A stretch of 64,000 nt of DNA, from assembly GCF_036250675.1 (NCBI RefSeq), contig NZ_CP109592.1, positions 1,550,001 to 1,614,000 on the forward strand, written 5' to 3'. The DNA is from Streptomyces sp. NBC_01689. GTDB lineage: Bacteria > Actinomycetota > Actinomycetes > Streptomycetales > Streptomycetaceae. This document shows positions 1 to 64,000 of the stretch, piece after piece; the first letter of the stretch is position 1, and each line of letters opens with the position of its first letter. The notes beneath the pieces are model-generated. The model did not search any database, was not told the DNA's origin, and worked only from the letters and a program-made list of their open reading frames with translations. The position numbers and the translations under genes were made by a program.

Positions 1-83
1 CTGTTCGCACGGATGTGCGCGCACGACGACACGACAGGAACGGGACCGTCAACAAAATGATCGTTCGTATGATGAGGTGCAAG

Positions 84-1283
84 ATGGTGAGGATCCTGCA
101 GACGGGATCACGCTCATGGCGCCGGACGGTGGTCGCGACCGTGGCGTTGCCGCTCGTGATCTCCCTGGCGGTGCTGGCGTACGCATGGCCCGCGTCAAGG
201 ATCGCGCCCCGTGATCTGCCCGTGGGTGTCGTAGGCACGAACCCGGCCGTCCAGAAGGCGGTCGAAGGCCTGACGGACAGCAAACCGGACGCGTTCGACC
301 TGCGTCTCTACCCGAACCAGGAGTCGGCTCGCTCCGCCATCAGGAATCGGGAGGTCTACGGCGCCTTCGTCGTCACCGCAGGCAAGGTCACAGTGCTGGA
401 GGCCGGCGCCGCGAGCCCCTCGGTGGCCCAGATCCTGACCACGACGGGCCGGCAACTCGCCGCCCGAGCGGATCAGTTGCACGCCAAGGTCGCCACACCG
501 GCCACCGGCGCGTCCCGCAGGGCCACTCCGGGCGGCAGCCCGGCCCGGTCGGCGCCGAAGGTCGGTTTCCAGACGGTGGATGTCGTGCCCACCTCTGCCG
601 ACGACCCACGCGGTGTGGTCTTCAGCTCGGCGCTGCTCCCGCTCACCATCTGCAGCGTTCTGATCGCCGCGCTCGTCGCGATGACGGGCGTGCGGACGTC
701 GGTACGGCGTCGACTCCTGGACCTGCTCGCCGCGTGCGCCGCCGCGGGTCTGGCCGCCTACCTGATCACCCAAGGCGTCCTGGGCGCCCTGCCGCACGAG
801 CACGCCGCCACCTGGGGGGTGCTGTCCCTCACCATGCTCGCCATCAGCTCCACGAGTGTCGGCCTGATCAGCCTCATAGGCCCCGCAGGGCTGGGACTCG
901 GTGCGGCACTCATGGTCTTCGTGGGAAACCCGTTCTCCGGCGGCACGTCCGCACCGGAACTCCTGCCCAAGGTGGTGAACGACATCGGTCAGTGGCTGCC
1001 GCCGGGTGCCGGCATGAATCTACTGCGCAGTACCGCCTACTTCGACGGCAACGGGTCCGAAGGCCACCTCGCCGTTCTCGTCCTGTGGAGCGCGCTGGGA
1101 CTCACGGCAGCCGTCTTCGGCCGCCGGGCTCCCACCACCACCGGCGCGACGCCCGAGGACGTGCCCACCACCGAAGGAACGCCCCAGGAGTCCCCGGTCA
1201 CGGGCGCGCCCGCGACGACTCCGCCACCGTCACCGGCCGGCCGACCGCACGGCCGACACACCGCGCACGCCGCGCACGCCTGA
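84..1283 (+). CDS. YhgE/Pip-like polytopic membrane protein
   Basis: This is a 399-residue membrane protein. One N-terminal transmembrane helix (about residues 15-34) is followed by a roughly 170-residue outer domain and then five or so helices in the C-terminal half, ending in a Thr/Pro-rich tail. That layout (one helix, a long loop, a bundle) resembles YhgE/Pip or ABC-2-like membrane proteins; the substrate is unknown. ATG 84 is chosen because GAGGTG lies a few bases upstream; ATGs at 58, 70 and 73 also exist. A TetR gene faces it across about 280 bp and is the likely regulator. The upstream TTCGTATG resembles half of the palindrome in front of that TetR gene. Confidence 0.75.
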   Translation: MVRILQTGSRSWRRTVVATVALPLVISLAVLAYAWPASRIAPRDLPVGVVGTNPAVQKAVEGLTDSKPDAFDLRLYPNQESARSAIRNREVYGAFVVTAGKVTVLEAGAASPSVAQILTTTGRQLAARADQLHAKVATPATGASRRATPGGSPARSAPKVGFQTVDVVPTSADDPRGVVFSSALLPLTICSVLIAALVAMTGVRTSVRRRLLDLLAACAAAGLAAYLITQGVLGALPHEHAATWGVLSLTMLAISSTSVGLISLIGPAGLGLGAALMVFVGNPFSGGTSAPELLPKVVNDIGQWLPPGAGMNLLRSTAYFDGNGSEGHLAVLVLWSALGLTAAVFGRRAPTTTGATPEDVPTTEGTPQESPVTGAPATTPPPSPAGRPHGRHTAHAAHA

Positions 1284-1559
1284 GGCAGACACGCGCCTCC
1301 GTGTGCCGCGCCGGGCCCCGGCGGGCACCAAGGACCCCGGAGAAGCGGAAGCGAGCCCCGGCGGGCGGACGTCCGCCCGCCGGGCCCGCGAGCATCCGGT
1401 GCGGCGCCCGGCCGGCGGAGCAGCGCCACGGGCATCCGGTGGCGGAGCAACGTGTCACGCGACGAGGGCCGACCACCTGGGTTCCCGACAGCCCCGCTGG
1501 AAGGTCAGCCGGGTGGATCGCTCCGGGGGATCGGACACGACCTCTCCCCCTCCCCCGTT

Positions 1560-2162
1560 TCAGGACCCCGTCGTGTCCGGCCAGAGCGCGCGCAAGGCGT
1601 CGGAAACGCCCTCGATCGTCTTCGCGTCCCCCATGGCCAACTGGAGAATGTAGCCGGGCAGTACGCACACCAAGGTGGCGGCCACCGATTCCGGGGACAC
1701 CGTGCGCGCGAGGCTTCCCCTCTGCTGGTTCTCCCGCACGACATCCGTCAGGGCGGAACGCAGTCGCGTCATGAGAACGTCGAACTGTTCGGCCAGCGAC
1801 GGATTCCGCAGTGATTCGGACCACGCCAGCACGGACAGTCCAGCGATGTTCTGCTCCGCGGTCTTCGTCCTCAAGATCTCCAGAACGTCGGCCATCAGGT
1901 CCCCGATGGAACTGCCGGGCCGGTCCCTCGCGACGCTGTTGACCATCGCGAGCACGTCCTGCATGTTCTCTTCGACGATCGCCGTGATCATCTCGTTCTT
2001 GCTGGCGAAATGGCGGTACACCACACCCGCCGAGAGGCCCGATTCCGCGAAGAGATCCTGCATGGAGGTCTGATGGAATCCGTCCCGCAGAAAGCAGCGA
2101 CGCGCCGCGTCCAGGATCTGCGCGCGGCGGGCGTCCATGTATTCCTGCGTGACCTTGGGCAT
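1560..2162 (-). CDS. TetR/AcrR family transcriptional regulator
   Basis: This 200-residue protein has the N-terminal TetR helix-turn-helix at about residues 13-58 (ILDAARRCFLRDGF, then SAGVVYRHFASKNEM), followed by an all-helical ligand domain. It probably represses itself and the facing membrane-protein gene. The start ATG at 2162 sits just below a palindrome at 2180-2197, where an autoregulatory operator would be expected. The ligand cannot be inferred. Confidence 0.9.
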   Translation of the reverse strand: MPKVTQEYMDARRAQILDAARRCFLRDGFHQTSMQDLFAESGLSAGVVYRHFASKNEMITAIVEENMQDVLAMVNSVARDRPGSSIGDLMADVLEILRTKTAEQNIAGLSVLAWSESLRNPSLAEQFDVLMTRLRSALTDVVRENQQRGSLARTVSPESVAATLVCVLPGYILQLAMGDAKTIEGVSDALRALWPDTTGS

Positions 2163-2179
2163 GGATCCATCCTCATAGA

Positions 2180-2197
2180 AAAACGAACATTCGTGTT
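2180..2197. promoter_or_regulatory. Candidate TetR operator
   Basis: AAAACGAA-CA-TTCGTGTT is an 8+2+8 inverted repeat with one mismatch. It lies 18 bp upstream of the TetR start codon in an AT-rich patch that is unusual for this GC-rich DNA. The half-site TTCGTRTK recurs near base 63, just before the membrane-protein gene at 84. Confidence 0.55.
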
Positions 2198-2537
2198 ACT
2201 CTAACATGCGGGTAGGCTTCAGCCGGCTGACCCATTCCGCCGGCGATGAACTGGCGCCCGTTCCGCACGTATTGGCCGCCCCGGGAAATTGCCTATTCCC
2301 CGATTCCCTGTCGCCGCGGCACATCGATCCGCCGGTCCCGCATCACCGCTGTCGGCCCCTTTCTCCTGCGGAGGCGCGCGGCGGGGTGCACCCGTTCCGA
2401 GCGGTGACCGCGGGCCTCACGCACCGCGCGCCCCGAGGCGCGGGGATCCCCGCACCCCAGCGCGCGCCGCCTCCCCGCCCCGGCGACCGGGAAACCACGC
2501 CGCCCGCCGCGCCCGTGACGCCCCCTTGCCCGCGGCC

Positions 2538-2577
2538 CGCCCGGTCCCTCCGATGGCCGGGCCGGAGGGACCGGGCG
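2538..2577 (-). terminator. Strong hairpin terminator
   Basis: A perfect 15-bp stem (2538-2552 with 2563-2577) encloses a 10-base loop, immediately beyond the stop codon of the secreted-protein gene on the minus strand. There is no T-run, which is common for Streptomyces terminators. Confidence 0.7.
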
Positions 2578-2591
2578 GTGCCGCTCCGCCG

Positions 2592-3113
2592 TCAGCGGTT
2601 GCTCGTGGTGCCGATGTCGGCGATGTGGTCGTACCGCTCCACCAGCACGAAGAGCCTGGTCTTCTGCGTGGTTCCCCCGCTGCCGAACGTCAGGGTGACG
2701 ACGACCTCGTGACCGTTGCCCACGGCGCCGTTGTCGGTCACCTTCCACTGTGCCGGGACGTTCTGGGCCCGCAGGACGCCGTCGGCGCCGTTCTCGTCCT
2801 CCCAGGCCGCCAGCCGCCGGGCGAAGTCGGGCGTCAGGTAGTGCTCGCGAAGCGCCGTGGCCAGCGTGGCGTCCGAGTCCTCGTAGTCGCCCTTGGCGTC
2901 GATGTACGCGCCGTAGAAGTCGGCGACCCGGGTCACCGCTTCGCCGACCGTGCCGACGGTCGACCGCGGCGCGACGGCGGACACCTTCGCCGGGGTGGGG
3001 GCCGACGCCTCCGCCGAGACGGTGAGCCCCAGTGGCAGGGCCAGGGCGGCGACCACGCCGGCGATCAGAGCGGTGCGGCGGAGGGGCGTGCGGGCAGCCG
3101 TGTTGCTGTTCAT
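2592..3113 (-). CDS. Small secreted protein of unknown function
   Basis: This 173-residue protein starts with a clear Sec signal peptide (basic LRR, hydrophobic stretch, likely cleavage after the ASA near residue 38). The mature part begins with a helix containing FYGAYIDAK, carries a YLTPDFARRLAAWEDE segment and ends in beta-type sequence. This recalls DUF3828-type periplasmic/secreted proteins, but the assignment is weak. The reading frame stays open upstream, but ATG 3113 places the signal peptide at the N-terminus. It is transcribed alone and ends in a strong hairpin. Confidence 0.75.
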   Translation of the reverse strand: MNSNTAARTPLRRTALIAGVVAALALPLGLTVSAEASAPTPAKVSAVAPRSTVGTVGEAVTRVADFYGAYIDAKGDYEDSDATLATALREHYLTPDFARRLAAWEDENGADGVLRAQNVPAQWKVTDNGAVGNGHEVVVTLTFGSGGTTQKTRLFVLVERYDHIADIGTTSNR

Positions 3114-3313
3114 CAGTGTTTCCCCGATTTCGTCGGATCCGGAATGGTGTCGCTGGGTGCGGGGCGGCCTCCTCACCTCTCGTGGTGCGGGGCGGCTCCG
3201 GCGACACCAGGAGCATCGGCGGCCCCGCGGTCCGGGCACAACGGACGGCGCCCCATCCGCAACGGTGGAACCGTCCCAGGCCTTTCGACCTCTCCTTACA
3301 GGGAGTGCCTGGG

Positions 3314-4681
3314 ATGCCGTCCTGGGACGCGAGGCAGGGGGAACCGGTGCCGTCCCAGGAAGAGGTGGAGGAGTTCGCGGCACTGCTGCGGCGCCTGAAG
3401 GCCCGTACGGACCGCAGTTACGCGGCACTCGCGCGCCGCCTGAACATGAACGCCTCGACGCTGCACCGGTACTGCGCGGGGGAAGCCGTACCGCTCGACT
3501 TCGCCCCCGTGGAACGGTTCGCCGCGATGTGCGAGGCCGGGCCGGCCGAACGGATCGAGCTGCACCGGCGGTGGATTCTGGCAGTGGCGGCACGCCGACG
3601 GTCCCGGACCGCGACGGAGTCTGTGGCGGCGACGGCCCTCCCCTCCGTGACCGGGGCAGCGCCCGGCCCCTCGCCCGATCCCCGGCAGCCCCTCTCGGAA
3701 AGCCTTGCCGGTTCCTCGGAAAGCCTTGCCGGTTCGTCGCGCGAGCCCGACGCGGCGTCGCACCCCCTCTCACGAAAACCCTGGTACAGACGCCGCGTTG
3801 CGGTCACCTCCGCTGTCGTGACCGCGCTGGTGGTCACCCTGGGCACCCTGTCCGCCCTGCTGCCCGGGCACTCGTGGACCATCGGCGACGACCACCGGGC
3901 GGCCGCCACGGCCTCCGCGGGCGCACGGCACGGCTTCCCGACACCGTCCCCACCTCACTCCGGCACGCACCACCGGCCGGCCGGCACTCCCCCGGCGAAG
4001 AAACCGGGCACGGGCGGCCGTTCGTCGAGCCCTTCCACGAAGCACTCCGCCACGGCAGTGCCCACCGCCCCGCCCCTCACCTGGACCGCGAACTCCCAGG
4101 TCTGGGAGCTTGGTTGCAACCACGACTACGTCATCGGCAAGGCACCGGAGCGGGTACCGCCGCCCCCGGCTCCGCAGGACGCCGCCCCATGGGCACGCAC
4201 CCAGCGCGCGGTTCACGGCGGCCAGACGCTCGTCTCCGTCTCCGTGCAGGGGCGGACGGACGCGGCTGTCGTCCTGGAAGCGCTGCGGGTACGTGTGGTG
4301 GGCCGGACCGCCCCGATGAAGGGCACCGTGTACTCCACAGGGCAGGGCTGCGGCAGTGACATGAACCCCCGCTCGTTCGCCGTGGATCTGGACAAGGACC
4401 GGCCGATCGCCCGTTCGGTGAAGGGCAGCGACAACGGAACGAACACCCCGGCGATCCGCATGCCCTACCGGGTGTCCTCGAAGGACCCCGAGGTGCTGCT
4501 GGTCGACGCCCGAACCGTCCGCTGCGACTGCCGCTGGTATCTGGAGCTCGACTGGTCCTCGCAGGGCCGCACCGGCACCGAGCGGATCGACGACCACGGA
4601 CTCGCGTTCCGCACCAGCGGAATCAAGGGCCTACCGCGCTACTGGTTCGCACACGACGGCTGGACCCCTCTCACCACCTGA
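3314..4681 (+). CDS. Membrane-anchored XRE-type helix-turn-helix protein
   Basis: This is a 455-residue one-pass protein. Residues about 18-72 form an XRE-like helix-turn-helix (SYAALARRLNMNASTLHRYCAG). A linker with a duplicated SESLAGS heptapeptide leads to one transmembrane helix (about 162-184), a Pro/Ser/Thr-rich outer linker and a C-terminal outer domain with several cysteines (LGCNHDY, GQGCGSD, RCDCRWY). This architecture is widespread in Streptomyces and suggests a link between an outside signal and a cytoplasmic DNA- or protein-binding head, but no function is established. ATG 3314 is preceded by AGGGAG at a suitable distance; GTG 3305 is an alternative. Confidence 0.8.
   Translation: MPSWDARQGEPVPSQEEVEEFAALLRRLKARTDRSYAALARRLNMNASTLHRYCAGEAVPLDFAPVERFAAMCEAGPAERIELHRRWILAVAARRRSRTATESVAATALPSVTGAAPGPSPDPRQPLSESLAGSSESLAGSSREPDAASHPLSRKPWYRRRVAVTSAVVTALVVTLGTLSALLPGHSWTIGDDHRAAATASAGARHGFPTPSPPHSGTHHRPAGTPPAKKPGTGGRSSSPSTKHSATAVPTAPPLTWTANSQVWELGCNHDYVIGKAPERVPPPPAPQDAAPWARTQRAVHGGQTLVSVSVQGRTDAAVVLEALRVRVVGRTAPMKGTVYSTGQGCGSDMNPRSFAVDLDKDRPIARSVKGSDNGTNTPAIRMPYRVSSKDPEVLLVDARTVRCDCRWYLELDWSSQGRTGTERIDDHGLAFRTSGIKGLPRYWFAHDGWTPLTT
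3694..3735 (+). repeat. Two perfect 21-bp tandem copies inside a CDS
   Basis: CTCGGAAAGCCTTGCCGGTTC is present twice head to tail (3694-3714, 3715-3735). It encodes the doubled SESLAGS in the linker between the helix-turn-helix and the membrane helix of the XRE protein. The unit is in frame, so copy-number changes would only alter linker length. Confidence 0.9.
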
Positions 4682-4761
4682 CCAGGGTCAACGGCACATA
4701 CGGCGGGGGCGGTTGAGGGCTCGCCGGAACGCCGGCCCAACAGGCCGCCGCGGCCCGCCCC

Positions 4762-5151
4762 ATGCGCTTCTCCGTCCTGGAGCGGCAGCGCCTCGCCCTC
4801 ACGAAGGGAGCCGAGTCCCGCGTGACCGGGCGGCCGGTCGTCGCGATGCGGCCGGAGCGGGGCGGCCTGGCGGGCACCGCGTATCTCGCCGCCACCGGTG
4901 AACCGCTGCCGCCGCGGGTCGAGGGCCGCGCCAGCCGGACGGCCCGGTCGTCGTGGTCTCCGCCGCCTGGGTGGACCCTGACGCCGCCCGAACTCCACAA
5001 GATCGACATGCTCTTCCGCGAGAATCGTCTTCCACTGGAGAGTGGACGAGCGCGATCTCCCGCGGGTCCCGACCGCCGGACCACCCTTCGGACACGCTCT
5101 GTCACCACTGGTCACCCGATCGACGGTCTCCTCCAGGCGGCTGATCGCTGA
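4762..5151 (+). pseudogene. Remnant of a LolA-like Streptomyces lipoprotein C-terminus
   Basis: The frame reads RPVVAMRPERGG, GTAYLAATGEPLPPRVEG and, after a scrambled stretch, TLTPPELHKIDML. From memory of the family this order matches the C-terminal third of Streptomyces LolA/LppX-like lipoproteins (a beta strand with AATGEP, then TPP...DL near the end). No signal peptide, lipobox or N-terminal domain is present and the intervening sequence is unlike a protein. I infer a decayed gene fragment. No other convincing gene lies between 4682 and 5214. Confidence 0.4.
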
Positions 5152-5214
5152 CCGGGGCAACGCGGGGGGCAGCAACGCGAGTTGATGATCGGCCCGAACC
5201 GTCTGCGAGGAACC

Positions 5215-6672
5215 ATGACCGCGACACCCGCTGATGAGCGAAGCACCTACGACGTGATCGTGCTCGGGGCGGGGCCGGTCGGACAGAACGTCGCCGACCG
5301 CGCCCACGCCGCGGGCCTGTCCGTGGCGGTCGTGGAGCGTGAACTCGTCGGCGGGGAATGCTCCTACTGGGCCTGTGTCCCCAGCAAGGCCCTGCTCCGG
5401 CCCGTCCTCGCCGTGGCGGACGCCCGGCGCGTCGACGGCGCCAAGCAGGCCGTCACCGGTCCGATCGACACGGGCGGCGTCTTCGCCCGCCGCGACCGGT
5501 ACGTGGCCGACTGGGACGACTCGGGCCAGGCCCGGAGGGTCAGATCCACCGGCGTCGACCTGTTCCGCGGCCACGGCCGTCTCGACGGCCCCCGTCGCGT
5601 CTCGGTCACCAGGCAGGACGGCACACGCGAGATCCTCGGCGCCCGGCACGCCGTGGCCATCGCCACCGGAAGCCTTCAGGCACTGCCTGACATCCCGGGT
5701 ATCGCGGAGGCCCGGCCCTGGACCAACCGGCACGGCACCGACTCCAGTACCGTGCCGGCCCGGCTCGCCATCGTCGGCGGAGGCGGCGTCGCGGTCGAGA
5801 TGTCCACCCTCTGGCAGGGGCTCGGCTCGCAGGTCACCCTCCTCGCGCGACGCCGCCTGCTCCCCCGTATGGAACCCTTCGTCGGAGACCTCGTCACCCG
5901 GGGACTCACCGAGACGGGCGTGGACGTCCGCGACGGCGTCCAGGTCACGGGCCTGCGCCGTCCCGACACCGGTGGAACCGTCACCCTCACACTCGATGAC
6001 GGCAGCGAGATCGAAGCCGACGAGATCCTGTGCGCGACCGGACGGACTCCGGCCACCGGCGACATCGGCCTGGACACCGTCGGCCTCACCCCTGGCGCGT
6101 GGCTGGACGTCGATACGACGTGCCTGGTCGAAGGAGTCGACGGCGACTGGCTGTACGCGCTGGGCGACGTCAACCACCGTGCCCTGCTCACACATCAGGG
6201 CAAATACCAGGGCCGCACCGCCGGCGACGCGATCGGTGCCCGGGCCGCCGGAGAGCCGTTGGACGACAGCGCCTGGGGCGACCACGCCACCACCGCGGAC
6301 CAACACGCCGTCCCCCAGGTCTTCTTCACCGACCCGGAGGCGGGCTCGGTCGGACTCACCGCCGAGCAGGCGACCGACGCCGGCCACCGCTGCACCACGA
6401 TCGATCTCGACATGACCGCCGCCCAGGGAGCGAACCTGTACGCGGACGGCTACCAGGGCCACGCCCGGATCGTCGTCGATCTCGACAGGGAAGTGCTGCT
6501 CGGGGCGACCTTCGTCGGCCAGGGAGTGAGCGAACTGCTGCACTCGGCGACCGTCGCGGTCGTCGGTGAGGTCCCCCTCAAACGGCTGCGGCACGCCGTC
6601 GCCTGCTTTCCGACCATCAGCGAGATCTGGCTCTTCCTGCTCGCCGCCTACCAGCAGCGGAAGGACAACTGA
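5215..6672 (+). CDS. FAD-dependent pyridine nucleotide-disulfide oxidoreductase
   Basis: This 485-residue flavoprotein belongs to the dihydrolipoamide dehydrogenase/mercuric reductase group. It has the N-terminal FAD motif VIVLGAGPVGQNVADRA, the redox-active pair in GGECSYWACVPSKAL (C-x4-C), a second dinucleotide motif (AIVGGGGVAVEMS), the FAD strand YALGDVNHRAL, and a C-terminal dimerisation domain ending in HAVACFPTISEIW, which carries the usual His and Glu. It lacks the mercury-binding N-terminal domain and the C-terminal cysteine pair of MerA. ATG 5215 follows GCGAGGA at good spacing. The physiological disulfide substrate is unknown. It converges with the kinase gene downstream. Confidence 0.88.
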   Translation: MTATPADERSTYDVIVLGAGPVGQNVADRAHAAGLSVAVVERELVGGECSYWACVPSKALLRPVLAVADARRVDGAKQAVTGPIDTGGVFARRDRYVADWDDSGQARRVRSTGVDLFRGHGRLDGPRRVSVTRQDGTREILGARHAVAIATGSLQALPDIPGIAEARPWTNRHGTDSSTVPARLAIVGGGGVAVEMSTLWQGLGSQVTLLARRRLLPRMEPFVGDLVTRGLTETGVDVRDGVQVTGLRRPDTGGTVTLTLDDGSEIEADEILCATGRTPATGDIGLDTVGLTPGAWLDVDTTCLVEGVDGDWLYALGDVNHRALLTHQGKYQGRTAGDAIGARAAGEPLDDSAWGDHATTADQHAVPQVFFTDPEAGSVGLTAEQATDAGHRCTTIDLDMTAAQGANLYADGYQGHARIVVDLDREVLLGATFVGQGVSELLHSATVAVVGEVPLKRLRHAVACFPTISEIWLFLLAAYQQRKDN

Positions 6673-6718
6673 CCGGACGGGCAACCTCGTCGTGACCCCA
6701 ATTCCTTCAACGCTCCGG

Positions 6719-7252
6719 TCAGCGGTCCACCTCGGGCAGGTGGGCCAGGCCGGTGTCGTGCAGGATGCGGTCGACGGTCTCGTGCAGGGTGCTGTCGGCA
6801 CCGATCACGGTCTCGGTGCCGCCGGGCAGCAGGTCACGCGGCCGGAACCACTCGCGCAGCTGCGCCTCGCTGACGTCGTCCGCGATCGGCTTGGTGGTGT
6901 GCCGCGCAAGTGATTCCTCGAACGGGACGTCCAGGTAGTAGCCGTGGGTGGGGCCGCGGTGGTCGGCGCGCAGCGCCGTGAGCATGGCGCCGTAGTGGTC
7001 GGCGTAGAGGATTCCTTCGACGACGACATGGAAACCCGCGTCCAGGGCGTAACGGGCGGTCAGCCCGATCAGTCCGATGTTCGCCGCGCCGGGCCGGTCC
7101 CGTTCGCGCAGCACGATGCGGCGGAGGTTGTCCTGGCCGACCACGGCCAGGCCGCGCCCGAACCGCTCGCGCAACCCGGCCGCGACGGACGACTTCCCCG
7201 AGGCGCTGTTGCCACGCAGCACGACCAGCCGGGTCTCTTCGGTTCCCACCAT
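6719..7252 (-). CDS. P-loop kinase (AAA family ATPase)
   Basis: This 177-residue protein has a Walker A motif near its N-terminus (LRGNSASGKSSVA), then VVGQDNLRR, HVVVEGILY and a YYLDVPFEESLARH segment followed by a lid-like arginine stretch. This is the usual pattern of small Zeta-toxin/AAA_33-type nucleoside or sugar kinases found singly in Streptomyces. ATG 7252 is the last start before the P-loop. The phosphate acceptor is unknown. No antitoxin-like partner is adjacent, so I do not call it a toxin. Confidence 0.82.
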   Translation of the reverse strand: MVGTEETRLVVLRGNSASGKSSVAAGLRERFGRGLAVVGQDNLRRIVLRERDRPGAANIGLIGLTARYALDAGFHVVVEGILYADHYGAMLTALRADHRGPTHGYYLDVPFEESLARHTTKPIADDVSEAQLREWFRPRDLLPGGTETVIGADSTLHETVDRILHDTGLAHLPEVDR

Positions 7253-7399
7253 CACGGCGACCACGTTATCGGCGGCCCGGGCGCGATCGACACCCGTGCC
7301 GAACCGGCAGGGCCGCCACCCGCTCGCCGAGCCCTTCCAACCCGGGTCCAAAAATTCCGCCGCGCGGGGCGCCCGCATCCCGTACTCTGGACGAACCGA

Positions 7400-7474
7400 C
7401 GCGGGGTGGAGCAGCTCGGTAGCTCGCTGGGCTCATAACCCAGAGGTCGCGTGGTTCAAATCCCGCCCCCGCTA
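7400..7474 (+). tRNA. Initiator tRNA-Met (CAT), with an extra base in the T-stem
   Basis: The cloverleaf folds with acceptor CGCGGGG/CCCCGCT (mismatched first pair, an initiator trait), D-arm GAGC/GCTC, anticodon arm CTGGG-CTCATAA-CCCAG (three G-C pairs, another initiator trait) and T-loop TTCAAAT. The 5' side of the T-stem reads GCGTGG against CCCGC, so one T is bulged or inserted relative to the usual five pairs. CCA is not encoded. A hairpin follows directly. Confidence 0.9.
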
Positions 7475-7481
7475 CGAGGAT

Positions 7482-7516
7482 CCGGCCTTCGGCGACACGA
7501 TGTCGCCGGGGGCCGG
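7482..7516 (+). terminator. Hairpin terminator after the tRNA
   Basis: CCGGCC then TTCGGCGACA pairs across a CGA loop with TGTCGCCGGG then GGCCGG, a 16-bp stem with two G-T pairs. It starts seven bases after the tRNA 3' end and has no T-run. Confidence 0.75.
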
Positions 7517-8077
7517 AGTCGTTGCGGAGCTGCGCTCCCGTGCCGTACCCGACAGCCACACAACCCCGTCCGACAGGGCGAAGGCGGCGGCCTCGTCGAC
7601 CGTCGTCACTCGGCCGGGGCGGCACGGCAGCCGGCCGACAACCCCACGACGGCCAGGTCCTCCGAAGCGTCCATGCCCTGCCCAAGACCCTGCCCAAAGC
7701 CCTGCCCGAGCCCCGGAGACGATCTGGAGCGAGGGGTAGCGGTACGTGACTCGTTCGCGCCAGATTCAAGGGTGAACCGTGCGGAGCCGGCGAGGGAACA
7801 ACCGGCGACCTGGCCCGATCTGCACGGCGCGACACCCGCCTGCACCCCGCCCCGCCCCGCCCACGCACCGGCGCACGGCCCGGCACCTGCCCTCCGCGGC
7901 CAGGTCCGAACGGCGCAGGGACAGGCGGGAGTCGAGCGACGTACGGACCGGGGCGTGCGCCCTCAGGTGAGGAGCGGGACGTGACGGGAGCAGCGAGCAC
8001 CACGCGACTCGCGGAGGACGACCCCGGTGTCCGGCGAGCGGGGTCATCGGTCGGGTTCCGGTGGCGCCCGACGCGTG
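7517..8077. other. Intergenic stretch without a convincing gene
   Basis: No frame has clear start, ribosome site and conserved sequence. On the minus strand a 45-codon frame (7472-7609, GTG start, beginning TTVDEAAAFALSDGVVWLSG) and a Gly-Leu-Gly-Gln repeat peptide near 7670-7710 look slightly protein-like and could be debris of a small gene. I cannot assign either. Confidence 0.4.
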
Positions 8078-8590
8078 CTACGCGAACACGCCGAACCCCT
8101 GTGGCACGTCCGACCGTTCGAGCGCGTTCCCGCCGTGGACGGTGACCGTGATCGCGGCCTGTTCACCAGGAGGAAGGCTCCAGGTCGCCGAGCAGAGACA
8201 GACGTCCCCGAGGAGGTCCAGCTCGAAGAGTTCCGGCAGGCCGTGCGCCTTGGAAGCCTCCGGACGGATGTCGAACTCGGTCCCTTCCCGGTGGGCGTGG
8301 GTGCCGGCCGGCAGGCTGAACGACACCGCCCGACACCGCGCCGCCCTGTCCGATTCGTCGGTGACCGTCAACCGGAAAACCCCATGGCCTGGGGCGGGTT
8401 CCGCCACGAGCGCGCAACCGGCCTTCCAGAGTTGTCGCGCCTTGTACCGCATGGGCTCACGAGTGCCGGTCACGTCGGTCGGTTCCTCCGGGCTCGGGGC
8501 GGCCCAGGCTGTCACACCCAGAAGGGCCGAACGGGCGTGCCAGGCCGAAAGGCGAGTGGCCGTCCGGCTGTCGCTCCGGACCCGGTACAC
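8078..8590 (-). CDS. Hypothetical protein, possibly exported
   Basis: This frame encodes 170 residues from GTG 8590. A weak hydrophobic stretch near residues 16-32 could be a signal peptide. After an acidic spacer the rest looks like a beta-sandwich (CALVAEPAPGHGVFRLTV, CRAVSFSLPAGTHAH, QAAITVTVHGG). The second half has proper alternation of polar and non-polar residues and plausible codon use, which the overlapping plus-strand frames lack. ATG 8452 is an alternative start giving about 124 residues. The family is not recognised. Confidence 0.45.
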   Translation of the reverse strand: MYRVRSDSRTATRLSAWHARSALLGVTAWAAPSPEEPTDVTGTREPMRYKARQLWKAGCALVAEPAPGHGVFRLTVTDESDRAARCRAVSFSLPAGTHAHREGTEFDIRPEASKAHGLPELFELDLLGDVCLCSATWSLPPGEQAAITVTVHGGNALERSDVPQGFGVFA

Positions 8591-8998
8591 CGGCTCCGAC
8601 CAGCGTCGACGGAAACACCGCGGCAGCCGGCGACGGCGCTCGCCCGGCCCCGACCCGGTGCCCCGGCTCGGGGCCGGGCTTCCGGCAGTTGTCCTGTTCC
8701 CGGTACTGGCGCGGGCCCTGCCCGCGTCTCGGCCCGACGACGGTGCGGAACTCCGCTTCGGCCTGTGCCCGTACGCGTTCGACCGCTGTCCGCCAAGCAG
8801 TTGGAGCCGTCCGCTGTTGGAACCGTCCCATGTTGGAGCCGTCCGCCGTCTCCCCTCATCGCAGGACGACGGCTGCTGACGCGCGCGGGTCGCGCGCCCG
8901 CCGGTGCGCGGGGGCGGATGCCACGGAAACCGGACGGACCCGACCGGCAGTTCCCCCGGGTTCCCGCGGCATCACAACGACTCACTCACGCGTGCGGC
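8591..8998. other. Intergenic stretch with a 16-bp triple repeat
   Basis: No gene is supported here. The only structure is the tandem repeat at 8800-8847. The 3' flank of the secreted-protein gene (minus strand) begins at 8998. Confidence 0.5.
8800..8847. repeat. Three tandem copies of a 16-bp unit
   Basis: The unit GTTGGARCCGTCCSMY occurs at 8800-8815, 8816-8831 and 8832-8847; the copies differ at two to four positions. The spacing is exactly 16 bp and the array lies in non-coding DNA. Confidence 0.85.
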
Positions 8999-9475
8999 TC
9001 AGCTGAAGACGAAGGGTCCCGGTGCCTGCGCGGCGGTCGACGTGCAGGTGACGGTGATGCCGAAGATGACCATCTTCAGCGAGCCCTTGTAGAAGTCCAG
9101 GCTGTCACCGACGGCCACGGTGCCCGGCAGCGGGCCGACACTGACCGCGCCGCCCGCGGGGATGGCCGGGTTCGCGGTGCCGCTGAAGACCCGGTCGGCG
9201 CCGGTCGAGTTGGTCATCGTGAGCGTGGAGTTGATGGAGTTCGCGGACAGCGCGAGCGGGGTCGTGATGGCCGTGGAACTGAGGGTGACGGTCGCCGAGG
9301 TACCGCTGACCTGGGTGGCGGTCAGCGTGGCCGTGCCGCCGCCGAAGATGCCGCAGGTGGCGGTGATGGTGGCGGAACTCGGGGTGACGGCCGCGTTCGC
9401 GGCAGGTGCGAGGGCCAACGCCGTGGCGGCGAGGACCCCCGTCGTCAGTGCCGCACCAGTGGCTAATCGCTTCAT
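8999..9475 (-). CDS. Small secreted beta-rich protein
   Basis: This 158-residue protein has a textbook Sec signal peptide (MKRLATGAALTTGVLAATA, Ala-x-Ala cleavage near residue 28). The mature chain of about 130 residues is Thr/Ser/Ala/Gly-rich and built of short beta strands, with two cysteines (TATCGIFGG and TVTCTST) that could form one disulfide between its ends. It looks like a cell-surface or secreted structural protein; no enzyme motif is seen. It is monocistronic, with a candidate operator about 90 bp upstream. Confidence 0.85.
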   Translation of the reverse strand: MKRLATGAALTTGVLAATALALAPAANAAVTPSSATITATCGIFGGGTATLTATQVSGTSATVTLSSTAITTPLALSANSINSTLTMTNSTGADRVFSGTANPAIPAGGAVSVGPLPGTVAVGDSLDFYKGSLKMVIFGITVTCTSTAAQAPGPFVFS

Positions 9476-9564
9476 GGAGATCGGGCTCCCTTCCCGTTAC
9501 GTGGGAATGCCATGGAGGGACGGCGACCCCGGACCGGGTGGGTGCGGACACACCGCGAGGTCGA

Positions 9565-9581
9565 TCTGACAGAGTGTCAGA
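9565..9581. promoter_or_regulatory. Inverted repeat TCTGACA-GAG-TGTCAGA
   Basis: This is a perfect 7+3+7 palindrome, 90 bp upstream of the secreted-protein start on the minus strand. It fits a dimeric repressor or activator site. No adjacent regulator gene is present, so the binding protein is unknown. Confidence 0.5.
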
Positions 9582-9837
9582 ACTTACCGTCCCATTGACG
9601 CGCGGGCGACACGGGCCGACAAGGTTGAAATCCGGCCGACTCCGGAGGCGACCACCTCGACGTCGGCGTTCCGCGCCGAGGGAATAGGGTGTCGCGGGTG
9701 CGGGAGCCCGGACCGCCAGGTCGCCGCGCGCGTCGAGGGCCGCGACCCGTCCCCGCCCCGGCCCACGTGCGCGGCCGGGCGGACCGCGCCGCATCGGCCT
9801 CCGGCGGAACGCCGGCGACACCCTGGAGGTGCACCCC

Positions 9838-10257
9838 GTGACGGATACTCCTGGCCCGCGGACCGACCCGGCACGCGCGATGTTCGAAGCCGACTCCGCC
9901 TCGCGCGGGCTCGGCATCGAGTTGCTGGAGACGGGAGGCGGGGCGGCGGCGGTGCGGATGACGGTGACCGCGGGGATGGTCAACGGGCACGGCATCGCCC
10001 ACGGCGGTTTCGTCTTCACCCTCGCCGACACGGCGTTCGCGTGCGCCTGCAACAGCTACGGGCCGGTGACCGTCGCCTCGGGCGCCGACAGCTCCTTCAC
10101 GGCCCCCGCCAGAGAGGGCGACGTTCTGACCGCGACCGCCCGCGAATGCGCCCGGTACGGCCGGAGCGGGATCTACGACGTGACCGTCACGCGCGGCGAC
10201 ACCGTCATCGCCGAGTTCCGCGGGCGCAGCCGGGTCATCGGGGACCCACCCGAGTAG
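9838..10257 (+). CDS. paaI: PaaI-type hotdog thioesterase
   Basis: This 139-residue protein is a hotdog-fold acyl-CoA thioesterase of the hydroxyphenylacetyl-CoA type. The key segment NGHGIAHGGFVFTLADTAFA holds the HGG turn and the acidic residue expected for PaaI, followed by SGADSSFTAPAREGDVLTATA. GTG 9838 is chosen because GGAGG lies 8 bases upstream; the in-frame GTG at 9829 overlaps that site. The rest of a phenylacetate pathway is not nearby, so it may be a stand-alone housekeeping thioesterase. A hairpin terminator follows. Confidence 0.88.
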   Translation: MTDTPGPRTDPARAMFEADSASRGLGIELLETGGGAAAVRMTVTAGMVNGHGIAHGGFVFTLADTAFACACNSYGPVTVASGADSSFTAPAREGDVLTATARECARYGRSGIYDVTVTRGDTVIAEFRGRSRVIGDPPE

Positions 10258-10292
10258 GCGGCGCGCTCGAACCCGGGAGGACAGCCCCCGGG

Positions 10293-10330
10293 CGGCCGGT
10301 CCCTGGTCATGAGCGGCCAGGGACCGGCCG
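10293..10330. terminator. Bidirectional hairpin terminator
   Basis: A 14-bp perfect stem (CGGCCGGTCCCTGG with its complement) and a 10-base loop lie between the convergent thioesterase and MFS genes, so it can serve both strands. Confidence 0.75.
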
Positions 10331-10398
10331 GACGCCGGCGGCTCCCATGGCGGCCGGAACCTCCCTCGGCGCCGGACCGCTTCGCGGCGCCGGTGTTC

Positions 10399-11649
10399 TC
10401 AGGCGGCGGCGAGCTGTGGCTCCGTGCGGACGGCGAGGCGCCCGGTGCGCGCGAGCGCCGCGACCGAGGCCGCGCACGTCAGCCCGGTGGCCGCCAGGAC
10501 GAACCAGACCAGCCGGAGGGCCGCGTGGTCCTCGGCGTAGTCCCACAGGGCTCCGGTGGCGAGATTGCCCAGGGTGATCCCGAGACCGGAGACGGTGTTG
10601 TACAGGCCGTAGTGGGTGGCGACCAGCCGGTTCCCGGAGAGCGCGACGACCGTGTCCATCTCCAGGGGGTAGACCACCGCGCTGCCGGCCGCGAGCAGCG
10701 CGACCGCCGCCACCAGGCAGGCGAGTACGGCGACGGCGGCGTCCGGGGGCGTGAGGGCGAGGGGGAGAAAGGCGAGGCCCATGACGGCCAGTCCGCGCAC
10801 CAGTGCCTGGGCGGGGCTCCAGCGTCGCTCGGCCCAGGCGGTGAGTCTGAGCTGACCGACGACGGCTACGGCCGCGGACACGACGAAGAGGCCGCTCGTG
10901 ATCCATGCGCCCCGGCCGCCGAGAGCGTCGGCCGCGGCGAGCGGCAGGGCCAGATAGACCTGGAAGGTCAGGACGTAGGCGCCGATCATCGCGATGGAGA
11001 AGAGCAGGAAGGGCCGGTTGGTCACGACCGTGCGCCACTGGGTGAGGACCGGTTCCCGTGCGGCGGTGGTGGTCCGGCCGCGGGCGGGCAGCGCGTGGGC
11101 CTGCAGGGCGGTGAGCACGGCGAATACGGCGGCCGCGACCGTGCAGACGAGACGGAAGTCGGCGGCCAGCAGGGCGAGTCCGACGAGCGGGCCGAGCAGC
11201 ATGCCCGCCTGGTAGTAGACGTTGAACGTGGCGAACGCGTCCACGCGGCGGTCACCGGCCTCCTGGGCGAGGTAGGACCGGACCGCCGGGTTGAAGAGGG
11301 CGCCCGCGAAGCCGGTGGCCGCCGACGCCGCGATCAGGGCGGGAAGGCTGTCGACCCAGCCGAGCAGGCCGAAGCCCACGGTGCGCAGCAGACAGCCCGC
11401 CATGATCGGGACCTTGTGGCCGAAGCGGTCGGCGATGGTCCCGCCGATGAGGAACATCCCCTGCTGGGAGAAGTTGCGCACGCCCAGGACGAGACCGACC
11501 GCCCAGGCGGCGAGGCCCAGGCCGTCGGCGAGGTGGGCCGCCAGGTAGGGCATGAGCATGTAGAAGGCGAGGTTGATGGCGAACTGATTGAACATCAGCA
11601 GTCGTGCGGCGGGGCCGAAGGAGAGCGTCTGCTGCCAGAGGGTCTTCAT
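10399..11649 (-). CDS. MFS transporter (exporter)
   Basis: This 416-residue protein has about twelve hydrophobic helices and the MFS motif A variant [14 protein letters not shown] in loop 2-3. The start ATG (11649-11647) overlaps the stop codon of the PLP-enzyme gene by four bases (ATGA), so the two are translationally coupled and probably act together: the enzyme makes a product, the MFS protein exports it. An in-frame extension upstream runs through the PLP gene and is not used. Confidence 0.9.
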
Positions 11650-12794
11650 CGTGCGGCTCCCGCGAGGGCTTCGGTGGTGTCCGCCCGACCGGACGCGGCG
11701 GCCAGCGGGTCGGTGACGTGGGTGCAGCGTGTCCAGCGGGTCACGACCCGGTCGCCGGGACGGCCGATCTCGTCGGGATCGTCGGCCGGCGGGTGCCCGA
11801 GCAGATCGTGGGACCGGCAGTAGGCGTCGTCGAAGACGGTCCCCACGTACCGCTGGGGGCCGTCGGGGAAGACCGCGACGATCCGGTTGCCGGCGGGCCG
11901 GGTGCGGGCCAGCCAGCGGGCGACGAGCGCGACGGCGCCCGCGCTCCAGCCGCCGGTGGCGTAGTGGTCGCGGGCCAGGCGCCGGCAGGCCCACACGGCC
12001 TCGGGGGCCGCGACCCAGTGGACCTCGTCGAACAGCTCGTAAGCCACGTTGCGGGGATGGATGCTGCTGCCGAGGCCGCGCATCAGCCGGGTCGCCGGGG
12101 GCTGGCCGAAGATCGTCGATCCCGTGGTGTCGACCCCGACCACCCGCAACCCGGGGTGGAAGCCGCGCAGGACGGACGCGATGCCCGCGGAGTGGCCGCC
12201 GGTGCCGACGGAGACGACCAGGGTGTCGACGCGGCCGAGCTGTGCGACGAGTTCACGGGCCAAGGGCGCGTAGGCGGCCACGTTGTCCGGGTTGTTGTAC
12301 TGGTCGGGGCACCACGCGGCGGGGCGCTCGGCCAGGAGTTCCTCGACCCGGTGACGGCGTGCCTCCTGCCAGCCTCCGACGGGGTGGGGCGTGGTGACGA
12401 GGTCCACCGCGGCACCGTACGCCGCGAGCAGCCCCGTCATGAGCGGTTCCATACCGGGGTCGGTGACGACGGTGACCGGGTGGCCGTAGGTCGCACCCGC
12501 CAGCGCGAGACCCAGCCCGAGGGTGCCGGAGGTGGACTCGATGATCCCGGCGCCCGGGACCAGCAGGCCGCGTTCGCGTGCCGCACGGACCATGTGCAGG
12601 GCCGCGCGGTCCTTGATGCCGCCGGGGTTCCGGCCCTCCAGCTTGACCCAGAAGCCGCGTTCGCCGCTGGTGAAGGGGGCGCCGATCCACAGGACCGGGG
12701 TGTCACCGACCAGTCCGGCCGGCGTGTGCAGCGGGGGCTTGGCGTCGGCCCGGAGCCGGGCGGGTGGGTTGAGGGGCGGTGTCGTCGGATTCAT
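11646..12794 (-). CDS. PLP-dependent cysteine synthase family enzyme
   Basis: This 382-residue fold-type II PLP enzyme resembles O-acetylserine sulfhydrylase and cystathionine beta-synthase. The Schiff-base lysine is in [13 protein letters not shown], the substrate loop reads [12 protein letters not shown], and the phosphate-binding glycine loop is VGTGGHSAG. It is longer than CysK because of a 40-residue hydrophilic C-terminal tail. It is flanked upstream (126 bp) by a small membrane protein and coupled downstream to an MFS exporter. SbnA/SbnD of staphyloferrin B is a comparable enzyme-exporter pairing, but no SbnB homologue is present, so the product is unknown. Confidence 0.87.
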
Positions 12795-12920
12795 GGCGTG
12801 GTTCTCCCGCGGCGGACGGCCTCGAAGGGGCGCCGGCCGTTGAGTAGGGGAAGGAGGCGGACAGCTCGGCGGCCGTCGCCGCCGCGGACACGTGCTGTCC
12901 GCGGGGGCGGCCGGGGCCGC

Positions 12921-13358
12921 TCAGGTCCGCCACACGCCCAGTCGCGCGCACTCCCGCTGGGCGGAGGCGAGGGGTGGTGCCGGATGCCGGCACGGACGCT
13001 CCCCCGGCGGGGCCGGCCGCCGCTCGACGCTGTCGGCCGGCACGAGAGTGTGGAGGGCCGCGGCGAGGGTGACGGCTCGCGGCGGCTGCACGGTCGGCTG
13101 GTCCAGTCCCTGGCAGTGGCCTCCGTGGTCCCGCGTGGGGTTCAGCCCCGGCACGCGCGACTCGGCGGCTTCGTGCTGTCCGCTCGGCGCGCAGGAGGAA
13201 CCCGAGACGACGAGGAGCGCGTCCGCCCGGTGGGCACCCTCGGGCGTGGAGCCGTGGGCACAGGCCAGCAGGTGCACCAGGACGGTCAGGATCATCGCCG
13301 GCAGCGCCCCGGCCCGTCGCGCGGGACGGCGCTCACGGTGCACCGACCGAATCCTCAT
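12921..13358 (-). CDS. Cys/His-rich small membrane-anchored protein
   Basis: This is a 145-residue protein. A basic N-terminus is followed by one hydrophobic helix (ALPAMILTVLVHLLACAHG, about residues 18-36) and a long exposed tail containing cysteines at SSCAP, GGHCQGLDQ, RPCRH and RECAR plus many histidines (DHGGHC). Similar small proteins with an HG...HC...DQPT pattern are common in Streptomyces and unassigned. ATG 13358 is chosen over 13385 because it starts the basic segment. It leads the operon with the PLP enzyme and MFS transporter; a metal- or thiol-related role is only a guess. Confidence 0.6.
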   Translation of the reverse strand: MRIRSVHRERRPARRAGALPAMILTVLVHLLACAHGSTPEGAHRADALLVVSGSSCAPSGQHEAAESRVPGLNPTRDHGGHCQGLDQPTVQPPRAVTLAAALHTLVPADSVERRPAPPGERPCRHPAPPLASAQRECARLGVWRT

Positions 13359-13454
13359 GACCACACAAAATAGTCGATCCATCACGATGTGCGTGTTTAG
13401 AGGGATTCCTTGTGGCGCCGCCCTGCCCAGGGATGAACCGACCCCTTGCCTGAG

Positions 13455-13471
13455 CTATCGAATATCGATAG
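13455..13471. promoter_or_regulatory. Operator 1 of the DUF2975/XRE pair
   Basis: CTATCG-AATAT-CGATAG is a perfect 6+5+6 palindrome, 33 bp upstream of the DUF2975 start. Confidence 0.65.
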
Positions 13472-13475
13472 ATTT

Positions 13476-13492
13476 CCATCGCCATTCGATGG
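13476..13492. promoter_or_regulatory. Operator 2 of the DUF2975/XRE pair
   Basis: CCATCG-CCATT-CGATGG is a second perfect 6+5+6 palindrome with the same ATCG-N5-CGAT core. Its centre is 21 bp (two helical turns) from the first, and it overlaps the start of the ribosome-binding region of the DUF2975 gene. Confidence 0.65.
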
Positions 13493-13503
13493 AAGGAAGA
13501 GTC

Positions 13504-13995
13504 GTGGGAAAGCTGACCGTGCGTGCGTTGCGCGCCGTGCTCGTGGTGGTGCTCACCGGCACCGTGTTCGTACAGGCGGGGATGGTGTGGGCGTTGGCCA
13601 GCGGGAAGGACTCGGAAGACGGGTCACTCCCGCTGACCTCGCTGCGCGTGATCACGATCCTGGGCATGGTGTCGGCTCAGGTCGCTCTGGTCTGCGTATG
13701 GCGACTGGTGACGATGGTGCGGAGCGGAACCGTGTTCTCCCTCCGCGCCTTCCGGTACGTGGACGCCGTGATCGGAGCGATCGTGGCGGCCGCCCTCTTG
13801 TGGTTCGCCGTCACGGCCGTCAACGCCCCGGGCCAACGGGACGACCCGGGAGTCACCCTCATCATGGGCGGCATCGGCCTGGCCATCCTGGGGGTCGCGC
13901 TCATCGTGCTCGTCCTGCGGATGCTGCTCACCCAGGCCGTGGCGCGCGACGTCGAGGCCACGCGGATGCAGGCCGAGCTCGACGAGGTGATCTGA
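13504..13995 (+). CDS. DUF2975 family membrane protein
   Basis: This 163-residue protein has four predicted transmembrane helices (about 8-30, 46-66, 85-105, 118-140) and a short charged C-terminal helix. The profile and the XRE gene that follows match DUF2975 proteins, which are almost always paired with a YozG-like regulator. GTG 13504 has GGAAGGAAGAG just upstream; the ATG at 13489 lies inside the operator and would destroy that spacing. Its stop codon overlaps the next start by one base (TGATG). Confidence 0.85.
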   Translation: MGKLTVRALRAVLVVVLTGTVFVQAGMVWALASGKDSEDGSLPLTSLRVITILGMVSAQVALVCVWRLVTMVRSGTVFSLRAFRYVDAVIGAIVAAALLWFAVTAVNAPGQRDDPGVTLIMGGIGLAILGVALIVLVLRMLLTQAVARDVEATRMQAELDEVI

Positions 13996-14216
13996 TGCCG
14001 ATCGCCGTCGACATCGACGTCATGCTGGCCAGGCGGAAGATGTCCGTGGGGGAACTCGCGGACCGCGTGGGGATCACGCCGGCCAACCTCGCCGTACTCA
14101 AGAACGGCCGCGCCAAGGCGGTGCGCTTCGCCACGCTCGCCGCTCTGTGCGAGGTGCTCGCATGCCAGCCGGGCGACCTGCTGCGCTGGGAGACCGAGGA
14201 CCCCGCCGCCGGATGA
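13995..14216 (+). CDS. YozG-like XRE family regulator
   Basis: This 73-residue protein is essentially a single Cro/C1 helix-turn-helix: MLARRKMSVGELADRVGITPANLAVLKNGRAKAVRF, then LAALCEVLACQPGDLLRWE. It is translationally coupled to the DUF2975 gene. It most likely binds the two ATCG-N5-CGAT palindromes upstream of that gene and represses the pair. The signal that relieves repression is unknown. Confidence 0.9.
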   Translation: MPIAVDIDVMLARRKMSVGELADRVGITPANLAVLKNGRAKAVRFATLAALCEVLACQPGDLLRWETEDPAAG

Positions 14217-14406
14217 CGTCCTCCTCGTGCCGCCCTGTCCGACTCTTCCGGCGGGGCGGGCGAGGGACTCGGTCGAGCCGCCGACTCCGCTCCAGGGCCG
14301 AGGACTTCTGGTGTCACGACTCCAGGACACCGGCCCGCAGGCGCCCGGGGCCGGCCGGGCGGGTGGCGGCCCGGAACCTCTCCGGCCGGTGACCGTCGCC
14401 CGGCCG

Positions 14407-14835
14407 TCAGGTGATCGTGCCCAGATCGGTGCCCGTCCAGTGCTCCGGCCGCATCCGGACCACCACATGGTCGGCGAGTTCGGCCTCGGCCCATGCCGTG
14501 TAGCGGTCGAGGACTTCGCCGCTCAGGTATCGCGCGGCCAGGTCGCGGTGAGCGGTGGGGCCGGGCTCGGTGACGTCCGTGACGGGACCTTCGACGGACA
14601 CGTACCGAGGCGTGGGTTCACTCCGCTCCACCAGGAGGCTGAACCGGCCGCTCGCCCTGATCAGACGCAGTTTGCGCGAGTGCGCGCCGGTGAGGATCCA
14701 CGGCATGCCACCGGGGCGGTAGCCGTACCAGATCGGTACCAGCAGCGGTCCGCGGCCGGGCCCGGCGTCGACACCCAGCGCGGCGACGCGCGGCTGCGCC
14801 AGGAAGGCTTCGCGTTCTTCACGTGAGAGTGCCAT
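14407..14835 (-). CDS. Pyridoxamine 5'-phosphate oxidase-fold flavin protein
   Basis: This 142-residue protein has the split-barrel PNPOx-like fold: REEREAFLAQPRVAALGV, PLLVPIWYGYRPGGMPWILTG, a KLRLI segment and RYVSVEGPVTDV. Such small Streptomyces proteins bind FMN, F420 or haem and are usually listed as PPOX-class F420-dependent or pyridoxamine oxidase family. The cofactor cannot be decided from sequence alone. Start ATG 14835 is clear; the frame continues upstream only through the neighbouring pseudogene. Confidence 0.82.
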   Translation of the reverse strand: MALSREEREAFLAQPRVAALGVDAGPGRGPLLVPIWYGYRPGGMPWILTGAHSRKLRLIRASGRFSLLVERSEPTPRYVSVEGPVTDVTEPGPTAHRDLAARYLSGEVLDRYTAWAEAELADHVVVRMRPEHWTGTDLGTIT

Positions 14836-14858
14836 GCGTCCGACTCTAGGCCGGGCGC

Positions 14859-15490
14859 TCACCGTCCCCCGATGCGTTCGGCCGCCATCTCGGCGATCAT
14901 GACCGTGGGTACGTCGGTGTTTCCGCTGACGAGGGTCGGCATGACCGAGGCGTCGACGACGCGCAGTCGCTGCACTGCGTGGACCTCCAGGTCCGGACCG
15001 ACGCCGAGTCGTCCCCGGTACCCATGGCACAGGTTCCCATCGATGGTAGGCCGTGGCGCTCCGTGTGCGGACGTGCTCTTCAAGGGCCGCGTCGGTGACG
15101 CCGTCCGGCCGGTCCGGGTCGGCGCCGACCGGCAGGTACGGCCCGGTGAGACGGTCGGCGAACGATGCGCGGCGGGCGATGTCCATGACCGCTCTGAGTC
15201 CGGCGAGCATGACCGGCATGTCCCTCGGTACGTCGACGTAGCGGGGATCGATCCGCGGCGGGGTCAGCGGATCGGCCGCCGCGAGACGGACGGTGCCGCG
15301 GGTCCGCGGGGTGGGGGGCAGCAGGTGACGGAGTCCCTGGCCGCGGGCCCGCTCACGGCACACGAACGACGTCTGCGCACGCAGCGCATGAGCGGCCTGG
15401 TGGAATCCCTCCTCAAGGAAGGGCTTCACGACCCGCGGATCGACACCGCGCCGCTGTCGGTCGCGGTCGTGGCGCCGTCGGCGAGATGCT
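14859..15490 (-). pseudogene. Decayed GMC oxidoreductase (choline dehydrogenase-like), C-terminal half
   Basis: Two different minus-strand frames hold consecutive pieces of one protein. The upstream piece reads [51 protein letters not shown] and [14 protein letters not shown]. The downstream piece reads [19 protein letters not shown] then [21 protein letters not shown]. Together they form the GMC_oxred_C domain with its SGN-P motif. A frameshift lies near 15060-15080, and the FAD-binding N-terminal half is missing or unrecognisable above about 15490. Confidence 0.7.
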
Positions 15491-15651
15491 GACGAGCTGG
15501 TCCAACGGAGTTCTGGACCTCTCGCGGGAGGAGCTGGTGGACCAGGGGCCTTCTCGTCTTCGAGGCCCTCACCGCGCACGTCTCGGCGGCCTGGGGGAAA
15601 TGACACCGCGCCCGACGGCTTCCGGCGGGCCTCCGCTCCATGGGCGTGTCC

Positions 15652-16518
15652 TCACCGTGGCGTGTCGGCGCCGCGCCGGCCGAGGCTCCGCAGCACCTCG
15701 GCGATGTTGGCCCGGTACGTCCGCAGCGCCCGCAGGCCCGCGGTGTAACGGTCGCGGTGCCGCGCGATGTCCGCGGCCTGCTCGCGCGCCCGGACGGCGT
15801 GCCACAGTTCGGCCGTGTGATGGCGACGCTTGCAGGTGACGTCCGCGACCGCGGTGGCGCGCTCCCGTCGCGTGTGCCGGGTGTTGCCGTCACTGCCACG
15901 GGCCCACACGCCGTCCGTGTACGCGGCGACGGGGTCGGAGTAGCGGGTGAATCCCTGTTCCGTCACACAGCGGGACCACGCCTTCCACGCCGCGCGGAGA
16001 CGCGGGTCGCGCTTGACCGCCCTGTCCACCTCGGCCGCACGCGTGGTCGCGTACAGCCAGTCCCGCCCGATGTCGATGTCACGCATCAGCCGCCGGTTCG
16101 CCTCGGTGTCGCAGGCGGGCAGGGCCGCGTACTCGACGGTGGTCATCCGGCGCCCCTTCGGCCGGGAGACCTCCTGCTCCGCCGGGTCCCAGCCATAGCC
16201 CCATCGACGGGCGGAGGCGAGATCGAGGACACCGTAGTCGGTGCCGACCGCGGTGGCGACGACGGGATCGCTGGGGAAGCGGGGGTCGAGCGGGAAGTCT
16301 CGATGCCCGTGTTCCGCCATGCACTGCCGGATCAGCAACGCCTTTGCCCGCTGCGACCGTTGATAGTCCCGCGGCGTGTACCTGTAGCGGTCGGCGGGGA
16401 GGGGGCCGAGGTCCGACGCCGTGCTGACGGCCTGCGGACGTTCCGGACCGGAGGCGCAGATCGCCGTCAGCAGTGCCGCCCCCGCCACGGCACCCAGCCG
16501 CCGCCCCCGCTTCGTCAT
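15652..16518 (-). CDS. Secreted or lipoprotein-like hypothetical protein
   Basis: This 288-residue protein has a signal peptide (MTKRGRRLGAVAGAALLTAICASG) with a cysteine at the end of the hydrophobic stretch, so it may be a lipoprotein. The mature part has conserved-looking cysteines (IRQCMAEHGH, LPACDTEANRR, WSRCVTEQGF, DVTCKRR), typical of a recurrent Streptomyces exported family without known function. ATG 16518 is chosen because it starts the signal peptide; the longer frame reads into the next gene. Confidence 0.75.
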   Translation of the reverse strand: MTKRGRRLGAVAGAALLTAICASGPERPQAVSTASDLGPLPADRYRYTPRDYQRSQRAKALLIRQCMAEHGHRDFPLDPRFPSDPVVATAVGTDYGVLDLASARRWGYGWDPAEQEVSRPKGRRMTTVEYAALPACDTEANRRLMRDIDIGRDWLYATTRAAEVDRAVKRDPRLRAAWKAWSRCVTEQGFTRYSDPVAAYTDGVWARGSDGNTRHTRRERATAVADVTCKRRHHTAELWHAVRAREQAADIARHRDRYTAGLRALRTYRANIAEVLRSLGRRGADTPR

Positions 16519-16624
16519 ACGACGGGATGGTACTGCCCCGGCGGACGGCGTTCGCCGGCGCCGCGACGCCCCAGGACCCTCCCGCCGCGGTCCGCCGGGC
16601 CGGTGGACGGGTCCGTACCTCGTG

Positions 16625-17272
16625 TCACCTCCGCCAGAACAGGTGGTGCGTGACCCCGCTGGCGCTGGGCACGACCTCCAGCCGGAACCGGTCGAGCAGT
16701 TCGTCGGGCGACCTCCACAGCCGGATCCCGGAACCCAGTTCCACCGGCGCCACGGCCACGTGCAGGGTGTCGACGAGGTCGGCGTCGAGGAACTGCCGGA
16801 CGGTACTGACCCCGCCGCCGAGTCGGACGTCCTTGCCCTGGGCCGCCTCTCGTGCGCGTTCGAGAACACTGAGCGGGTCGCCGTCGACGAAGTGGAACGT
16901 CGTGTCGGAGAGCGTGATCGACGGACGTGCGTGGTGGGTCATGACGAACACCGGGGTGCGGAACGGGGGTTCGTCACCCCACCAGCCCTGCCAGTCGTGG
17001 TCGCGCCAGGGCCCGCGCTGCGGACCGAACTTGTTGCGGCCCATGATCTCGGCGCCGATGTTGCGAGCGAAGTCCCGCGTGAAGTAGTCGTCGAGGCCGC
17101 GGCTCCCGCCGGGGTCGGTGCGCATGGGCCAGCTCGCCGTGGCTCCGGCCCAGGCGAACAGCCTCTCGGGATGTTCGGCGTCGCCGAACGGCCTCTCCAG
17201 ACTCTGGTGCTCACCGGCACCGATTCCGTCCCGCGAGACGTTGAAGTTCATGACTCTCAGCAGCTGATCCAC
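16625..17272 (-). CDS. Dihydrofolate reductase family protein (RibD C-terminal domain)
   Basis: This 215-residue protein is a RibD_C/DHFR-fold NADPH reductase of the stand-alone type. It has MNFNVSRDG at the N-terminus, VFVMTHHARPS, KDVRLGGGVSTVRQFLDADLVDTLHVAVAPV (glycine-rich cofactor loop) and a terminal strand LEVVPSASGVTHHLF. GTG 17272 is preferred because AGAGGAAA lies just upstream; ATG 17251 is a shorter alternative. The substrate is unknown. Confidence 0.87.
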   Translation of the reverse strand: MDQLLRVMNFNVSRDGIGAGEHQSLERPFGDAEHPERLFAWAGATASWPMRTDPGGSRGLDDYFTRDFARNIGAEIMGRNKFGPQRGPWRDHDWQGWWGDEPPFRTPVFVMTHHARPSITLSDTTFHFVDGDPLSVLERAREAAQGKDVRLGGGVSTVRQFLDADLVDTLHVAVAPVELGSGIRLWRSPDELLDRFRLEVVPSASGVTHHLFWRR

Positions 17273-17454
17273 GCGTTTCCTCTTCGGCTCTTGTCGCAAC
17301 TCGGTGTGGCGGGGTGCCTCACATCAGTACGTCGAACGAGACGTACCCGAATCGACACCGGCCCGTCCGGCCGACGGCCGCACGACCGTCGTGACCCGCC
17401 CTGCGCGGCTCCTCGGCACCCATGACAACGCGAGCGTCCGGTACACGGCACGGG

Positions 17455-18735
17455 TCAGCGACGAGGCGGCTCGCCGGATCCGGGTGAGTGACCGGACGAC
17501 CTGGTTCCGCGCCCGCAGGTGACCGATCCGGGCTGCGCCGCGGGAGGACCGGCGTGGCGGCCGTCCTGACCGGCACGCTCGACGGCCTTCGTGGCCCGGC
17601 GGCGGACCGCGACCACGGCGACGTCGTCCTGTACCTCTCCGCCCGCGTGGACCGTCAGATCACTCATGAGGTGCTCGATCAGGTGGTGTGGTTCGTCCTC
17701 GGCGACGAGCGCGAATCGGTCGAGCGCGGGGTAGAACACGCCCTCCCCGTCCCGGGTCTCGAGAAGGCCGTCGGTGTGCAGGAGCAGTGTGTCGTCCGGC
17801 TCGAAACGGAAGGTGTTGACCTGATAGGCCGTCCGCTCTCCGCCCAGGCCGAGCGGCGGCGCCGGCTCCGGCACTTCCAGGAGGTCCACGTCCTCGCCGT
17901 GCGAACGCATCGAGTCCGGGTGTCCGCAGCTGATCACCCGGACGACGGGGAAGTCGTCGGGTACCTCCAGGACGAGAGCCGTGATGAACCGCTCCGACGC
18001 GTTCGCGTCCGTCTCGGCGACCTGCTCGACCCTGCGGCGCACTCCGGCGTCCAGGGACACCGCGACGTGCTCCAACCGCACCTCGCGGTGGGCGACTTCG
18101 CGGAACGCGCCGATGACGGCCGCCGCGTCGTCGACGGCCGCCAGACCGTTGCCCCTCACGTCACCGATCAACATGCGGACCGTGTGACCGACCCGTTCCG
18201 CCGCGTACACGTCTCCGCCGATGTGCGCGTGGGCGGCGGCCGAACGGTAGGCCGTGGCGATCTCCAGCCCCGCCAGGCGACAGGGCAACGGGGGCAGCAG
18301 CGCCTTCTGCGCCGTCTCCGAGACGCGGCGGACCGCGCAGAGTGTCCGGTGGTCCCCGTCCCGCAGGCGCCGGAACACCAGGACCAGGGCGCAGACGACC
18401 AGCAGGCCCAGGACGTCGATCGGGAGAATCGGCGAGCGGGGCAGACCGTCGTCGAGGTCGACCGCGACGACGCCCAGACAGGCCAGGACCGTCATGCTGA
18501 CGGTCGTCCATGCGTTGTCCACCGCGGCCGTGAGCGCCGGCACCGCCACCAACAGCACTTCCAGGTGCACGTCAGCGGGGACGATCACGCCCCACAGGGT
18601 GACCCCCAGCAGTACGACCGAGGCCACCGCGACCGCGATGAACGCGCGGATCCGTATCGCCGGGAGGTCGACCGCGGGTGCCGCTGCGGTCGCGGTGGCG
18701 TGCGCGCTTGTCAGCGTGCCTGTCTGCTTGATCAC
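17455..18735 (-). CDS. Membrane-bound PP2C/SpoIIE-type protein phosphatase
   Basis: This is a 426-residue protein. The N-terminal part has four or so transmembrane helices (about 28-52, 58-80, 84-105, 112-130). The C-terminal part is a SpoIIE/PP2C_2 phosphatase domain with AHIGGDVYAAERV, MLIGDVRGNGLAA (metal-binding Asp), VISCGHPDSM, LLLHTDGLLETRD and a final QDDVAVVAVR. Such enzymes dephosphorylate anti-sigma antagonist proteins in Streptomyces stress control. GTG 18735 follows AGGAGG. The last 45 residues are low-complexity. Confidence 0.9.
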   Translation of the reverse strand: MIKQTGTLTSAHATATAAAPAVDLPAIRIRAFIAVAVASVVLLGVTLWGVIVPADVHLEVLLVAVPALTAAVDNAWTTVSMTVLACLGVVAVDLDDGLPRSPILPIDVLGLLVVCALVLVFRRLRDGDHRTLCAVRRVSETAQKALLPPLPCRLAGLEIATAYRSAAAHAHIGGDVYAAERVGHTVRMLIGDVRGNGLAAVDDAAAVIGAFREVAHREVRLEHVAVSLDAGVRRRVEQVAETDANASERFITALVLEVPDDFPVVRVISCGHPDSMRSHGEDVDLLEVPEPAPPLGLGGERTAYQVNTFRFEPDDTLLLHTDGLLETRDGEGVFYPALDRFALVAEDEPHHLIEHLMSDLTVHAGGEVQDDVAVVAVRRRATKAVERAGQDGRHAGPPAAQPGSVTCGRGTRSSGHSPGSGEPPRR

Positions 18736-18936
18736 GAGAACCTCCTGTCAGGTGCGCCGTGGGACCGGTCCGGCCTCCGGACGGGGCTGCCGGGACCGAC
18801 GTGGAGCCACGGTCGTACCTCATGTCGTTCCGGTCGTCCCGACGCGGCCGACGGACCGTCGAGCGGGCCGACTTGAGCGCTGGATCGCGGTCGATCTCGG
18901 GTGAGGGACGGAGCCGGAGGCCCGGTCGTCGGGCCG

Positions 18937-20619
18937 TCATCTCGGTATGCCGTCGTGAAGTTCCGCGACGAGTGCGGCGTTGTGCGCGTGGTCGACCGGG
19001 ACGTCGATGACCGTGATGCCGGGGTCGCGGCGTCCGGCCGGATCAAGGGAAGCGCGCAGTTCGGTCTCGAAGGCGTCCATCGTCCCGGTCCGGATTCCTC
19101 TGGCGCCGAACGCGCGGGCGTACAGGGCGATGTCGCAGGCCCGGGACCGGACGGCGGAGGCTCCGCCGTATCCGCGGTGCTCCCCGCACGTCGCCATGTG
19201 GCAGGCGTTGTCCCGCATGACCACATGCGTGGCGTGAAGGCCCAGACGCGTGGCGGTCTCGATCTCCGCCGCGCTGGACAGGAAGCCGGCTTCCCCGGTG
19301 ATCGACACCACCTGTCGTCCCGGCCGCAGCAACGCGGCGGTCATCGCGCGGGGCAGGGCCGCTCCCGGTGTCTCCGAACCGCAGGAGAGCAGCAGTCGGT
19401 GCGGCTGATGTCCCCGCAGATGACGGGCCATGTGGAGATGCGAGCCGGTGTCCGACACCACGGTGGCGTCGTCCTCCACGATGTCCGCGATCTTCTGGGC
19501 CAGCGCGGCCGGATCGAGGCCGGCCGCACTGGCCGGTGCCGCTCTGGCCTGCTCGACGAGGACGGCCCGGGCGGCGCGCTGCTCCGCCAGGGCGGCGCGG
19601 GTGAGGTCACCGACCGGGTGTCCGGCGAGCCTCCCGGACAGCTCACCGACCGTCGCGGCCACATCGCCCCGCAGTTCCAGCGCGGGCTGGTAGTGGCTGC
19701 CGACGACGGCGGGCACCGCGTCGATGTGGACGATCGTCCGGGTCGGGTCGGCGTTCCACAGGGCCGGGTCGTACTCCACCGGGTCGTAGCCGACGGTGAT
19801 CAGGACGTCGGCGTGCCCGACCATGACGTCCCCGGGCTGATCCCGGAAGAGGCCGACGCGACCGGCGTACTGCTCCTCCAGCAGGCGTGGAACGATGCCG
19901 GCCGCCTGGAAGGTCTCCACCACGGGAAGCCCGCTGACACCGATCAGCTCACGCAGCGCGGTGCACGCCTCGGCATCCGCACCCCGCAGGCCGACCAGGA
20001 GGACGGGCTGCCGCGCGGCGCGGACGATCTGCGCCGCGCGGTGGATGCATTCGGCGGGCGCGGGCCCGTACGAAGGGTGCCTGTGCGGCTGGACGACGGT
20101 GGCCGCGGTGGGTGCGCCCGCGATGTCGGCGGGCAGGACCACCGCCGCGGCGCCGCGGGGTGGGGTGACCGCCGCGCGCAGGGCGTTGGCGACGGCTTCG
20201 GGGACCTGGTCGGGATCGTGGACCTCGCAGGTGTACGTGGTGAGCAGCCGTAGCGCGGCGACGACGTCCGGCGACCGCCGGGCTCGCTCCGACCGGTCCC
20301 GGCAGGCCGCGGTGCCACAGACGGCGATCACGGGGTGCTGTTCCGTCGTCGCCCTCAGCAGAGCGGTCAGCAGATCGGTGGTGGCCGCCCCCGAGCCGGC
20401 CAGAACCGCTCCGGGAGTGCCGGTCAGCAGCCCGACGGCGGCGGCCATCACGGCGGCGCTGTTCTCGTGGCGGCACAGGACGAGCTCGGGGCCCGCGACG
20501 GCCAGGGCGTCCTGAACGGCGTCGGTCCCCGCTCCGGGGACACCGAAGACGTACGGCACGCCGTACTGCGAGAGGGTCTCCACCACGCGTTGGGCCGCGC
20601 CGATGAGTGGGATGGACAT
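18937..20619 (-). CDS. Thiamine diphosphate-dependent acetolactate synthase-like enzyme
   Basis: This 560-residue protein has all three ThDP enzyme domains: an N-terminal pyrimidine-binding domain (YVFGVPGAGTDAV, LCRHENSAAVMAA with the catalytic Glu-type region), a central domain (VVLPADIAGAP, VLLVGLRGADA) and a C-terminal diphosphate-binding domain (ITGEAGFLSSAAEIETA, then RDNACHMATCGEH in place of the more usual GDG...NN). No regulatory subunit gene is adjacent, which fits a catabolic-type enzyme rather than IlvB. The altered GEAG-N26-RDN motif may mean another 2-oxo acid substrate. Confidence 0.85.
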   Translation of the reverse strand: MSIPLIGAAQRVVETLSQYGVPYVFGVPGAGTDAVQDALAVAGPELVLCRHENSAAVMAAAVGLLTGTPGAVLAGSGAATTDLLTALLRATTEQHPVIAVCGTAACRDRSERARRSPDVVAALRLLTTYTCEVHDPDQVPEAVANALRAAVTPPRGAAAVVLPADIAGAPTAATVVQPHRHPSYGPAPAECIHRAAQIVRAARQPVLLVGLRGADAEACTALRELIGVSGLPVVETFQAAGIVPRLLEEQYAGRVGLFRDQPGDVMVGHADVLITVGYDPVEYDPALWNADPTRTIVHIDAVPAVVGSHYQPALELRGDVAATVGELSGRLAGHPVGDLTRAALAEQRAARAVLVEQARAAPASAAGLDPAALAQKIADIVEDDATVVSDTGSHLHMARHLRGHQPHRLLLSCGSETPGAALPRAMTAALLRPGRQVVSITGEAGFLSSAAEIETATRLGLHATHVVMRDNACHMATCGEHRGYGGASAVRSRACDIALYARAFGARGIRTGTMDAFETELRASLDPAGRRDPGITVIDVPVDHAHNAALVAELHDGIPR

Positions 20620-20712
20620 GCGCCCGCCGCCCTTCTTGAGTCTCGTGTCCGCGCGACAGTGGCGCGGTGGCGGCACGGGGAAAACGATCAGGTGCGCCCC
20701 TTGCCGGTCCCC

Positions 20713-20754
20713 TCGGTTCCGCGGTGCGTCGCGTCGGTTCCGCGGTGCGTCGCG
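20713..20754. repeat. Two perfect 21-bp tandem copies upstream of the ThDP enzyme
   Basis: TCGGTTCCGCGGTGCGTCGCG occurs twice without mismatch, about 95 bp upstream of the ThDP-enzyme start, in the 253-bp gap to the LAL gene. Each copy contains TTCCGCGGTGC. It may be a binding site or a slippage product. Confidence 0.85.
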
Positions 20755-20872
20755 CCAGGCGGGCCCGGCGGCGGCCCGCGGGTCCACGCCGGTGCCGCAT
20801 CACCGGTAACCGTAGGCACGACCGACCGCCCGGGGGCATCACGTGAATGCGTAGTCCTGCCCGGTCGCGGTG

Positions 20873-23647
20873 TCAGCGACCGGCTTCGTCCGCGGACATC
20901 GGCTGGTCACCTTGGAGCAGCCGGGCTAGCTGAGTACGCGTGGTGACCCTGAGCTTCCGGAAGACCTTGCGCAGGTGGTAGTCGACCGTGCTGGCGCTGA
21001 TGAACAGTCTCACGGCGATCTCGGGGTTGGTGGCTCCCTCGGCCGCCAGCATCGCGACGCGTCTTTCCTGAGGGGTGAGCTGGTCCCCGAACCAGGACCG
21101 GCGCCGGTCGGTGGGCTCACCGGCGGCCGACAGTTCGTTGCGGGCGCGTTCGGCGAAACCCTCCATGCCGAACCGCACGAACATCTCGTGTGCCTGTCGT
21201 AGCTGCTCGCGTGCCTCGAGGTGGCGGCGTCCGCGGCGCAGCCACTCCCCGTAGAGAAGATGAACGCGGGCCACCGCGGCTCGCAGCCGGGTGCGCTCGA
21301 ACCGCTCCAGCGCCGTGCGGTACAGGTCCTCCGCATCCGGGCCGTCGGCCAGGAGGGCCCGGCACTGGGCCTCGACACCCGCGGCCCAGTGGCTGGAACA
21401 GGGCCCGGTCGTGCGGCGCAGTTCCCGGAGCGCCTCGTCCGCCACCTCCCGGTCTCCGGTACGCACGGCCGCTTCGACGAGCTCGGCCAGCGCCCAGTTG
21501 CGGATCCGCTGGACACTGGAATCGGCACCGGCCCGGCGCGCGGAGTCCCGCGCCTGCTCGTACCGGCACGCGCCGTTGTGGAGCACGGCGGTTGCCCACT
21601 GCAGATAGGTCAGCGCCATGCCCTCGCCCCGCGTCTTCGAGTCCCGGGTCGCGGTGCGGATGGCGGCGACGGCCTCGGCGTCCCGTCCGCGGAAGACGGC
21701 GAGCCCCACCTCCGCGTACGCGACCGGTCCGGCTCCGGTCATGAACGTGACGTCGGCCGCCGTCTCGGCCAGCGATGCGGCCTGCAGGAGCTCCCCGCTC
21801 AGCAGGTGCAGTCCCGCGCGCGTCGCGGCGGCGACCGGGAGAATGCTGATCGCTCCTCGTACCTCGCACGATCGCAGCAGCCGCGTGGCCAGCACGCGCC
21901 ATGCCTCGTCGTCCCACAGCAGGCCGGCGCCGTGGCCGGCCAGCCACAGCCAGTACAGTTCCTCGTCCGGTGCGAGTTCCGCCGTGGTGAACGCCGAGAC
22001 CGCCTTGCGCAGGACCGGGAGAGCGGCGTCGCGGCCTTCGGCCACGAGGAGCGTCAGCCCGTCCAGCAGGAGGTCGGGGGCGCCGGGTACGGATGCCGCG
22101 GGCAGCCGGCGAGCGCTGTGCGCGACCTCCCCGATCAGGCACTCGTCGCCCAGTCGCCCGGCGAGCATCGCCGCTGCCAGCGCCTGCAGATAGACGTCCC
22201 TCGCGCGGGAGGTGTCGATCGACTCGAAGCGGCGTGCCGCGCTCAGCAGCACAGGGGTGGCCCCGCCGCCGAAACACCGGGCGAAGGCGATCTGCCCCCG
22301 CAGCAGCTCACTGTCGGCGGCCCGCAGCTCGTTCTCGGGACCTCGATCGGCCAGGGCGAGAAGGTCCAGAGCCCTGTCGTACGCGCCCGCCTGCAGTTTG
22401 GCGCGTGCCGCACGCAGTGCCCGTTCCGCGCGGGCGGCGGGTTCGGCGGTCAGCGCGGCCGACCGCTCCAGGAAAGCCCCGGCGGCGGCGATCCCTCCGC
22501 GTGCCAGGGCCCGGTCGGCCGACCCTTCGAGTTCCGCCGCGGCCCGCTCGTCGAAGCCGACGGCTGCCAGCGCGCGGTGCCAGGCCCGCCGGTCGGGTTC
22601 CGCAGGGGCGGTGACCTCGGCGAGGGCCCGGTGCGCGGCTCGCCGTTGCGACGGAGGCATCGCCTGATACACGGCCGAGCGCACCAAGGGATGGCGGAAG
22701 ACGACCTTCGTGCCGATGGAGAGAAGCCCGTCGGTCTCGGCCGCCGTCGCGGCCGAGACACCGATTCCCAGGCGTGCGGCCGCGCGCCACAGTAACGCGG
22801 AGTCGCCGGTCGGCTCCGCGGCGGCCACCAGAAGCAGCATGCGGGTGGCCGGCGGAAGGCTGAGGACCCTGCGGCGGAAACCGTCCTCGATGCGCCCCGG
22901 CACGGCGGCCGCGGTGTCCGTCGGGCCGAAACCGCCCGTGAATCCCGCGGCCGTCATCGACCGGGGCAGTTCGAGGAGGGCGAGCGGACTGCCCCGGGCC
23001 TCCGCGGCGATCCGGTCCACGACTCCCTCGTCCAACGGCACGTGCAGCGCCGAGTGCAGCAGGTCACGCGCGTCCCTGGGGCCGAGTCCGGTCAGCACCA
23101 TCTGCTGCAGCCCGCGCAGACCACCGAGGGCGTGGCGGGTGGCGAACACCAGGCCGAGGGGCTCCGCGCCGACGCGGTGTGCGACGAACGCGAGGGCCTG
23201 GGCCGAACCGGGGTCGAGCCATTGCGCGTCGTCGATCACGCAGATCAGCGGTTGGCGGACCGCTGCCTCCGACAGCAGCCCCAGTACGGCCAGGCTCAGC
23301 ATGAGCCGGTCGGGAACCGCTCCCGTCCGCAGCCCGAAAGCCGCGGACAAGGCGTCCTGCTGCGGTCCGGGCAGATGGTCCAGTGCGGTCAGGAACGGCG
23401 CGCAGACCTGGTGCAACGCCCCGAAGGGCAGCTCCGCCTCCGTTTCCACCCCTACGGCCCGCACCACGCGGAAGCCGACCGCGGCCGAAGCCATGTGATC
23501 GAGCAACGCGGACTTGCCGATACCGGGCTCACCGAGGACCACGAGCGCGCCTCCTCGGCCGGCCTTGACGGCATCCTGCCAGCGGTCGAACCAGGCACAT
23601 TCGGCGCGCCGCCCCAGCAGAACCCCGGGATGCCCCGGCCACACCAT
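20873..23647 (-). CDS. LAL-type LuxR family regulator with AAA ATPase domain
   Basis: This is a 924-residue large ATP-binding LuxR regulator. The N-terminal P-loop reads VVLGEPGIGKSALLD (about 37-50), the Walker B-like strand LICVIDDAQWLDPGS, a long TPR-like helical middle follows, and the C-terminal LuxR helix-turn-helix is LTPQERRVAMLAAEGATNPE then STVDYHLRKVFRKL. LAL proteins usually activate secondary-metabolite or sugar-use genes. Its nearest possible target is the downstream ThDP enzyme, but both may simply be neighbours. Confidence 0.93.
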   Translation of the reverse strand: MVWPGHPGVLLGRRAECAWFDRWQDAVKAGRGGALVVLGEPGIGKSALLDHMASAAVGFRVVRAVGVETEAELPFGALHQVCAPFLTALDHLPGPQQDALSAAFGLRTGAVPDRLMLSLAVLGLLSEAAVRQPLICVIDDAQWLDPGSAQALAFVAHRVGAEPLGLVFATRHALGGLRGLQQMVLTGLGPRDARDLLHSALHVPLDEGVVDRIAAEARGSPLALLELPRSMTAAGFTGGFGPTDTAAAVPGRIEDGFRRRVLSLPPATRMLLLVAAAEPTGDSALLWRAAARLGIGVSAATAAETDGLLSIGTKVVFRHPLVRSAVYQAMPPSQRRAAHRALAEVTAPAEPDRRAWHRALAAVGFDERAAAELEGSADRALARGGIAAAGAFLERSAALTAEPAARAERALRAARAKLQAGAYDRALDLLALADRGPENELRAADSELLRGQIAFARCFGGGATPVLLSAARRFESIDTSRARDVYLQALAAAMLAGRLGDECLIGEVAHSARRLPAASVPGAPDLLLDGLTLLVAEGRDAALPVLRKAVSAFTTAELAPDEELYWLWLAGHGAGLLWDDEAWRVLATRLLRSCEVRGAISILPVAAATRAGLHLLSGELLQAASLAETAADVTFMTGAGPVAYAEVGLAVFRGRDAEAVAAIRTATRDSKTRGEGMALTYLQWATAVLHNGACRYEQARDSARRAGADSSVQRIRNWALAELVEAAVRTGDREVADEALRELRRTTGPCSSHWAAGVEAQCRALLADGPDAEDLYRTALERFERTRLRAAVARVHLLYGEWLRRGRRHLEAREQLRQAHEMFVRFGMEGFAERARNELSAAGEPTDRRRSWFGDQLTPQERRVAMLAAEGATNPEIAVRLFISASTVDYHLRKVFRKLRVTTRTQLARLLQGDQPMSADEAGR

Positions 23648-23914
23648 GTCCCCAATCTACCTGCGACGCCCTGTCGTCACCTCTCCGAACTGGCCTGATG
23701 GTGGTCGGCCCCGGTCAGTGGGCCACGGTGACGGCGGGGCCGCGGAGGGGGCGGAGCCGCAGGTCGTCAGGTCGTCAGGTCGTCACAGGGGTCGTCAGGC
23801 CGCCAGACCGCCAGGCCGTCGTGGCGTTCGGCGGCGGGGCGGCACGGCGGACGGGCAGATCACCGGCGCCCCGGAGCCGACACCCGTGCGGCACGGGCTG
23901 CACGCGGGGCGAAC

Positions 23915-24559
23915 TCACGGCGACGCGGGCGCGTGCGCGAGCCGCAGGCGGGGTGCCGGTGGCAGCGAGGTGGGCGCTCCCGTCTCCGGCGTGGCGCGGA
24001 ACGCCTCGATGACGTAGGCGGCGAAGCGGCGGGAGGCCGTGATCCGCGCGGCGGCCGGTGCGTCCTGGAGGCCCCGGTGGGCCATGAGCATGAGGATCAG
24101 GTCGTCGACGACGAACCCGGGGCGGAGCCGGCCCGACTCCTGGGCGCGGCGGGCCAGTTCGGCCACCGCGCGGACGGTCCCCTCGCGGTCGGCGGCGAAG
24201 TCCATGGCCTCGGGGAAGGCTGTCATGAAGGCGTCGGCGAATCCCCGGCTGTGCGCGTGGAGTTCGCAGATCCGCTCCACCAGGGTCTGGAATCCGTGCC
24301 ACGGGTCCGGGTCCGCCAGGGCGCCGCGGACGGCGGCACGGCAGGTTCGCCGCTGTTCGGCGAAGGTCTCCACGATGAGCAGTTGCTTGGTCGGGAAGTG
24401 CCGGTACAGCGTGGCGGGACCGACGCCAGCCCGCCGGGCGACCTCGCGCATGGGCGCGCCCAGGCCCTCCTCGCCGAAGACCGTGCGGGCGGCTTCCAGG
24501 ATGCCTGCGCGGTTGTCACGGGCGTCGGAGCGCACGGGGTGAGGCAAACGGTCGGTCAT
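23915..24559 (-). CDS. TetR family regulator, divergent from a quinone oxidoreductase
   Basis: This 214-residue protein has the N-terminal TetR domain (GILEAARTVFGEEGLGAPMR, then VGPATLYRHFPTKQ) followed by a helical ligand domain with a C-terminal Pro-rich tail. It is transcribed away from the oxidoreductase gene at 24770, the usual arrangement for a TetR repressor and its target. A palindrome at 24580-24595 lies 20 bp upstream of the start. Confidence 0.92.
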   Translation of the reverse strand: MTDRLPHPVRSDARDNRAGILEAARTVFGEEGLGAPMREVARRAGVGPATLYRHFPTKQLLIVETFAEQRRTCRAAVRGALADPDPWHGFQTLVERICELHAHSRGFADAFMTAFPEAMDFAADREGTVRAVAELARRAQESGRLRPGFVVDDLILMLMAHRGLQDAPAAARITASRRFAAYVIEAFRATPETGAPTSLPPAPRLRLAHAPASP

Positions 24560-24579
24560 GACCTCTCACTTCGGCCGAG

Positions 24580-24595
24580 CGGACGGGGGCGTCCG
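24580..24595. promoter_or_regulatory. Candidate TetR operator in the divergent promoter
   Basis: CGGACG-GGGG-CGTCCG is a perfect 6+4+6 inverted repeat in the TetR/oxidoreductase intergenic region. The flanking GTCCGTTACGTT resembles other actinobacterial TetR half-sites. Confidence 0.5.
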
Positions 24596-24640
24596 TTACG
24601 TTCCGATGGTAGTCACGCGCCCCGGTCCCGGCGCCTCGCC

Positions 24641-24710
24641 GGTGCCGCACGCGCCGCGCCTGGCCGCCGCACGCGCCGCGGTACCTGGCCGCCGCACGCG
24701 CCGCGGAACC
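24641..24710. repeat. 25-bp tandem repeat in a divergent promoter
   Basis: A unit of the form TGGCCGCCGCACGCGCCGCG followed by GWACC is present at 24661-24685 and 24686-24710, one base different, with a partial third copy at 24641-24660. The array ends 59 bp before the oxidoreductase start. Confidence 0.85.
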
Positions 24711-24769
24711 GGGCCGTCGCACGGGCGCGGCGGCCGCGCCCCGTCCGTTCACCGACCCGAGGAGCAGAG

Positions 24770-25732
24770 ATGAGAGCCGTCGTGATCAGGAAGTTCGGAG
24801 ACCCCGGCGGTCTGGAGGTCGTCGACCTGCCGGTGCCGGTCCCCGCGGCGGGACAGGTGCGGATCGCCACGGAGGCGATCGGGGTCGGCGGCGTGGACGC
24901 CGTCATCCGGCGCGGCACGCTCGCCGCGTACGGCTTCCGGGAGGGCCACCTCCTGGGCAGCGAGGTCGCGGGCGTCGTCACCGCGGTCGGAGAGGGCGTG
25001 GACGCCTCCTGGGTCGGGCGGCGGGTGTGGGCGTTCACCGGCCTGTCGGGCGGGTACGCCGAGCAGGCCGTCGCCCCGGTCGAGGACGTCCTTGCCCTGC
25101 CCGACGGTCTGAGCGGCGCGGACGCGGTGACGCTCGGTGGCTCCGGTGTGGTCGCCCACTTCGCCCTGGACCGCGCTCGTCTCGCGCCCGGCGAGACGGT
25201 GCTCGTGCGCGGTGCGGCGGGCAGCATCGGGATCACGGCCGTCCAGCTCGCCGCCGGGAGGGGTGCGGGCGCGGTGGCCGTCACCACCTCGTCGGCCGAA
25301 CGCGGCGTCCGCCTGCGGGACTTGGGCGCGACCCATGTCCTCGGCCGCGCCGGCGACTCCGGCCGGGAAGCGCTGCCGGGCTTCGACGTGGTGATCGATG
25401 TCGTGGGAGGCCCACAACTCCCCCTGTTCCTCGACAGGTTGAATGCCAACGGGCGGTACGTGGCGGTCGGCGTGGTCGGTGGACCGCCTCCGGCGGACTT
25501 CGGCGCGCGGCTGATGGAGGCCTTCCGCCGATCGCTGTCGTTCGCCACCTTCAGCTCCGACACCGTGCCCGGCTCCGACCGGCAGGCCGTACGGTCGTCC
25601 CAGTTCACCGAGGCCGCGCGCGGGGAGCTGCGCACGGTGGTGCACGAGGTGCTGCCGTTGGAGCGGGCGGCACTGGCCCATCACGCGATGGACGCGGGCG
25701 AGGTGTTCGGCAGGGTCGTACTCACGCCCTGA
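24770..25732 (+). CDS. Zinc-independent quinone oxidoreductase (MDR superfamily)
   Basis: This 320-residue MDR protein of the NADPH:quinone reductase type has a GroES-like N-terminal domain and a Rossmann segment VLVRGAAGSIGITAVQLAAG. The HLLGSEVAGVVTAVGEGV region and the lack of zinc-ligand cysteines separate it from alcohol dehydrogenases. ATG 24770 follows GAGGAGCAGAG. The divergent TetR is its probable repressor, implying induction by a reactive small molecule. Confidence 0.9.
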   Translation: MRAVVIRKFGDPGGLEVVDLPVPVPAAGQVRIATEAIGVGGVDAVIRRGTLAAYGFREGHLLGSEVAGVVTAVGEGVDASWVGRRVWAFTGLSGGYAEQAVAPVEDVLALPDGLSGADAVTLGGSGVVAHFALDRARLAPGETVLVRGAAGSIGITAVQLAAGRGAGAVAVTTSSAERGVRLRDLGATHVLGRAGDSGREALPGFDVVIDVVGGPQLPLFLDRLNANGRYVAVGVVGGPPPADFGARLMEAFRRSLSFATFSSDTVPGSDRQAVRSSQFTEAARGELRTVVHEVLPLERAALAHHAMDAGEVFGRVVLTP

Positions 25733-25858
25733 ACCGCGGAGAGCGGCCGGCCCCTCGTCCGCGCCGCGGCCCGCGCGACCGTGGTCGCGGGCTCGGCCAC
25801 GGCGCCCCGCGGTCCGGAGCACCGCTCGTCGAGCGGACCCGGCACCGGAGTCGGCGGG

Positions 25859-26383
25859 TCAGCCGACGTCGGACGGACCCGGACGCTCCACGCGGGAGAG
25901 CCAGGTGGTGAGCAGTCCTTCGAGCGCCGTGGCCTCGGTGGGCGTCAGCAGGTCCAGCAGGTGGCGCTCATTGTGCATGTGGTCGGTGAACGCCTGGTCG
26001 ATGAGCTCGCGCCCGGGCCGGGTGAGGGCGACGATCCGGCCGCGCTGGTCGTCGTCGGAACGGCGGCGGGTGACGAGTCCGGCACGCTCCAGGCGGTCGA
26101 TCCTCTTCGTCATCGCGCCGGTGGTGACCATGGTGTGAGCGGCGAGTTCACCGGGCGCGCGCTCGTAGGGCTCGCCTGCGCGGCGCAGCGCGCACAAGAC
26201 GTCGAACTCCCCCTCGCTGAGCCCGTAACGCCCGTAGACGAGGCAGAGCTCCTCGGCGAGACGGTCGGCCAGGCGGTGCAGCCTGCCGATCACTCCCTGC
26301 GGGGAGATGTCCAGGTCAGGCCGCTCGCGGCGCCAGTCGGCCTGAATGCGGGCCACGCGGTCCAGAGCTTGCGGATCATCCAT
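25859..26383 (-). CDS. MarR family transcriptional regulator
   Basis: This 174-residue protein has the MarR winged helix: LCLVYGRYGLSEGEFDVLCAL, then TMVTTGAMTKRIDRLERAGL and the wing RRRSDDDQRGRIVALT, followed by a dimerisation helix. It is divergent from the EamA transporter. ATG 26383 is chosen because the longer frame would run through the palindromes at 26391-26437. It presumably represses itself and the transporter. Confidence 0.92.
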   Translation of the reverse strand: MDDPQALDRVARIQADWRRERPDLDISPQGVIGRLHRLADRLAEELCLVYGRYGLSEGEFDVLCALRRAGEPYERAPGELAAHTMVTTGAMTKRIDRLERAGLVTRRRSDDDQRGRIVALTRPGRELIDQAFTDHMHNERHLLDLLTPTEATALEGLLTTWLSRVERPGPSDVG

Positions 26384-26390
26384 GCCCACC

Positions 26391-26416
26391 AATATAGCTT
26401 CTCGGGAAGCTATATT
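26391..26416. promoter_or_regulatory. MarR operator A
   Basis: AATATAGCTTC-TCGG-GAAGCTATATT is a perfect 11+4+11 inverted repeat, 8 bp upstream of the MarR start codon. Confidence 0.75.
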
Positions 26417-26437
26417 GGCTTCCGTGGAAGCCAATAT
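26412..26437. promoter_or_regulatory. MarR operator B, overlapping the transporter start
   Basis: ATATTGGCTTCC-GT-GGAAGCCAATAT is a perfect 12+2+12 inverted repeat. It shares five bases with operator A and includes the Shine-Dalgarno-like GGAA and the first two bases of the ATG at 26436. Confidence 0.75.
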
Positions 26438-27428
26438 GCGGTGGACGGCACTGACGGCCATTGCCCCGGTGGCCTGGGGCACCAACTACTTCGTCACCCA
26501 CGAGTTCCTGCCGGCCGGCAGTCCGCTGTACGGAGCGGCCCTGCGGGCACTGCCGGCCGGACTCGTCCTGCTGGCCCTGTGCGGGAGACGACCCCACGGC
26601 TCCTGGTGGTGGCGGTCCGCGGTGCTCGGACTGCTCAACGTGAGCGTGTTCTTCGTACTCGTCTACGCCGCCTCCCAGCTCCTCCCGACCAGCACCGCGT
26701 CGACCGTCATGGCCGTGTCCCCGCTGGCGATGATGCTCATGGCCTGGGCTCTGGTGTCCGAGCGCCCCGGCCGCGCGCACCTGGCCGGTGCCGCGGTCGG
26801 GCTGAGCGGGGTCTGTCTCATGCTGTTCACGGGCACGGCGGGAGTGAGCGTCCCGGGAGTCCTCGCCTCGGCCACCGCCATGCTCGTCTCGTCCTTCGGT
26901 CACATCCTCACCAAGCGGTGGAGCGCCGGTACCGATGTGCTCGCGTCGACGGCCTGGCAGCTCACCGCCGGCGGGCTGATACTGCTGCCGGTCGCCGCGG
27001 CCGTGGAGGGCGCTCCGCCCGCGCTCTCCCCATCGGCGCTGCTCGCGTTCGGCTACGTCACCCTCATCGCCACCGCGCTGGCCTTCGCCGCGTGGTTCAC
27101 GGGGCTGCGACACCTGGCCGCGGGGACCGTGGGCCTGGTGGGACTACTCAACCCGGTCACCGGCGTGCTGCTCGGCACCGCGGTCGCCGGCGAGGTGCTG
27201 ACGGTCCGGCAGTCGTGCGGGCTGGCCCTGGTCCTGATCGGAGTCCTCCTGGGCCGGCCGCGTCGCTCCGGGCGACGGGCCAGTACCCGGACCGCGTTCC
27301 GGCCCGCGGCCGACGAACGGCCCGCCCGTGAGTCCGCGGTCGGCGGGATCAGCGGCACACGGACACGACCACCCGCGCGGACCTCCGCACCGATACGCGT
27401 CACGCCCCGGCACCCCGAGCGCCGATGA
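26436..27428 (+). CDS. EamA/DMT family transporter
   Basis: This 330-residue protein has ten hydrophobic helices in two EamA repeats, beginning RWTALTAIAPVAWGTNYFV, and a hydrophilic 50-residue C-terminal tail rich in Arg/Pro/Thr. DMT proteins of this kind export amino acids or drugs. ATG 26436 is chosen for GGAAGCC just upstream; in-frame GTG 26424 is an alternative that would put the whole second palindrome arm into the coding region. Control by the divergent MarR is very likely. Confidence 0.9.
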   Translation: MRWTALTAIAPVAWGTNYFVTHEFLPAGSPLYGAALRALPAGLVLLALCGRRPHGSWWWRSAVLGLLNVSVFFVLVYAASQLLPTSTASTVMAVSPLAMMLMAWALVSERPGRAHLAGAAVGLSGVCLMLFTGTAGVSVPGVLASATAMLVSSFGHILTKRWSAGTDVLASTAWQLTAGGLILLPVAAAVEGAPPALSPSALLAFGYVTLIATALAFAAWFTGLRHLAAGTVGLVGLLNPVTGVLLGTAVAGEVLTVRQSCGLALVLIGVLLGRPRRSGRRASTRTAFRPAADERPARESAVGGISGTRTRPPARTSAPIRVTPRHPERR

Positions 27429-27546
27429 GATACGCGCACGGAACCCCGTACAGAACACCCCTACAGAACAGAGGAGTTGACCCTCCTTCGCGCCTTCCCC
27501 GCAACGGGGAGGGGCCAGGGCCCTCCGCGAGGAGCGCCCGCACTCC

Positions 27547-27945
27547 TCAGCGAGGCGAGACCTCGTCTAGATGCCGCCGCACCGGCCCGAACACCCCGCC
27601 GGGAATCCGCTCCGCCACCTCCGCCGACGGCACCCACACCGCTTCGGCCACCTCCCGCGGCGAGGCCGCCCACGGTTCTCCGGACACCCACCGACAGGCC
27701 ACATAGACCACGCGCCGCCCCGTCTCCGGATGCACCCGTTCACCGATCACCGAGACCGGCTCGACCCGTACGCCGGTCTCCTCCGACGCTTCGCGCGCGG
27801 CGGCCTCCGCGACAGACTCCCCCGCCTCGACCCTGCCCGCCGGGAACTGCCACACCAGCCCTCCCACCGGGACGGCTCGGCGGATCATCAGCACCCGCCC
27901 GGCGCGTACGACCACAGCTCCGGCGATCAATCCGTCAACAGCCAT
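27547..27945 (-). CDS. NUDIX hydrolase
   Basis: This 132-residue protein carries a complete Nudix box: GRVEAGESVAEAAAREASEE followed by TGV matches G-x5-E-x7-REUxEExGU. It would hydrolyse a nucleoside diphosphate linked to another moiety; the substrate is unknown. ATG 27945 is the natural start, since VDGLIAGAVVVRAGRVLMI forms the first strand of the fold. Confidence 0.92.
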   Translation of the reverse strand: MAVDGLIAGAVVVRAGRVLMIRRAVPVGGLVWQFPAGRVEAGESVAEAAAREASEETGVRVEPVSVIGERVHPETGRRVVYVACRWVSGEPWAASPREVAEAVWVPSAEVAERIPGGVFGPVRRHLDEVSPR

Positions 27946-28331
27946 GGGCGAGGGTACCGTCCGACCACGGCGCCGGGTCCTCGCCCTGCCCCCGGGAAGG
28001 GGCCACGACGGTACGGGGACCCCGCGCGGTTCCGCTCCGCGGCCCCCATCGCCCTTGCCGGGCGGCCCGTTTCGTACACCTGGCTCGTCGCGAGGGGGGA
28101 TCGCGGCGAGCCAGATATATCTACGTTCCCACAGTTCCGCCGTGTCCGCACCAGCTTCGAACGGTACCGCCGGCCGGCTCCGTTCGCGGGGCGGCGCAAG
28201 GCCTGCGGGCCGTCCGACCCGCGACAGGGACGGCCTCGGCTCCGCTTGCGGCCCCGCGCCACCCGCCCGAGACATCCGACCGCCGAGTGACGAGGCGGGG
28301 CAGTCCCCGACCCCGGCGGAACACGGGTCGC
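27946..28331. other. Intergenic region with hairpin and AT-rich island
   Basis: No gene is supported. The stretch holds the hairpin at 28080-28114 followed at once by the palindromic AGATATATCT (28113-28122), a notable AT-rich island here. Confidence 0.5.
28080..28114. terminator. Hairpin followed by an AT-rich stretch
   Basis: A 14-bp stem with one G-T pair (CTGGCTCGTCGCGA with TCGCGGCGAGCCAG) and a G-rich 7-base loop is followed by ATATATCTACGTT. This could be a terminator, or a structured leader if transcription starts upstream. Confidence 0.45.
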
Positions 28332-28523
28332 TCAGCGATTCCGGATCGCTCCGCCCCGCCGCTCCGCGGGCGGCGCGTAGGTGTCCTCGTCCTCATCCAG
28401 CGGCGGCAGATCGACCGTGTACTGCGGCTGCAGAAACAGATCACTGTGCTGCGGCGCAGCCGGCACGTCGGATGCCTCCTGCGCGGGACGGGCAGAATCG
28501 GGCCTGGGCGAGACAGCAGCCAT
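28332..28523 (-). CDS. Small acidic hypothetical protein
   Basis: This 63-residue frame starts at ATG 28523. It is Pro/Ala/Ser-rich for its first half, followed by a distinctive SDLFLQPQYTVDLPPLDEDE stretch and an Arg-rich end. The composition is unlike a random shadow frame, and the acidic LPPLDEDEDTY segment looks selected. No domain is recognised. It could be a small conserved Streptomyces protein or a peptide precursor; no modification enzyme lies nearby. Confidence 0.42.
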   Translation of the reverse strand: MAAVSPRPDSARPAQEASDVPAAPQHSDLFLQPQYTVDLPPLDEDEDTYAPPAERRGGAIRNR

Positions 28524-28923
28524 ACACAACCATCCAGAGTTGAAAGTTGCACGGATCCGAAGCGGCGCGACCGGCGATGATCGGCGTCCAACTCCCCCGC
28601 GTATCGACCCCATTAGATCCCATGGGAGGCGGCAGACCCGCCACGGGAGCGCGTCGACCCGCATTTCGGCCCCGACGGCATCCGGGTCCGCGGTCACGGA
28701 CATTCGGCCCGACAGGCCGTGGGCGGCGGCCTTCACCCTCGGGCGGGGCCCCGGGCACCGATATCAGCGGGCGCGCCGGCCACCGTCCGGGGTCCCCGAC
28801 CCGCCGTCGGGCGCCCCGCGGGCCGGGCGCAGCGCCGCACGGGCCGACACACGGCGCTCCCCCGGGAGGGAGCGCCCGATCCTTCCGCGCTCGACCCCAT
28901 ACGGCCACCGGGCGACACCCATG

Positions 28924-28971
28924 TGGCACCACATGGCGCCATAGAGTGCCAGGTGGTGCCAGGTGGTGCCA
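28924..28971. promoter_or_regulatory. Five operator boxes in exact 10-bp phase
   Basis: Eight-base boxes begin at 28924 (TGGCACCA), 28934 (TGGCGCCA), 28944 (GAGTGCCA, degenerate), 28954 (TGGTGCCA) and 28964 (TGGTGCCA). The spacing is one helical turn throughout, as for tandem sites of ribbon-helix-helix repressors. The downstream gene encodes such a protein. Confidence 0.75.
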
Positions 28972-29004
28972 CTTCACTCCCGACGACACCACCTCGAAGA
29001 ACCA

Positions 29005-29121
29005 TGGCACCACAATCGCTTGGCAACCATGCCCGCATTCCCGCAGTTCAGGGGCGATTCCAGAAGTCGGTCACACAGCGTGGTGCCATTTAGGCTTGCG
29101 TTTGGCGCCATAATGGTGCCA
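29005..29121. promoter_or_regulatory. Further boxes up to the start of the RHH gene
   Basis: Single boxes occur at 29005 (TGGCACCA), 29081 (TGGTGCCA), 29103 (TGGCGCCA) and 29114 (TGGTGCCA). The last two flank a CATAAT at 29109-29114 that may be the -10 element, and they end 10 bp before the ATG at 29132, so occupancy would block transcription. Confidence 0.65.
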
Positions 29122-29131
29122 CCATAGCTTC

Positions 29132-29662
29132 ATGGACCTCACCCCGTATGTCGACACCCTCCGCCGCGAACTCGCGGTGGCCGCCGAGGCCGGCGGCGAG
29201 GAGGCGCGCGAGCTGGCCGAGAGACTGACCGCCCCCCTGGAGTCGGCGACCCGGCTGACGATGCTCAACGTGCTCTCCGCCGCGATGGACGAGGTCACCC
29301 TCGAACTCGCCCCCGGCTCGGTCGACGTACGACTGCGCGGGCTGGACCCCGACTTCGTCGTGACCCGGCCCCCCGCCGACGCCGGCCCCTCGGAGCCGGT
29401 CCCGCCGCCCGTGGAAGCCCTCAGGACCTCCGCTCCCGCGGAGGGCGACGAGAGCGGCACCGCACGCGTCAACCTGCGCCTGCCCGCCCATCTCAAGGCG
29501 CGCGCCGAGGAAGCCGCGAGCCGTGAGGGCCTGTCGGTCAACGCGTGGCTGGTACGGGCGGTGTCGGCCGCGGTCGACGGCGGCATCCCGTCACGGGCGA
29601 CCACGGAGAAGACCCGCACCACCCGCACCGTCGGACAGAACTTCACCGGCTGGGTCCGCTGA
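29132..29662 (+). CDS. Ribbon-helix-helix (HicB/Arc-type) regulatory protein
   Basis: This is a 176-residue protein. The N-terminal half is helical (LTPYVDTLRRELAVAAEAGG, then LTMLNVLSAAMDEVTLELAP), and the C-terminal part holds an RHH motif: TARVNLRLPAHLKARAEEAA then SREGLSVNAWLVRAVSAAV. Databases usually call such proteins HicB-family antitoxins, but no HicA toxin is adjacent. Instead it heads an operon with a DUF4097 protein and an ABC exporter, and palindromic boxes surround its promoter, so an autorepressor role is more likely. Confidence 0.82.
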   Translation: MDLTPYVDTLRRELAVAAEAGGEEARELAERLTAPLESATRLTMLNVLSAAMDEVTLELAPGSVDVRLRGLDPDFVVTRPPADAGPSEPVPPPVEALRTSAPAEGDESGTARVNLRLPAHLKARAEEAASREGLSVNAWLVRAVSAAVDGGIPSRATTEKTRTTRTVGQNFTGWVR

Positions 29663-29740
29663 CCCCACCGGCCACCGCACACCACCCCATCACGTCCCAC
29701 CAGCGGGGACGCCACCAAGACCCATGAGGACGGGACAGCC

Positions 29741-30586
29741 ATGCCTGCTTTCGACACCCCCCAGCCGATCTCGGTCACCGCTCACGTGGCCGCCGGCTCC
29801 ATCCAGTTCTCCGCGAGCGACCGCACCGACACGGTCGTCGAGGTACGGCCCCGCGACCCGAAGAAGGACAAGGACGTACGCGTCGCCGAACAGACCGAGG
29901 TCACCTGCACCGGCGGCGTGCTCACCATCAGGACACCCAAGGGTCGCTACCTCGTCGGACCCACCGGCAGCATCGACGTCACGGTCGAACTGCCCACCGG
30001 CTCACACGTGGAGACGACCGGTTCCTGGACCCAGGTGCTGGGCGAGGGCCGGCTCGGCGAGGTCCGGGTGAAGACGTCGGCCGGTGACGTTCGCCTGGAC
30101 TCGACGGGCCCCCTGCAGCTGACCGCCTCCCACGGCTCGATCACCGTGGATCAGGTCGAGGGCCTGGCCGAGATCACCACCAGCTCCGGCAGCCTGCGCG
30201 TCGGTACCCTCCACGGTCCCGCCGTGCTCAAGAACTCGCACGGCACCACGAGCGTCGGCACCGCGATCGGCGAGCTGCGCGTGAGCGGTGCCAATGGCGA
30301 CATCGACATCCAGCGCGCGGAGAGCTCGGTCACCGCCACCACGGCCCACGGCACCCTGCGCGTCGGTGACGTGGCGCGCGGCACCGTCCAGCTGGAGACC
30401 TCCTACGGCGCCATCGAGATCGGCATCCGCGAGGGCACGGCCGCCTGGCTGGACGTCAGCTCGGGCAACGGACAGGTGCACAACGCCCTCACCCCGTCCG
30501 ACAGCCCCGCCGAGTCCGAGGAAACCGTCGAGGTCAAGGCACGTACCCGCTTCGGCAACATCGACATCCGCCGCCCCCGGGCCTGA
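29741..30586 (+). CDS. DUF4097 family beta-helix protein
   Basis: This 281-residue protein is made of repeated short strands (VRVKTSAGDVRLDSTGPLQL, then TASHGSITVDQVEGLAEITT and TTSSGSLRVGTLHGPAVLKN), the DUF4097/DUF4098 adhesin-like right-handed beta-helix pattern. No signal peptide or membrane helix is present, so this one is probably cytosolic or a scaffold. It lies 78 bp after the RHH gene and 121 bp before the ABC transporter. GGACGGGA precedes its ATG. Confidence 0.85.
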   Translation: MPAFDTPQPISVTAHVAAGSIQFSASDRTDTVVEVRPRDPKKDKDVRVAEQTEVTCTGGVLTIRTPKGRYLVGPTGSIDVTVELPTGSHVETTGSWTQVLGEGRLGEVRVKTSAGDVRLDSTGPLQLTASHGSITVDQVEGLAEITTSSGSLRVGTLHGPAVLKNSHGTTSVGTAIGELRVSGANGDIDIQRAESSVTATTAHGTLRVGDVARGTVQLETSYGAIEIGIREGTAAWLDVSSGNGQVHNALTPSDSPAESEETVEVKARTRFGNIDIRRPRA

Positions 30587-30707
30587 GCGCAGGCCCCAGC
30601 CCGGACCGCACCACCGCCCCACCGCCTCACTGCACTGCCCCACTGCCTCATCGCCCTTGAAGCACGACCGCCGCACCGCTCGCCACGCCTTCGAAGGGGA
30701 GGGTCCC

Positions 30708-31745
30708 ATGCCTTCGTCTGTCATGCCCACATCCATCCGGAACGACGGTCGGCCGACACCGGCGGCGATCTCCGCCGTCGGGCTCCGCAAGTCCTACGGG
30801 GACAAGACCGTTCTCGACGGCATCGACCTGCACATCCCGGCCGGCTCGGTGTTCGCTCTGCTGGGTGCGAACGGTGCCGGGAAGACCACGGCCGTCAAGA
30901 TCCTCTCCACGCTGATCCCCGCCGACGACGGAGTGGCCCACGTCGGGGGCCACCACCTGACCACCGACGCCCGGGCCGTACGCGCCACGATCGGGGTGAC
31001 CGGCCAGTTCTCCGCCGTCGACGGCCTGATCACCGGCGAGGAGAACATGCTCCTCATGGCCGACCTGCACCACCTGCCCCGCACCCAAAGACACCGCACC
31101 GCCACCGACCTCCTCGCCCGCTTCGACCTCCTCGACGCGGCCGGGAAACCCGCCGCCACCTACTCCGGCGGCATGAAACGCCGACTCGACCTCGCCATGA
31201 CCCTGGTCGGCAACCCACGCATCATCTTCCTCGACGAACCCACCACCGGCCTCGACCCCCGCTCCCGCCACACCATGTGGCAGATCATCCGCGAACTCCT
31301 CACCACCGGCACCACCGTCTTCCTCACCACCCAATACCTCGAGGAAGCCGACCGACTCGCCGACCGCATCGCCGTCCTGCACCACGGAAAGATCGCCGCC
31401 GAAGGCACCCCCGACGAACTCAAACGACTCGTCCCCGGCGGACACATCCGCCTGCGCTTCACCGACCCCACCACCTACCGCACCGCCACCCACACCCTCA
31501 CCGACGCCACCCCCCACGACCACACCCTCACCCTCCAGATCCCCGGCGACGGCAGCCAGCACACCCTGCGCACCCTCCTCGACCGACTCGACACCGCCGG
31601 CATCCAAGCCGACGAACTCACCATCCACACCCCCGACCTCGACGACGTCTTCTTCGCCCTCACCCCCCACACCCACACCCACACCGACCCGGACACCGCC
31701 CGGCACACCACCCACACCCACCACACCAAGGACACCGTGCGATGA
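30708..31745 (+). CDS. DrrA-type ABC exporter ATPase
   Basis: This 345-residue ATP-binding protein carries Walker A (LLGANGAGKTTAVKIL), the signature YSGGMKRRLDLAMTL, Walker B (RIIFLDEPTTGLDPRSR) and a switch His region (TTVFLTTQYLEEADRLADRI), with the C-terminal extension of daunorubicin-resistance (DrrA) ATPases. The tail is an unusual His/Thr run. ATG 30708 has GGGGAGGG upstream. The stop overlaps the permease start by four bases. From about base 31080 the third codon positions become almost exclusively C, unlike the first third of the gene. Confidence 0.93.
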   Translation: MPSSVMPTSIRNDGRPTPAAISAVGLRKSYGDKTVLDGIDLHIPAGSVFALLGANGAGKTTAVKILSTLIPADDGVAHVGGHHLTTDARAVRATIGVTGQFSAVDGLITGEENMLLMADLHHLPRTQRHRTATDLLARFDLLDAAGKPAATYSGGMKRRLDLAMTLVGNPRIIFLDEPTTGLDPRSRHTMWQIIRELLTTGTTVFLTTQYLEEADRLADRIAVLHHGKIAAEGTPDELKRLVPGGHIRLRFTDPTTYRTATHTLTDATPHDHTLTLQIPGDGSQHTLRTLLDRLDTAGIQADELTIHTPDLDDVFFALTPHTHTHTDPDTARHTTHTHHTKDTVR

Positions 31746-32518
31746 GCTCCCTGTCCCTCGCCCTGCGCGACTCCTCCACCATGCTGCGCCGCAACCTCCT
31801 CCACGCCCGCCGCTACCCCTCCATGACCCTCAACCTCCTCCTGACCCCCGTCATGCTCCTGCTCCTGTTCGTCTACATCTTCGGCACCACCATGAGCGCC
31901 GGCGCCGGCCGCACCGCCTACATCGACTACCTCCTGCCCGGCATCCTCCTCATGACCATCGGCTCCACCGTCGTCGGCACCGCCGTCGCCGTCGCCACCG
32001 ACATGAACGAAGGAATCATCGCCCGCTTCCGCACCCTGCCCATCCACCGCGGATCCGTCCTCTTCGGCCACGTCGCCGGCAGCGTCCTCCAAGCCCTCAC
32101 CAGCACCCTCCTCGTCGCCGCCGTCGGCACCGCCATGGGCTTCCGCACCACCCACACCACCCCCCTGGAATGGCTCGCCGCACTCGCACTCCTGACCCTC
32201 TTCGCCCTCGCCCTCACCTGGATCGCCGTCGGCATGGGCATGAGCAGCCCCCACGCCGAAGCCGCCAGCAACAACGCCATGCCCCTGATCCTCCTGCCCC
32301 TCATCTCCAGCGCCTTCGTCCCCCTCCACTCCATGCCCGGCTGGTTCCAGCCCATCGCCCACTACCAGCCCTTCACCCCCGCCATCGAAACCCTCCGCGG
32401 ACTCCTCCTGGACACCCCCATCGGCAACAACGGCTGGATCACCCTCGCCTGGACCCTCACCCTCACCCTCCTCGGCCACCACTGGTCCACCACCCAGTTC
32501 AACCGCGAACCCAAATAG
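31742..32518 (+). CDS. DrrB-type ABC-2 permease
   Basis: This 258-residue ABC-2 permease has six transmembrane helices (first: MTLNLLLTPVMLLLLFVYIFG) and the ABC-2 signature region DYLLPGILLMTIGSTVVGTAVAVATD with DMNEGIIARFRTLPI. It is coupled to the ATPase (ATGA overlap) and forms with it a drug- or lipid-type exporter. Codon use is extremely C-biased through the whole gene. The last helix runs almost to the C-terminus. Confidence 0.92.
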   Translation: MSSLSLALRDSSTMLRRNLLHARRYPSMTLNLLLTPVMLLLLFVYIFGTTMSAGAGRTAYIDYLLPGILLMTIGSTVVGTAVAVATDMNEGIIARFRTLPIHRGSVLFGHVAGSVLQALTSTLLVAAVGTAMGFRTTHTTPLEWLAALALLTLFALALTWIAVGMGMSSPHAEAASNNAMPLILLPLISSAFVPLHSMPGWFQPIAHYQPFTPAIETLRGLLLDTPIGNNGWITLAWTLTLTLLGHHWSTTQFNREPK

Positions 32519-32543
32519 GTCCCCCACCACCCCGGAGACGTCC

Positions 32544-32570
32544 ACCGGAAGCCGCGGCGCGGCTTCCGGT
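32544..32570 (+). terminator. Hairpin terminator after the ABC operon
   Basis: A 13-base arm (ACCGGAAGCCGCG) and its exact complement are separated by a single G, 26 bp after the permease stop. The real loop would be formed by opening the innermost pairs. Confidence 0.75.
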
Positions 32571-32637
32571 GCGGAAGGACCCGGATGGCTGGCATGGCTC
32601 AGGGGAGTCGGGGACCGTCCGCTCGTACCGTGAACGT

Positions 32638-33291
32638 ATGCGCTATGACCTCGTCATCTTCGACCACGACGGCGTACTGGTGGGCAGCGAGCCGATTGCC
32701 GGCACGGTCCTCGCTGAGTACCTCAGCGAACTGGGGCATGCCACCTCGTACGACGACGTGCTCCGCGACTACCTGGGGGCCTCCTCGCGCCGGGTGCACG
32801 ATGTCGTCCTCGAACGGACAGGCGAGCCGCTGCCCGCCGAGTTCGACGAGACCCTCCGGGCCAGGACGTCGGCCGCGCTCGAACGCAAGCTCAGCCCGGT
32901 GCGGGGCATGGAAGAGGTGCTCGGCGCGTTGACCGCGCACGGCATCTCCTACTGTCTGGCCTCCTCCGCAAGTCACGACCAGATCCGCGTCGCGCTCCGC
33001 GCCGCCGGAATCGACGACTTCTTCGAGGAGGAGTGGATGTGCAGCGCCGAGGACGTCGCGAAGGAGAAACCCGCCCCGGACCTCTATCTGCACGCCGCGC
33101 AGCAGATGGACGTCGCACCCTCGCGATGCGTTGCGGTCGAGGCCAGCCCCATCGGGGTGCGGGCCGCCGTCGCCGCCGGGATGGACGCCTTCGCGTTCAC
33201 CGGCATGGTGACGGCCGACGGACTCCCCGGGGCGACCGGCTACTTCGGTGACATGGAGCAGTTGCCCGGACTGCTCGGCCTCGACGCCTGA
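32638..33291 (+). CDS. HAD-family phosphatase
   Basis: This 217-residue HAD phosphatase of the beta-phosphoglucomutase/YieH-like subgroup has motif I FDHDGVLVGSE (DxD nucleophile pair), motif II LASSAS, motif III lysine in AKEKPAPDLYLHAA, and motif IV CVAVEASPIGVRAAVAAG (Glu in place of the usual second Asp). A helical cap lies at about residues 18-85. It probably dephosphorylates a small sugar phosphate or similar. ATG 32638 is the only start in front of motif I. Confidence 0.9.
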   Translation: MRYDLVIFDHDGVLVGSEPIAGTVLAEYLSELGHATSYDDVLRDYLGASSRRVHDVVLERTGEPLPAEFDETLRARTSAALERKLSPVRGMEEVLGALTAHGISYCLASSASHDQIRVALRAAGIDDFFEEEWMCSAEDVAKEKPAPDLYLHAAQQMDVAPSRCVAVEASPIGVRAAVAAGMDAFAFTGMVTADGLPGATGYFGDMEQLPGLLGLDA

Positions 33292-33324
33292 CCGTCTCCG
33301 CACGGGTCGTCGCCCCAGGCCGGC

Positions 33325-33412
33325 GGCCCGGCACCGTACCGGGCCTCCGCACGCCCGACGGGAATCCGGCCCTCGGCGGCCGCCCCTTCACCCCGGGTGC
33401 GGCCGAGGGCCG
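33325..33412. terminator. Paired hairpins between convergent genes
   Basis: Two stems lie in the gap between the HAD and acyltransferase genes: GGCCCGG-N7-CCGGGCC (33325-33345) and CGGCCCTCGGC with its exact complement (33367-33377 and 33402-33412). They can terminate from both sides. Confidence 0.55.
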
Positions 33413-33528
33413 TCCGGCTCCCCCGACCGCCGGCCGCCCGCCGTGGACCGCGCATCGGGCGCCGCGCGCGCACCGGCGGACCATCGCGTGCGGGCCGAGG
33501 TCCCGGGTCACGGGGTCCGTCGCCCAGG

Positions 33529-34272
33529 TCATGCGGCCGGCGCGGCACCCTCACCGAGGTGCGTGGCCGCCGTCCTCCACGCGGTGGTCACCGCGGTACG
33601 GGCCTGCGCCGTGCGTACGGTGCTGTCGCCGGTCAAGAGGAGGGGCGCGCCCACGTGCACGTGCAGGGCCGGTCGGCGCAGCGGTGCCGTGACGGCGCCC
33701 GCGATCTGCTTGATCGTGCCGCCCGAGGTCACACGGCGGGCGCCGGCCTGGCCGACGGGTACGACGGGGGCGCCGGTGCGTTCGGCGAGGCGGGCCAGTC
33801 CGGTGCGGAAGTCGCCGGGGGCCGCCTCCATGGCGTCCTTGCGCCGGGGCAGGCCGCCTTCGGCGTAGATGAGGACCACGCGTCCCTGCCGCAGGGCCTG
33901 TGCCGCGAGGTCGAGTGCGCCGGCGGCTCGCCGGTCACGCCGGTGGACGGGGATGTGTCCCTCGCGGGTGAGGGCGCGGCCGAGCAGGGGGATGCGCCAC
34001 AGCCCTGCCGTGGCCATGATGACCGGCGTGACACCGAGGCGGTGCAGCGCGGCGATCACTACGGCGGGGTCGACGAGGGAGGTGTGGTTCGCGGCGACGA
34101 TGCTGCCCGGCGCGAACTCCGCGCCGGGGTCGCGGGTCACGGACAGCCGTCCGACGACGGGTATCACGATGCCGGCGGTACGACTGAGCATGAACGGACT
34201 CCCGGCTCGGCGGCGATGGTCGCCCCCATCGTCGGTGCCGGTCACCGCCGGAGCCTGAGCTGTCGTACTCAT
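33529..34272 (-). CDS. 1-acylglycerol-3-phosphate acyltransferase family protein (PlsC-like)
   Basis: This 247-residue protein has the acyltransferase motif NHTSLVDP (H-x4-D), an EGGLPRRKD segment in the place of the EGTR substrate motif, and [13 protein letters not shown] short hydrophobic N-terminal stretch (AGIVIPVVG) may touch the membrane. It would transfer an acyl chain to lysophosphatidate or a related lipid. The gene starts only 60 bp from the remains of an aminotransferase on the other strand. Confidence 0.88.
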
Positions 34273-35670
34273 CTTCCCGGCCGTCCTACCCACCACGACC
34301 GCCCGCGTTCCTATCTCGACGCCACCTCGGGAATGCTCTGCACCAACCTCGGATACAGCCAGCCGCGACTGGTGCGGGCGGCGGCCCGGCAGATGGCGGA
34401 GCTCCCGTTCTTCGCCTCCTTCGCCCACCGCACCACCGACGTCACGCTGGCCCTGGCCGAGGACCTGGCGCGGCTCTCGCCCATCCCCATGGGCCGTACC
34501 TTCTTCGCGAACTCCGGTGCCGAGGCGAACGACAGCGCCTTCAAGCTGGCGTGGTACTACCACCAGTGTCTCGGCCGTCACGGCAGGTTCAAGATCCTCT
34601 CCCAGGAGAGGGGATATCACGGCACGACCGTGGCCGCCGGTTCGGCGACCGGTCTGGACTTCGTCCACCGGGGATTCGGCCTCCCGCTGCCGGCCTACAT
34701 CCAGGTCCCCTGCCCCGATCCGGACAGCGCCCTGCGGCAGGGTCTGTCGGAGGACGACTTCGGGGACCGGCTCGTCGGCCATCTGGAACGGCTCATCACC
34801 GCGGAGGGCCCGGACTCGATCGCCGCGTTCATCGCGGAGCCGATCCTCGGCGCGGGTGGCGTGATCATCCCGCCGTCGCGCTACTACCCCCGGGTGCGGG
34901 AGATCCTCGCACGTCACGACATCCTCTTCATCGTCGACGAGGTCGTCACCGGCTTCGGCCGCACCGGAGCGATGTTCGCCACCGAGGAGTTCGGCCTGAG
35001 TCCCGACCTGATCACTGTGGCGAAGGGGCTGTCCTCGGCCTACGCGCCGATCTCCGCCGTGCTGGTGGGACGGCGGGTCATGAACACCATCGCCGACGGA
35101 TCGAGAACCATCGGCGCGTTCGGCCACGGGTTCACCTACTCGGGACATCCGGTCGCCGCGGCCGTCGCCCGCGAGGCACTCGCCATCGTCGTGGAGGAGG
35201 ACATTCCCGGTCACGTGCGCGAGACGGCTCCCGTATTCATGAAGAGTCTCACCGACGCCTTCCGAGGCAGGGAGTCCGTGCGGGACGTCAGGGGGTACGG
35301 CTTCCTGGCCGCGGTCACCTTCCGCACGGGGACCGGCGGCCGGCAGGAGGGCGAGTGGGGCTCCCGGGTGATGGCCGAGGCGGTCGGGCAGGGGCTTCTG
35401 GTGCGGGCCGTCGGGGACACCGTCGTCGTCGCACCGCCGCTGATCAGTACCGCCGAGGAGATCGAGACGATGGCCGGTCTGCTTGGGAACGCGTACCGCT
35501 CGGCGCTCGCCGGACAGGGACGGGCCTCGGTCGACCGTCCGACGGGACACGCTGAACGACCCCCGCGAACAGCCGGCCCGTCGGTCCGGTCCCGGAGTGG
35601 AGGACTCAGCGCCGGAAGCGCCGCTCGTCCGAGACGATCAGGGACACGACCTTCTCCAAGGGATGCTTGA
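34216..35670 (+). CDS. Class III aminotransferase lacking its N-terminal segment
   Basis: From [20 protein letters not shown] (about base 34315) the frame is a good omega-aminotransferase, with [31 protein letters not shown] and the PLP lysine in [14 protein letters not shown]. The usual first 45-50 residues, which carry part of the active site, are absent: upstream the frame runs into antisense sequence of the acyltransferase. Only ATG 34216 (inside that gene) or ATG 34333 (inside the fold) could start it. The 3' end also runs past the domain, 65 bases into the IclR gene. Probably a deletion product. Confidence 0.6.
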
Positions 35671-36097
35671 GGGACTCCACCTCGCGGTTCTCCGTCCGGG
35701 CGAGGGACGCGACGAGGGTTCCGCCCGACGGCAGAGCCGCGGGGGCGGCGATGCAGACGCATCCCGGGTGGACCTCCTGGTACTCGGCCGCCACCTGCCC
35801 GGAGGCGAGGGCGCGCCAGAGGGAGGCCGCCGGGTGCACCGCGGCCAGTCGCTGTTCCGCCGCGGGCACGAGGGGAGCCAGCAGTGGCCCGTAAGCGCAG
35901 TACACGGTGTCCACCACCCCCTCCGACACGCGGTGAAGGACCACGGTCGCCCCCGTGGCCCGCGCCAGGGCGTTCATCCGAGGACGCGCGACGGCCTCCA
36001 ACGGCGAGAACCGCGCTCCCGCCCGCATCAGCTCTCCGAAGCCGGACGCGATCGCCCATCGGTGATCACGCCGTGTGACGATGCCCTCCTGGGCCAT
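35606..36097 (-). CDS. IclR family regulator fragment without its DNA-binding helix
   Basis: The 163-residue frame is the IclR effector domain: [53 protein letters not shown] and [13 protein letters not shown]. Reading upstream in frame gives [15 protein letters not shown], the end of an IclR recognition helix, but the rest of the helix-turn-helix is unrecognisable above about 36125. It is therefore a 5'-truncated gene, probably the former regulator of the aminotransferase, and presumably non-functional. Confidence 0.6.
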
Positions 36098-36458
36098 CTG
36101 TTCCAGAACCCTGTGCCGACAGGCGCGGCACGTCTGCGTCTCACCCCCGGGCGGACAGGGCTTCGCCTCCCCCGCGTGCGGCGCGACCGCGAGGCCGGGC
36201 CGTCACTCCCCCTTGCCAGTGTGACTCGCCCGGCGGGCCGCCGGGAGGTCGACTGCGGGCGGCATCGGAGACACGGCGCTCGGCGCGGTACGCCGACCGG
36301 CCCCGTGCTCCCGCGAGACGCCGGGGCGACGGCGGTTCGCCGGTGCCGGGGCCCGTGGCCGCCGTCCGGACCGGGGACGTCCGGTGCATCCCGTCGACAG
36401 GCGATCCACCCATGAATCCGGCTGCCAGGGCGACCGGTCGGCATCTGCGCCCGGCCGG
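36098..36458. other. Degenerate sequence between the IclR fragment and the epimerase
   Basis: Apart from the few codons matching the end of an IclR helix (36098-36125), no coding or structural signal is recognisable here. Confidence 0.4.
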
Positions 36459-37451
36459 CTACCCGGCCTGCCGCTCGATCGGCGTACCGGCCCCCGGTCC
36501 CGATGCCCCACGTACCCGCCTGGCCCGCCGCACGAGGGAGTCTGCGGCCCTCTCCCATCCGGGATGCGTGAAGGCGAACCCGGCCGCGTCCAACCGGCCG
36601 GGCACCACTCGACGGCTCTTCAGCAGAAGTTCCGTGTCCGAGCGCAGCGCGAAGGCCCCCAGCTCGACCATCCAGCGGGTCGCCGGCAGGCCCACCGGGA
36701 CGCCCCAGGCCGTGCGCAGCGCCCGCATGAAGTCGCGGTGCGGAAGGGGGCCGGGCGAGGCGAGGTTCACCGGTCCCTCGATGTCGTCACGGGCGATCAG
36801 GAACTCCACCGCTCGCACGAAGTCCTCGTCATGGATCCAGGACACGTACTGAGCACCACCGGCCACCGCACCGCCCAACCCGAGGCGTACGAGCCGCGAC
36901 AGCACGTCGAAGACGCCACCCCGGTCCGGACTCATGACCATCGCCGAGCGCAGCGCGACCTTTCGGGTCGCGGGGGCCGGGGCCTCGGCCTGTGCCCGCT
37001 CCCAGTTCTCCGCGATCCTCACGCTGTACGCCCAGTGGTCCGGCACTCCGGTCTCCGTACCGCCGATCACTCCGGTCGCCTCGTCGTTCGGGGCGTCGAA
37101 GCGGTGGGCGTAGACCGTCGCGGTGCTCATCTGCAGCCACACACGCGGTGGCCGCGCGGCGGCGGCGATCGCCTCGCCGACCACCCGCGCCGAATCCACC
37201 CGCGAGTCCATCATCGCGCGCAGGTTGTCCGCCGTGTAGCGGCAGGAAACGCTGCGTCCGGCCAGGTTGACGACGACGTCGCAGCCGTCGATCGCCGCGG
37301 CCCAGGGGCCGAGCGACGTCCCGTCCCAGCCGATGTGGTGCGCGCGCACGGGATGCCGCGTCACCACCGTGACCTCGTGGCCGGCTGCCGTCAGCGCCCG
37401 GTCGAGAATCGTGCCCACCTGCCCGGTTCCCCCCGGCAGCACCACCTTCAT
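36459..37451 (-). CDS. TIGR01777/YfcH-type NAD(P)-dependent epimerase
   Basis: This 330-residue extended-SDR protein has an N-terminal VVLPGGTGQVGTILDRAL dinucleotide loop, a VVNLAGRSV segment, WLQMSTATVYAHR and the catalytic region WAYSVRIAENWE, in which the usual tyrosine-lysine pair is altered. The C-terminal DUF1731-like part reads LLLKSRRVVPGRLDAAGFAF. The substrate is unknown. A TTGAAC-GT-GTTCAA palindrome lies 44 bp upstream of the start, and the same site precedes the membrane protein at 44779. Confidence 0.87.
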   Translation of the reverse strand: MKVVLPGGTGQVGTILDRALTAAGHEVTVVTRHPVRAHHIGWDGTSLGPWAAAIDGCDVVVNLAGRSVSCRYTADNLRAMMDSRVDSARVVGEAIAAAARPPRVWLQMSTATVYAHRFDAPNDEATGVIGGTETGVPDHWAYSVRIAENWERAQAEAPAPATRKVALRSAMVMSPDRGGVFDVLSRLVRLGLGGAVAGGAQYVSWIHDEDFVRAVEFLIARDDIEGPVNLASPGPLPHRDFMRALRTAWGVPVGLPATRWMVELGAFALRSDTELLLKSRRVVPGRLDAAGFAFTHPGWERAADSLVRRARRVRGASGPGAGTPIERQAG

Positions 37452-37494
37452 CGAACCCCCTCGGCTTCGCTCCGCACCAGCATAGCCGCCACTT

Positions 37495-37508
37495 TTGAAC
37501 GTGTTCAA
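37495..37508. promoter_or_regulatory. Operator TTGAAC-GT-GTTCAA
   Basis: A perfect 6+2+6 inverted repeat lies upstream of the epimerase gene. It is matched at 13 of 14 positions by the site at 44744-44757. The likely binder is a TetR-type repressor that is not encoded in this window. Confidence 0.7.
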
Positions 37509-37838
37509 CTGTGTCGGACCCCGCACGTGGCGCACCGCACCACCGGGATTCCGCGGGAGCACCGTCCCGGGATCTCGCCTCGGCCCTGTACCTGACGCGC
37601 CGGGGCCGCCCCGCCGCCGGTGAGCCCACATGGTCAAGTGGCGCTCTTCGCGGCCGAGTTCGCGTCGGTCCCAGGTCGGCGACCGGCGTGCTCGGCGAAC
37701 GCCACCGCCCGGAGCCGCCCACCGCCGGAAGGGGCGCAGCGCGTGAGGCGCCCGGCCGTGCGGGAAGACGGCAGGGCGGCCCTCGCCGGCCCTCGGAGCG
37801 CTGACTCGGGGGAGTTGAGGTTTCGGGGTAGTCGAGGT
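37509..37838. other. Intergenic stretch without recognised content
   Basis: No frame here has a ribosome site or recognisable protein sequence, and no hairpin or repeat stands out. Confidence 0.4.
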
Positions 37839-37990
37839 TCAGGGCTTCAACCGGCCCTCGACCACAGGCAGACTGGCGACGACCTCATCGCCCGGGGAGT
37901 CCTCCGTCGGCCGGAATCCCACGGAGGCGTACAGCCTCGCGGCCACGGCGTTGTCCTGGCTCTCGCTCGCGTTCTTCGATCCGCCCCCGG
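37839..37990 (-). pseudogene. C-terminal fragment of a GNAT acetyltransferase
   Basis: The minus-strand frame SQDNAVAARLYASVGFRPTE matches the acetyl-CoA-binding end of GNAT proteins (N-x-A-A-x-x-LY-x-S-x-GF). The rest of the domain is absent: above about 37990 the sequence changes into unrelated codons. I infer a rearrangement scar. Confidence 0.5.
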
Positions 37991-38118
37991 CGAGTGCGCC
38001 GGCCCGGGTGGCGAGCCGGCTGCTGCTGCAGCCCGGCACGGCGGCGGCCACCTGGACGGCCACGGTCCTCGCGGTCGTCGGCACGGCGGCCTACGCCGTC
38101 GCGGGGCCGAGGCGGTGA
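37950..38118 (+). pseudogene. Possible membrane-protein C-terminal fragment
   Basis: The plus-strand frame ending in TAA-less TGA at 38118 reads LSLAFFDPPPASAPARVASR, then TWTATVLAVVGTAAYAVAGP, a plausible last transmembrane helix. It has no start or upstream body, and it abuts the GNAT fragment on the other strand. Confidence 0.25.
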
Positions 38119-38357
38119 GGACCGCGGCTCGCCCGTGCGCGCGCCCATCGGGGCGGGCATCCGCCCCGATGCTTCGTCGGAGACCGGCTCCGGCTCCGCT
38201 CCCGGCGCGCTCGCACCGTTCCGGTCGCGCGCGTGACCCGCGAGGCCAAGTCCCTTGGATTCAGGGCCGGGAGAGGCGCGGGTCCGCAGCCGTCCCTCGT
38301 GCTCAGGCCGCCGTCCGTCGTGACCTGCGGGTCCGTCCGCCGGTGCTCGGCCCGTGC

Positions 38358-39281
38358 TCAGGGGCCCGTCGTGGCCTCGGTGTCCGTGCCCGTGGCCGTA
38401 CCCGTGGCCGCCTTCAGTTCCGCGCGGGTGTGCAGGTGGCCCCGGCGCTTCGCCGTGCGCAGGAACACGAGGGTGGGGACGGCGCAGACGAGGATGGCGA
38501 AGATGCTCGCCTCGGGGCCGAAGGTGCCGCCCGTGACGGCCGTCGGACCCGACAGCACTCCGTGGACGAGGCCCGCCGGGGCTCCGTCGTTGCCCGAGAC
38601 CGTGGTCCCGAAGAGGCCGCTCTCGGCGAAGTTCCAGCCGAAGTGGAGGCCGATCGGCAGCCAGAGGGTACGGGTGGCCGCGTAGGCCGCGCCGAGCATC
38701 AGGCCGGCCTCCACCGCGATGGCCAGCGCACCCCAGACCGTGGCCCCGGAGTTGACCAGGTGCAGGCCGCCGAAGAGCAGAGCGGTGATGGCCAGCACCC
38801 CTCTTGTGCCGACGAGTTGTTCGACCAGGCGGAAGACGATCGCGCGGAAGAGCAGTTCCTCGACGACCGCGACCCCCGCCATCGTCCCGAGCACGGCGAT
38901 CGCTCCGCCGACCGAGACGCCGCCCTTCGTGCCGTATCCGCCGAACAGGGCGATCAGCGCGATCGTCGCGCTGAACAGGAGCAGTCCCGCGAGGGTGCCG
39001 GTCCGCAGTCCGGAGACGGTGGTCGTCGGGTCCAGTTCGGGCAGGCCGCGTCTCTCCACCGCCCGTACGGCCACGGCGTACGCCTTCAGCGCCCCCACCG
39101 CCACGACGGCGCCCGCGATCAGCGACAGGAACGGGTTGGTCCCGGCGACGGCCCGCACTCCGGCGGCCAGGGCCGTCACCATCAGGAACAGCACCACCAT
39201 CACCGCGAGCCGTCCGCCCGTGGACCTCGGCGGCCGGATGTTCCTGAACGGCGTGCGCGACCTGAGCGGACTCTGCGTCAT
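38358..39281 (-). CDS. CPBP (Abi) family intramembrane metalloprotease
   Basis: This 307-residue protein has eight or so transmembrane helices and the CPBP motifs: VVEELLFRAIVFRLVE (EExxxR), LLFGGLHLVNSG (FxxxH) and LHFGWNFAESGLFG (HxxxN). These are the expected glutamate pair and histidines of Rce1-like proteases. The C-terminal tail is Thr/Ala/Gly-rich. It follows a two-component pair in the same direction after 155 bp and may be its target or part of the same unit. Confidence 0.9.
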   Translation of the reverse strand: MTQSPLRSRTPFRNIRPPRSTGGRLAVMVVLFLMVTALAAGVRAVAGTNPFLSLIAGAVVAVGALKAYAVAVRAVERRGLPELDPTTTVSGLRTGTLAGLLLFSATIALIALFGGYGTKGGVSVGGAIAVLGTMAGVAVVEELLFRAIVFRLVEQLVGTRGVLAITALLFGGLHLVNSGATVWGALAIAVEAGLMLGAAYAATRTLWLPIGLHFGWNFAESGLFGTTVSGNDGAPAGLVHGVLSGPTAVTGGTFGPEASIFAILVCAVPTLVFLRTAKRRGHLHTRAELKAATGTATGTDTEATTGP

Positions 39282-39436
39282 GGCGTTTCCTCATCTGCTT
39301 CACCGCGGCCCGGCCGCCGCGGTGTCGAGGTCAGGAACGCTACGAGTGGGTACCGGCGTGGGGCGTCGCCCCGGGGTGGACAGTCGCGTGTGGCTCGCTC
39401 GGGGGACACTCGCGTCCGCCGCCGACAGGCTGGAGG

Positions 39437-40126
39437 TCAGCCGTCGGCGGTGACCAGGCCAACCCGGTGGGCGAGGACGACCGCCTGGACGCGGTCGCGC
39501 AGGTCGAGCTTGGTCAGGATGCGCGACACGTACGTCTTGACCGTCTCGCGGCTGATGACCATCCGGTCGGCGATCTCGGCGTTCGACAGTCCCTCCGCGA
39601 TGAGCCGCAGCACCTCCGTCTCGCGGGGCGCGAGGACCGACAGCGCCTCGGCCGCGGCGGTGGTCCGGCGCGGGCTACGGATACGGTCGGCGAACCTGCC
39701 GACGAGCTGTCTGGTGACGGCGGGCGCCAGCAGCGACTCCCCCGCTGCGATCGTGCGGATCCCGTGCACCAGATCGCGCGGGGGCGCGTCCTTGAGCAGA
39801 AAGCCGCTGGCCCCGGCGCGCAGCGCCTCGTACACGTACTCGTCGAGGTTGAAGGTGGTGACCACCAGGACCTTCACGGGGGCGACGACGTCGGGCCCCG
39901 CGAGGAGCCTGGTCGCCTCGATGCCGTCGAGGACCGGCATCCGGATGTCCATGACCGCCACGTCCGGGCGCAGCCGGCGTGCGGAGTCCACCGCAGTGCG
40001 GCCGTCCGCGGCCTCCCCGACGACGTCCAGGTCCGGCTGCGCGCCGAAGATGGTGACGTATCCGGTGCGGACCAGTTCCTGGTCCTCGCAGACGAGGACA
40101 CGGATCGGAGCGTCGACGGCTGTCAT
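39437..40126 (-). CDS. NarL/LuxR-type response regulator
   Basis: This 229-residue protein has a receiver domain (RVLVCEDQELVRTGY, phospho-acceptor Asp in DVAVMDIRMPVLDG, then FLLKDAPP) and a C-terminal LuxR helix-turn-helix (LAPRETEVLRLIAEGLSNAE, then RETVKTYVSRILTKL). Its start overlaps the kinase stop by four bases (ATGA), so the two are a coupled pair. Confidence 0.95.
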   Translation of the reverse strand: MTAVDAPIRVLVCEDQELVRTGYVTIFGAQPDLDVVGEAADGRTAVDSARRLRPDVAVMDIRMPVLDGIEATRLLAGPDVVAPVKVLVVTTFNLDEYVYEALRAGASGFLLKDAPPRDLVHGIRTIAAGESLLAPAVTRQLVGRFADRIRSPRRTTAAAEALSVLAPRETEVLRLIAEGLSNAEIADRMVISRETVKTYVSRILTKLDLRDRVQAVVLAHRVGLVTADG

Positions 40127-41484
40127 ACGGGCTCTTTCGAGGGAATGCGGGCGTGGACACGGAATCCGCCGTCCGGGCGGGTACCCGACAGCAGCTCGCC
40201 GCCGAACACCCCGACCCGTTCACGCAGCCCGAGCAGCCCGTGCCCGCCACCCCGGACGAGCGGTCCGGACCGGGGTGAGCCGGACGCGGCGGGCCCGGCA
40301 GGCGCGGCGGGCGTTCCCTCGGTGGTGACCTCGACCTCTATCTCCGCCCGTCCGTAACGGACTTGGACGTCCGTGCGGTGGCCGGGGGCGTGCTTGAGCG
40401 CGTTGGTCAGGGTCTCCTGCACCACGCGGTAGGCGGCCAGTTCCACGGCGGTGGCCAGGGGACGCCGCTCCCCCGACTCGGTCAGCCGCACGGGCTGTCC
40501 CGCCGCTCGGGTCTGCTCCACCAGATCGCCCAGCCTTCCGAGGGCCGGCGTCCGGCGTCCCGCGGGCCCACCGTCCGCGGCGCCGCCGTTCGCGGAACCA
40601 CCGTCCGTGGCGCCACCGTCCGTGGCGCCACCGTCCGTGGCGCCACCGTCCGTGGCGCCACCGTCCGTGGCGCCGCCGTCGGCGGGCGCACCGCCGGACG
40701 CCTTGAGGACGCCGAGCAGATCCTGAAGATCCGTCAGGGCGTGGCGGCCGGAGTCACTGATCGCTTCCAGACCCACGGCCACCCGGTCAGGAGCGTCGGC
40801 GAGCAGGTACTGGGCGGCGTCGGCCTGCACCACCATCGCGGTGACGTGATGGGTCACGACGTCGTGCAACTCCCGTGCGATACGGGCCCGTTCCCGCGCC
40901 ATGGCCGCCTCCACACCCAGCCGCCGCTGCTCGGTCTCGGCCGCCCGTCGCGCCCGTACGGCCCGGCCGGTGCCCCAGCAGCCGATCAGCACCAGGTAGA
41001 TGAGGACGTAATCGGTCGTCCGCTGCGGGGAACCTCTTCCGTACAGCCCCAGCGCGAACATCACGTACAGTCCGGTCGCGACCGCCGCCACCGGACCGAG
41101 GCGGGCGCCGTCGGCACGGGTCCCGTGGGCACCGAAGCTGTAGAGAGCGATGTAGAGTCCCCAGCTCGCCAACGTCTGTGGACAGCCGAGCAGTTCGTGC
41201 ACGGCGAACGCGCCCGCCACCAGGCCCAGGCAGATCCCCGGCCACCGCCGCCGCAGCACCAGTGGCAGCCACAGGGCGAGCGCGAGCAGGACTCCGGCCA
41301 GGTCGTAGGGGCGCTGCGGCAGATCACCGAACTCCGCGCCGATCCGTGCTGTCACGGGTGCGAACACCACCGGCGCGAGCAGCAACGTGCAGACCGCGTC
41401 CCGTTCCACCACGCTCAGCGCACTCCAGCGCGCCACACCCACCCGCGCCCTGCCCAGGAAGGGTGACGCCGTCGCCTCGAACAC
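40123..41484 (-). CDS. NarL-type sensor histidine kinase
   Basis: This 453-residue kinase has about six N-terminal transmembrane helices, a HisKA_3 dimerisation domain (RIARELHDVVTHHVTAMVVQ, with the phospho-His in ELHD) and a HATPase_c domain (VVQETLTNALKHAPG, HGLLGLRERVGVFGG). Between the two lies an unusual spacer of GGATD repeats encoded by a 15-bp tandem array. It is coupled to the response regulator gene. The sensory signal is unknown. Confidence 0.93.
   Translation of the reverse strand: MFEATASPFLGRARVGVARWSALSVVERDAVCTLLLAPVVFAPVTARIGAEFGDLPQRPYDLAGVLLALALWLPLVLRRRWPGICLGLVAGAFAVHELLGCPQTLASWGLYIALYSFGAHGTRADGARLGPVAAVATGLYVMFALGLYGRGSPQRTTDYVLIYLVLIGCWGTGRAVRARRAAETEQRRLGVEAAMARERARIARELHDVVTHHVTAMVVQADAAQYLLADAPDRVAVGLEAISDSGRHALTDLQDLLGVLKASGGAPADGGATDGGATDGGATDGGATDGGATDGGSANGGAADGGPAGRRTPALGRLGDLVEQTRAAGQPVRLTESGERRPLATAVELAAYRVVQETLTNALKHAPGHRTDVQVRYGRAEIEVEVTTEGTPAAPAGPAASGSPRSGPLVRGGGHGLLGLRERVGVFGGELLSGTRPDGGFRVHARIPSKEPV
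40601..40675 (-). repeat. 15-bp tandem repeat inside a histidine kinase
   Basis: CCGTCCGTGGCGCCA is repeated at 40601, 40616, 40631 and 40646 exactly and at 40661 with one change, with decayed copies on both sides. On the coding strand it gives five GGATD units in the linker between HisKA_3 and HATPase. Confidence 0.9.
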
Positions 41485-41694
41485 CCACAGAGCGTAGCCG
41501 CAGCGGGGACACCGAGAGGCCGGGTCCCCGACAAAGGTCGTGCGCGGGGGCGTCCGTCCGATCAGAGGTCTCGCCGTGGTGTCGAGGCCGGACCGTACCC
41601 GCCCGTCCTGTCCGCTGATGTCCAGCGGTCACGAAGCCGGCGTCGCTGTCGGACACGTCGGCGGCGCGGGCTCCTGCCTTCGGGGGCGGGCGCG

Positions 41695-42033
41695 ATGCGG
41701 CGGGACCTCGCCGGACCGGGGCTGGGCGAGCCCGCCTCCGAACTGGTGCTGGTGCCCGTCCACCCACAGACCGGCGAGATGTGGCGGTCGAGCTGCGGGG
41801 CGGTGGCCGTGCCCCTCGAAGCGGCCCTGTGGGCCGAGTCGGCCTTCCCGCCCCATCGCACCCGGCTGCCGGCTGCCGGCGGCCTGCCGACGGGCGTGGA
41901 GCGCGACGATCCGCTGCCGCCCCACCCACCGACCCGGTTCCGGCCGTCCGGCAAAGCGTTCCGCCACACCCTGGCCCGGACGCCCGCCGTCCGGGAACCC
42001 TGGCTGCGGAAGATCCACGACCTCATGCGGTGA
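41695..42033 (+). CDS. Hypothetical protein
   Basis: This 112-residue protein has a coherent sequence (ELVLVPVHPQTGEMWRSSCG, AVPLEAALWAESAFPPHRT, and a C-terminal FRHTLARTPAVREPWLRKIH). It appears in my memory as a Streptomyces protein of unknown role but no domain name can be given. ATG 41695 is the only start; the frame has good third-position GC. It precedes the Gfo/Idh/MocA gene by about 100 bp on the same strand. Confidence 0.6.
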   Translation: MRRDLAGPGLGEPASELVLVPVHPQTGEMWRSSCGAVAVPLEAALWAESAFPPHRTRLPAAGGLPTGVERDDPLPPHPPTRFRPSGKAFRHTLARTPAVREPWLRKIHDLMR

Positions 42034-42134
42034 CCCGACGCCGTGGCGGGCCGATGAGCCGCGGCACTACCGCCCTGGCCCCCGGCCCAGGTCGCCGGGC
42101 TAGACTCGCGGCGGTCGCGGGGAGGGACGGACAC

Positions 42135-43238
42135 GTGAAGACGGCACCCATTCGGTTCGGCATCGTGGGCAGTGGCTGGCGGGCCGAATTCTTCGCCCGG
42201 CTGGCGAGGCTGCTCCCCGAGCGGCTGGCGGTGGTCGGCGTGGTGACGCGTTCGGCCGGACGCGCTGTCCGGGTGGAGGCGGAATGGGGTGTGCCCACCT
42301 TCCGCACGGTCGGTGAACTGTGCGCCGCCGAACCGGAGTTCGTGATCCCTTCGGTGCCCTGGGAGATCACGCCGCAGGTCGTGCGGGAACTGGTCGAGCA
42401 CGAGGTGCCGGTCCTCGCGGAGACTCCGCCGGCGCCCGACGTGCCTGGCCTGCGGGACCTGTGGGAGGCGGTGGGAGGCGTGACCCGTGCCGGGGGCGGC
42501 GCACTCGTCCAGGTCGCGGAGCAGTACACGCTCATGCCCGGCCATGCCGCCCGCCTGGCCCTCGTACGCGAGGGTGTGATCGGCGAGGTCACGTCCGTCC
42601 AGGTGTCCTCGACGCACATGTATCACGCGATGTCGCTGATCCGGCACACGCTGGGTGTCGGCCACGGGCCCGTGACGGTGACCGCGCGCGCCTTCACCGC
42701 CCCGCTCGCCGATCCGCTGTCCCCCGCCGGCTGGTCGGACGACCTGACGCCCAAGGACGCCGTCACCACCCTCGCCCTGCTGGACTTCGGCGGGGCCCGC
42801 ACGGGCCTGTACGACTTCACGGACAACCAGTGGTGGAATCCGTTGCGCGCCCGCCGGATCGTGGTACGCGGTTCGCTCGGCGAGATGGTGGACGACACCG
42901 TGGTCCGCATGACCGATCCGCGCACCGCCGTCGAGTCCCCGCTGACGCGTCGGCGCACAGGGACGGATCTCAACCTCGAAGGGGCGGAGGTGCACCACAT
43001 CTCGTTCGACGGACGGGTGGTGTGGCGCAACGACTACCTGGGCGCGAGTCTCTCCGAGGACGACCTCGCCGTCGTGGACCTGCTGTGCCGCACGGGGGCA
43101 TGGGTCCGGGACGCCGGCCCGGAACCGTATCCGCTGGCCGAGGGCTGCCAGGACCATCTGCTGGCACTGGCCGTCGAGGAGTCGGCGCGCACGGGAGCGC
43201 CCGTGACGACGGCTGCGGAGGCCTGGGCGGCGCGCTGA
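42135..43238 (+). CDS. Gfo/Idh/MocA family oxidoreductase
   Basis: This 367-residue protein has the N-terminal Rossmann motif RFGIVGSGWRAEFFARL, then PEFVIPSVPWEITPQVV and VPVLAETPPAP, where the usual EKP of the family is ETP, so the catalytic lysine is replaced by threonine. A C-terminal alpha/beta domain with VSSTHMYHAMSLIRHTLG follows. It probably acts on a sugar or cyclitol with NAD(P), though the missing lysine is odd. GTG 42135 follows GGAGGGACGG. Confidence 0.85.
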   Translation: MKTAPIRFGIVGSGWRAEFFARLARLLPERLAVVGVVTRSAGRAVRVEAEWGVPTFRTVGELCAAEPEFVIPSVPWEITPQVVRELVEHEVPVLAETPPAPDVPGLRDLWEAVGGVTRAGGGALVQVAEQYTLMPGHAARLALVREGVIGEVTSVQVSSTHMYHAMSLIRHTLGVGHGPVTVTARAFTAPLADPLSPAGWSDDLTPKDAVTTLALLDFGGARTGLYDFTDNQWWNPLRARRIVVRGSLGEMVDDTVVRMTDPRTAVESPLTRRRTGTDLNLEGAEVHHISFDGRVVWRNDYLGASLSEDDLAVVDLLCRTGAWVRDAGPEPYPLAEGCQDHLLALAVEESARTGAPVTTAAEAWAAR

Positions 43239-43718
43239 TCCCCCGGGACCTCGCGGGGTCCTCTCGACTCCCCCTGCGCATCACCGCCCAGGTCGGCGGG
43301 AAGTCCCGCGCCGGGGTGCGGAGTTGTCGCCGGATGATCCGTCGTCGGCCCCACCGGATCCGGATCGCCCGGCCCGAGGATCCGGATCGCCCGGCCCGAG
43401 AAGGAGTCGGGTGCCACGCGGCGCTGTCCTAGGCGACGACCGTGGTCGGCCTCCCGTGTTCCTGACCACGGGAGATGGCGGGCGTCGCGGGCCGACGCGT
43501 CGGCCCGGCGGCCCGCGTCGTCGAGCGTGAGCACGGGGAAATCCGCTTCCGGCATCCGGATGAACCCCCTCGACCGTCCCCGTGAGGCCGCGGCCGACGC
43601 TTGCCCTGGAGTGCCCTCCAGGGGAGATGATCGCCGCGGCGGGGTCCGCACAGGACCTGGACGCCCGGTTCCGGCTCCGTGCCCCCGATCGTGGCCCTTC
43701 CGACGAATGCGAGTCCCC
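43239..43718. other. Intergenic region with a 22-bp direct repeat
   Basis: No gene is supported. On the minus strand MPEADFPVLTLDDAGRRADA is slightly protein-like but has no ribosome site. The repeat at 43356-43399 is the only clear structure. Confidence 0.4.
43356..43399. repeat. Two perfect 22-bp tandem copies
   Basis: The unit begins GGATCCGGATCGCCCGG and ends CCCGA; copies lie at 43356-43377 and 43378-43399 with no mismatch. It contains two overlapping GGATC elements and lies in non-coding DNA. Confidence 0.88.
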
Positions 43719-44567
43719 ATGACCGACAAGACCGTTCTGATCACCGGCACTTCCACCGGCATCGGCCTGGAGACGGCCCTCGGTGCCGCCCGCGCCGGAT
43801 GGCGCGTGGTCGCCACCATGCGTGATCCCGGCAAGGCCGGCGCGCTGAACGAGGCGGCGACCGCGGCGGGAGTCGCCGGGCTGATCGAGGTCCGGCGGCT
43901 GGACGTGACGGACGCCGCCTCCGCACGGGACTGCGTCTCCGGCGTCGTCACCGACCACGGCGCCCTGCACGCCGTGATCAACAATGCCGGGGCCGGCCAT
44001 GTCGGCACCCTCGAAGTGGACGGTGTGGAGGCCGTCCGCCGTGTCATGGAGGTCAACTTCTTCGGCGTCCTGAACACCACCGCCGCCGCCCTGCCCCACC
44101 TGCGCGCGTCCGGAGGCCGGGTGATCGCCGTCTCCAGCGTCGGCGGTGTCGTCGGACAGCCGTTCAACGAGGCATACTGCGCGGCGAAGTTCGCCGTCGA
44201 GGGCTACCTGGAGTCACTCGCGCCCGTCGCGGCGACGGTCGGGGTGGACGTCACCCTCGTCGAACCGGGAGCGGTGGCCAGCGAATTCGTCGCGAACGTG
44301 GGCATCCCCGACGACCGGACCGAGATGACGGAGCGCCTGGGACCGTACGCGGCCGCGATGGACGCCTACCTGACCCGCACCGCGGGCGCCTTCGCCGCCG
44401 CCCAGTCCTCCTACGACGCCGCCGCCGTCGTGGTCGCGGTGCTCACCTCCGAGCGTCCGGCGCTGCGGGTCCAGACCTCGGACGGGGCCCGCGCCTTCGT
44501 CGGCACCAAGCTCGCCGACCCCGACGGGGCGAAGGTGCTCGGCCTGACCGGCACCTGGGTCGCCTGA
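43719..44567 (+). CDS. Short-chain dehydrogenase/reductase
   Basis: This 282-residue classical SDR has TGTSTGIGLETALGAARAG (cofactor loop TGxxxGIG), NNAGAGHVG, and the catalytic VIAVSSVGG serine and EAYCAAKFAVEG (YxxxK). It most likely reduces a carbonyl with NADPH. ATG 43719 starts directly before the first strand; ATG 43707 would add four residues. Confidence 0.9.
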   Translation: MTDKTVLITGTSTGIGLETALGAARAGWRVVATMRDPGKAGALNEAATAAGVAGLIEVRRLDVTDAASARDCVSGVVTDHGALHAVINNAGAGHVGTLEVDGVEAVRRVMEVNFFGVLNTTAAALPHLRASGGRVIAVSSVGGVVGQPFNEAYCAAKFAVEGYLESLAPVAATVGVDVTLVEPGAVASEFVANVGIPDDRTEMTERLGPYAAAMDAYLTRTAGAFAAAQSSYDAAAVVVAVLTSERPALRVQTSDGARAFVGTKLADPDGAKVLGLTGTWVA

Positions 44568-44607
44568 AGCGCGCACGGGCTCGGCCTGAAGCGGCCTCTC
44601 CGTACCG

Positions 44608-44655
44608 GAGTTCGCCGTCCGCGGAGGATGGGAGTCCGTCTTCCGCGGAGGACGG
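44608..44655. repeat. 24-bp imperfect tandem repeat
   Basis: Copies at 44608-44631 and 44632-44655 share GAGTYCG and the last GTCTTCCGCGGAGGAYGG-like block (18 or more of 24 matching). The array lies between the SDR gene and the next promoter. Confidence 0.7.
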
Positions 44656-44743
44656 GCCCGGCCGTCGCACGGCCCTGAGCGCCGGGCGGCGGGGGCCGCC
44701 CCGGCGGTGATCCGGATCTCACGTACCGGACGGGCCCACAGTT

Positions 44744-44757
44744 TTGAACATGTTCAA
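44744..44757. promoter_or_regulatory. Operator TTGAAC-AT-GTTCAA
   Basis: A perfect 14-bp palindrome lies 21 bp upstream of the membrane-protein ATG at 44779. It is the twin of the site upstream of the epimerase gene at 37495. Confidence 0.72.
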
Positions 44758-44778
44758 GTTCAGGCGTACGCTCATGCC

Positions 44779-45312
44779 ATGAGCGACAGAGCCGCCCTGG
44801 TCAAGGGCATTCGCGCATGGCTGGTCTTCTTCGTCGTCTGTCTGGTGCTCAGCGGCGCCACGGCCTTCCCCCTGGTGCACGAACTGCGCTGGACCGAGGA
44901 CCTGTTGCGCACCCTGTCCGTGCCCGAGCACCTGCCCGCCCTGACGGACTGGATCGAGCGCGTACGCCGCGGACTCGACACCGCGGACGCCGAGTACCCC
45001 TTCCTCCTGTACGGCACGGACTGGCTGGCCTTCGCCCACCTCATGATCGCGGTGGCCTTCTACGGTCCCTACCGCGATCCCGTCCGCAACATCTGGGTCG
45101 TCGAGTTCGGCATGATCGCCTGTGCCGGCATCGTCCCGCTCGCGCTCATCTGCGGGCCGCTCCGGGGAATTCCCTTCTGGTGGACGGTCATCGACATGTC
45201 CTTCGGATTCCTCGGCGTGATCCCCCTGTACGTCGTACGGAGAAGGATCAAGCGGCTGGAGGCGCTCACCCCGCGTCCCGGCCCCGCCCCGGCACAGGCA
45301 CCGGCCGTCTGA
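44779..45312 (+). CDS. Small membrane protein, unknown function
   Basis: This 177-residue protein has four hydrophobic segments (GIRAWLVFFVVCLVLSGATA; LAFAHLMIAVAFYGPY; VVEFGMIACAGIVPLALICG; TVIDMSFGFLGVIPLYVV) and a loop with many charged residues between the first two. It is not a known transporter. It shares its operator with the TIGR01777 epimerase, so the two probably answer to the same TetR-type regulator. Confidence 0.75.
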   Translation: MSDRAALVKGIRAWLVFFVVCLVLSGATAFPLVHELRWTEDLLRTLSVPEHLPALTDWIERVRRGLDTADAEYPFLLYGTDWLAFAHLMIAVAFYGPYRDPVRNIWVVEFGMIACAGIVPLALICGPLRGIPFWWTVIDMSFGFLGVIPLYVVRRRIKRLEALTPRPGPAPAQAPAV

Positions 45313-45378
45313 GCGCGGGCCCGACCGCCAACCGGTCCGCAGGACCCGGGCGTCGGCATCCGCGACGGGCGACGAGCC

Positions 45379-46578
45379 TCAGGGGTCGTCCCCCGTGGCC
45401 GGACGCAGGGGAAGTTCGGCGATCACGACGAAACCTCCCTCGGGCCGCGGTCGGGCGGTGAGGCTCCCGCCCACGCTGGCCGTCCGCTCGCGCATCCCGA
45501 TCAGTCCATGGCCGGTCCCCTGCTGCGGCCCGCGCGGGACCGCGCAGCCGTCGTCCTCGACGGTGACGGTCAGGCAGTGCCGTCCGAAGCTCAGCTGCAG
45601 CCGGGCCTTGTCCGCGCTGCCGTGCTTGCGGACATTGGTCAGAGCCTCCTGGACGATGCGGTAGGCGGCCAGATCCACCGCGGGTGTCAGCGGAGGGGCG
45701 GATCCGTGCCGGGTGCACACCACGGAGAGACCGACACGTTCGAACGACGCCAGGAGCGCGGGCAGCTGTGCGAGGCCCGGGATCGGATCGCGCGGCGCGT
45801 CGCCGTCGTCGCACTGGCGCAGCAGGCTCACGGTCGCGCGCAACTCGTCCAGCGCGGACCGGCTCGCCTTCTGGATGTCCGTGAGAGCGGCGAGGATCTG
45901 CTCGGGCCGCTCCTTGCCCACATGGACCGCGACACCGGCCTGGGCGTTGATCAGGGCGATGTTGTGGGCGACGATGTCGTGCAGCTCACGGGCGATCCGG
46001 ACCCGTTCGGCCGCCACCCGCTGCCGTGCCTCCTGTTCACGGGTCCGCTCCGCGTGCTCCGCACGTTCCTCCACGGCCGCGATGTGGGCGCGGCGCGAGC
46101 GCACGCCGTCCCCCACCGCCGCGGGCAGCGCCGTCCACGCCAGCATCGCGACGTTGCCCGGCTGCAGCCAGGAGCCCGGCTCGTACACCACCTCCGCCCC
46201 GACCAGCACCGCGGCCGAAGCCGCCGCGACGCCCCAGGCGGTACGGCGGTCGGTGGACGCGGCCACCGAGTAGACCGACACGATGACCGGGCTCGTCACC
46301 AGCGGACTCTCGCGGAACCCGAGCACCTGGAACGCCGCTCCGCAGCCGACCGCGAGAGCGGCCACGGCGAAGGGGTACCGGCGGCGCCACGGGAGCGCGA
46401 AGCAGCCCACGCCGGCGAGCAGGGCAGCGGTCCAGCGCAGGTCGAAGCGGTGCTCGCGCGGAATGACGGAGGCGGCGACGACGGACAGCACGAACAGTCC
46501 CAACGCCACCGCCACGTCCCAGGATCTGCCGCGGCGGCCCTGCCCCCGCCCGCTCCTCGTACTCGCCCTCACCGCCAT
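45379..46578 (-). CDS. Orphan NarL-type sensor histidine kinase
   Basis: This 399-residue kinase has about five N-terminal membrane helices, a HisKA_3 box (RVRIARELHDIVAHNIALIN) and HATPase_c (VQEALTNVRKHGSADKARLQ, GHGLIGMRERTASVGG). It ends GDDP, the usual C-terminus of kinases whose response regulator overlaps, yet no response regulator follows; a convergent membrane-protein gene ends 66 bp away. ATG 46578 starts the basic segment before the first helix. Confidence 0.9.
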   Translation of the reverse strand: MAVRASTRSGRGQGRRGRSWDVAVALGLFVLSVVAASVIPREHRFDLRWTAALLAGVGCFALPWRRRYPFAVAALAVGCGAAFQVLGFRESPLVTSPVIVSVYSVAASTDRRTAWGVAAASAAVLVGAEVVYEPGSWLQPGNVAMLAWTALPAAVGDGVRSRRAHIAAVEERAEHAERTREQEARQRVAAERVRIARELHDIVAHNIALINAQAGVAVHVGKERPEQILAALTDIQKASRSALDELRATVSLLRQCDDGDAPRDPIPGLAQLPALLASFERVGLSVVCTRHGSAPPLTPAVDLAAYRIVQEALTNVRKHGSADKARLQLSFGRHCLTVTVEDDGCAVPRGPQQGTGHGLIGMRERTASVGGSLTARPRPEGGFVVIAELPLRPATGDDP

Positions 46579-47150
46579 GGCACCACCGTAGGGACACCGC
46601 CCACCCGGCGCGCGCCGGCGAAGTCGGTCGGCAGCGTGCTTTCCCGGCACCGACGGCCCGCGTCCGGCCCGGCCGGGGTTGATCCCTTCGAGTGACGCCA
46701 GCAACCAGGGGACCCCGTCACGGTGTCGAGCACCCGCCGGCTCGGCGGACCTGGACGAGTGGCGTCCCGCGGTCCTGGCGGAGGGGCGCTCGCCGACGGC
46801 CCCCGCAGTCCCCGCTCGTCCTCGTGAGACAGGACCGCCGGGACCGCCGGGACCGCCGAGCGGGTCGCCGGCTCGGGGCCGCGACGCACTCGCCCGGCCT
46901 GCCCCGCGAGCACGGACGGTGGCGGGGCGGCACGCAGGGGGGAGCAGCGCCGGAAGCCGCCGCCACGGGTGCTCGTTCCGTGGCGGCGGCTCGGACGCGC
47001 GGCGGTCACGCCGCGGTCGTACGGCGGATCGCGATCAGCCGGCGCCGCCGTCGAGGCGAGCGCCGGCGTGAGCGGGAGGATCACGCCGGATGTGACGAGG
47101 ACCGGAGCCCGGCCGGCCCGGGCCAAGCACCAGGCCCAGGCCCAGCCCAA
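46579..47150. other. Long intergenic region without recognised gene
   Basis: Several frames are open because of GC content but none is protein-like. The region ends in a CCAGGCCCAGGCCCAGCCC stretch that grades into the hexamer array at 47151. Confidence 0.45.
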
Positions 47151-47204
47151 GCACCGGCACCGGCACCAGCACCAGCACCAGCACCAGCACCAGCACCAGC
47201 ACCA
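47151..47204. repeat. Nine tandem copies of a hexamer (GCACCR)
   Basis: Two GCACCG units are followed by seven GCACCA units without interruption, three bases beyond the stop codon of the amidohydrolase gene (minus strand). Read through, it would encode alternating Val-Leu. Such a long perfect hexamer run is rare in Streptomyces. Confidence 0.92.
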
Positions 47205-47207
47205 GGC

Positions 47208-48209
47208 TCAGCCGAGCCTCGGCATCAGCCGGAGCGCGTTGTCCCGGTTGATGCCGCGGAGCTGGTGACCGGCGATGGCCGGGTCGCTGTCCAGGGCCGG
47301 AGCCGCGACGTCGGAGACGATGTCGGCGGAGGTCGGCGGCCAGTCGGTGCCGAAGAGGATCCGGGCGGGATCGACGGTGGCCATGAGGGTGGGGGTCGAG
47401 GACGGGGACATGGGTCCCGCCGTGTCGTAGTAGAAGCGGTGCAGGTAGTCGCGTACCCGGGACGGTTCGATCTCGGGGGTGAGGTGACTGCCGAAGAGCT
47501 CCAGGCGGGTCGCCATGTACGGCAGGAAGCCACCGCCGTGCGGGAGGACGAAGGTGAGGTTCGGGTAGCGGTCCAGCGTGCCGTTCAGGATGAGGTTGAT
47601 CGCCGCGCGGGTCGTGTCCATGAGGAAGTCGCACATGAACGGCGGCAGGCCCGGGACACCCGCCCCGTCGGCGTTGCCACCGGGTACGTCCATCGGGTGC
47701 GTGCTGATGACCGCGGAACGGTCGTTCAGCTCGCCGAGGAGACGGTCGTGCGAGGGGTCGCCGAGATAGACACCGCCCGCGCTGGTACGGGTGCTCACCC
47801 CGACGGCGCCCAGGTCGTCGAGGCCGTACCTGAGCGACCAGCTCGACAGGTCCAGATCGTCGAGGAAGACCGGCGTGAAGAAGGCGAAACGGCTGGGGTG
47901 GTCCGCGACGATCTTCGCCGCCGCCTGCAGCGCGACCCGCGCGCTCTCCTCACGCGTGGCGCGCTCCTGGATGCGGCCGAGCATGGCCACGGTCATGACG
48001 GAGGTGCGGATGCCCGTACGGTCCATGAGCGCGAGCGCGGTGTCGAGGTCCCAGCGGGTCCACCAGGGCAGCTTGTCGCGTCGGACCAGGCCCTGCGCCT
48101 CGGCCCAGTCGAGCCAGGCCGGGGCGGTGAAGTGGTGGTGGACGTCCACACGGGAGGTGCGGGCGTCGTCATCGGCCGGGGCGGACGACGAGCGGTCGGA
48201 AGATATCAT
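47208..48209 (-). CDS. Amidohydrolase-2 family decarboxylase/hydrolase
   Basis: This 333-residue metal enzyme has a TIM-barrel with RVDVHHHF (HxH metal ligands), FVLPHGGGFLPY (metal His) and ILFGTDWPPTSAD (metal Asp). That set is typical of the ACMSD/6-methylsalicylate decarboxylase group of amidohydrolases. It lies 45 bp after an FAD aromatic hydroxylase, so an aromatic carboxylic acid or ring product is a plausible substrate. ATG 48209 has a GGAAAGAG upstream. Confidence 0.86.
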   Translation of the reverse strand: MISSDRSSSAPADDDARTSRVDVHHHFTAPAWLDWAEAQGLVRRDKLPWWTRWDLDTALALMDRTGIRTSVMTVAMLGRIQERATREESARVALQAAAKIVADHPSRFAFFTPVFLDDLDLSSWSLRYGLDDLGAVGVSTRTSAGGVYLGDPSHDRLLGELNDRSAVISTHPMDVPGGNADGAGVPGLPPFMCDFLMDTTRAAINLILNGTLDRYPNLTFVLPHGGGFLPYMATRLELFGSHLTPEIEPSRVRDYLHRFYYDTAGPMSPSSTPTLMATVDPARILFGTDWPPTSADIVSDVAAPALDSDPAIAGHQLRGINRDNALRLMPRLG

Positions 48210-48254
48210 CGGGGGCTCTTTCCTCGTTCGAAAACGGCGTTCGGGTGAAGGCAC

Positions 48255-49952
48255 TCAGACGCGTACGTCGGACGCCGTCGCCAGCGGCTGCTCCGCCACG
48301 GCTTCGGTCTCGGTGTTCGACGGCGCCTCGCGGTGGAGCACCGTCATCAGCGTGTCCGTCAGCGCCCGTTCCGGGTCCGGGGCGAGCCTGGGCGACCGCC
48401 AGGCCACGAAACCGTCGGGGCGGACCAGGACGGCACCGGACTCCGTGGTGCCGTGCAGCCCCGCCCAGTCGAATCCGTCCTCGGGGACCAGATCACGGTC
48501 CGCGCCGACGACGTAGCCCTCCACCGGGATGCCCAGACGCTCGTTGACGGCACGGGCCGCGGTGAGCCAGGCCTCGCCACCGGGGCCGGTGAGGACGACG
48601 AACGACCGTTCGTAGAGGTCGAGGGTGGAGATCCGCCGGCCCTCCCGGGTGGTCAGCCACATGTGGGGGGCGCGGCTGCCGGGGGCGCCGCCCAGCTGGA
48701 AGTCCTCGGGCACGATCGCGGCGTCCGGTTCGGCGCCGACGACGGCTCCGGTCGGATAGCGGTAGCACAGGGCCACCGTCAGGGCGTCGGCCGGCTCGTC
48801 CTTGCGCTTCCTCTCCGGGGTGTAGCCCGGGTGCTGTTCCTCGCGCGCCTGGAACAGGGCGCGGGCGGTCGTCGCGACGGCGACCGGCCGCCGTTCCGCC
48901 TTGTACGTGTCGAGCAGCCCCGGTCCGGCCCACCCGCGTAGGGCGGCGGCGATCTTCCAGGAGAGGTTGTGGGCGTCCTGGATACCGGTGTTGGAGCCGA
49001 ACGCCCCGGTGGGCGGCATCTCGTGCGCCGAGTCGCCGGCCAGGAAGACCCGGCCCTCGCCGTAGCTGTCCGCCACGCGGTCCGCCGCGTGCCAGGGGGC
49101 CTTGCCGGTGACCTCGACGTCGAGGTCCGGGACGCCGGCCGCGGCGCGGATGTGGGCGATGATGCGCTCGTCGGTGAAGTCGTCCAGCGTCTCGCCCCGG
49201 TCCGGGGCCCAGGGCGTGTGGAACACCCACTGCTCGCCGTTGTCCACCGGCAGCAGGGCACCCTCTCCGGCGGGGTTCGTGATGTAGCAGACGACGAAGC
49301 GCCTGCCGCCGACGACATCCTGGAGCTTCTTGCTGCGGAAGGTGACGCTCACGTTGTGGAACAGGGCGCCCGGACCCGACTGGGAGATGCCCAGCCGCTC
49401 GCGCACCGGGCTGCGGGGCCCGTCGGCGGCCACGAGATAACGGGAGTGCACGATGCGGGTCTCGCCGCTGTCACGGTCCCTCACCTCCGCGTGCACGCCT
49501 TCGGCGTCCTGGGTAAAGGAGACCAGCTCGGTGCCGAAGCGGATGTCGCCACCGAGGGAGCGGGCGTAGCGCAGGAGGACGGGTTCGAGGTCGTTCTGGC
49601 TGCACAGGCACCAGCCGGACGACGTGATCCGCGACAGGGACGGACCCGTGTCGATGGCCTTGACGATCCACCGTTCCTCGCCGCCGGCGAGCGAGCTCAC
49701 CTGGAGGACACCGTCGTTCCCGGTCAGGGCGCCCGCCGCGGCCCGGATGTCCGGCTCGACACCCGCGGTGCGGAACAGCTCCATGGTGCGCAGGTTGTTC
49801 CCACGGCCGCGGGGGTGGGTGGAGGTCGCGGCGTGGCGCTCGACGAGGAGGTGCTCGACGCCGAGGCGACCGAGAAAGACCGAGGTGGACAGGCCCACCA
49901 GGGAGCCGCCTACCACCAGTACCGGTACGGATTCCACGGCTCGTCTGCTCAT
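48255..49952 (-). CDS. FAD-dependent aromatic monooxygenase (PgaE/RdmE-like)
   Basis: This 565-residue class A flavoprotein hydroxylase has VLVVGGSLVGLSTSVFLGRL (GxGxxG variant), YLVAADGPRSPVRERLG (DG motif) and GRVFLAGDSAHEMPPTGAFG (GD motif), plus the C-terminal thioredoxin-like domain of polyketide-type hydroxylases. It would insert oxygen into an aromatic ring with NAD(P)H. It heads a two-gene operon with the amidohydrolase and faces a P450 gene across about 200 bp. Confidence 0.92.
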   Translation of the reverse strand: MSRRAVESVPVLVVGGSLVGLSTSVFLGRLGVEHLLVERHAATSTHPRGRGNNLRTMELFRTAGVEPDIRAAAGALTGNDGVLQVSSLAGGEERWIVKAIDTGPSLSRITSSGWCLCSQNDLEPVLLRYARSLGGDIRFGTELVSFTQDAEGVHAEVRDRDSGETRIVHSRYLVAADGPRSPVRERLGISQSGPGALFHNVSVTFRSKKLQDVVGGRRFVVCYITNPAGEGALLPVDNGEQWVFHTPWAPDRGETLDDFTDERIIAHIRAAAGVPDLDVEVTGKAPWHAADRVADSYGEGRVFLAGDSAHEMPPTGAFGSNTGIQDAHNLSWKIAAALRGWAGPGLLDTYKAERRPVAVATTARALFQAREEQHPGYTPERKRKDEPADALTVALCYRYPTGAVVGAEPDAAIVPEDFQLGGAPGSRAPHMWLTTREGRRISTLDLYERSFVVLTGPGGEAWLTAARAVNERLGIPVEGYVVGADRDLVPEDGFDWAGLHGTTESGAVLVRPDGFVAWRSPRLAPDPERALTDTLMTVLHREAPSNTETEAVAEQPLATASDVRV

Positions 49953-50158
49953 CGGCTGTTCCCCTATCGTCTGTCGTCCGACGTGCGCCCCAACCGTCGG
50001 AAACGGCGACTCGGGGCCTGTCCATTCGGCATCAACTCTTCGCCCGCTTCCCGCACCGCGCACCTCCTGTTGCTCCGATCGCGACGCCGCGTCCCGGGTC
50101 CGCCCCGGATGGGCTAAGGACGTTTGCTGGCGACTGCCCGCCGGGAACCGTCGAGGCC

Positions 50159-51427
50159 ATGACCCAAACACCCCTGCAGACCGAAGCCGGATCCGCGGAC
50201 CCGGTGGCCGCCGCCTCCCGATGCACCCCCGAGTTCCGCGCCGATCCACACCCCGTGTACACGGAGTTGAGGAAAAGCGCGCCGGTGTGCCCGTTGCAGC
50301 CGCCGCACGGCGTGGAGACGTATCTGATCACCCGTCACGACGACGCGCGCGCCGCGCTGGCCGATCCCCGGCTGAGCAAGGACATGTACGGCGCCCTCGA
50401 CGCGTACCACCGCATCTTCGGCGACTCCTCCATCGCGCTCGACGACAACATGCTGTTCTCCGACCCGCCCAAGCACACCCGGCTCCGGAGGATCGTGCAG
50501 GGTGCCTTCACCACGCGCCGTGTGGAGTTGCTGCGCCCTCGGCTGCAGCAGGTCGCCGATGAGCTGCTGGACCGCTGCGCGACCGACGCGTCCATCGACC
50601 TGCTCACGAACTTCGCGTTCCCGCTGCCGCTCCAGGTCATCTGTGAACTGCTCGGTGTGCCGGAGGGTGAGCGCGAGCGCGCCCACCAGTGGGCGACGAC
50701 CGTGGCGAGGACCGGATTCGGACCGGAGGGGAAGAAGGCGCTGGCGGAGGCCGAGGGGAAGCTGCGCGATTTCCTGGTCGACCTCGTGGCGCGCAAGCGC
50801 AGCGAGCCCGGCGACGACCTGATGAGCGCGCTCGTCACGGCCCAGGACAAGGACGGCGCGCTGACGGACCATGAGCTGGTCTCGACGGCGTGGGTGCTGT
50901 TCTTCGCGGGTCACAAGACCAGCGCGTACCTCATCGGCAACGCCGTGTACCACCTGCTGGCGAAGCAGGACCAGCGGCAGGCGGCCCTCGCGAGCCCCGA
51001 ATCCCTGAAGCTCGCCATCGAGGAGATGCTGCGGTTCGAGGGGTCGGTGGAGAGCTCCACCTTCCGCCACGCCACCGAGGACATCCCGATGCGTGGTGTG
51101 GTGATCCCCAAGGGCGCGCTCGTCCAGATCGCGATCACCTCCGCGAACCGGGACCCGGAGGTGTACGCCGACCCCGACCGGCTCGACGTCACGCGCACCG
51201 GTGACCAGACCCACCTGTCCTTCGGACACGGGCCCCACTACTGCATCGGAGCGCCGCTCGCCCGCCTGGAGATGCAGGTCGCGCTCACCACGCTGTTCCG
51301 CCGGTATCCCGAGATCACGCTGGCCGTGCCGCCGCACGAGGTGCGCTGGCTGACCGTGCCCTTCCCCGCGTTCCGCGGACTCACCGAACTGCCCGTGGTC
51401 CTCGACCCGGAGCGGATGGCCGACTGA
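50159..51427 (+). CDS. Cytochrome P450
   Basis: This 422-residue class I bacterial P450 has the I-helix AGHKTSAYLIG (Thr present, with Lys in the usual acidic place), the ExxR pair in EEMLRFEGS, and the haem loop FGHGPHYCIGAPLARLE with the cysteine ligand. No ferredoxin gene is adjacent. It is divergent from the FAD hydroxylase and may act in the same pathway. The start codon has only a weak GAGG. A terminator hairpin follows. Confidence 0.95.
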   Translation: MTQTPLQTEAGSADPVAAASRCTPEFRADPHPVYTELRKSAPVCPLQPPHGVETYLITRHDDARAALADPRLSKDMYGALDAYHRIFGDSSIALDDNMLFSDPPKHTRLRRIVQGAFTTRRVELLRPRLQQVADELLDRCATDASIDLLTNFAFPLPLQVICELLGVPEGERERAHQWATTVARTGFGPEGKKALAEAEGKLRDFLVDLVARKRSEPGDDLMSALVTAQDKDGALTDHELVSTAWVLFFAGHKTSAYLIGNAVYHLLAKQDQRQAALASPESLKLAIEEMLRFEGSVESSTFRHATEDIPMRGVVIPKGALVQIAITSANRDPEVYADPDRLDVTRTGDQTHLSFGHGPHYCIGAPLARLEMQVALTTLFRRYPEITLAVPPHEVRWLTVPFPAFRGLTELPVVLDPERMAD

Positions 51428-51460
51428 ACGCACCCCCGAACAGCGGCTCTTCCTGGCCTC

Positions 51461-51480
51461 ACCCCCGCCCCGGCGGGGGT
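51461..51480 (+). terminator. Hairpin terminator after the P450
   Basis: ACCCCCGCC-CC-GGCGGGGGT is a perfect 9+2+9 stem 34 bp after the stop codon. Confidence 0.8.
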
Positions 51481-51955
51481 GTTCGGCTGTTCCCGCACGA
51501 TCGCGCCGGGCGAGGACGCCTTCGGACCGCGGTGAGGAAATGAATCCCGCCCCACCCTTGGTCCCGGCACGCCACGGTGCTCGGCATCCTCGTCGCGGGC
51601 TGGATGGGCGTCACCCTCCTCTGAACCGGCGCACCACCCGGCCGCCGTGCCGGTGACACGCCTTCGCGGTCGATGCCTCCGCGGTCGATGCGACCGACCG
51701 CATCCGTGACGCCGTCAGGATCGGCGCCATCCCCAGGGGCACAGGAAGCCGATCTCCGCCAACCGGCAGCACGGCTCGGCGGCGGCGAAGGCCCCGGCCT
51801 CGGTCTCGCGTCCGCGCCCGGCGGGGTGCCGTACGCGGGCCGGGGTGGCGGGCCGTGGCCCGCCACCCCGGTGGCCGTGGACGAGCGACCGTGCCCGGGT
51901 CCCCGCCGACCCGCGAGGACCGTTCGGCGTTCCGGGCGCGTGTGCCGCGAGCGGG
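51481..51955. other. Intergenic stretch with a possible membrane-helix remnant
   Basis: No complete gene is supported. A plus-strand frame ending at 51624 reads HATVLGILVAGWMGVTLL and stops, which looks like the last helix of a lost membrane protein. Confidence 0.35.
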
Positions 51956-52234
51956 TCAGGCGTGACGGTGCGAGCGTCGGTTACCGGTGATGAGGCGGTA
52001 GACGGCGAGCAGGATGAAGGAGCCGACGATCGCGGCGATCCAGGTCGACACGTCGAAGAACCCGTCGATGGAGTCGACGCCGAAGATCACCTTGCCGAGC
52101 CAGCCGCCCAGCAGACCACCGGCGATGCCGATGAGCATGGTGATGATGATGCCGCCGGGGTCCTTGCCCGGCATCAGGGCCTTGGCGATGGCGCCGGCGA
52201 GCAAACCGATGATGATCCACGCGATGATGCCCAT
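51956..52234 (-). CDS. GlsB/YeaQ/YmgE family membrane protein
   Basis: This 92-residue protein begins MGIIAWIIIGLLAGAIAKAL, followed by GKDPGGIIITMLIGIAGGLL and a third helix WIAAIVGSFILLAVYRLI. This is the transglycosylase-associated (GlsB/YeaQ/YmgE) family, often induced by stress. Three helices of the usual length are present and the gene is intact. Confidence 0.93.
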   Translation of the reverse strand: MGIIAWIIIGLLAGAIAKALMPGKDPGGIIITMLIGIAGGLLGGWLGKVIFGVDSIDGFFDVSTWIAAIVGSFILLAVYRLITGNRRSHRHA

Positions 52235-52908
52235 GAGGCTGCTCCGCTTCCTCGGATAAGAATCGTGTCAGCTCATCGTGTGCACCGAATACGCGCGAAC
52301 AAACGTCCCCTCTTCCGACGCGTTCCTGGCGGCCTCGGACAGAGGGCTGTTCGGCGCGGCGGGCCGAGCCGAAGAGCCACCCGGCACATCGACGCGGCTC
52401 GCCGCAGCCTCACGCTCGGCCCGCGTCCGCCTGCCTCGGCCCGAACCGACCCGGCTCGGACCGGCCCGGCTCGGATCAGCCCGACCCGGCTCGGCCCGGC
52501 CGCGCGGGACACCGACGGCCCTGGGTGTCCCGCGACAGCCGATGGTTCCGGCCCGCGATCCGGTCGGCCTCGCCGTCCCTCCTGGCCGAATCCCTGCGCC
52601 CCCGACCCCGAACTCCGCGCCACGAGCGGCCGTCGGGCAGCGGCGACGACAAGGGCGCGGGCCGCTTCCGGACAGCAGCCGGACCGTGATCCCGCTGTCC
52701 GAATATCGTCGGTTATCCGATAAACCCGACTCGAAGCAAGATCGCTGCATCGAGGTAACTCGGTTGGCACAGCGGGCAGGTCGGGCGCGGCGGCCGTTAC
52801 GGTTCCGGTGGATCTGGACGGATTCCCCGCGTTTCACCCACCCGTTTCCGCACGCAGTGACCGGCGTCCGTACGCCGATCGACGCCGTCGCAAAGGAGAC
52901 CCCGCTCG
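52235..52908. other. Long region upstream of the encapsulin gene
   Basis: No gene is supported. Around 52440-52505 there are irregular copies of CCCGGCTCGG. At 52700-52730 an imperfect palindrome (GGTTATC-C-GATAAACC) sits in a less GC-rich patch and could be an operator for the encapsulin/2-MIB operon. Confidence 0.4.
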
Positions 52909-54321
52909 ATGACCGTTGAGACCAGCCCGGAAGCGGGGCTGGAGCCGCGTCGGCAGTCCAGCCTGGGCACTGCGGCCGCCCGCAACCTCGCCACCACCAC
53001 CAAGTCCGCCCCGCAGATGCAGGAGATCACCTCCCGGTGGCTGTTGCGGATGCTCCCCTGGGTGGAGACCAAGGGCGGCACCTACCGGGTGAACCGCCGC
53101 CTGAACCACAGTGTCGGCGACGGACACATCGAGTTCGTCCAGGACGGCGCCGCGGTCCGTGTGATTCCCCGACAACTCGGTGAGCTGGCCCTGTTGCGCG
53201 GCTTCGAGGACGTCGAGGTGCTGACGGCGATCGCCGACCGGTGCGTCCAGCGCGACTTCCGGGCGGGCGAAGTCCTGGCACGCCGTGGCACCCCCGCCGA
53301 GCAGATCCACCTGATCGCCCACGGCCGGGTCCGTCGGACCTCCGTGGGCAGGTACGGGGACGAGGTGACCGACGCCCTGCTCGCCGACGGCGGCCACGTC
53401 GGCGAGAACGCCCTCCTCGACACCGACGCCGTCTGGGACTGCACCCTGACCGCCCAGACGGCGGGCACCCTGCTGACGCTCTCCCGCTCCGACTTCGCCG
53501 CCGTACTGTCCTCGGCCCCCGGCCTGCGGACCCATCTGCAGCAGTTCGGCGCCCGGGCACTCCGGCCGCAGACCCACCACGGCGAGGCCGAGATCGCCAT
53601 GTCGGCGGGTCACACCGGCGAAGCCGATCTGCCGAGCACCTTCGTGGACTACGAACTCCACCCGCGGGAGTACGAACTCTCCGTCGTGCAGACGATCCTG
53701 CGCGTCCACTCCAGGGTCTCCGATCTGTACAACGCTCCGATGAACCAGACGAAGGAACAACTCCGGCTCACCGTCGAGGCGTTGCGGGAACGCCAGGAGC
53801 ACGAGCTCGTCAACAACCGGGAGTTCGGCCTGCTCCACAACGTCGCCTTCAAGCAGCGGATCCAGAGCCACTCCGGTACACCCACACCGGACGACCTGGA
53901 CGATCTGCTCTGCCGACGCCGGGGCACCAAGTTCTTCCTCGCCCACCCCCGGACGATCGCGGCGATCGGCCGCGAGTTCAACGCCTACGGGCTCTACCCG
54001 GAACAGGTCGACCTCGACGGCCGGCAGGTCCCCGGGTGGCGAGGAGTCCCGATCCTGCCCTGCAACAAGATCCCCATCAGCAAGGAGAACACCAGCTCGA
54101 TCCTCGCCCTGCGCACCGGGGAGGACAACCAGGGCGTCATCGGCCTGCGTCAGACCGGCCTGGTGGACGAGTACGAGCCGGGGCTGTCGGTGCGCTTCAT
54201 GGGCATCAACGAGCAGGCGATCCTCTCGTACCTGGTCACCACCTACCACTCGGCCGCCGTGCTGCTGCCCGACGCGCTGGGCGTGCTGGAGAACGTGCAG
54301 ATCGCCCGCAGTCGCCCCTGA
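52909..54321 (+). CDS. Family 2B encapsulin shell protein
   Basis: This 470-residue HK97-fold shell protein has a cyclic-nucleotide-binding-like domain inserted at about residues 94-205 ([31 protein letters not shown]). The flanking parts belong to the shell: an N-terminal arm, [16 protein letters not shown], and a long C-terminal half with [20 protein letters not shown] and [17 protein letters not shown]. This architecture defines family 2B encapsulins, and its partner here is 2-methylisoborneol synthase, the known type of cargo. ATG 52909 follows AAAGGAG. It is first of three genes. Confidence 0.92.
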
Positions 54322-54461
54322 GGGCTGTCGTCCCGTGATCCCCGGCGGGCGCGCGTTCGGCCGCCCCGCCCCCGCCAGGTCCATGCCCGGGGTCCCGCTC
54401 AGGTCCACACCCAGGTCTCCCGGCCCGGCGAGGCCCTCCCCCTCTCACCAAGGAGCCAAGG

Positions 54462-55739
54462 ATGCCCGAGCCCGGGCCTTCCCCCGTGCGGTCGCGCCTG
54501 GCTGACGCCATGGCCCTCGTGGGGGCGCGTGTCCGCCTCCCCCCCTCCGGATCCGGCCACGCCGTCGCCGGCGACTCGGTGGCACACCACGTGCTGGAGA
54601 GCGATGCGGCGAGCGACGCCTCGCTGGATCCACCCGCGGCCCCTTCCCTGGAACGCATCCTGCGGGGGCCCAGCGGGCTGGGCACGACCGGTCTGTTCCT
54701 CACCCGGCCGGAGGAACCCCCGGCGCCACCGGCGCCGCGGGAGGCTGGTACGCCGGAGGACGGCACGCCGGTCCCCGGCCTCTACCACCACCCGGTCACA
54801 CCGCCCGACCCGGTGCGGGTGGAGGAGGTCGGTCGCAGGATCAAACGGTGGGCCGTCGACGAGGTCCAGGCCTACCCCCCTGAGTGGGAGGACCAGTTCG
54901 ACGGCTTCTCCGTCGGCCGCTACATGGTGGCCTGCCATCCCGACGCACCGACGGTCGATCACCTCATGGTCGCCACCCGGCTGATGGTCGCGGAGAACGT
55001 GCTCGACGACTGTTACTGCGAGGACCACGGCGGTTCGCCGGTCGGGCTCGGCAGCCGCCTGCTGCTGGCCCACACGGCTCTCGACCCCCTGCTCACGACC
55101 GGGGAGTACGAGAAGCCGTGGGCGCAGTCGCTCCGGTCGGACGCGCCCCGGCGCGCCTACCGCTCCGCCATGGCGTACTTCGTCGAGCAGGCCACTCCTT
55201 CGCAGGCCGACCGGTACCGGCACGACATGGCCCGCCTGCACCTGGGCTACCTCGCCGAGGCCGCCTGGGCCGAGGCGGACCACGTGCCGGAGGTCTGGGA
55301 GTACCTGGCGATGCGTCAGTTCAACAACTTCCGTCCCTGCCCGACGATCACGGACACCATCGGCGGCTACGAACTGCCGGCGGACCTGCACGCCCGGCCG
55401 GAGATGCAACGCGTCATCGCGCTCGCCTCGAACGCCACCACCATCGTGAACGACCTCTACTCGTACACCAAGGAACTCGACAGCCCGGGCACGCATCTGA
55501 ACCTGCCCGTGGTGCTCGCCGAACGTGAGGGCGTCTCGGACCGGGACGGCTATCTGAAAGCGGTCGAGATCCACAACGACCTCATGCACACCTTCGAGTC
55601 CGAAGCCGCCTCCCTCGCGGCCGACTGCCCCGTGCCGAGCGTGCTGCGCTTCCTGCGCGGCGTGGCCGTGTGGGTCGACGGCAACCACTACTGGCACCAG
55701 ACCAACACCTACCGCTACAGCCTGCCCGACTTTTGGTAA
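54462..55739 (+). CDS. 2-methylisoborneol synthase (terpene cyclase)
   Basis: This 425-residue class I terpene synthase converts 2-methyl-GPP to 2-methylisoborneol. The metal-binding motifs are complete: DDCYCED (residues 182-188) and NDLYSYTKE (330-338). The first 115 residues are disordered and Pro/Ala/Gly-rich with an SGLGTTGLFLTRPEEPP stretch, the kind of extension that carries encapsulation signals in family 2 systems. AAGGAG precedes the ATG. The gene lies 140 bp after the shell gene and 15 bp before the methyltransferase. Confidence 0.95.
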   Translation: MPEPGPSPVRSRLADAMALVGARVRLPPSGSGHAVAGDSVAHHVLESDAASDASLDPPAAPSLERILRGPSGLGTTGLFLTRPEEPPAPPAPREAGTPEDGTPVPGLYHHPVTPPDPVRVEEVGRRIKRWAVDEVQAYPPEWEDQFDGFSVGRYMVACHPDAPTVDHLMVATRLMVAENVLDDCYCEDHGGSPVGLGSRLLLAHTALDPLLTTGEYEKPWAQSLRSDAPRRAYRSAMAYFVEQATPSQADRYRHDMARLHLGYLAEAAWAEADHVPEVWEYLAMRQFNNFRPCPTITDTIGGYELPADLHARPEMQRVIALASNATTIVNDLYSYTKELDSPGTHLNLPVVLAEREGVSDRDGYLKAVEIHNDLMHTFESEAASLAADCPVPSVLRFLRGVAVWVDGNHYWHQTNTYRYSLPDFW

Positions 55740-55754
55740 GGAACGGATCCCACC

Positions 55755-56633
55755 ATGACCAGCGCCGAACTGACCACCGACACCGTCCCGTTCATTCCCG
55801 GTCCTGCCTCGCCCTACCAAGGGGACATCGCCCGCTACTGGGACGGCGAGGCCAGGCCCGTCAATCTGCGTCTCGGTGACGTGGACGGGCTCTACCACCA
55901 CCACTACGGCATCGGCGACATCGACCACGCGGCTCTCGGGGACGCCGGAGACGACGGTTACGAGAGCAGGCTGATCTCCGAACTGCACCGCCTGGAGTCG
56001 GCCCAGGCGGAAGTCCTCCTGGACCACCTCGGTCCCGTCGGGCGCGAGGACACGCTGCTGGACGCCGGCTGCGGTCGCGGTGGTTCCATGGTCATGGCCC
56101 ACCAGCGGTTCGGGTGCAACGTCGAAGGCGTCACCCTGTCCGCCAAACAGGCGGAGTTCGCCAACCGCCGTGCCCTGGAGCTCGGCATCGAGGACCGCGT
56201 CCGTGCCCGCGTGTGCAACATGCTCGACACCCCGCTCGACAAGGGGCAGGTCGCCGCCTCCTGGAACAACGAGTCGAGCATGTACGTCGACCTGGAGGAC
56301 CTCTTCGCCGAGCACTCCCGCGTCCTGTCGGTCGGCGGCCGCTATGTGACCATCACCGGCTGCTGGAACCCGCGTTACGGCCAGCCGTCGAAGTGGGTCT
56401 CCGAGATCAACACGCACTTCGAGTGCAACATCCACTCCCGCCGTGAGTACCTTCGCGCGATGGCCAACAACCGACTCGTACCGCAGGCCGTCATCGACCT
56501 GACGCCGCAGACGCTCCCCTACTGGGAGCTGCGTGCCACGTCCTCTCTGGTCACCGGCATCGAGACGGCGTTCATCAACTCGTACAAGGACGGCTCCTTC
56601 CAGTACCTCCTGATCGCGGCCGACCGCGTCTGA
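55755..56633 (+). CDS. Geranyl diphosphate 2-C-methyltransferase
   Basis: This 292-residue SAM-dependent methyltransferase adds the extra methyl to GPP, the first step of 2-MIB synthesis. The SAM motif is LLDAGCGRGGSMVMAHQRFG (about 101-120), with WNNESSMYVDLEDLFAEHSR and an aromatic C-terminal region (PQTLPYWELRATSS). It is transcribed with the cyclase at 15-bp spacing. Its product feeds the encapsulated cyclase. Confidence 0.95.
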   Translation: MTSAELTTDTVPFIPGPASPYQGDIARYWDGEARPVNLRLGDVDGLYHHHYGIGDIDHAALGDAGDDGYESRLISELHRLESAQAEVLLDHLGPVGREDTLLDAGCGRGGSMVMAHQRFGCNVEGVTLSAKQAEFANRRALELGIEDRVRARVCNMLDTPLDKGQVAASWNNESSMYVDLEDLFAEHSRVLSVGGRYVTITGCWNPRYGQPSKWVSEINTHFECNIHSRREYLRAMANNRLVPQAVIDLTPQTLPYWELRATSSLVTGIETAFINSYKDGSFQYLLIAADRV

Positions 56634-56657
56634 CCGACGCGCCACCGCCCACGACGG

Positions 56658-56697
56658 GACGGGTGCGGGCACGTCCTCCGACGTGCCCGCACCCGTC
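56658..56697. terminator. Strong bidirectional terminator
   Basis: A perfect 17-bp stem (GACGGGTGCGGGCACGT and complement) with a 6-base loop separates the 2-MIB operon from the convergent GH2 gene. Confidence 0.85.
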
Positions 56698-56739
56698 GGG
56701 CCGCCGCCCGGCCCACCCGCGGGCGAAGGCGGCGCGGTC

Positions 56740-58593
56740 CTACTGGACGGACGGGAACGGCGGCTCGGGCTTCTCCTCCGCGGCGGGCTCGGTGCCGGTG
56801 ACGATGCGGCGGATCGTCTCCATCGGCAGTTTCGGCGAACCATCCGTGTACAACAGGCCGTTGGTCTCCTGGGCGGTGTCCATGAACTGCGTGTAGCAGA
56901 AGCCCGCGACGATCGGGCTCCTGTGCAGCACCCCGAAGATGTCGCCGAGCAGGGCGGCGTACTGGGCGCCGGTGCTGGTCCGCGTGTAGGAGAACTCGTC
57001 CTCCTCGGCACCGACGGACAGACCGCCGAACTCGGTGACCATCAGCGGCGCTTCACCGGCGCGATAACGCTCCGTCTGCCGGCCGTCGAGCGAGAGGGTC
57101 CGCCCGGCCGGGCCCGGCGAGGCCAGCAGTTCCTCGAACCCGGCGGCGTCGCCGTAGCGGCGGGTGAGCAGTTCGGGGTCGGAGGAGTAGTCGTGCACAC
57201 CCATGATGTCGCTGTCGGTGTGCTCCCAGCCCTCGTTGGACATGACCGGGCGGGTCGGGTCCAGGGCGCGGGTGAGGTTCGCGAGGGCGATCGTGTAGGC
57301 CTGCTGCGCCGGGTCGTCGGCGATGTCCGAGCAGCCCCAGCTCTCGTTGACCGGCACCCAGGTGACGATCGAGGGGTGGCTGCGGTCCCGCCGCACCATG
57401 TCCAGCCACTCACGGGTGAGCAGTTCCACGGCCTCGGTGCCGTACTCGTACGCGGCTCCGGTCTCGCCCCACACCAGCAGGCCCAGCCGGTCGGCCCAGT
57501 ACAGGAAGCGCGGGTCCTCGGCCTTCTGGTGGATACGGACCGCGTTGAAGCCCATCGCCTTGATCAGCTCGACCTCGCGGCGCAGTTCGGCGGTGCCGGA
57601 GTTCGCGATCAGGGTGTCGGGGCGGTATCCCTGGTTGAGCACCGAACGCACGTAGTAGGGGCGGTTGTTGAGCAGGAAGGCGCCCCGGCCGACACCGGCG
57701 CTGCGCAGTCCGACGTAGCTGTCGACGGTGTCGAGGACCTCGGAGGTGGCGGCGTCGCGGACGGTGACCCGTGCGTCGATCAGCGTGGGCCGTTCGGGGC
57801 TCCACAGCAGATCCTCGCGGTCGATGCCGTTGCGCAGGGCGGGGACGACGAGGTCCACGCGGCTGCGCGGGGTGCGGACGGCGGTGGTGGACTCGGCGAG
57901 CACCTCGCCGTCGTGGGTCAGCACGATCTCCACGCTGACGGGAGCGGCCGGCACCGAGGCGAGGGTGATCTCGGCCTCGACGCCGCGGGCCGGGTCGGGG
58001 ATCCAGGCCAGGTCGGCGATGTGCCGTGCCGAGACGGTCTCGGTCCACACGGACTGCCAGATGCCGGTGGTCCGCTCGTACCAGACCGCGTGCGGCCGGT
58101 CCTGCCAGTCCTGCTTGCCGCGCGGCTGTGCCAGGTCCGCCGGGTCGTCCTCGGCCCGCACGACGAGCACGTGCTCGTCGGCGCCGGGGCGCAGCGCGTC
58201 GGTCACGTCGGCGGTGAACGGCGTCTGGCCGCCCACGTGCTCAGCCACCGGCCGGCCGTCCAGCCAGACCTTGGCCCGGTGGTCCACGGCTCCGAAGTGC
58301 ACCAGCGCGCGGTCGCCGCCGCTGACGGCGAGTGCCTCGTGGGGTACGCGGCGGCGGTACCAGACCACCGGGTGGGGTGCGGTCTCGCCGATGCCGGAGG
58401 CCGGGGCCTCCGGCGGGAAGGGGACGGTGATCTCCCGGTCGAAGGCACCCGTCGCCTCCTCCGAGAACCACGCGTCACGCTCGCCTTCGCGGGCGTCGTC
58501 GTACCCGAACTCCCAGACGCCGTCGAGGCTGTGCCACCGCTCCCGCCGCAGGATCGGCCTCGGATACGTCCCGTCCTGCTCGCTCGCGCTCAC
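56740..58593 (-). CDS. Glycoside hydrolase family 2 (beta-galactosidase/beta-glucuronidase type)
   Basis: This 617-residue enzyme has the three GH2 modules: a sugar-binding jelly roll (WHSLDGVWEFGYDD), an Ig-like domain and a TIM barrel with the acid/base WVPVNESWG and the nucleophile region MVTEFGGLSV. GTG 58593 is preferred because AGGAGGAGG lies at ideal distance, whereas ATG 58677 lies inside a LacI operator. No signal peptide is present, so it acts on imported sugars. It ends in a terminator shared with the 2-MIB operon. Confidence 0.93.
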   Translation of the reverse strand: MSASEQDGTYPRPILRRERWHSLDGVWEFGYDDAREGERDAWFSEEATGAFDREITVPFPPEAPASGIGETAPHPVVWYRRRVPHEALAVSGGDRALVHFGAVDHRAKVWLDGRPVAEHVGGQTPFTADVTDALRPGADEHVLVVRAEDDPADLAQPRGKQDWQDRPHAVWYERTTGIWQSVWTETVSARHIADLAWIPDPARGVEAEITLASVPAAPVSVEIVLTHDGEVLAESTTAVRTPRSRVDLVVPALRNGIDREDLLWSPERPTLIDARVTVRDAATSEVLDTVDSYVGLRSAGVGRGAFLLNNRPYYVRSVLNQGYRPDTLIANSGTAELRREVELIKAMGFNAVRIHQKAEDPRFLYWADRLGLLVWGETGAAYEYGTEAVELLTREWLDMVRRDRSHPSIVTWVPVNESWGCSDIADDPAQQAYTIALANLTRALDPTRPVMSNEGWEHTDSDIMGVHDYSSDPELLTRRYGDAAGFEELLASPGPAGRTLSLDGRQTERYRAGEAPLMVTEFGGLSVGAEEDEFSYTRTSTGAQYAALLGDIFGVLHRSPIVAGFCYTQFMDTAQETNGLLYTDGSPKLPMETIRRIVTGTEPAAEEKPEPPFPSVQ

Positions 58594-58671
58594 GGATCCT
58601 CCTCCTGCCGTATCCGGAATTCCCGGCATAGGCGTTTCTACGATCGAAGCCCTGCCATCATGAGTGATCGT

Positions 58672-58685
58672 TTGCATCGATGCAA
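58672..58685. promoter_or_regulatory. LacI-family operator 1
   Basis: TTGCATCGATGCAA is a perfect 14-bp palindrome with a central CG, typical of LacI proteins. It lies in the divergent promoter between the GH2 gene and the LacI gene. Confidence 0.85.
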
Positions 58686-58811
58686 GGCCTACCGAGGTGC
58701 GAGAGTGAGTCGGAGCTCCCCGGTGCGGCAGACTCTGAGAGCCTGCCGGACGCCGGGCCGGGGGGGGACCCGGCAGGCTCCGGGTGCCGGCACGACGGGA
58801 AGGAGGCCCCA

Positions 58812-59876
58812 GTGGCCAGAGTGCGGATGCGGGACGTGGCCGAGCACGCCGGGGTGTCGGTGCGGACGGTGTCGAACGTGGTCAACGGCTTCTCGCACGT
58901 GAGCCCCGACACCCGCGCCAAGGTGCAGCGCTCACTCGACGAGCTGGGTTACCGCATGGACTACCTGGCCCGGGGCCTGCGCTCGGGCCGGACGGGTTTC
59001 ATCGCCCTGGCGGTGCCGTTCGTCGCCGAGCCCTACTTCGCCGAGCTGGCCCAGGCCGTCATCCGGGCCGCAGCCCGGCGCGACATCACGGTGCTGGTGG
59101 AGTCGACCGCGGGCGACAGCGAGGTGGAACGGCGGATCCTGGAGGGCGGCCTGACCAATGTCGCCGACGGCGTGCTGCTGAGCGCCCTGACCCTCCCGGC
59201 CGACGGCATCGCGGCCAAGAAGCCGGACTTTCCGCTGGTCATGCTGGGTGAGCACACCGTCGGTGACCAGTTCCCGCGGGTCGGCATCGACAACGTGGAG
59301 GCCGCCCGCACCGCGGTCGAACACCTCCTGGAGCAGGGCTGCCGCTGGATCGTCGCGCTCGGCCGCAACGGCAGCGAGAACGGCCGCCAGCGCACCGAGG
59401 GGTACGAGCAGGCGATGTCGGCGGCCCGGGTGCGACGGGTGAACTGGCTGGTGGTACCGGTCGAGGACTGGACCAGGGAGCAGGGCTACGCGGCCGTACG
59501 GGAGCTGCTGGAGGGCGACGGCCCGCTGCCCGACGCCATCTTCGCCTTCAACGACGCGCTCGCGGTCGGCGCGCTGCGAGCCCTGGACGCCTCCGGGGTA
59601 CGCGTGCCCGAGGACATCGCCGTGGTGGGCATCGACGCCATCCAGGAGTCGGCCTACACCCACCCGCCGCTCACCTCCGTCGCCCCCGACCTCGACGCCA
59701 TCGCCGAGCGCTCGCTGACCCTGCTGGAGGAGCAGATGCGGGCCCCTGCCGAGCCCGCCGGCACCGACTCCGCCGAGGACGCGCAGGCCGGAGCGGTGCC
59801 CGCGGCCCCCCAGGAGACCACCCCGTACCGCCTCGTCGTCCGGGAGTCCTCGCGTCGCGAGCCCGCCCAGGGGTGA
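58812..59876 (+). CDS. LacI family transcriptional regulator
   Basis: This 354-residue repressor has the helix-turn-helix MRDVAEHAGVSVRTVSNVVN, hinge region and a periplasmic-binding-like sensor domain (LRSGRTGFIALAVPFVAEPY, AIFAFNDALAVGALRALDAS). GTG 58812 follows GGAAGGAGG. It probably binds both TTGCATCG-WTGCAA sites and controls the GH2 enzyme and the ABC importer; the inducer is presumably a glycoside or its sugar. The last 45 residues form a low-complexity tail. Confidence 0.93.
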   Translation: MARVRMRDVAEHAGVSVRTVSNVVNGFSHVSPDTRAKVQRSLDELGYRMDYLARGLRSGRTGFIALAVPFVAEPYFAELAQAVIRAAARRDITVLVESTAGDSEVERRILEGGLTNVADGVLLSALTLPADGIAAKKPDFPLVMLGEHTVGDQFPRVGIDNVEAARTAVEHLLEQGCRWIVALGRNGSENGRQRTEGYEQAMSAARVRRVNWLVVPVEDWTREQGYAAVRELLEGDGPLPDAIFAFNDALAVGALRALDASGVRVPEDIAVVGIDAIQESAYTHPPLTSVAPDLDAIAERSLTLLEEQMRAPAEPAGTDSAEDAQAGAVPAAPQETTPYRLVVRESSRREPAQG

Positions 59877-60205
59877 GCCGGTGCGGGGGCCGACCCCCGC
59901 GATGTGACGCCTGTCGCTGTGTGATCCCCGTCGCGGTGGACGACGGCCCGGCAGGTGCAGGCTGGGTCCGGCACGTCGGGCGCGGCGCGCACGCGCGCCC
60001 CCGAGGTGCCCGATTTATGAGGGTGTGAGTCAGTGTGATCCCAGCCCTGACCGGCATGGCGAGGCGGACACGCCGCCGCCGATCCTCCCCCCGCGCCGTT
60101 GCGCGGCCGACCCCGGAAAGGCCGCGGAACCCTGCCCGGCCAGGTCGCGAGAGAAGGGTGGCAGGGGCACGACAGCGGCTCCGCGGACTCCTTTCCATCG
60201 ATCTA
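59877..60205. other. Promoter region of the sugar importer
   Basis: No gene is supported in this stretch, which precedes the second operator (60206). An irregular run of small hairpins may terminate the LacI transcript. Confidence 0.4.
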
Positions 60206-60219
60206 TTGCATCGTTGCAA
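60206..60219. promoter_or_regulatory. LacI-family operator 2
   Basis: TTGCATCGTTGCAA differs from operator 1 at a single position. It lies 60 bp upstream of the solute-binding-protein start codon, where a bound repressor would block transcription. Confidence 0.82.
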
Positions 60220-60278
60220 AACGTGTGCGAGGGTCTGCGCCATCGAGTTCACATCGAATTAACGAGGTGAATACCCCT

Positions 60279-61622
60279 ATGAGCGGAGCGATGGCTCGCC
60301 GACGGTTTCTTGCCCTCAGCGGTGGCCTTGCCCTGACCGGAGGGCTCGCGGCGTGCTCCTCCCCGCTCGCGTCCGGCCTGACGGGCTCGCAGCCGAACAC
60401 GGCGGATGTCATCTTCTGGAACCTCTTCACCGGTGGTGACGGCGCCAACATGGTGCTGATGGAGAAGGCGTTCCGGAAGGCCGACCCGGGAACGACGGTC
60501 GAGGCGACCATCCTGGGCTGGGGCAATCCGTACTACACCAAGCTGGCACTGGCCACCGCGAGCGGCACGCCACCGGACGTCGGCATCACCCACCTCTCGC
60601 GGCTTCCGCTGCTGGCCGCGTCCGGCCTGCTGGAGCCGATCGAGCGGACCCCCCTCGGGGAACTGGGTGTCACCCAGGACAAGTTCACTCCGGCGGCCTG
60701 GAAGAAGGCCACCGTGGACGGCACGGTGTACGCGGTCCCGCTGGACACGCACCCCTTCGTGCTCTATTACAACGTCGACATCGCCCGCAGGGCGGGACTG
60801 CTGAACTCCGCCGGTGACGGCCTCGTGCCCCTCAAGGGCAAGGAGGACTTCGTCGGCGCGGTGAAGGCGATGAAGGACGCCGGCGGCGCCCGGTTCGGCG
60901 CGGTCATGTCGATCACCGCCGACCCGTCCACCGCCTGGCGCTTCTTCAGCATGGTCTACTCCGGCCTCGCCGGCCCGATCGTCACCGACTCGGGGACGAA
61001 GATCGCCATCGACGAGGAGGCGATGCAGGAGACGGTCGCCTTCATGCAGAGCCTGACCGGCCCGGACCTGATGCCGAAGAACCTCACCGGAGCCGGCGCC
61101 AACGCCCTGTTCTCCACGGGCAAGTCGGGCTTCCTCTTCGACGGCGAGTGGCAGATCCCGACGTACCGGGCGGTCAAGAACCTGAAGTTCAACGTGGTGC
61201 CGTTCCCGGCGCTGCTCGGCTCGAAGCCAGTGGCGTACGCCGATTCGCACGCGCTGGTCCTGCCGCGCAACGACCGCGGCGACGAGACCCGTACCCGCAA
61301 CGCCTCGAAGTTCGTCAAGAGTCTCCTCGACAGCAGCGCGGTGTGGGCCGAGGGCGGGCACATCCCGGCCTGGCTGCCGACACAGCACAGCAAGGCGTTC
61401 CTCGACCAGTCGCCGCAGCGCAACTACGTCGAGGCCGCGTTCAACGCCCAGTACGACCCGGTGGCCTGGTACACCGGCGCCGGCTCGGACTTCCAGGGCG
61501 TGATCGGCGGCACGGTCATCGAGGCGCTCAACGGGCGCATCACGCCCAAGGGCATGGCGTCCGCGATGCGCTCCGCCCTGAAGCGGTACACCACGTCCCG
61601 ACCGCCGGTCACGATGAAGTAG
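60279..61622 (+). CDS. Tat-type lipoprotein, sugar ABC transporter solute-binding protein
   Basis: This 447-residue protein has a twin-arginine signal (ARRRFLALSGGLALTGGLAAC) with a lipobox cysteine, so it is exported folded and anchored to the outer face. The body is a group 1 extracellular solute-binding protein (VIFWNLFTGGDGANMVLMEK, AVPLDTHPFVLYYNVDIARR, WQIPTYRAVKNLKFNVVPFP). It starts an operon with two permeases. ATG 60279 is chosen; ATG 60291 is the next in frame. Confidence 0.93.
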   Translation: MSGAMARRRFLALSGGLALTGGLAACSSPLASGLTGSQPNTADVIFWNLFTGGDGANMVLMEKAFRKADPGTTVEATILGWGNPYYTKLALATASGTPPDVGITHLSRLPLLAASGLLEPIERTPLGELGVTQDKFTPAAWKKATVDGTVYAVPLDTHPFVLYYNVDIARRAGLLNSAGDGLVPLKGKEDFVGAVKAMKDAGGARFGAVMSITADPSTAWRFFSMVYSGLAGPIVTDSGTKIAIDEEAMQETVAFMQSLTGPDLMPKNLTGAGANALFSTGKSGFLFDGEWQIPTYRAVKNLKFNVVPFPALLGSKPVAYADSHALVLPRNDRGDETRTRNASKFVKSLLDSSAVWAEGGHIPAWLPTQHSKAFLDQSPQRNYVEAAFNAQYDPVAWYTGAGSDFQGVIGGTVIEALNGRITPKGMASAMRSALKRYTTSRPPVTMK

Positions 61623-61634
61623 GAGGCAGTCACC

Positions 61635-62585
61635 ATGACGACCGTCGCCCCGACGCGACCGGCACCCGCCGCGGCTGCCCCCACGGGCCTGACCGCCGAC
61701 CGGCCCACCCGTTCCGAACGCAGGGCGGGCAGACTGCTCACCGCCCCCTTCCTCGTGGTCTACCTGCTCTTCCTGGTCGGCCCGCTGCTCGTCGGCGTGG
61801 TGCTGAGCTTCTTCAACACCACCACCGTCAAGAGCGGCCTCGGGGACTTCGTCGGCCTGTCCAACTACCGCGAGGTACTGGGCGACTCCCTCTTCTGGGA
61901 GAGCCTGTGGCACTCGGTGCTGTTCACGCTGCTGACCACTCCCCCGCTGGTGATCCTCGCCCTGGGCGTCGCCATCCTGGCCTCGCGCATGCGCCGCGGC
62001 CGGCTCTTCTACCGCATCGCCTTCTTCCTGCCGTACGTCGTGCCGTCCTCCGTGGTCACCCTGGTCTTCCTGTGGATGTACACCCCGCAGATCGGCCTCA
62101 TACCGAAGGTCTTCGACGCCGTCGGGCTGCCGGTGCCGGACTTCATCGGCAGCACTTCGGGCGGCTGGACCGCCGTCGTGCTGATGACCGTGTGGTGGAC
62201 CTTCGGCTTCAACTTCGTCCTCTTCACCGCCGCGATCCAGGACGTCCCCGCGGACGTCTACGAGGCGGCGGCGATCGACGGCGCGAGCCCCTGGCAGCAG
62301 ATCCGCCACATCACGGTGCCCCTGCTCGGCCGGACCACCAGCCTGGTGCTGATCCTTCAGATCCTCGCCTCGCTCAAGGTGTTCGACCAGATCTACCAGC
62401 TGCTCGGCGGCGGACCCAACCAGTCCACCCGACCGGTCATCGAGTACATCTACGACACCGGCTTCACCGCCTACCGGGGTGGCTACGGCGCTGCCGCCAC
62501 CATGGTGTATTTCGTCATCATCGTCGCGATCTCGGCGGCCTGGTACGGGCTGCGGCGCCGTCGTGCGACCAGCAGCGCGGCCTGA
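61635..62585 (+). CDS. Sugar ABC transporter permease 1 (MalF-like)
   Basis: This 316-residue permease has six or so transmembrane helices, the EAA loop DVYEAAAIDGASPWQQIRHI, and the first-helix segment FLVVYLLFLVGPLLVGVVLS. It lies 12 bp after the binding-protein gene. It pairs with the next permease as the membrane pore. Confidence 0.95.
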   Translation: MTTVAPTRPAPAAAAPTGLTADRPTRSERRAGRLLTAPFLVVYLLFLVGPLLVGVVLSFFNTTTVKSGLGDFVGLSNYREVLGDSLFWESLWHSVLFTLLTTPPLVILALGVAILASRMRRGRLFYRIAFFLPYVVPSSVVTLVFLWMYTPQIGLIPKVFDAVGLPVPDFIGSTSGGWTAVVLMTVWWTFGFNFVLFTAAIQDVPADVYEAAAIDGASPWQQIRHITVPLLGRTTSLVLILQILASLKVFDQIYQLLGGGPNQSTRPVIEYIYDTGFTAYRGGYGAAATMVYFVIIVAISAAWYGLRRRRATSSAA

Positions 62586-62596
62586 GCGGAGGACTC

Positions 62597-63463
62597 ATGA
62601 CCACCATCACCCAGCCGCGGCCCGCCGACCCGAAGGGCGCGGTCAACGGCGCCAAGCTCTTCAACCGGCTCTGCGCCGTGTGCCTGACCCTGTTCGCCCT
62701 GATCTGGCTGGTGCCCTTCGTCTGGGCACTGATCACCTCGCTGCGCGACGACGCGTCCATCACCCAGAGTCCCACGTCGATCTTCGCCGGCGGCTGGTCA
62801 CTGGACGCGTACTCGACCTCCTGGGACAACCATCCGATCGGCACCTGGTACCTCAACAGCCTGGTGATCTCGGTGCTCGCCGTGATCTTCACGGTGGCCT
62901 TCTGCTCCATGGCCGGGTTCGCGCTGGCCTTCCTGCGGTTCCGCGGCCGGGGCGTGGTCATGGCCGTCGCCACGGCCGGCCTGATGCTGCCGACCGAAGC
63001 GCTGGTGCTGCCCCAGTTCATCGAGTACCGGTCGTTCCACCTGCTCGGCACGTTCTGGGCACTGGTCCTGCCGTCGGTCGCGGCACCGATCTCGGTGTTC
63101 GTCTTCCACTCCTTCTTCCGCGGCATCCCCACGGCGCTGATCGAGGCGGCCCGCATCGACGGGGCGAGCTGGTGGCGCATCTACGCCAACGTCTGCATGC
63201 CGATCTGCCGCCCGGCGGTGTCCACGGTCGCGATCCTCACCTTCATCAGCTCCTGGAACTCGTTCCTGTGGCCGCTGCTGGTCCTCAGCCAGACCAAGTC
63301 CCAGACCATCCCGGTGGGCCTGGCCTCGCTGGTGGACCCGAGCAGTCCCCAGTACGCCGAGGTCATGGCCTCCTCGGTCCTCGGCTTCATCCCGCTCATC
63401 GCGGTCTTCCTGGTCTTCCAGCGGCAGATCGTCCAGGGAATCGCCACGACAGGCATCAAGTGA
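62597..63463 (+). CDS. Sugar ABC transporter permease 2 (MalG-like)
   Basis: This 288-residue permease begins with a cytoplasmic stretch and then LCAVCLTLFALIWLVPFVWA, with the EAA loop ALIEAARIDGASWWRIYANV. No ATPase gene follows, as is normal for Streptomyces CUT1 sugar importers, which use the shared ATPase MsiK. The gene lies 11 bp after permease 1. Confidence 0.95.
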   Translation: MTTITQPRPADPKGAVNGAKLFNRLCAVCLTLFALIWLVPFVWALITSLRDDASITQSPTSIFAGGWSLDAYSTSWDNHPIGTWYLNSLVISVLAVIFTVAFCSMAGFALAFLRFRGRGVVMAVATAGLMLPTEALVLPQFIEYRSFHLLGTFWALVLPSVAAPISVFVFHSFFRGIPTALIEAARIDGASWWRIYANVCMPICRPAVSTVAILTFISSWNSFLWPLLVLSQTKSQTIPVGLASLVDPSSPQYAEVMASSVLGFIPLIAVFLVFQRQIVQGIATTGIK

Positions 63464-63661
63464 CGGACCCCTCCCCCGCCGCGGCGGTGCCACGTCCCCC
63501 ACCGGGAGACCGGAACGGGAGACGGCACCGCCGCGGCGGCGTGCCCGGTTCGTACCCCCACTTTCGCGGCACCCGGCACGGCGCCGCGTCGTCCACCGGG
63601 CGGAGAAGCGCTCCCCCGTCTCCGGTCCCCGTCGCTGGTGCGGGCCGGTGGGACCGCCGGG

Positions 63662-64000
63662 TCATCGAGCCGCCCGGTTGCGCAGGGCGGTGAGGGACCA
63701 GTCGAGCACCGGGGCGAGCCGGTCGGGCTCCGGCCAGCCGTTGACCAGCGCGAGCAGACGGAAGTACCGCTCCCTGCGGGGGTCGTTCACGGCCTCCAGA
63801 CGGTGCAGCAGCCACCGGCGCAGGGCGCCGTCGTCGGGACGGTGGTGGATGCGCGCGCACCGGGCGGTGAGCACCGCGACGATCTCGTCGGCCTGGGGCG
63901 CGTACGGACTGACGCCGGACGCCACAGCGGGTCCGACGAGATCACGGGCGACGGCGACCACGCCCGGGCGCGGTCGTACGGGGGCGCCCCGGGGCGGCTC
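63662..64000 (-). CDS. C-terminal part of a regulator (MerR/TipA-like), cut by the window edge
   Basis: The minus-strand frame is open to the right end of the window and reads EPPRGAPVRPRPGVVAVARD through to WLLHRLEAVNDPRRERYFRL and LALVNGWPEPDRLAPVLDWS. From memory, the latter part matches the C-terminal helical domain of Streptomyces MerR-type regulators. The DNA-binding half lies outside the window, so the class is uncertain. Confidence 0.55.
   Translation of the reverse strand, partial: EPPRGAPVRPRPGVVAVARDLVGPAVASGVSPYAPQADEIVAVLTARCARIHHRPDDGALRRWLLHRLEAVNDPRRERYFRLLALVNGWPEPDRLAPVLDWSLTALRNRAAR

Follow-up and report, generated by a model that had tools for sequence, protein, structure and literature searches.

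The window analysed here, the whole stretch of 64,000 nucleotides from Streptomyces sp. NBC_01689, carries on its plus strand a row of four genes, which begins with a regulator of the ribbon-helix-helix (RHH) type and continues with a DUF4097 (Toastrack) protein and the two components of an ABC exporter:

29132..29662, plus strand: RHH regulator, 176 aa, with the putative DNA-reading strand R112-V-N114-L-R116 (Pfam HicB, alignment, structure model)
29741..30586, plus strand: DUF4097 (Toastrack) protein, 281 aa (Pfam)
30708..31745, plus strand: DrrA-like ABC transporter ATPase (domain match)
31742..32518, plus strand: ABC-2/DrrB-like permease (domain match)

The first protein combines the strand-helix-helix fold with a putative DNA-reading strand, as RHH transcription factors do. 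Its Pfam HicB match covers just the 31-residue RHH part (residues 113-143); Pfam finds nothing in residues 1-108, where the structure model consists of two long helices. A profile search of the PDB placed Arc in the top row with a non-significant E value of 0.092 and in a register that fits R-x-N-x-R. In the structural alignment, the top rows align helices of the N-terminal part and may carry no meaning. TAL-effector hits obtained with the full-length protein in the PDB were rejected, being sums of many weak repeats of which no single stretch passes. The loose C-terminal tail harbors a conserved GW pair (window 29636-29659), which is possibly a contact for DUF4097. When the genome was searched with the RHH protein at E 1e-5, this locus was the sole match; the relatives of the protein number at least 7405 among 7998 candidates scored.

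The region upstream of the RHH gene contains palindromic 8-bp boxes of the pattern TGGYRCCA and the predicted elements of a promoter (positions with a minus sign are relative to the ATG at 29132; homologue counts allow at most one mismatch):

28924..28931, no strand: box TGGCACCA at -208, first of the distal 10-bp array (exact pattern match)
28934..28941, no strand: box TGGCGCCA, distal array (exact pattern match)
28944..28951, no strand: degenerate box GAGTGCCA, 2 mismatches, in phase with the distal array (sequence and five-box pattern)
28954..28961, no strand: box TGGTGCCA, distal array (exact pattern match)
28964..28971, no strand: box TGGTGCCA, distal array (exact pattern match)
29005..29012, no strand: box TGGCACCA at -127 (exact pattern match)
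29081..29088, no strand: box TGGTGCCA at -51 (exact; 48/123 close homologues)
29096..29101, plus strand: predicted -35 element TTGCGT (TTGC conservation at -36 to -33)
29103..29110, no strand: box TGGCGCCA at -29, within the 18-bp promoter spacer (116/123 close homologues)
29114..29121, no strand: box TGGTGCCA at -18, 11 bp past the -29 box, overlapping the predicted -10 element (120/123 close homologues)
29120..29125, plus strand: predicted -10 element CACCAT, homologue consensus CATGAT (conservation)
29125..29132, no strand: third 11-bp-phased box position at -7, consensus TGGCGTCA, including the A of the ATG (89/123 close homologues)

The eight exact boxes start at 28924, 28934, 28954, 28964, 29005, 29081, 29103 and 29114, which corresponds to -208, -198, -178, -168, -127, -51, -29 and -18. 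The window holds 14 exact TGGYRCCA sites against 4.17 expected, and none of 100 shuffles reached 14. The initial annotation of this DNA had described five boxes at exact 10-bp steps; four of the five are indeed exact, but the middle one (28944) carries two mismatches. With up to three mismatches allowed, the five-box 10-bp pattern matches once in the window, with 0.00 matches expected. Searching the 9,958,319-base assembly for exact TGGYRCCA pairs at 10 bp, as had been proposed, returned two places, both of them at this locus. A wider regulon was rejected: the exact 10-bp pairs, the exact 11-bp pair (one place), the promoter pattern (one match, exact here) and the four-box 10-bp pattern are all confined to this locus in the assembly, with 0, 2, 1 and 0 matches in the respective controls, which for the 11-bp pair and the promoter were backward ones; the last two patterns were searched with up to three mismatches. 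Because the backward control matched twice, the single 11-bp pair taken alone is within chance for one genome, and it is conservation that counts. Elsewhere in the window (40608-40675), four exact boxes (40608-40660) and one near-exact TGGCGCCA box follow one another at 15-bp steps. This row was rejected as an operator; it resembles a coding repeat (ATDGG units, minus strand) and is unrelated.

The consensus of the close homologues begins with CTTGCG and the -29 box; three free bases separate this box from the one at -18, which runs into CATGAT, and GGCGTC and the ATG follow. TTGC at -36 to -33 is conserved at 93-98% per base (123 close homologues), and the 18-bp spacer between it and CATGAT (-12 to -7) is occupied by the -29 and -18 boxes, both of which are present in 115 of the 123 (at most one mismatch). 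The third box position is degenerate in this genome, where it reads TAGCTTCA with three mismatches. The spacing is 11 bp for the proximal boxes and 10 bp for the distal ones. A CATAAT noted earlier between the last two boxes does exist (29109-29114), but it spans the variable three-base gap; since its TAA is not conserved among the homologues, it probably does not serve as the -10 element, and on conservation CACCAT at 29120-29125 is probably to be preferred. A sigma-70 consensus scan of 28520-29140 gave no promoter. Given the well-known geometry of leaderless promoters, the transcription start is predicted at or adjoining the ATG. A Shine-Dalgarno-like string at -18 to -4 was found at only 4 of 328 loci, and this scarcity together with the promoter layout suggests a leaderless message; we consider the promoter to be probably leaderless.

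Homologues of the RHH protein are present in 90 of 150 genomes of the genus, and class- and order-wide searches found them in 118 of 345 and 156 of 249 genomes, respectively. The homologue sets are not independent of each other: one comprises the best 80 of 448 confirmed homologues, the others come from drawn genomes. The set of 328 loci is without L321, L322, L333, L340, L341, L342 and L344, for which no start was found. From it stands apart the set of 161 distinct upstream regions, 123 of which belong to homologues with at least 72% identity and form the close set; matches starting past residue 3, without a start codon or with fewer than 100 upstream bases were left out, rows identical over the last 120-150 upstream bases were dropped, and L223 was dropped from one analysis.

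The initial reading depended on the boxes being kept upstream of orthologous operons, and this is what we observe. At least one proximal box is present at 324 of the 328 loci and both are present at 265, when TGRYRYCA with at most one mismatch is counted near -29 or -18; shuffling of the last 60 bases gave 4.3% and 0.06%, respectively. No such box was found at L338, L379, L386 and L390. Exact boxes reach a mean of 3.73 per 400 bp in 104 upstream regions as compared to 0.03 per 400 bp within the coding sequence, a density taken with some loci still unoriented, and the same 104 regions have an exact box at -127 to -129 38 times. In the distant homologues (n=38) a box lies near -29 in 37 and near -18 in 19. 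The operon is kept as well: the RHH gene is followed in a row by Toastrack, ABC ATPase and permease genes at 83 of 103 loci (no complete operon was found at the other 20), and DUF4097 is the next gene at 98. Within the genus, an exact 10- or 11-bp box pair occurs in 63 of 150 genomes (28 in the backward control); pair and gene coincide in 58 genomes, 5 have the pair only and 32 the gene only (Fisher p ~1e-12, with relatedness ignored). Three of the five pair-only loci adjoin a gene judged by eye to be MerR-like, or the usual neighbour of that gene. At L191, L192, L194, L195 and L196, near locus position 2001, a palindromic site of the type TGGTGCCA-NN-TGGCACCA stands directly before a gene with the peptide GRLDDDDYPAYTMGRAAE, MerR-like by inspection; genomes with such a site occur with or without the RHH gene, and it is probably a look-alike site of another regulator.

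The strongest new evidence comes from the covariation of RHH residue 114 with base 3 of the box, where Asn goes with TGG and Thr or Ser mostly with TGA. Counted by half-site, base 3 is G in 715 cases, A in 56 and T in 1 for Asn114, A in 217, G in 72 and C in 3 for Thr114, and A in 70 and G in 38 for Ser114. Counted by locus, the Asn114 types comprise 207 G-type, 0 A-type and 13 undecided loci, and the Thr/Ser114 types 68 A-type, 6 G-type (L183, L275, L280, L368, L381, L404) and 32 undecided ones. Over 92 non-redundant loci, column 114 tops all scored columns (those with more than 30% gaps were left out) with a corrected mutual information of 0.72, the next column reaching 0.30, and it predicts the box type at 94.6% accuracy; outside its own genus-level set the values are 0.70 and 0.39. 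Nine genomes, hand-listed from the loci at hand, carry both an Asn and a Thr copy, and every time the more G-rich boxes lie at the Asn copy. Two further copies in these nine genomes, which were excluded from the pairs, fit more poorly: of four half-sites each, L316 (Asn) has G in 2 and L368 (Ser) in 3. A tree was calculated for 128 of the 328 loci with the strand columns excluded, 103 of them having both traits. The best tree requires 9 or more changes of residue 114 and 11 of the box, with poor support values; the well-supported branches hold one independent change pair, and a smaller tree with 4 changes also gives one pair. Because there is just one well-supported independent pair, a sign test cannot reach significance, and shared ancestry may play a part; the tree-independent support for the covariation is thin. 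Judged from these sequences, one amino acid, residue 114, seems to set which box the RHH protein reads.

The promoter layout is seen also at the Thr/Ser loci with a -18 box (n=101), where TTG[AC] occurs at -41 to -30 in 92 and the A and T of the -10 element in 92, with a box step of 11 bp in 63 and of 12 bp in 33. Thr types with the strand R-T-T-L-R (L254, L264, L265, L266, L274, L371) show a mixed pair of boxes, TGACACCA followed by TGGTGTCA, which would fit a different reading of the two half-sites; the same pair also occurs at other Thr types, e.g. L334, L357 and L385.

The phased array further upstream, which the initial annotation had reported for this genome, keeps its 10-bp repeat (9.9-10.0 bp) in the 123 close homologues. 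Boxes located 60-420 bp upstream with at most one mismatch form 1431 pairs within 100 bp, and their best period is 9.9 bp with a vector strength of 0.78, as compared to 0.56 at 10.5 and 0.32 at 11 bp. The distance is 10 bp in 268 pairs, 20 bp in 190 and 30 bp in 125, and there are none at 15, 16, 25 or 26 bp. An exact 10-bp pair is found upstream in 43 of the 123 close loci, and the mean number of exact distal boxes per close locus is 2.2 against 0.64 in shuffled sequences. Similarity at 400-3400 bp upstream is limited to 9 of 2346 locus pairs (69 loci), and the nearest upstream gene is co-directed in 37 cases, divergent in 28 and not found in 5. A divergent upstream gene as the owner of the array was rejected, as its kind and strand vary between loci according to a rough GC-based gene finder. 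Since the upstream genes differ and their strand varies, the array travels with the operon. In this genome a short frame upstream of the array region (28334-28519, minus strand) encodes an acidic DEDEDTY stretch; Pfam gave no match for this 62-residue piece.

The number of boxes at -400 to -100 is 5.08 in the close loci (0.54 when shuffled), 2.20 in those Asn-type loci of the genus-level set that are more distant (0.54), 1.12 in the Asn types of other genera (0.60) and 0.45 in the Thr/Ser types (0.12), and each of the four groups is enriched in boxes at -100 to -40. When all boxes are taken together, the three outer groups have a best period of 10.5-10.7. The group close to the window thus shows the distal array most clearly; distant homologues lean more on the proximal and near-upstream boxes.

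One would argue that we deal with a genuine HicB antitoxin, one half of a toxin-antitoxin pair, and that the boxes reflect ordinary antitoxin autoregulation, as Pfam matches HicB to the RHH part and the homologues, among 120 matches listed, are named HicB-family antitoxin or hypothetical protein in many cases and histidine kinase in few. We find this highly improbable. A HicA (PF07927) profile search of the genome at E <= 0.001 gave no match, the HicB match does not extend beyond the 31 residues of the RHH part, the gene that follows encodes DUF4097 and PADLOC gives no match for either the RHH or the DUF4097 protein. The boxes at 324 of 328 promoters, the covarying strand residue and the missing HicA match thus agree with the initial view that the HicB-labelled protein is not an antitoxin; it appears to be an RHH protein that regulates the exporter operon in which it is encoded. 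Another regulator could bind the boxes and control the operon while the RHH protein acts elsewhere, and the three other HicB-type RHH domains encoded in this genome as well as the look-alike palindromic sites before another gene in other genomes fit such a case. However, residue 114 predicts the box type with no scored column near it, and the exact 10-bp pairs are restricted to this locus in the genome, which makes this explanation very unlikely.

The protein could also use the distal array to activate, or to alternate between activating and repressing; AmrZ and H. pylori NikR do both according to the accessible part of PMC3325190. An array 160-230 bp upstream would be unusual for pure steric repression. 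However, the most conserved boxes are those at -29 and -18, which lie within the core promoter where a bound protein should block the polymerase, and the distal array is less pronounced in distant homologues. We therefore regard activation, or such a dual role, as unlikely.

The best explanation, which we hold with good confidence on the basis of sequence comparison, is an Arc/MetJ-like RHH autorepressor that would act on the boxes of a leaderless exporter promoter, would be strengthened by the distal array and would be released by a signal. The core of the initial annotation thus appears to be right, in that an RHH repressor mislabelled as an antitoxin would regulate itself through a phased operator. 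Boxes, spacing, conservation, promoter layout, operon and residue-base covariation were computed directly. From them we infer the following scheme of binding, repression, cooperativity, inducer, exported compound and the role of DUF4097. An RHH dimer would read one palindromic 8-bp box by placing its two-stranded ribbon (R112-x-N114-x-R116) in the major groove. Dimers on the -29, -18 and, if intact, -7 boxes, 11 bp apart, would shut out RNA polymerase, since these boxes cover the predicted start point and the spacer of the -35 and -10 elements. The additional array of Streptomyces and near relatives, with 10-bp steps and about 160-230 bp upstream, would carry further dimers, which would lie along about one face of the DNA and strengthen the repression cooperatively. 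A signal, perhaps a membrane-active compound, would lift the repression, perhaps via the cytoplasmic DUF4097 protein, and the DrrAB-type exporter would be made.

A bolder version can be put forward tentatively, although as a whole it is rather doubtful. The operons would belong to a class-wide actinobacterial family, often named antitoxins, in which a one-residue switch (Asn114 for TGGYRCCA, Thr/Ser114 for TGACGTCA) insulates paralogous repressors, the 10-bp array of Streptomyces and near relatives seeds an RHH nucleoprotein filament looping onto the 11-bp-phased leaderless promoter, and Toastrack is an anti-repressor that senses membrane damage.

The gene neighbourhood itself is already published: the available text of PMC11237479 gives RHH-Toastrack-ABC operons of Actinobacteria in one sentence, and its section 27 does not describe their operator, promoter or specificity. 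The same text proposes sub-membrane signalling for Toastrack (DUF4097), which recurs beside envelope-stress and export genes. The operator, its phasing and the residue switch of these operons were not found in the literature searched, most subscription journals being outside its scope; a search with the box strings and Streptomyces gave none on the subject by title among the papers listed, and no characterised member of the RHH regulator family was among the matches listed. Lun1/TmcL, given as 'unknown' in the part of PMC9866976 at hand, adjoins a DUF4097 gene, and from its size and neighbour we infer that Lun1 belongs to this family. If our explanation is true, proteins named HicB antitoxin are exporter repressors whose operator is legible from the promoter, and a supposed antitoxin of soil bacteria is in fact a switch that regulates itself and controls a drug-type export pump. 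The paired variation of strand residue and base offers a simple, testable DNA-reading rule for RHH proteins, and the RHH family provides a handle on the role of Toastrack proteins.

Compared to known systems, the protein shares with Arc, Mnt and AmrZ the RHH fold and the ribbon residues i, i+2 and i+4 pointing toward the bases; the contact residues of Arc are well known, and its subsites are spaced 11 bp, as are the proximal boxes here. Unlike these proteins it has a long helical N-terminal domain and a tail, and its operator is composed of palindromic 8-bp boxes with an extra 10-bp array upstream. MetJ contacts operator bases through Thr25, and its boxes are directly adjacent with an 8-bp step. 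The tandem palindromic 8-bp boxes of the MetJ type are present here, the RHH reading being putative, but the steps are 10 and 11 bp, the boxes are not adjacent and the gene context is another. The boxes TGACGTCA of the Thr-type members have the GACGTC core of the met box, the consensus of which is AGACGTCT in the available part of PMC4239095. Dimers of the RHH protein ParR bind 10-bp repeats, and such arrays can flank and repress a promoter, as stated in the accessible text of PMC5016525. As in ParR-parC, repeats of 10-11 bp form an array here at the promoter of the RHH gene itself; in contrast, this is a chromosomal exporter operon with palindromic boxes and fewer repeats, and it encodes DUF4097, ATPase and permease in place of an actin-like motor. 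LftR is a PadR-type repressor with a DNA-binding fold other than RHH. Together with LieAB of Listeria it represents an antibiotic-induced repressor and its efflux pump (PMC6624303, available part), and the putative RHH repressor described here would be its counterpart in controlling such a pump.
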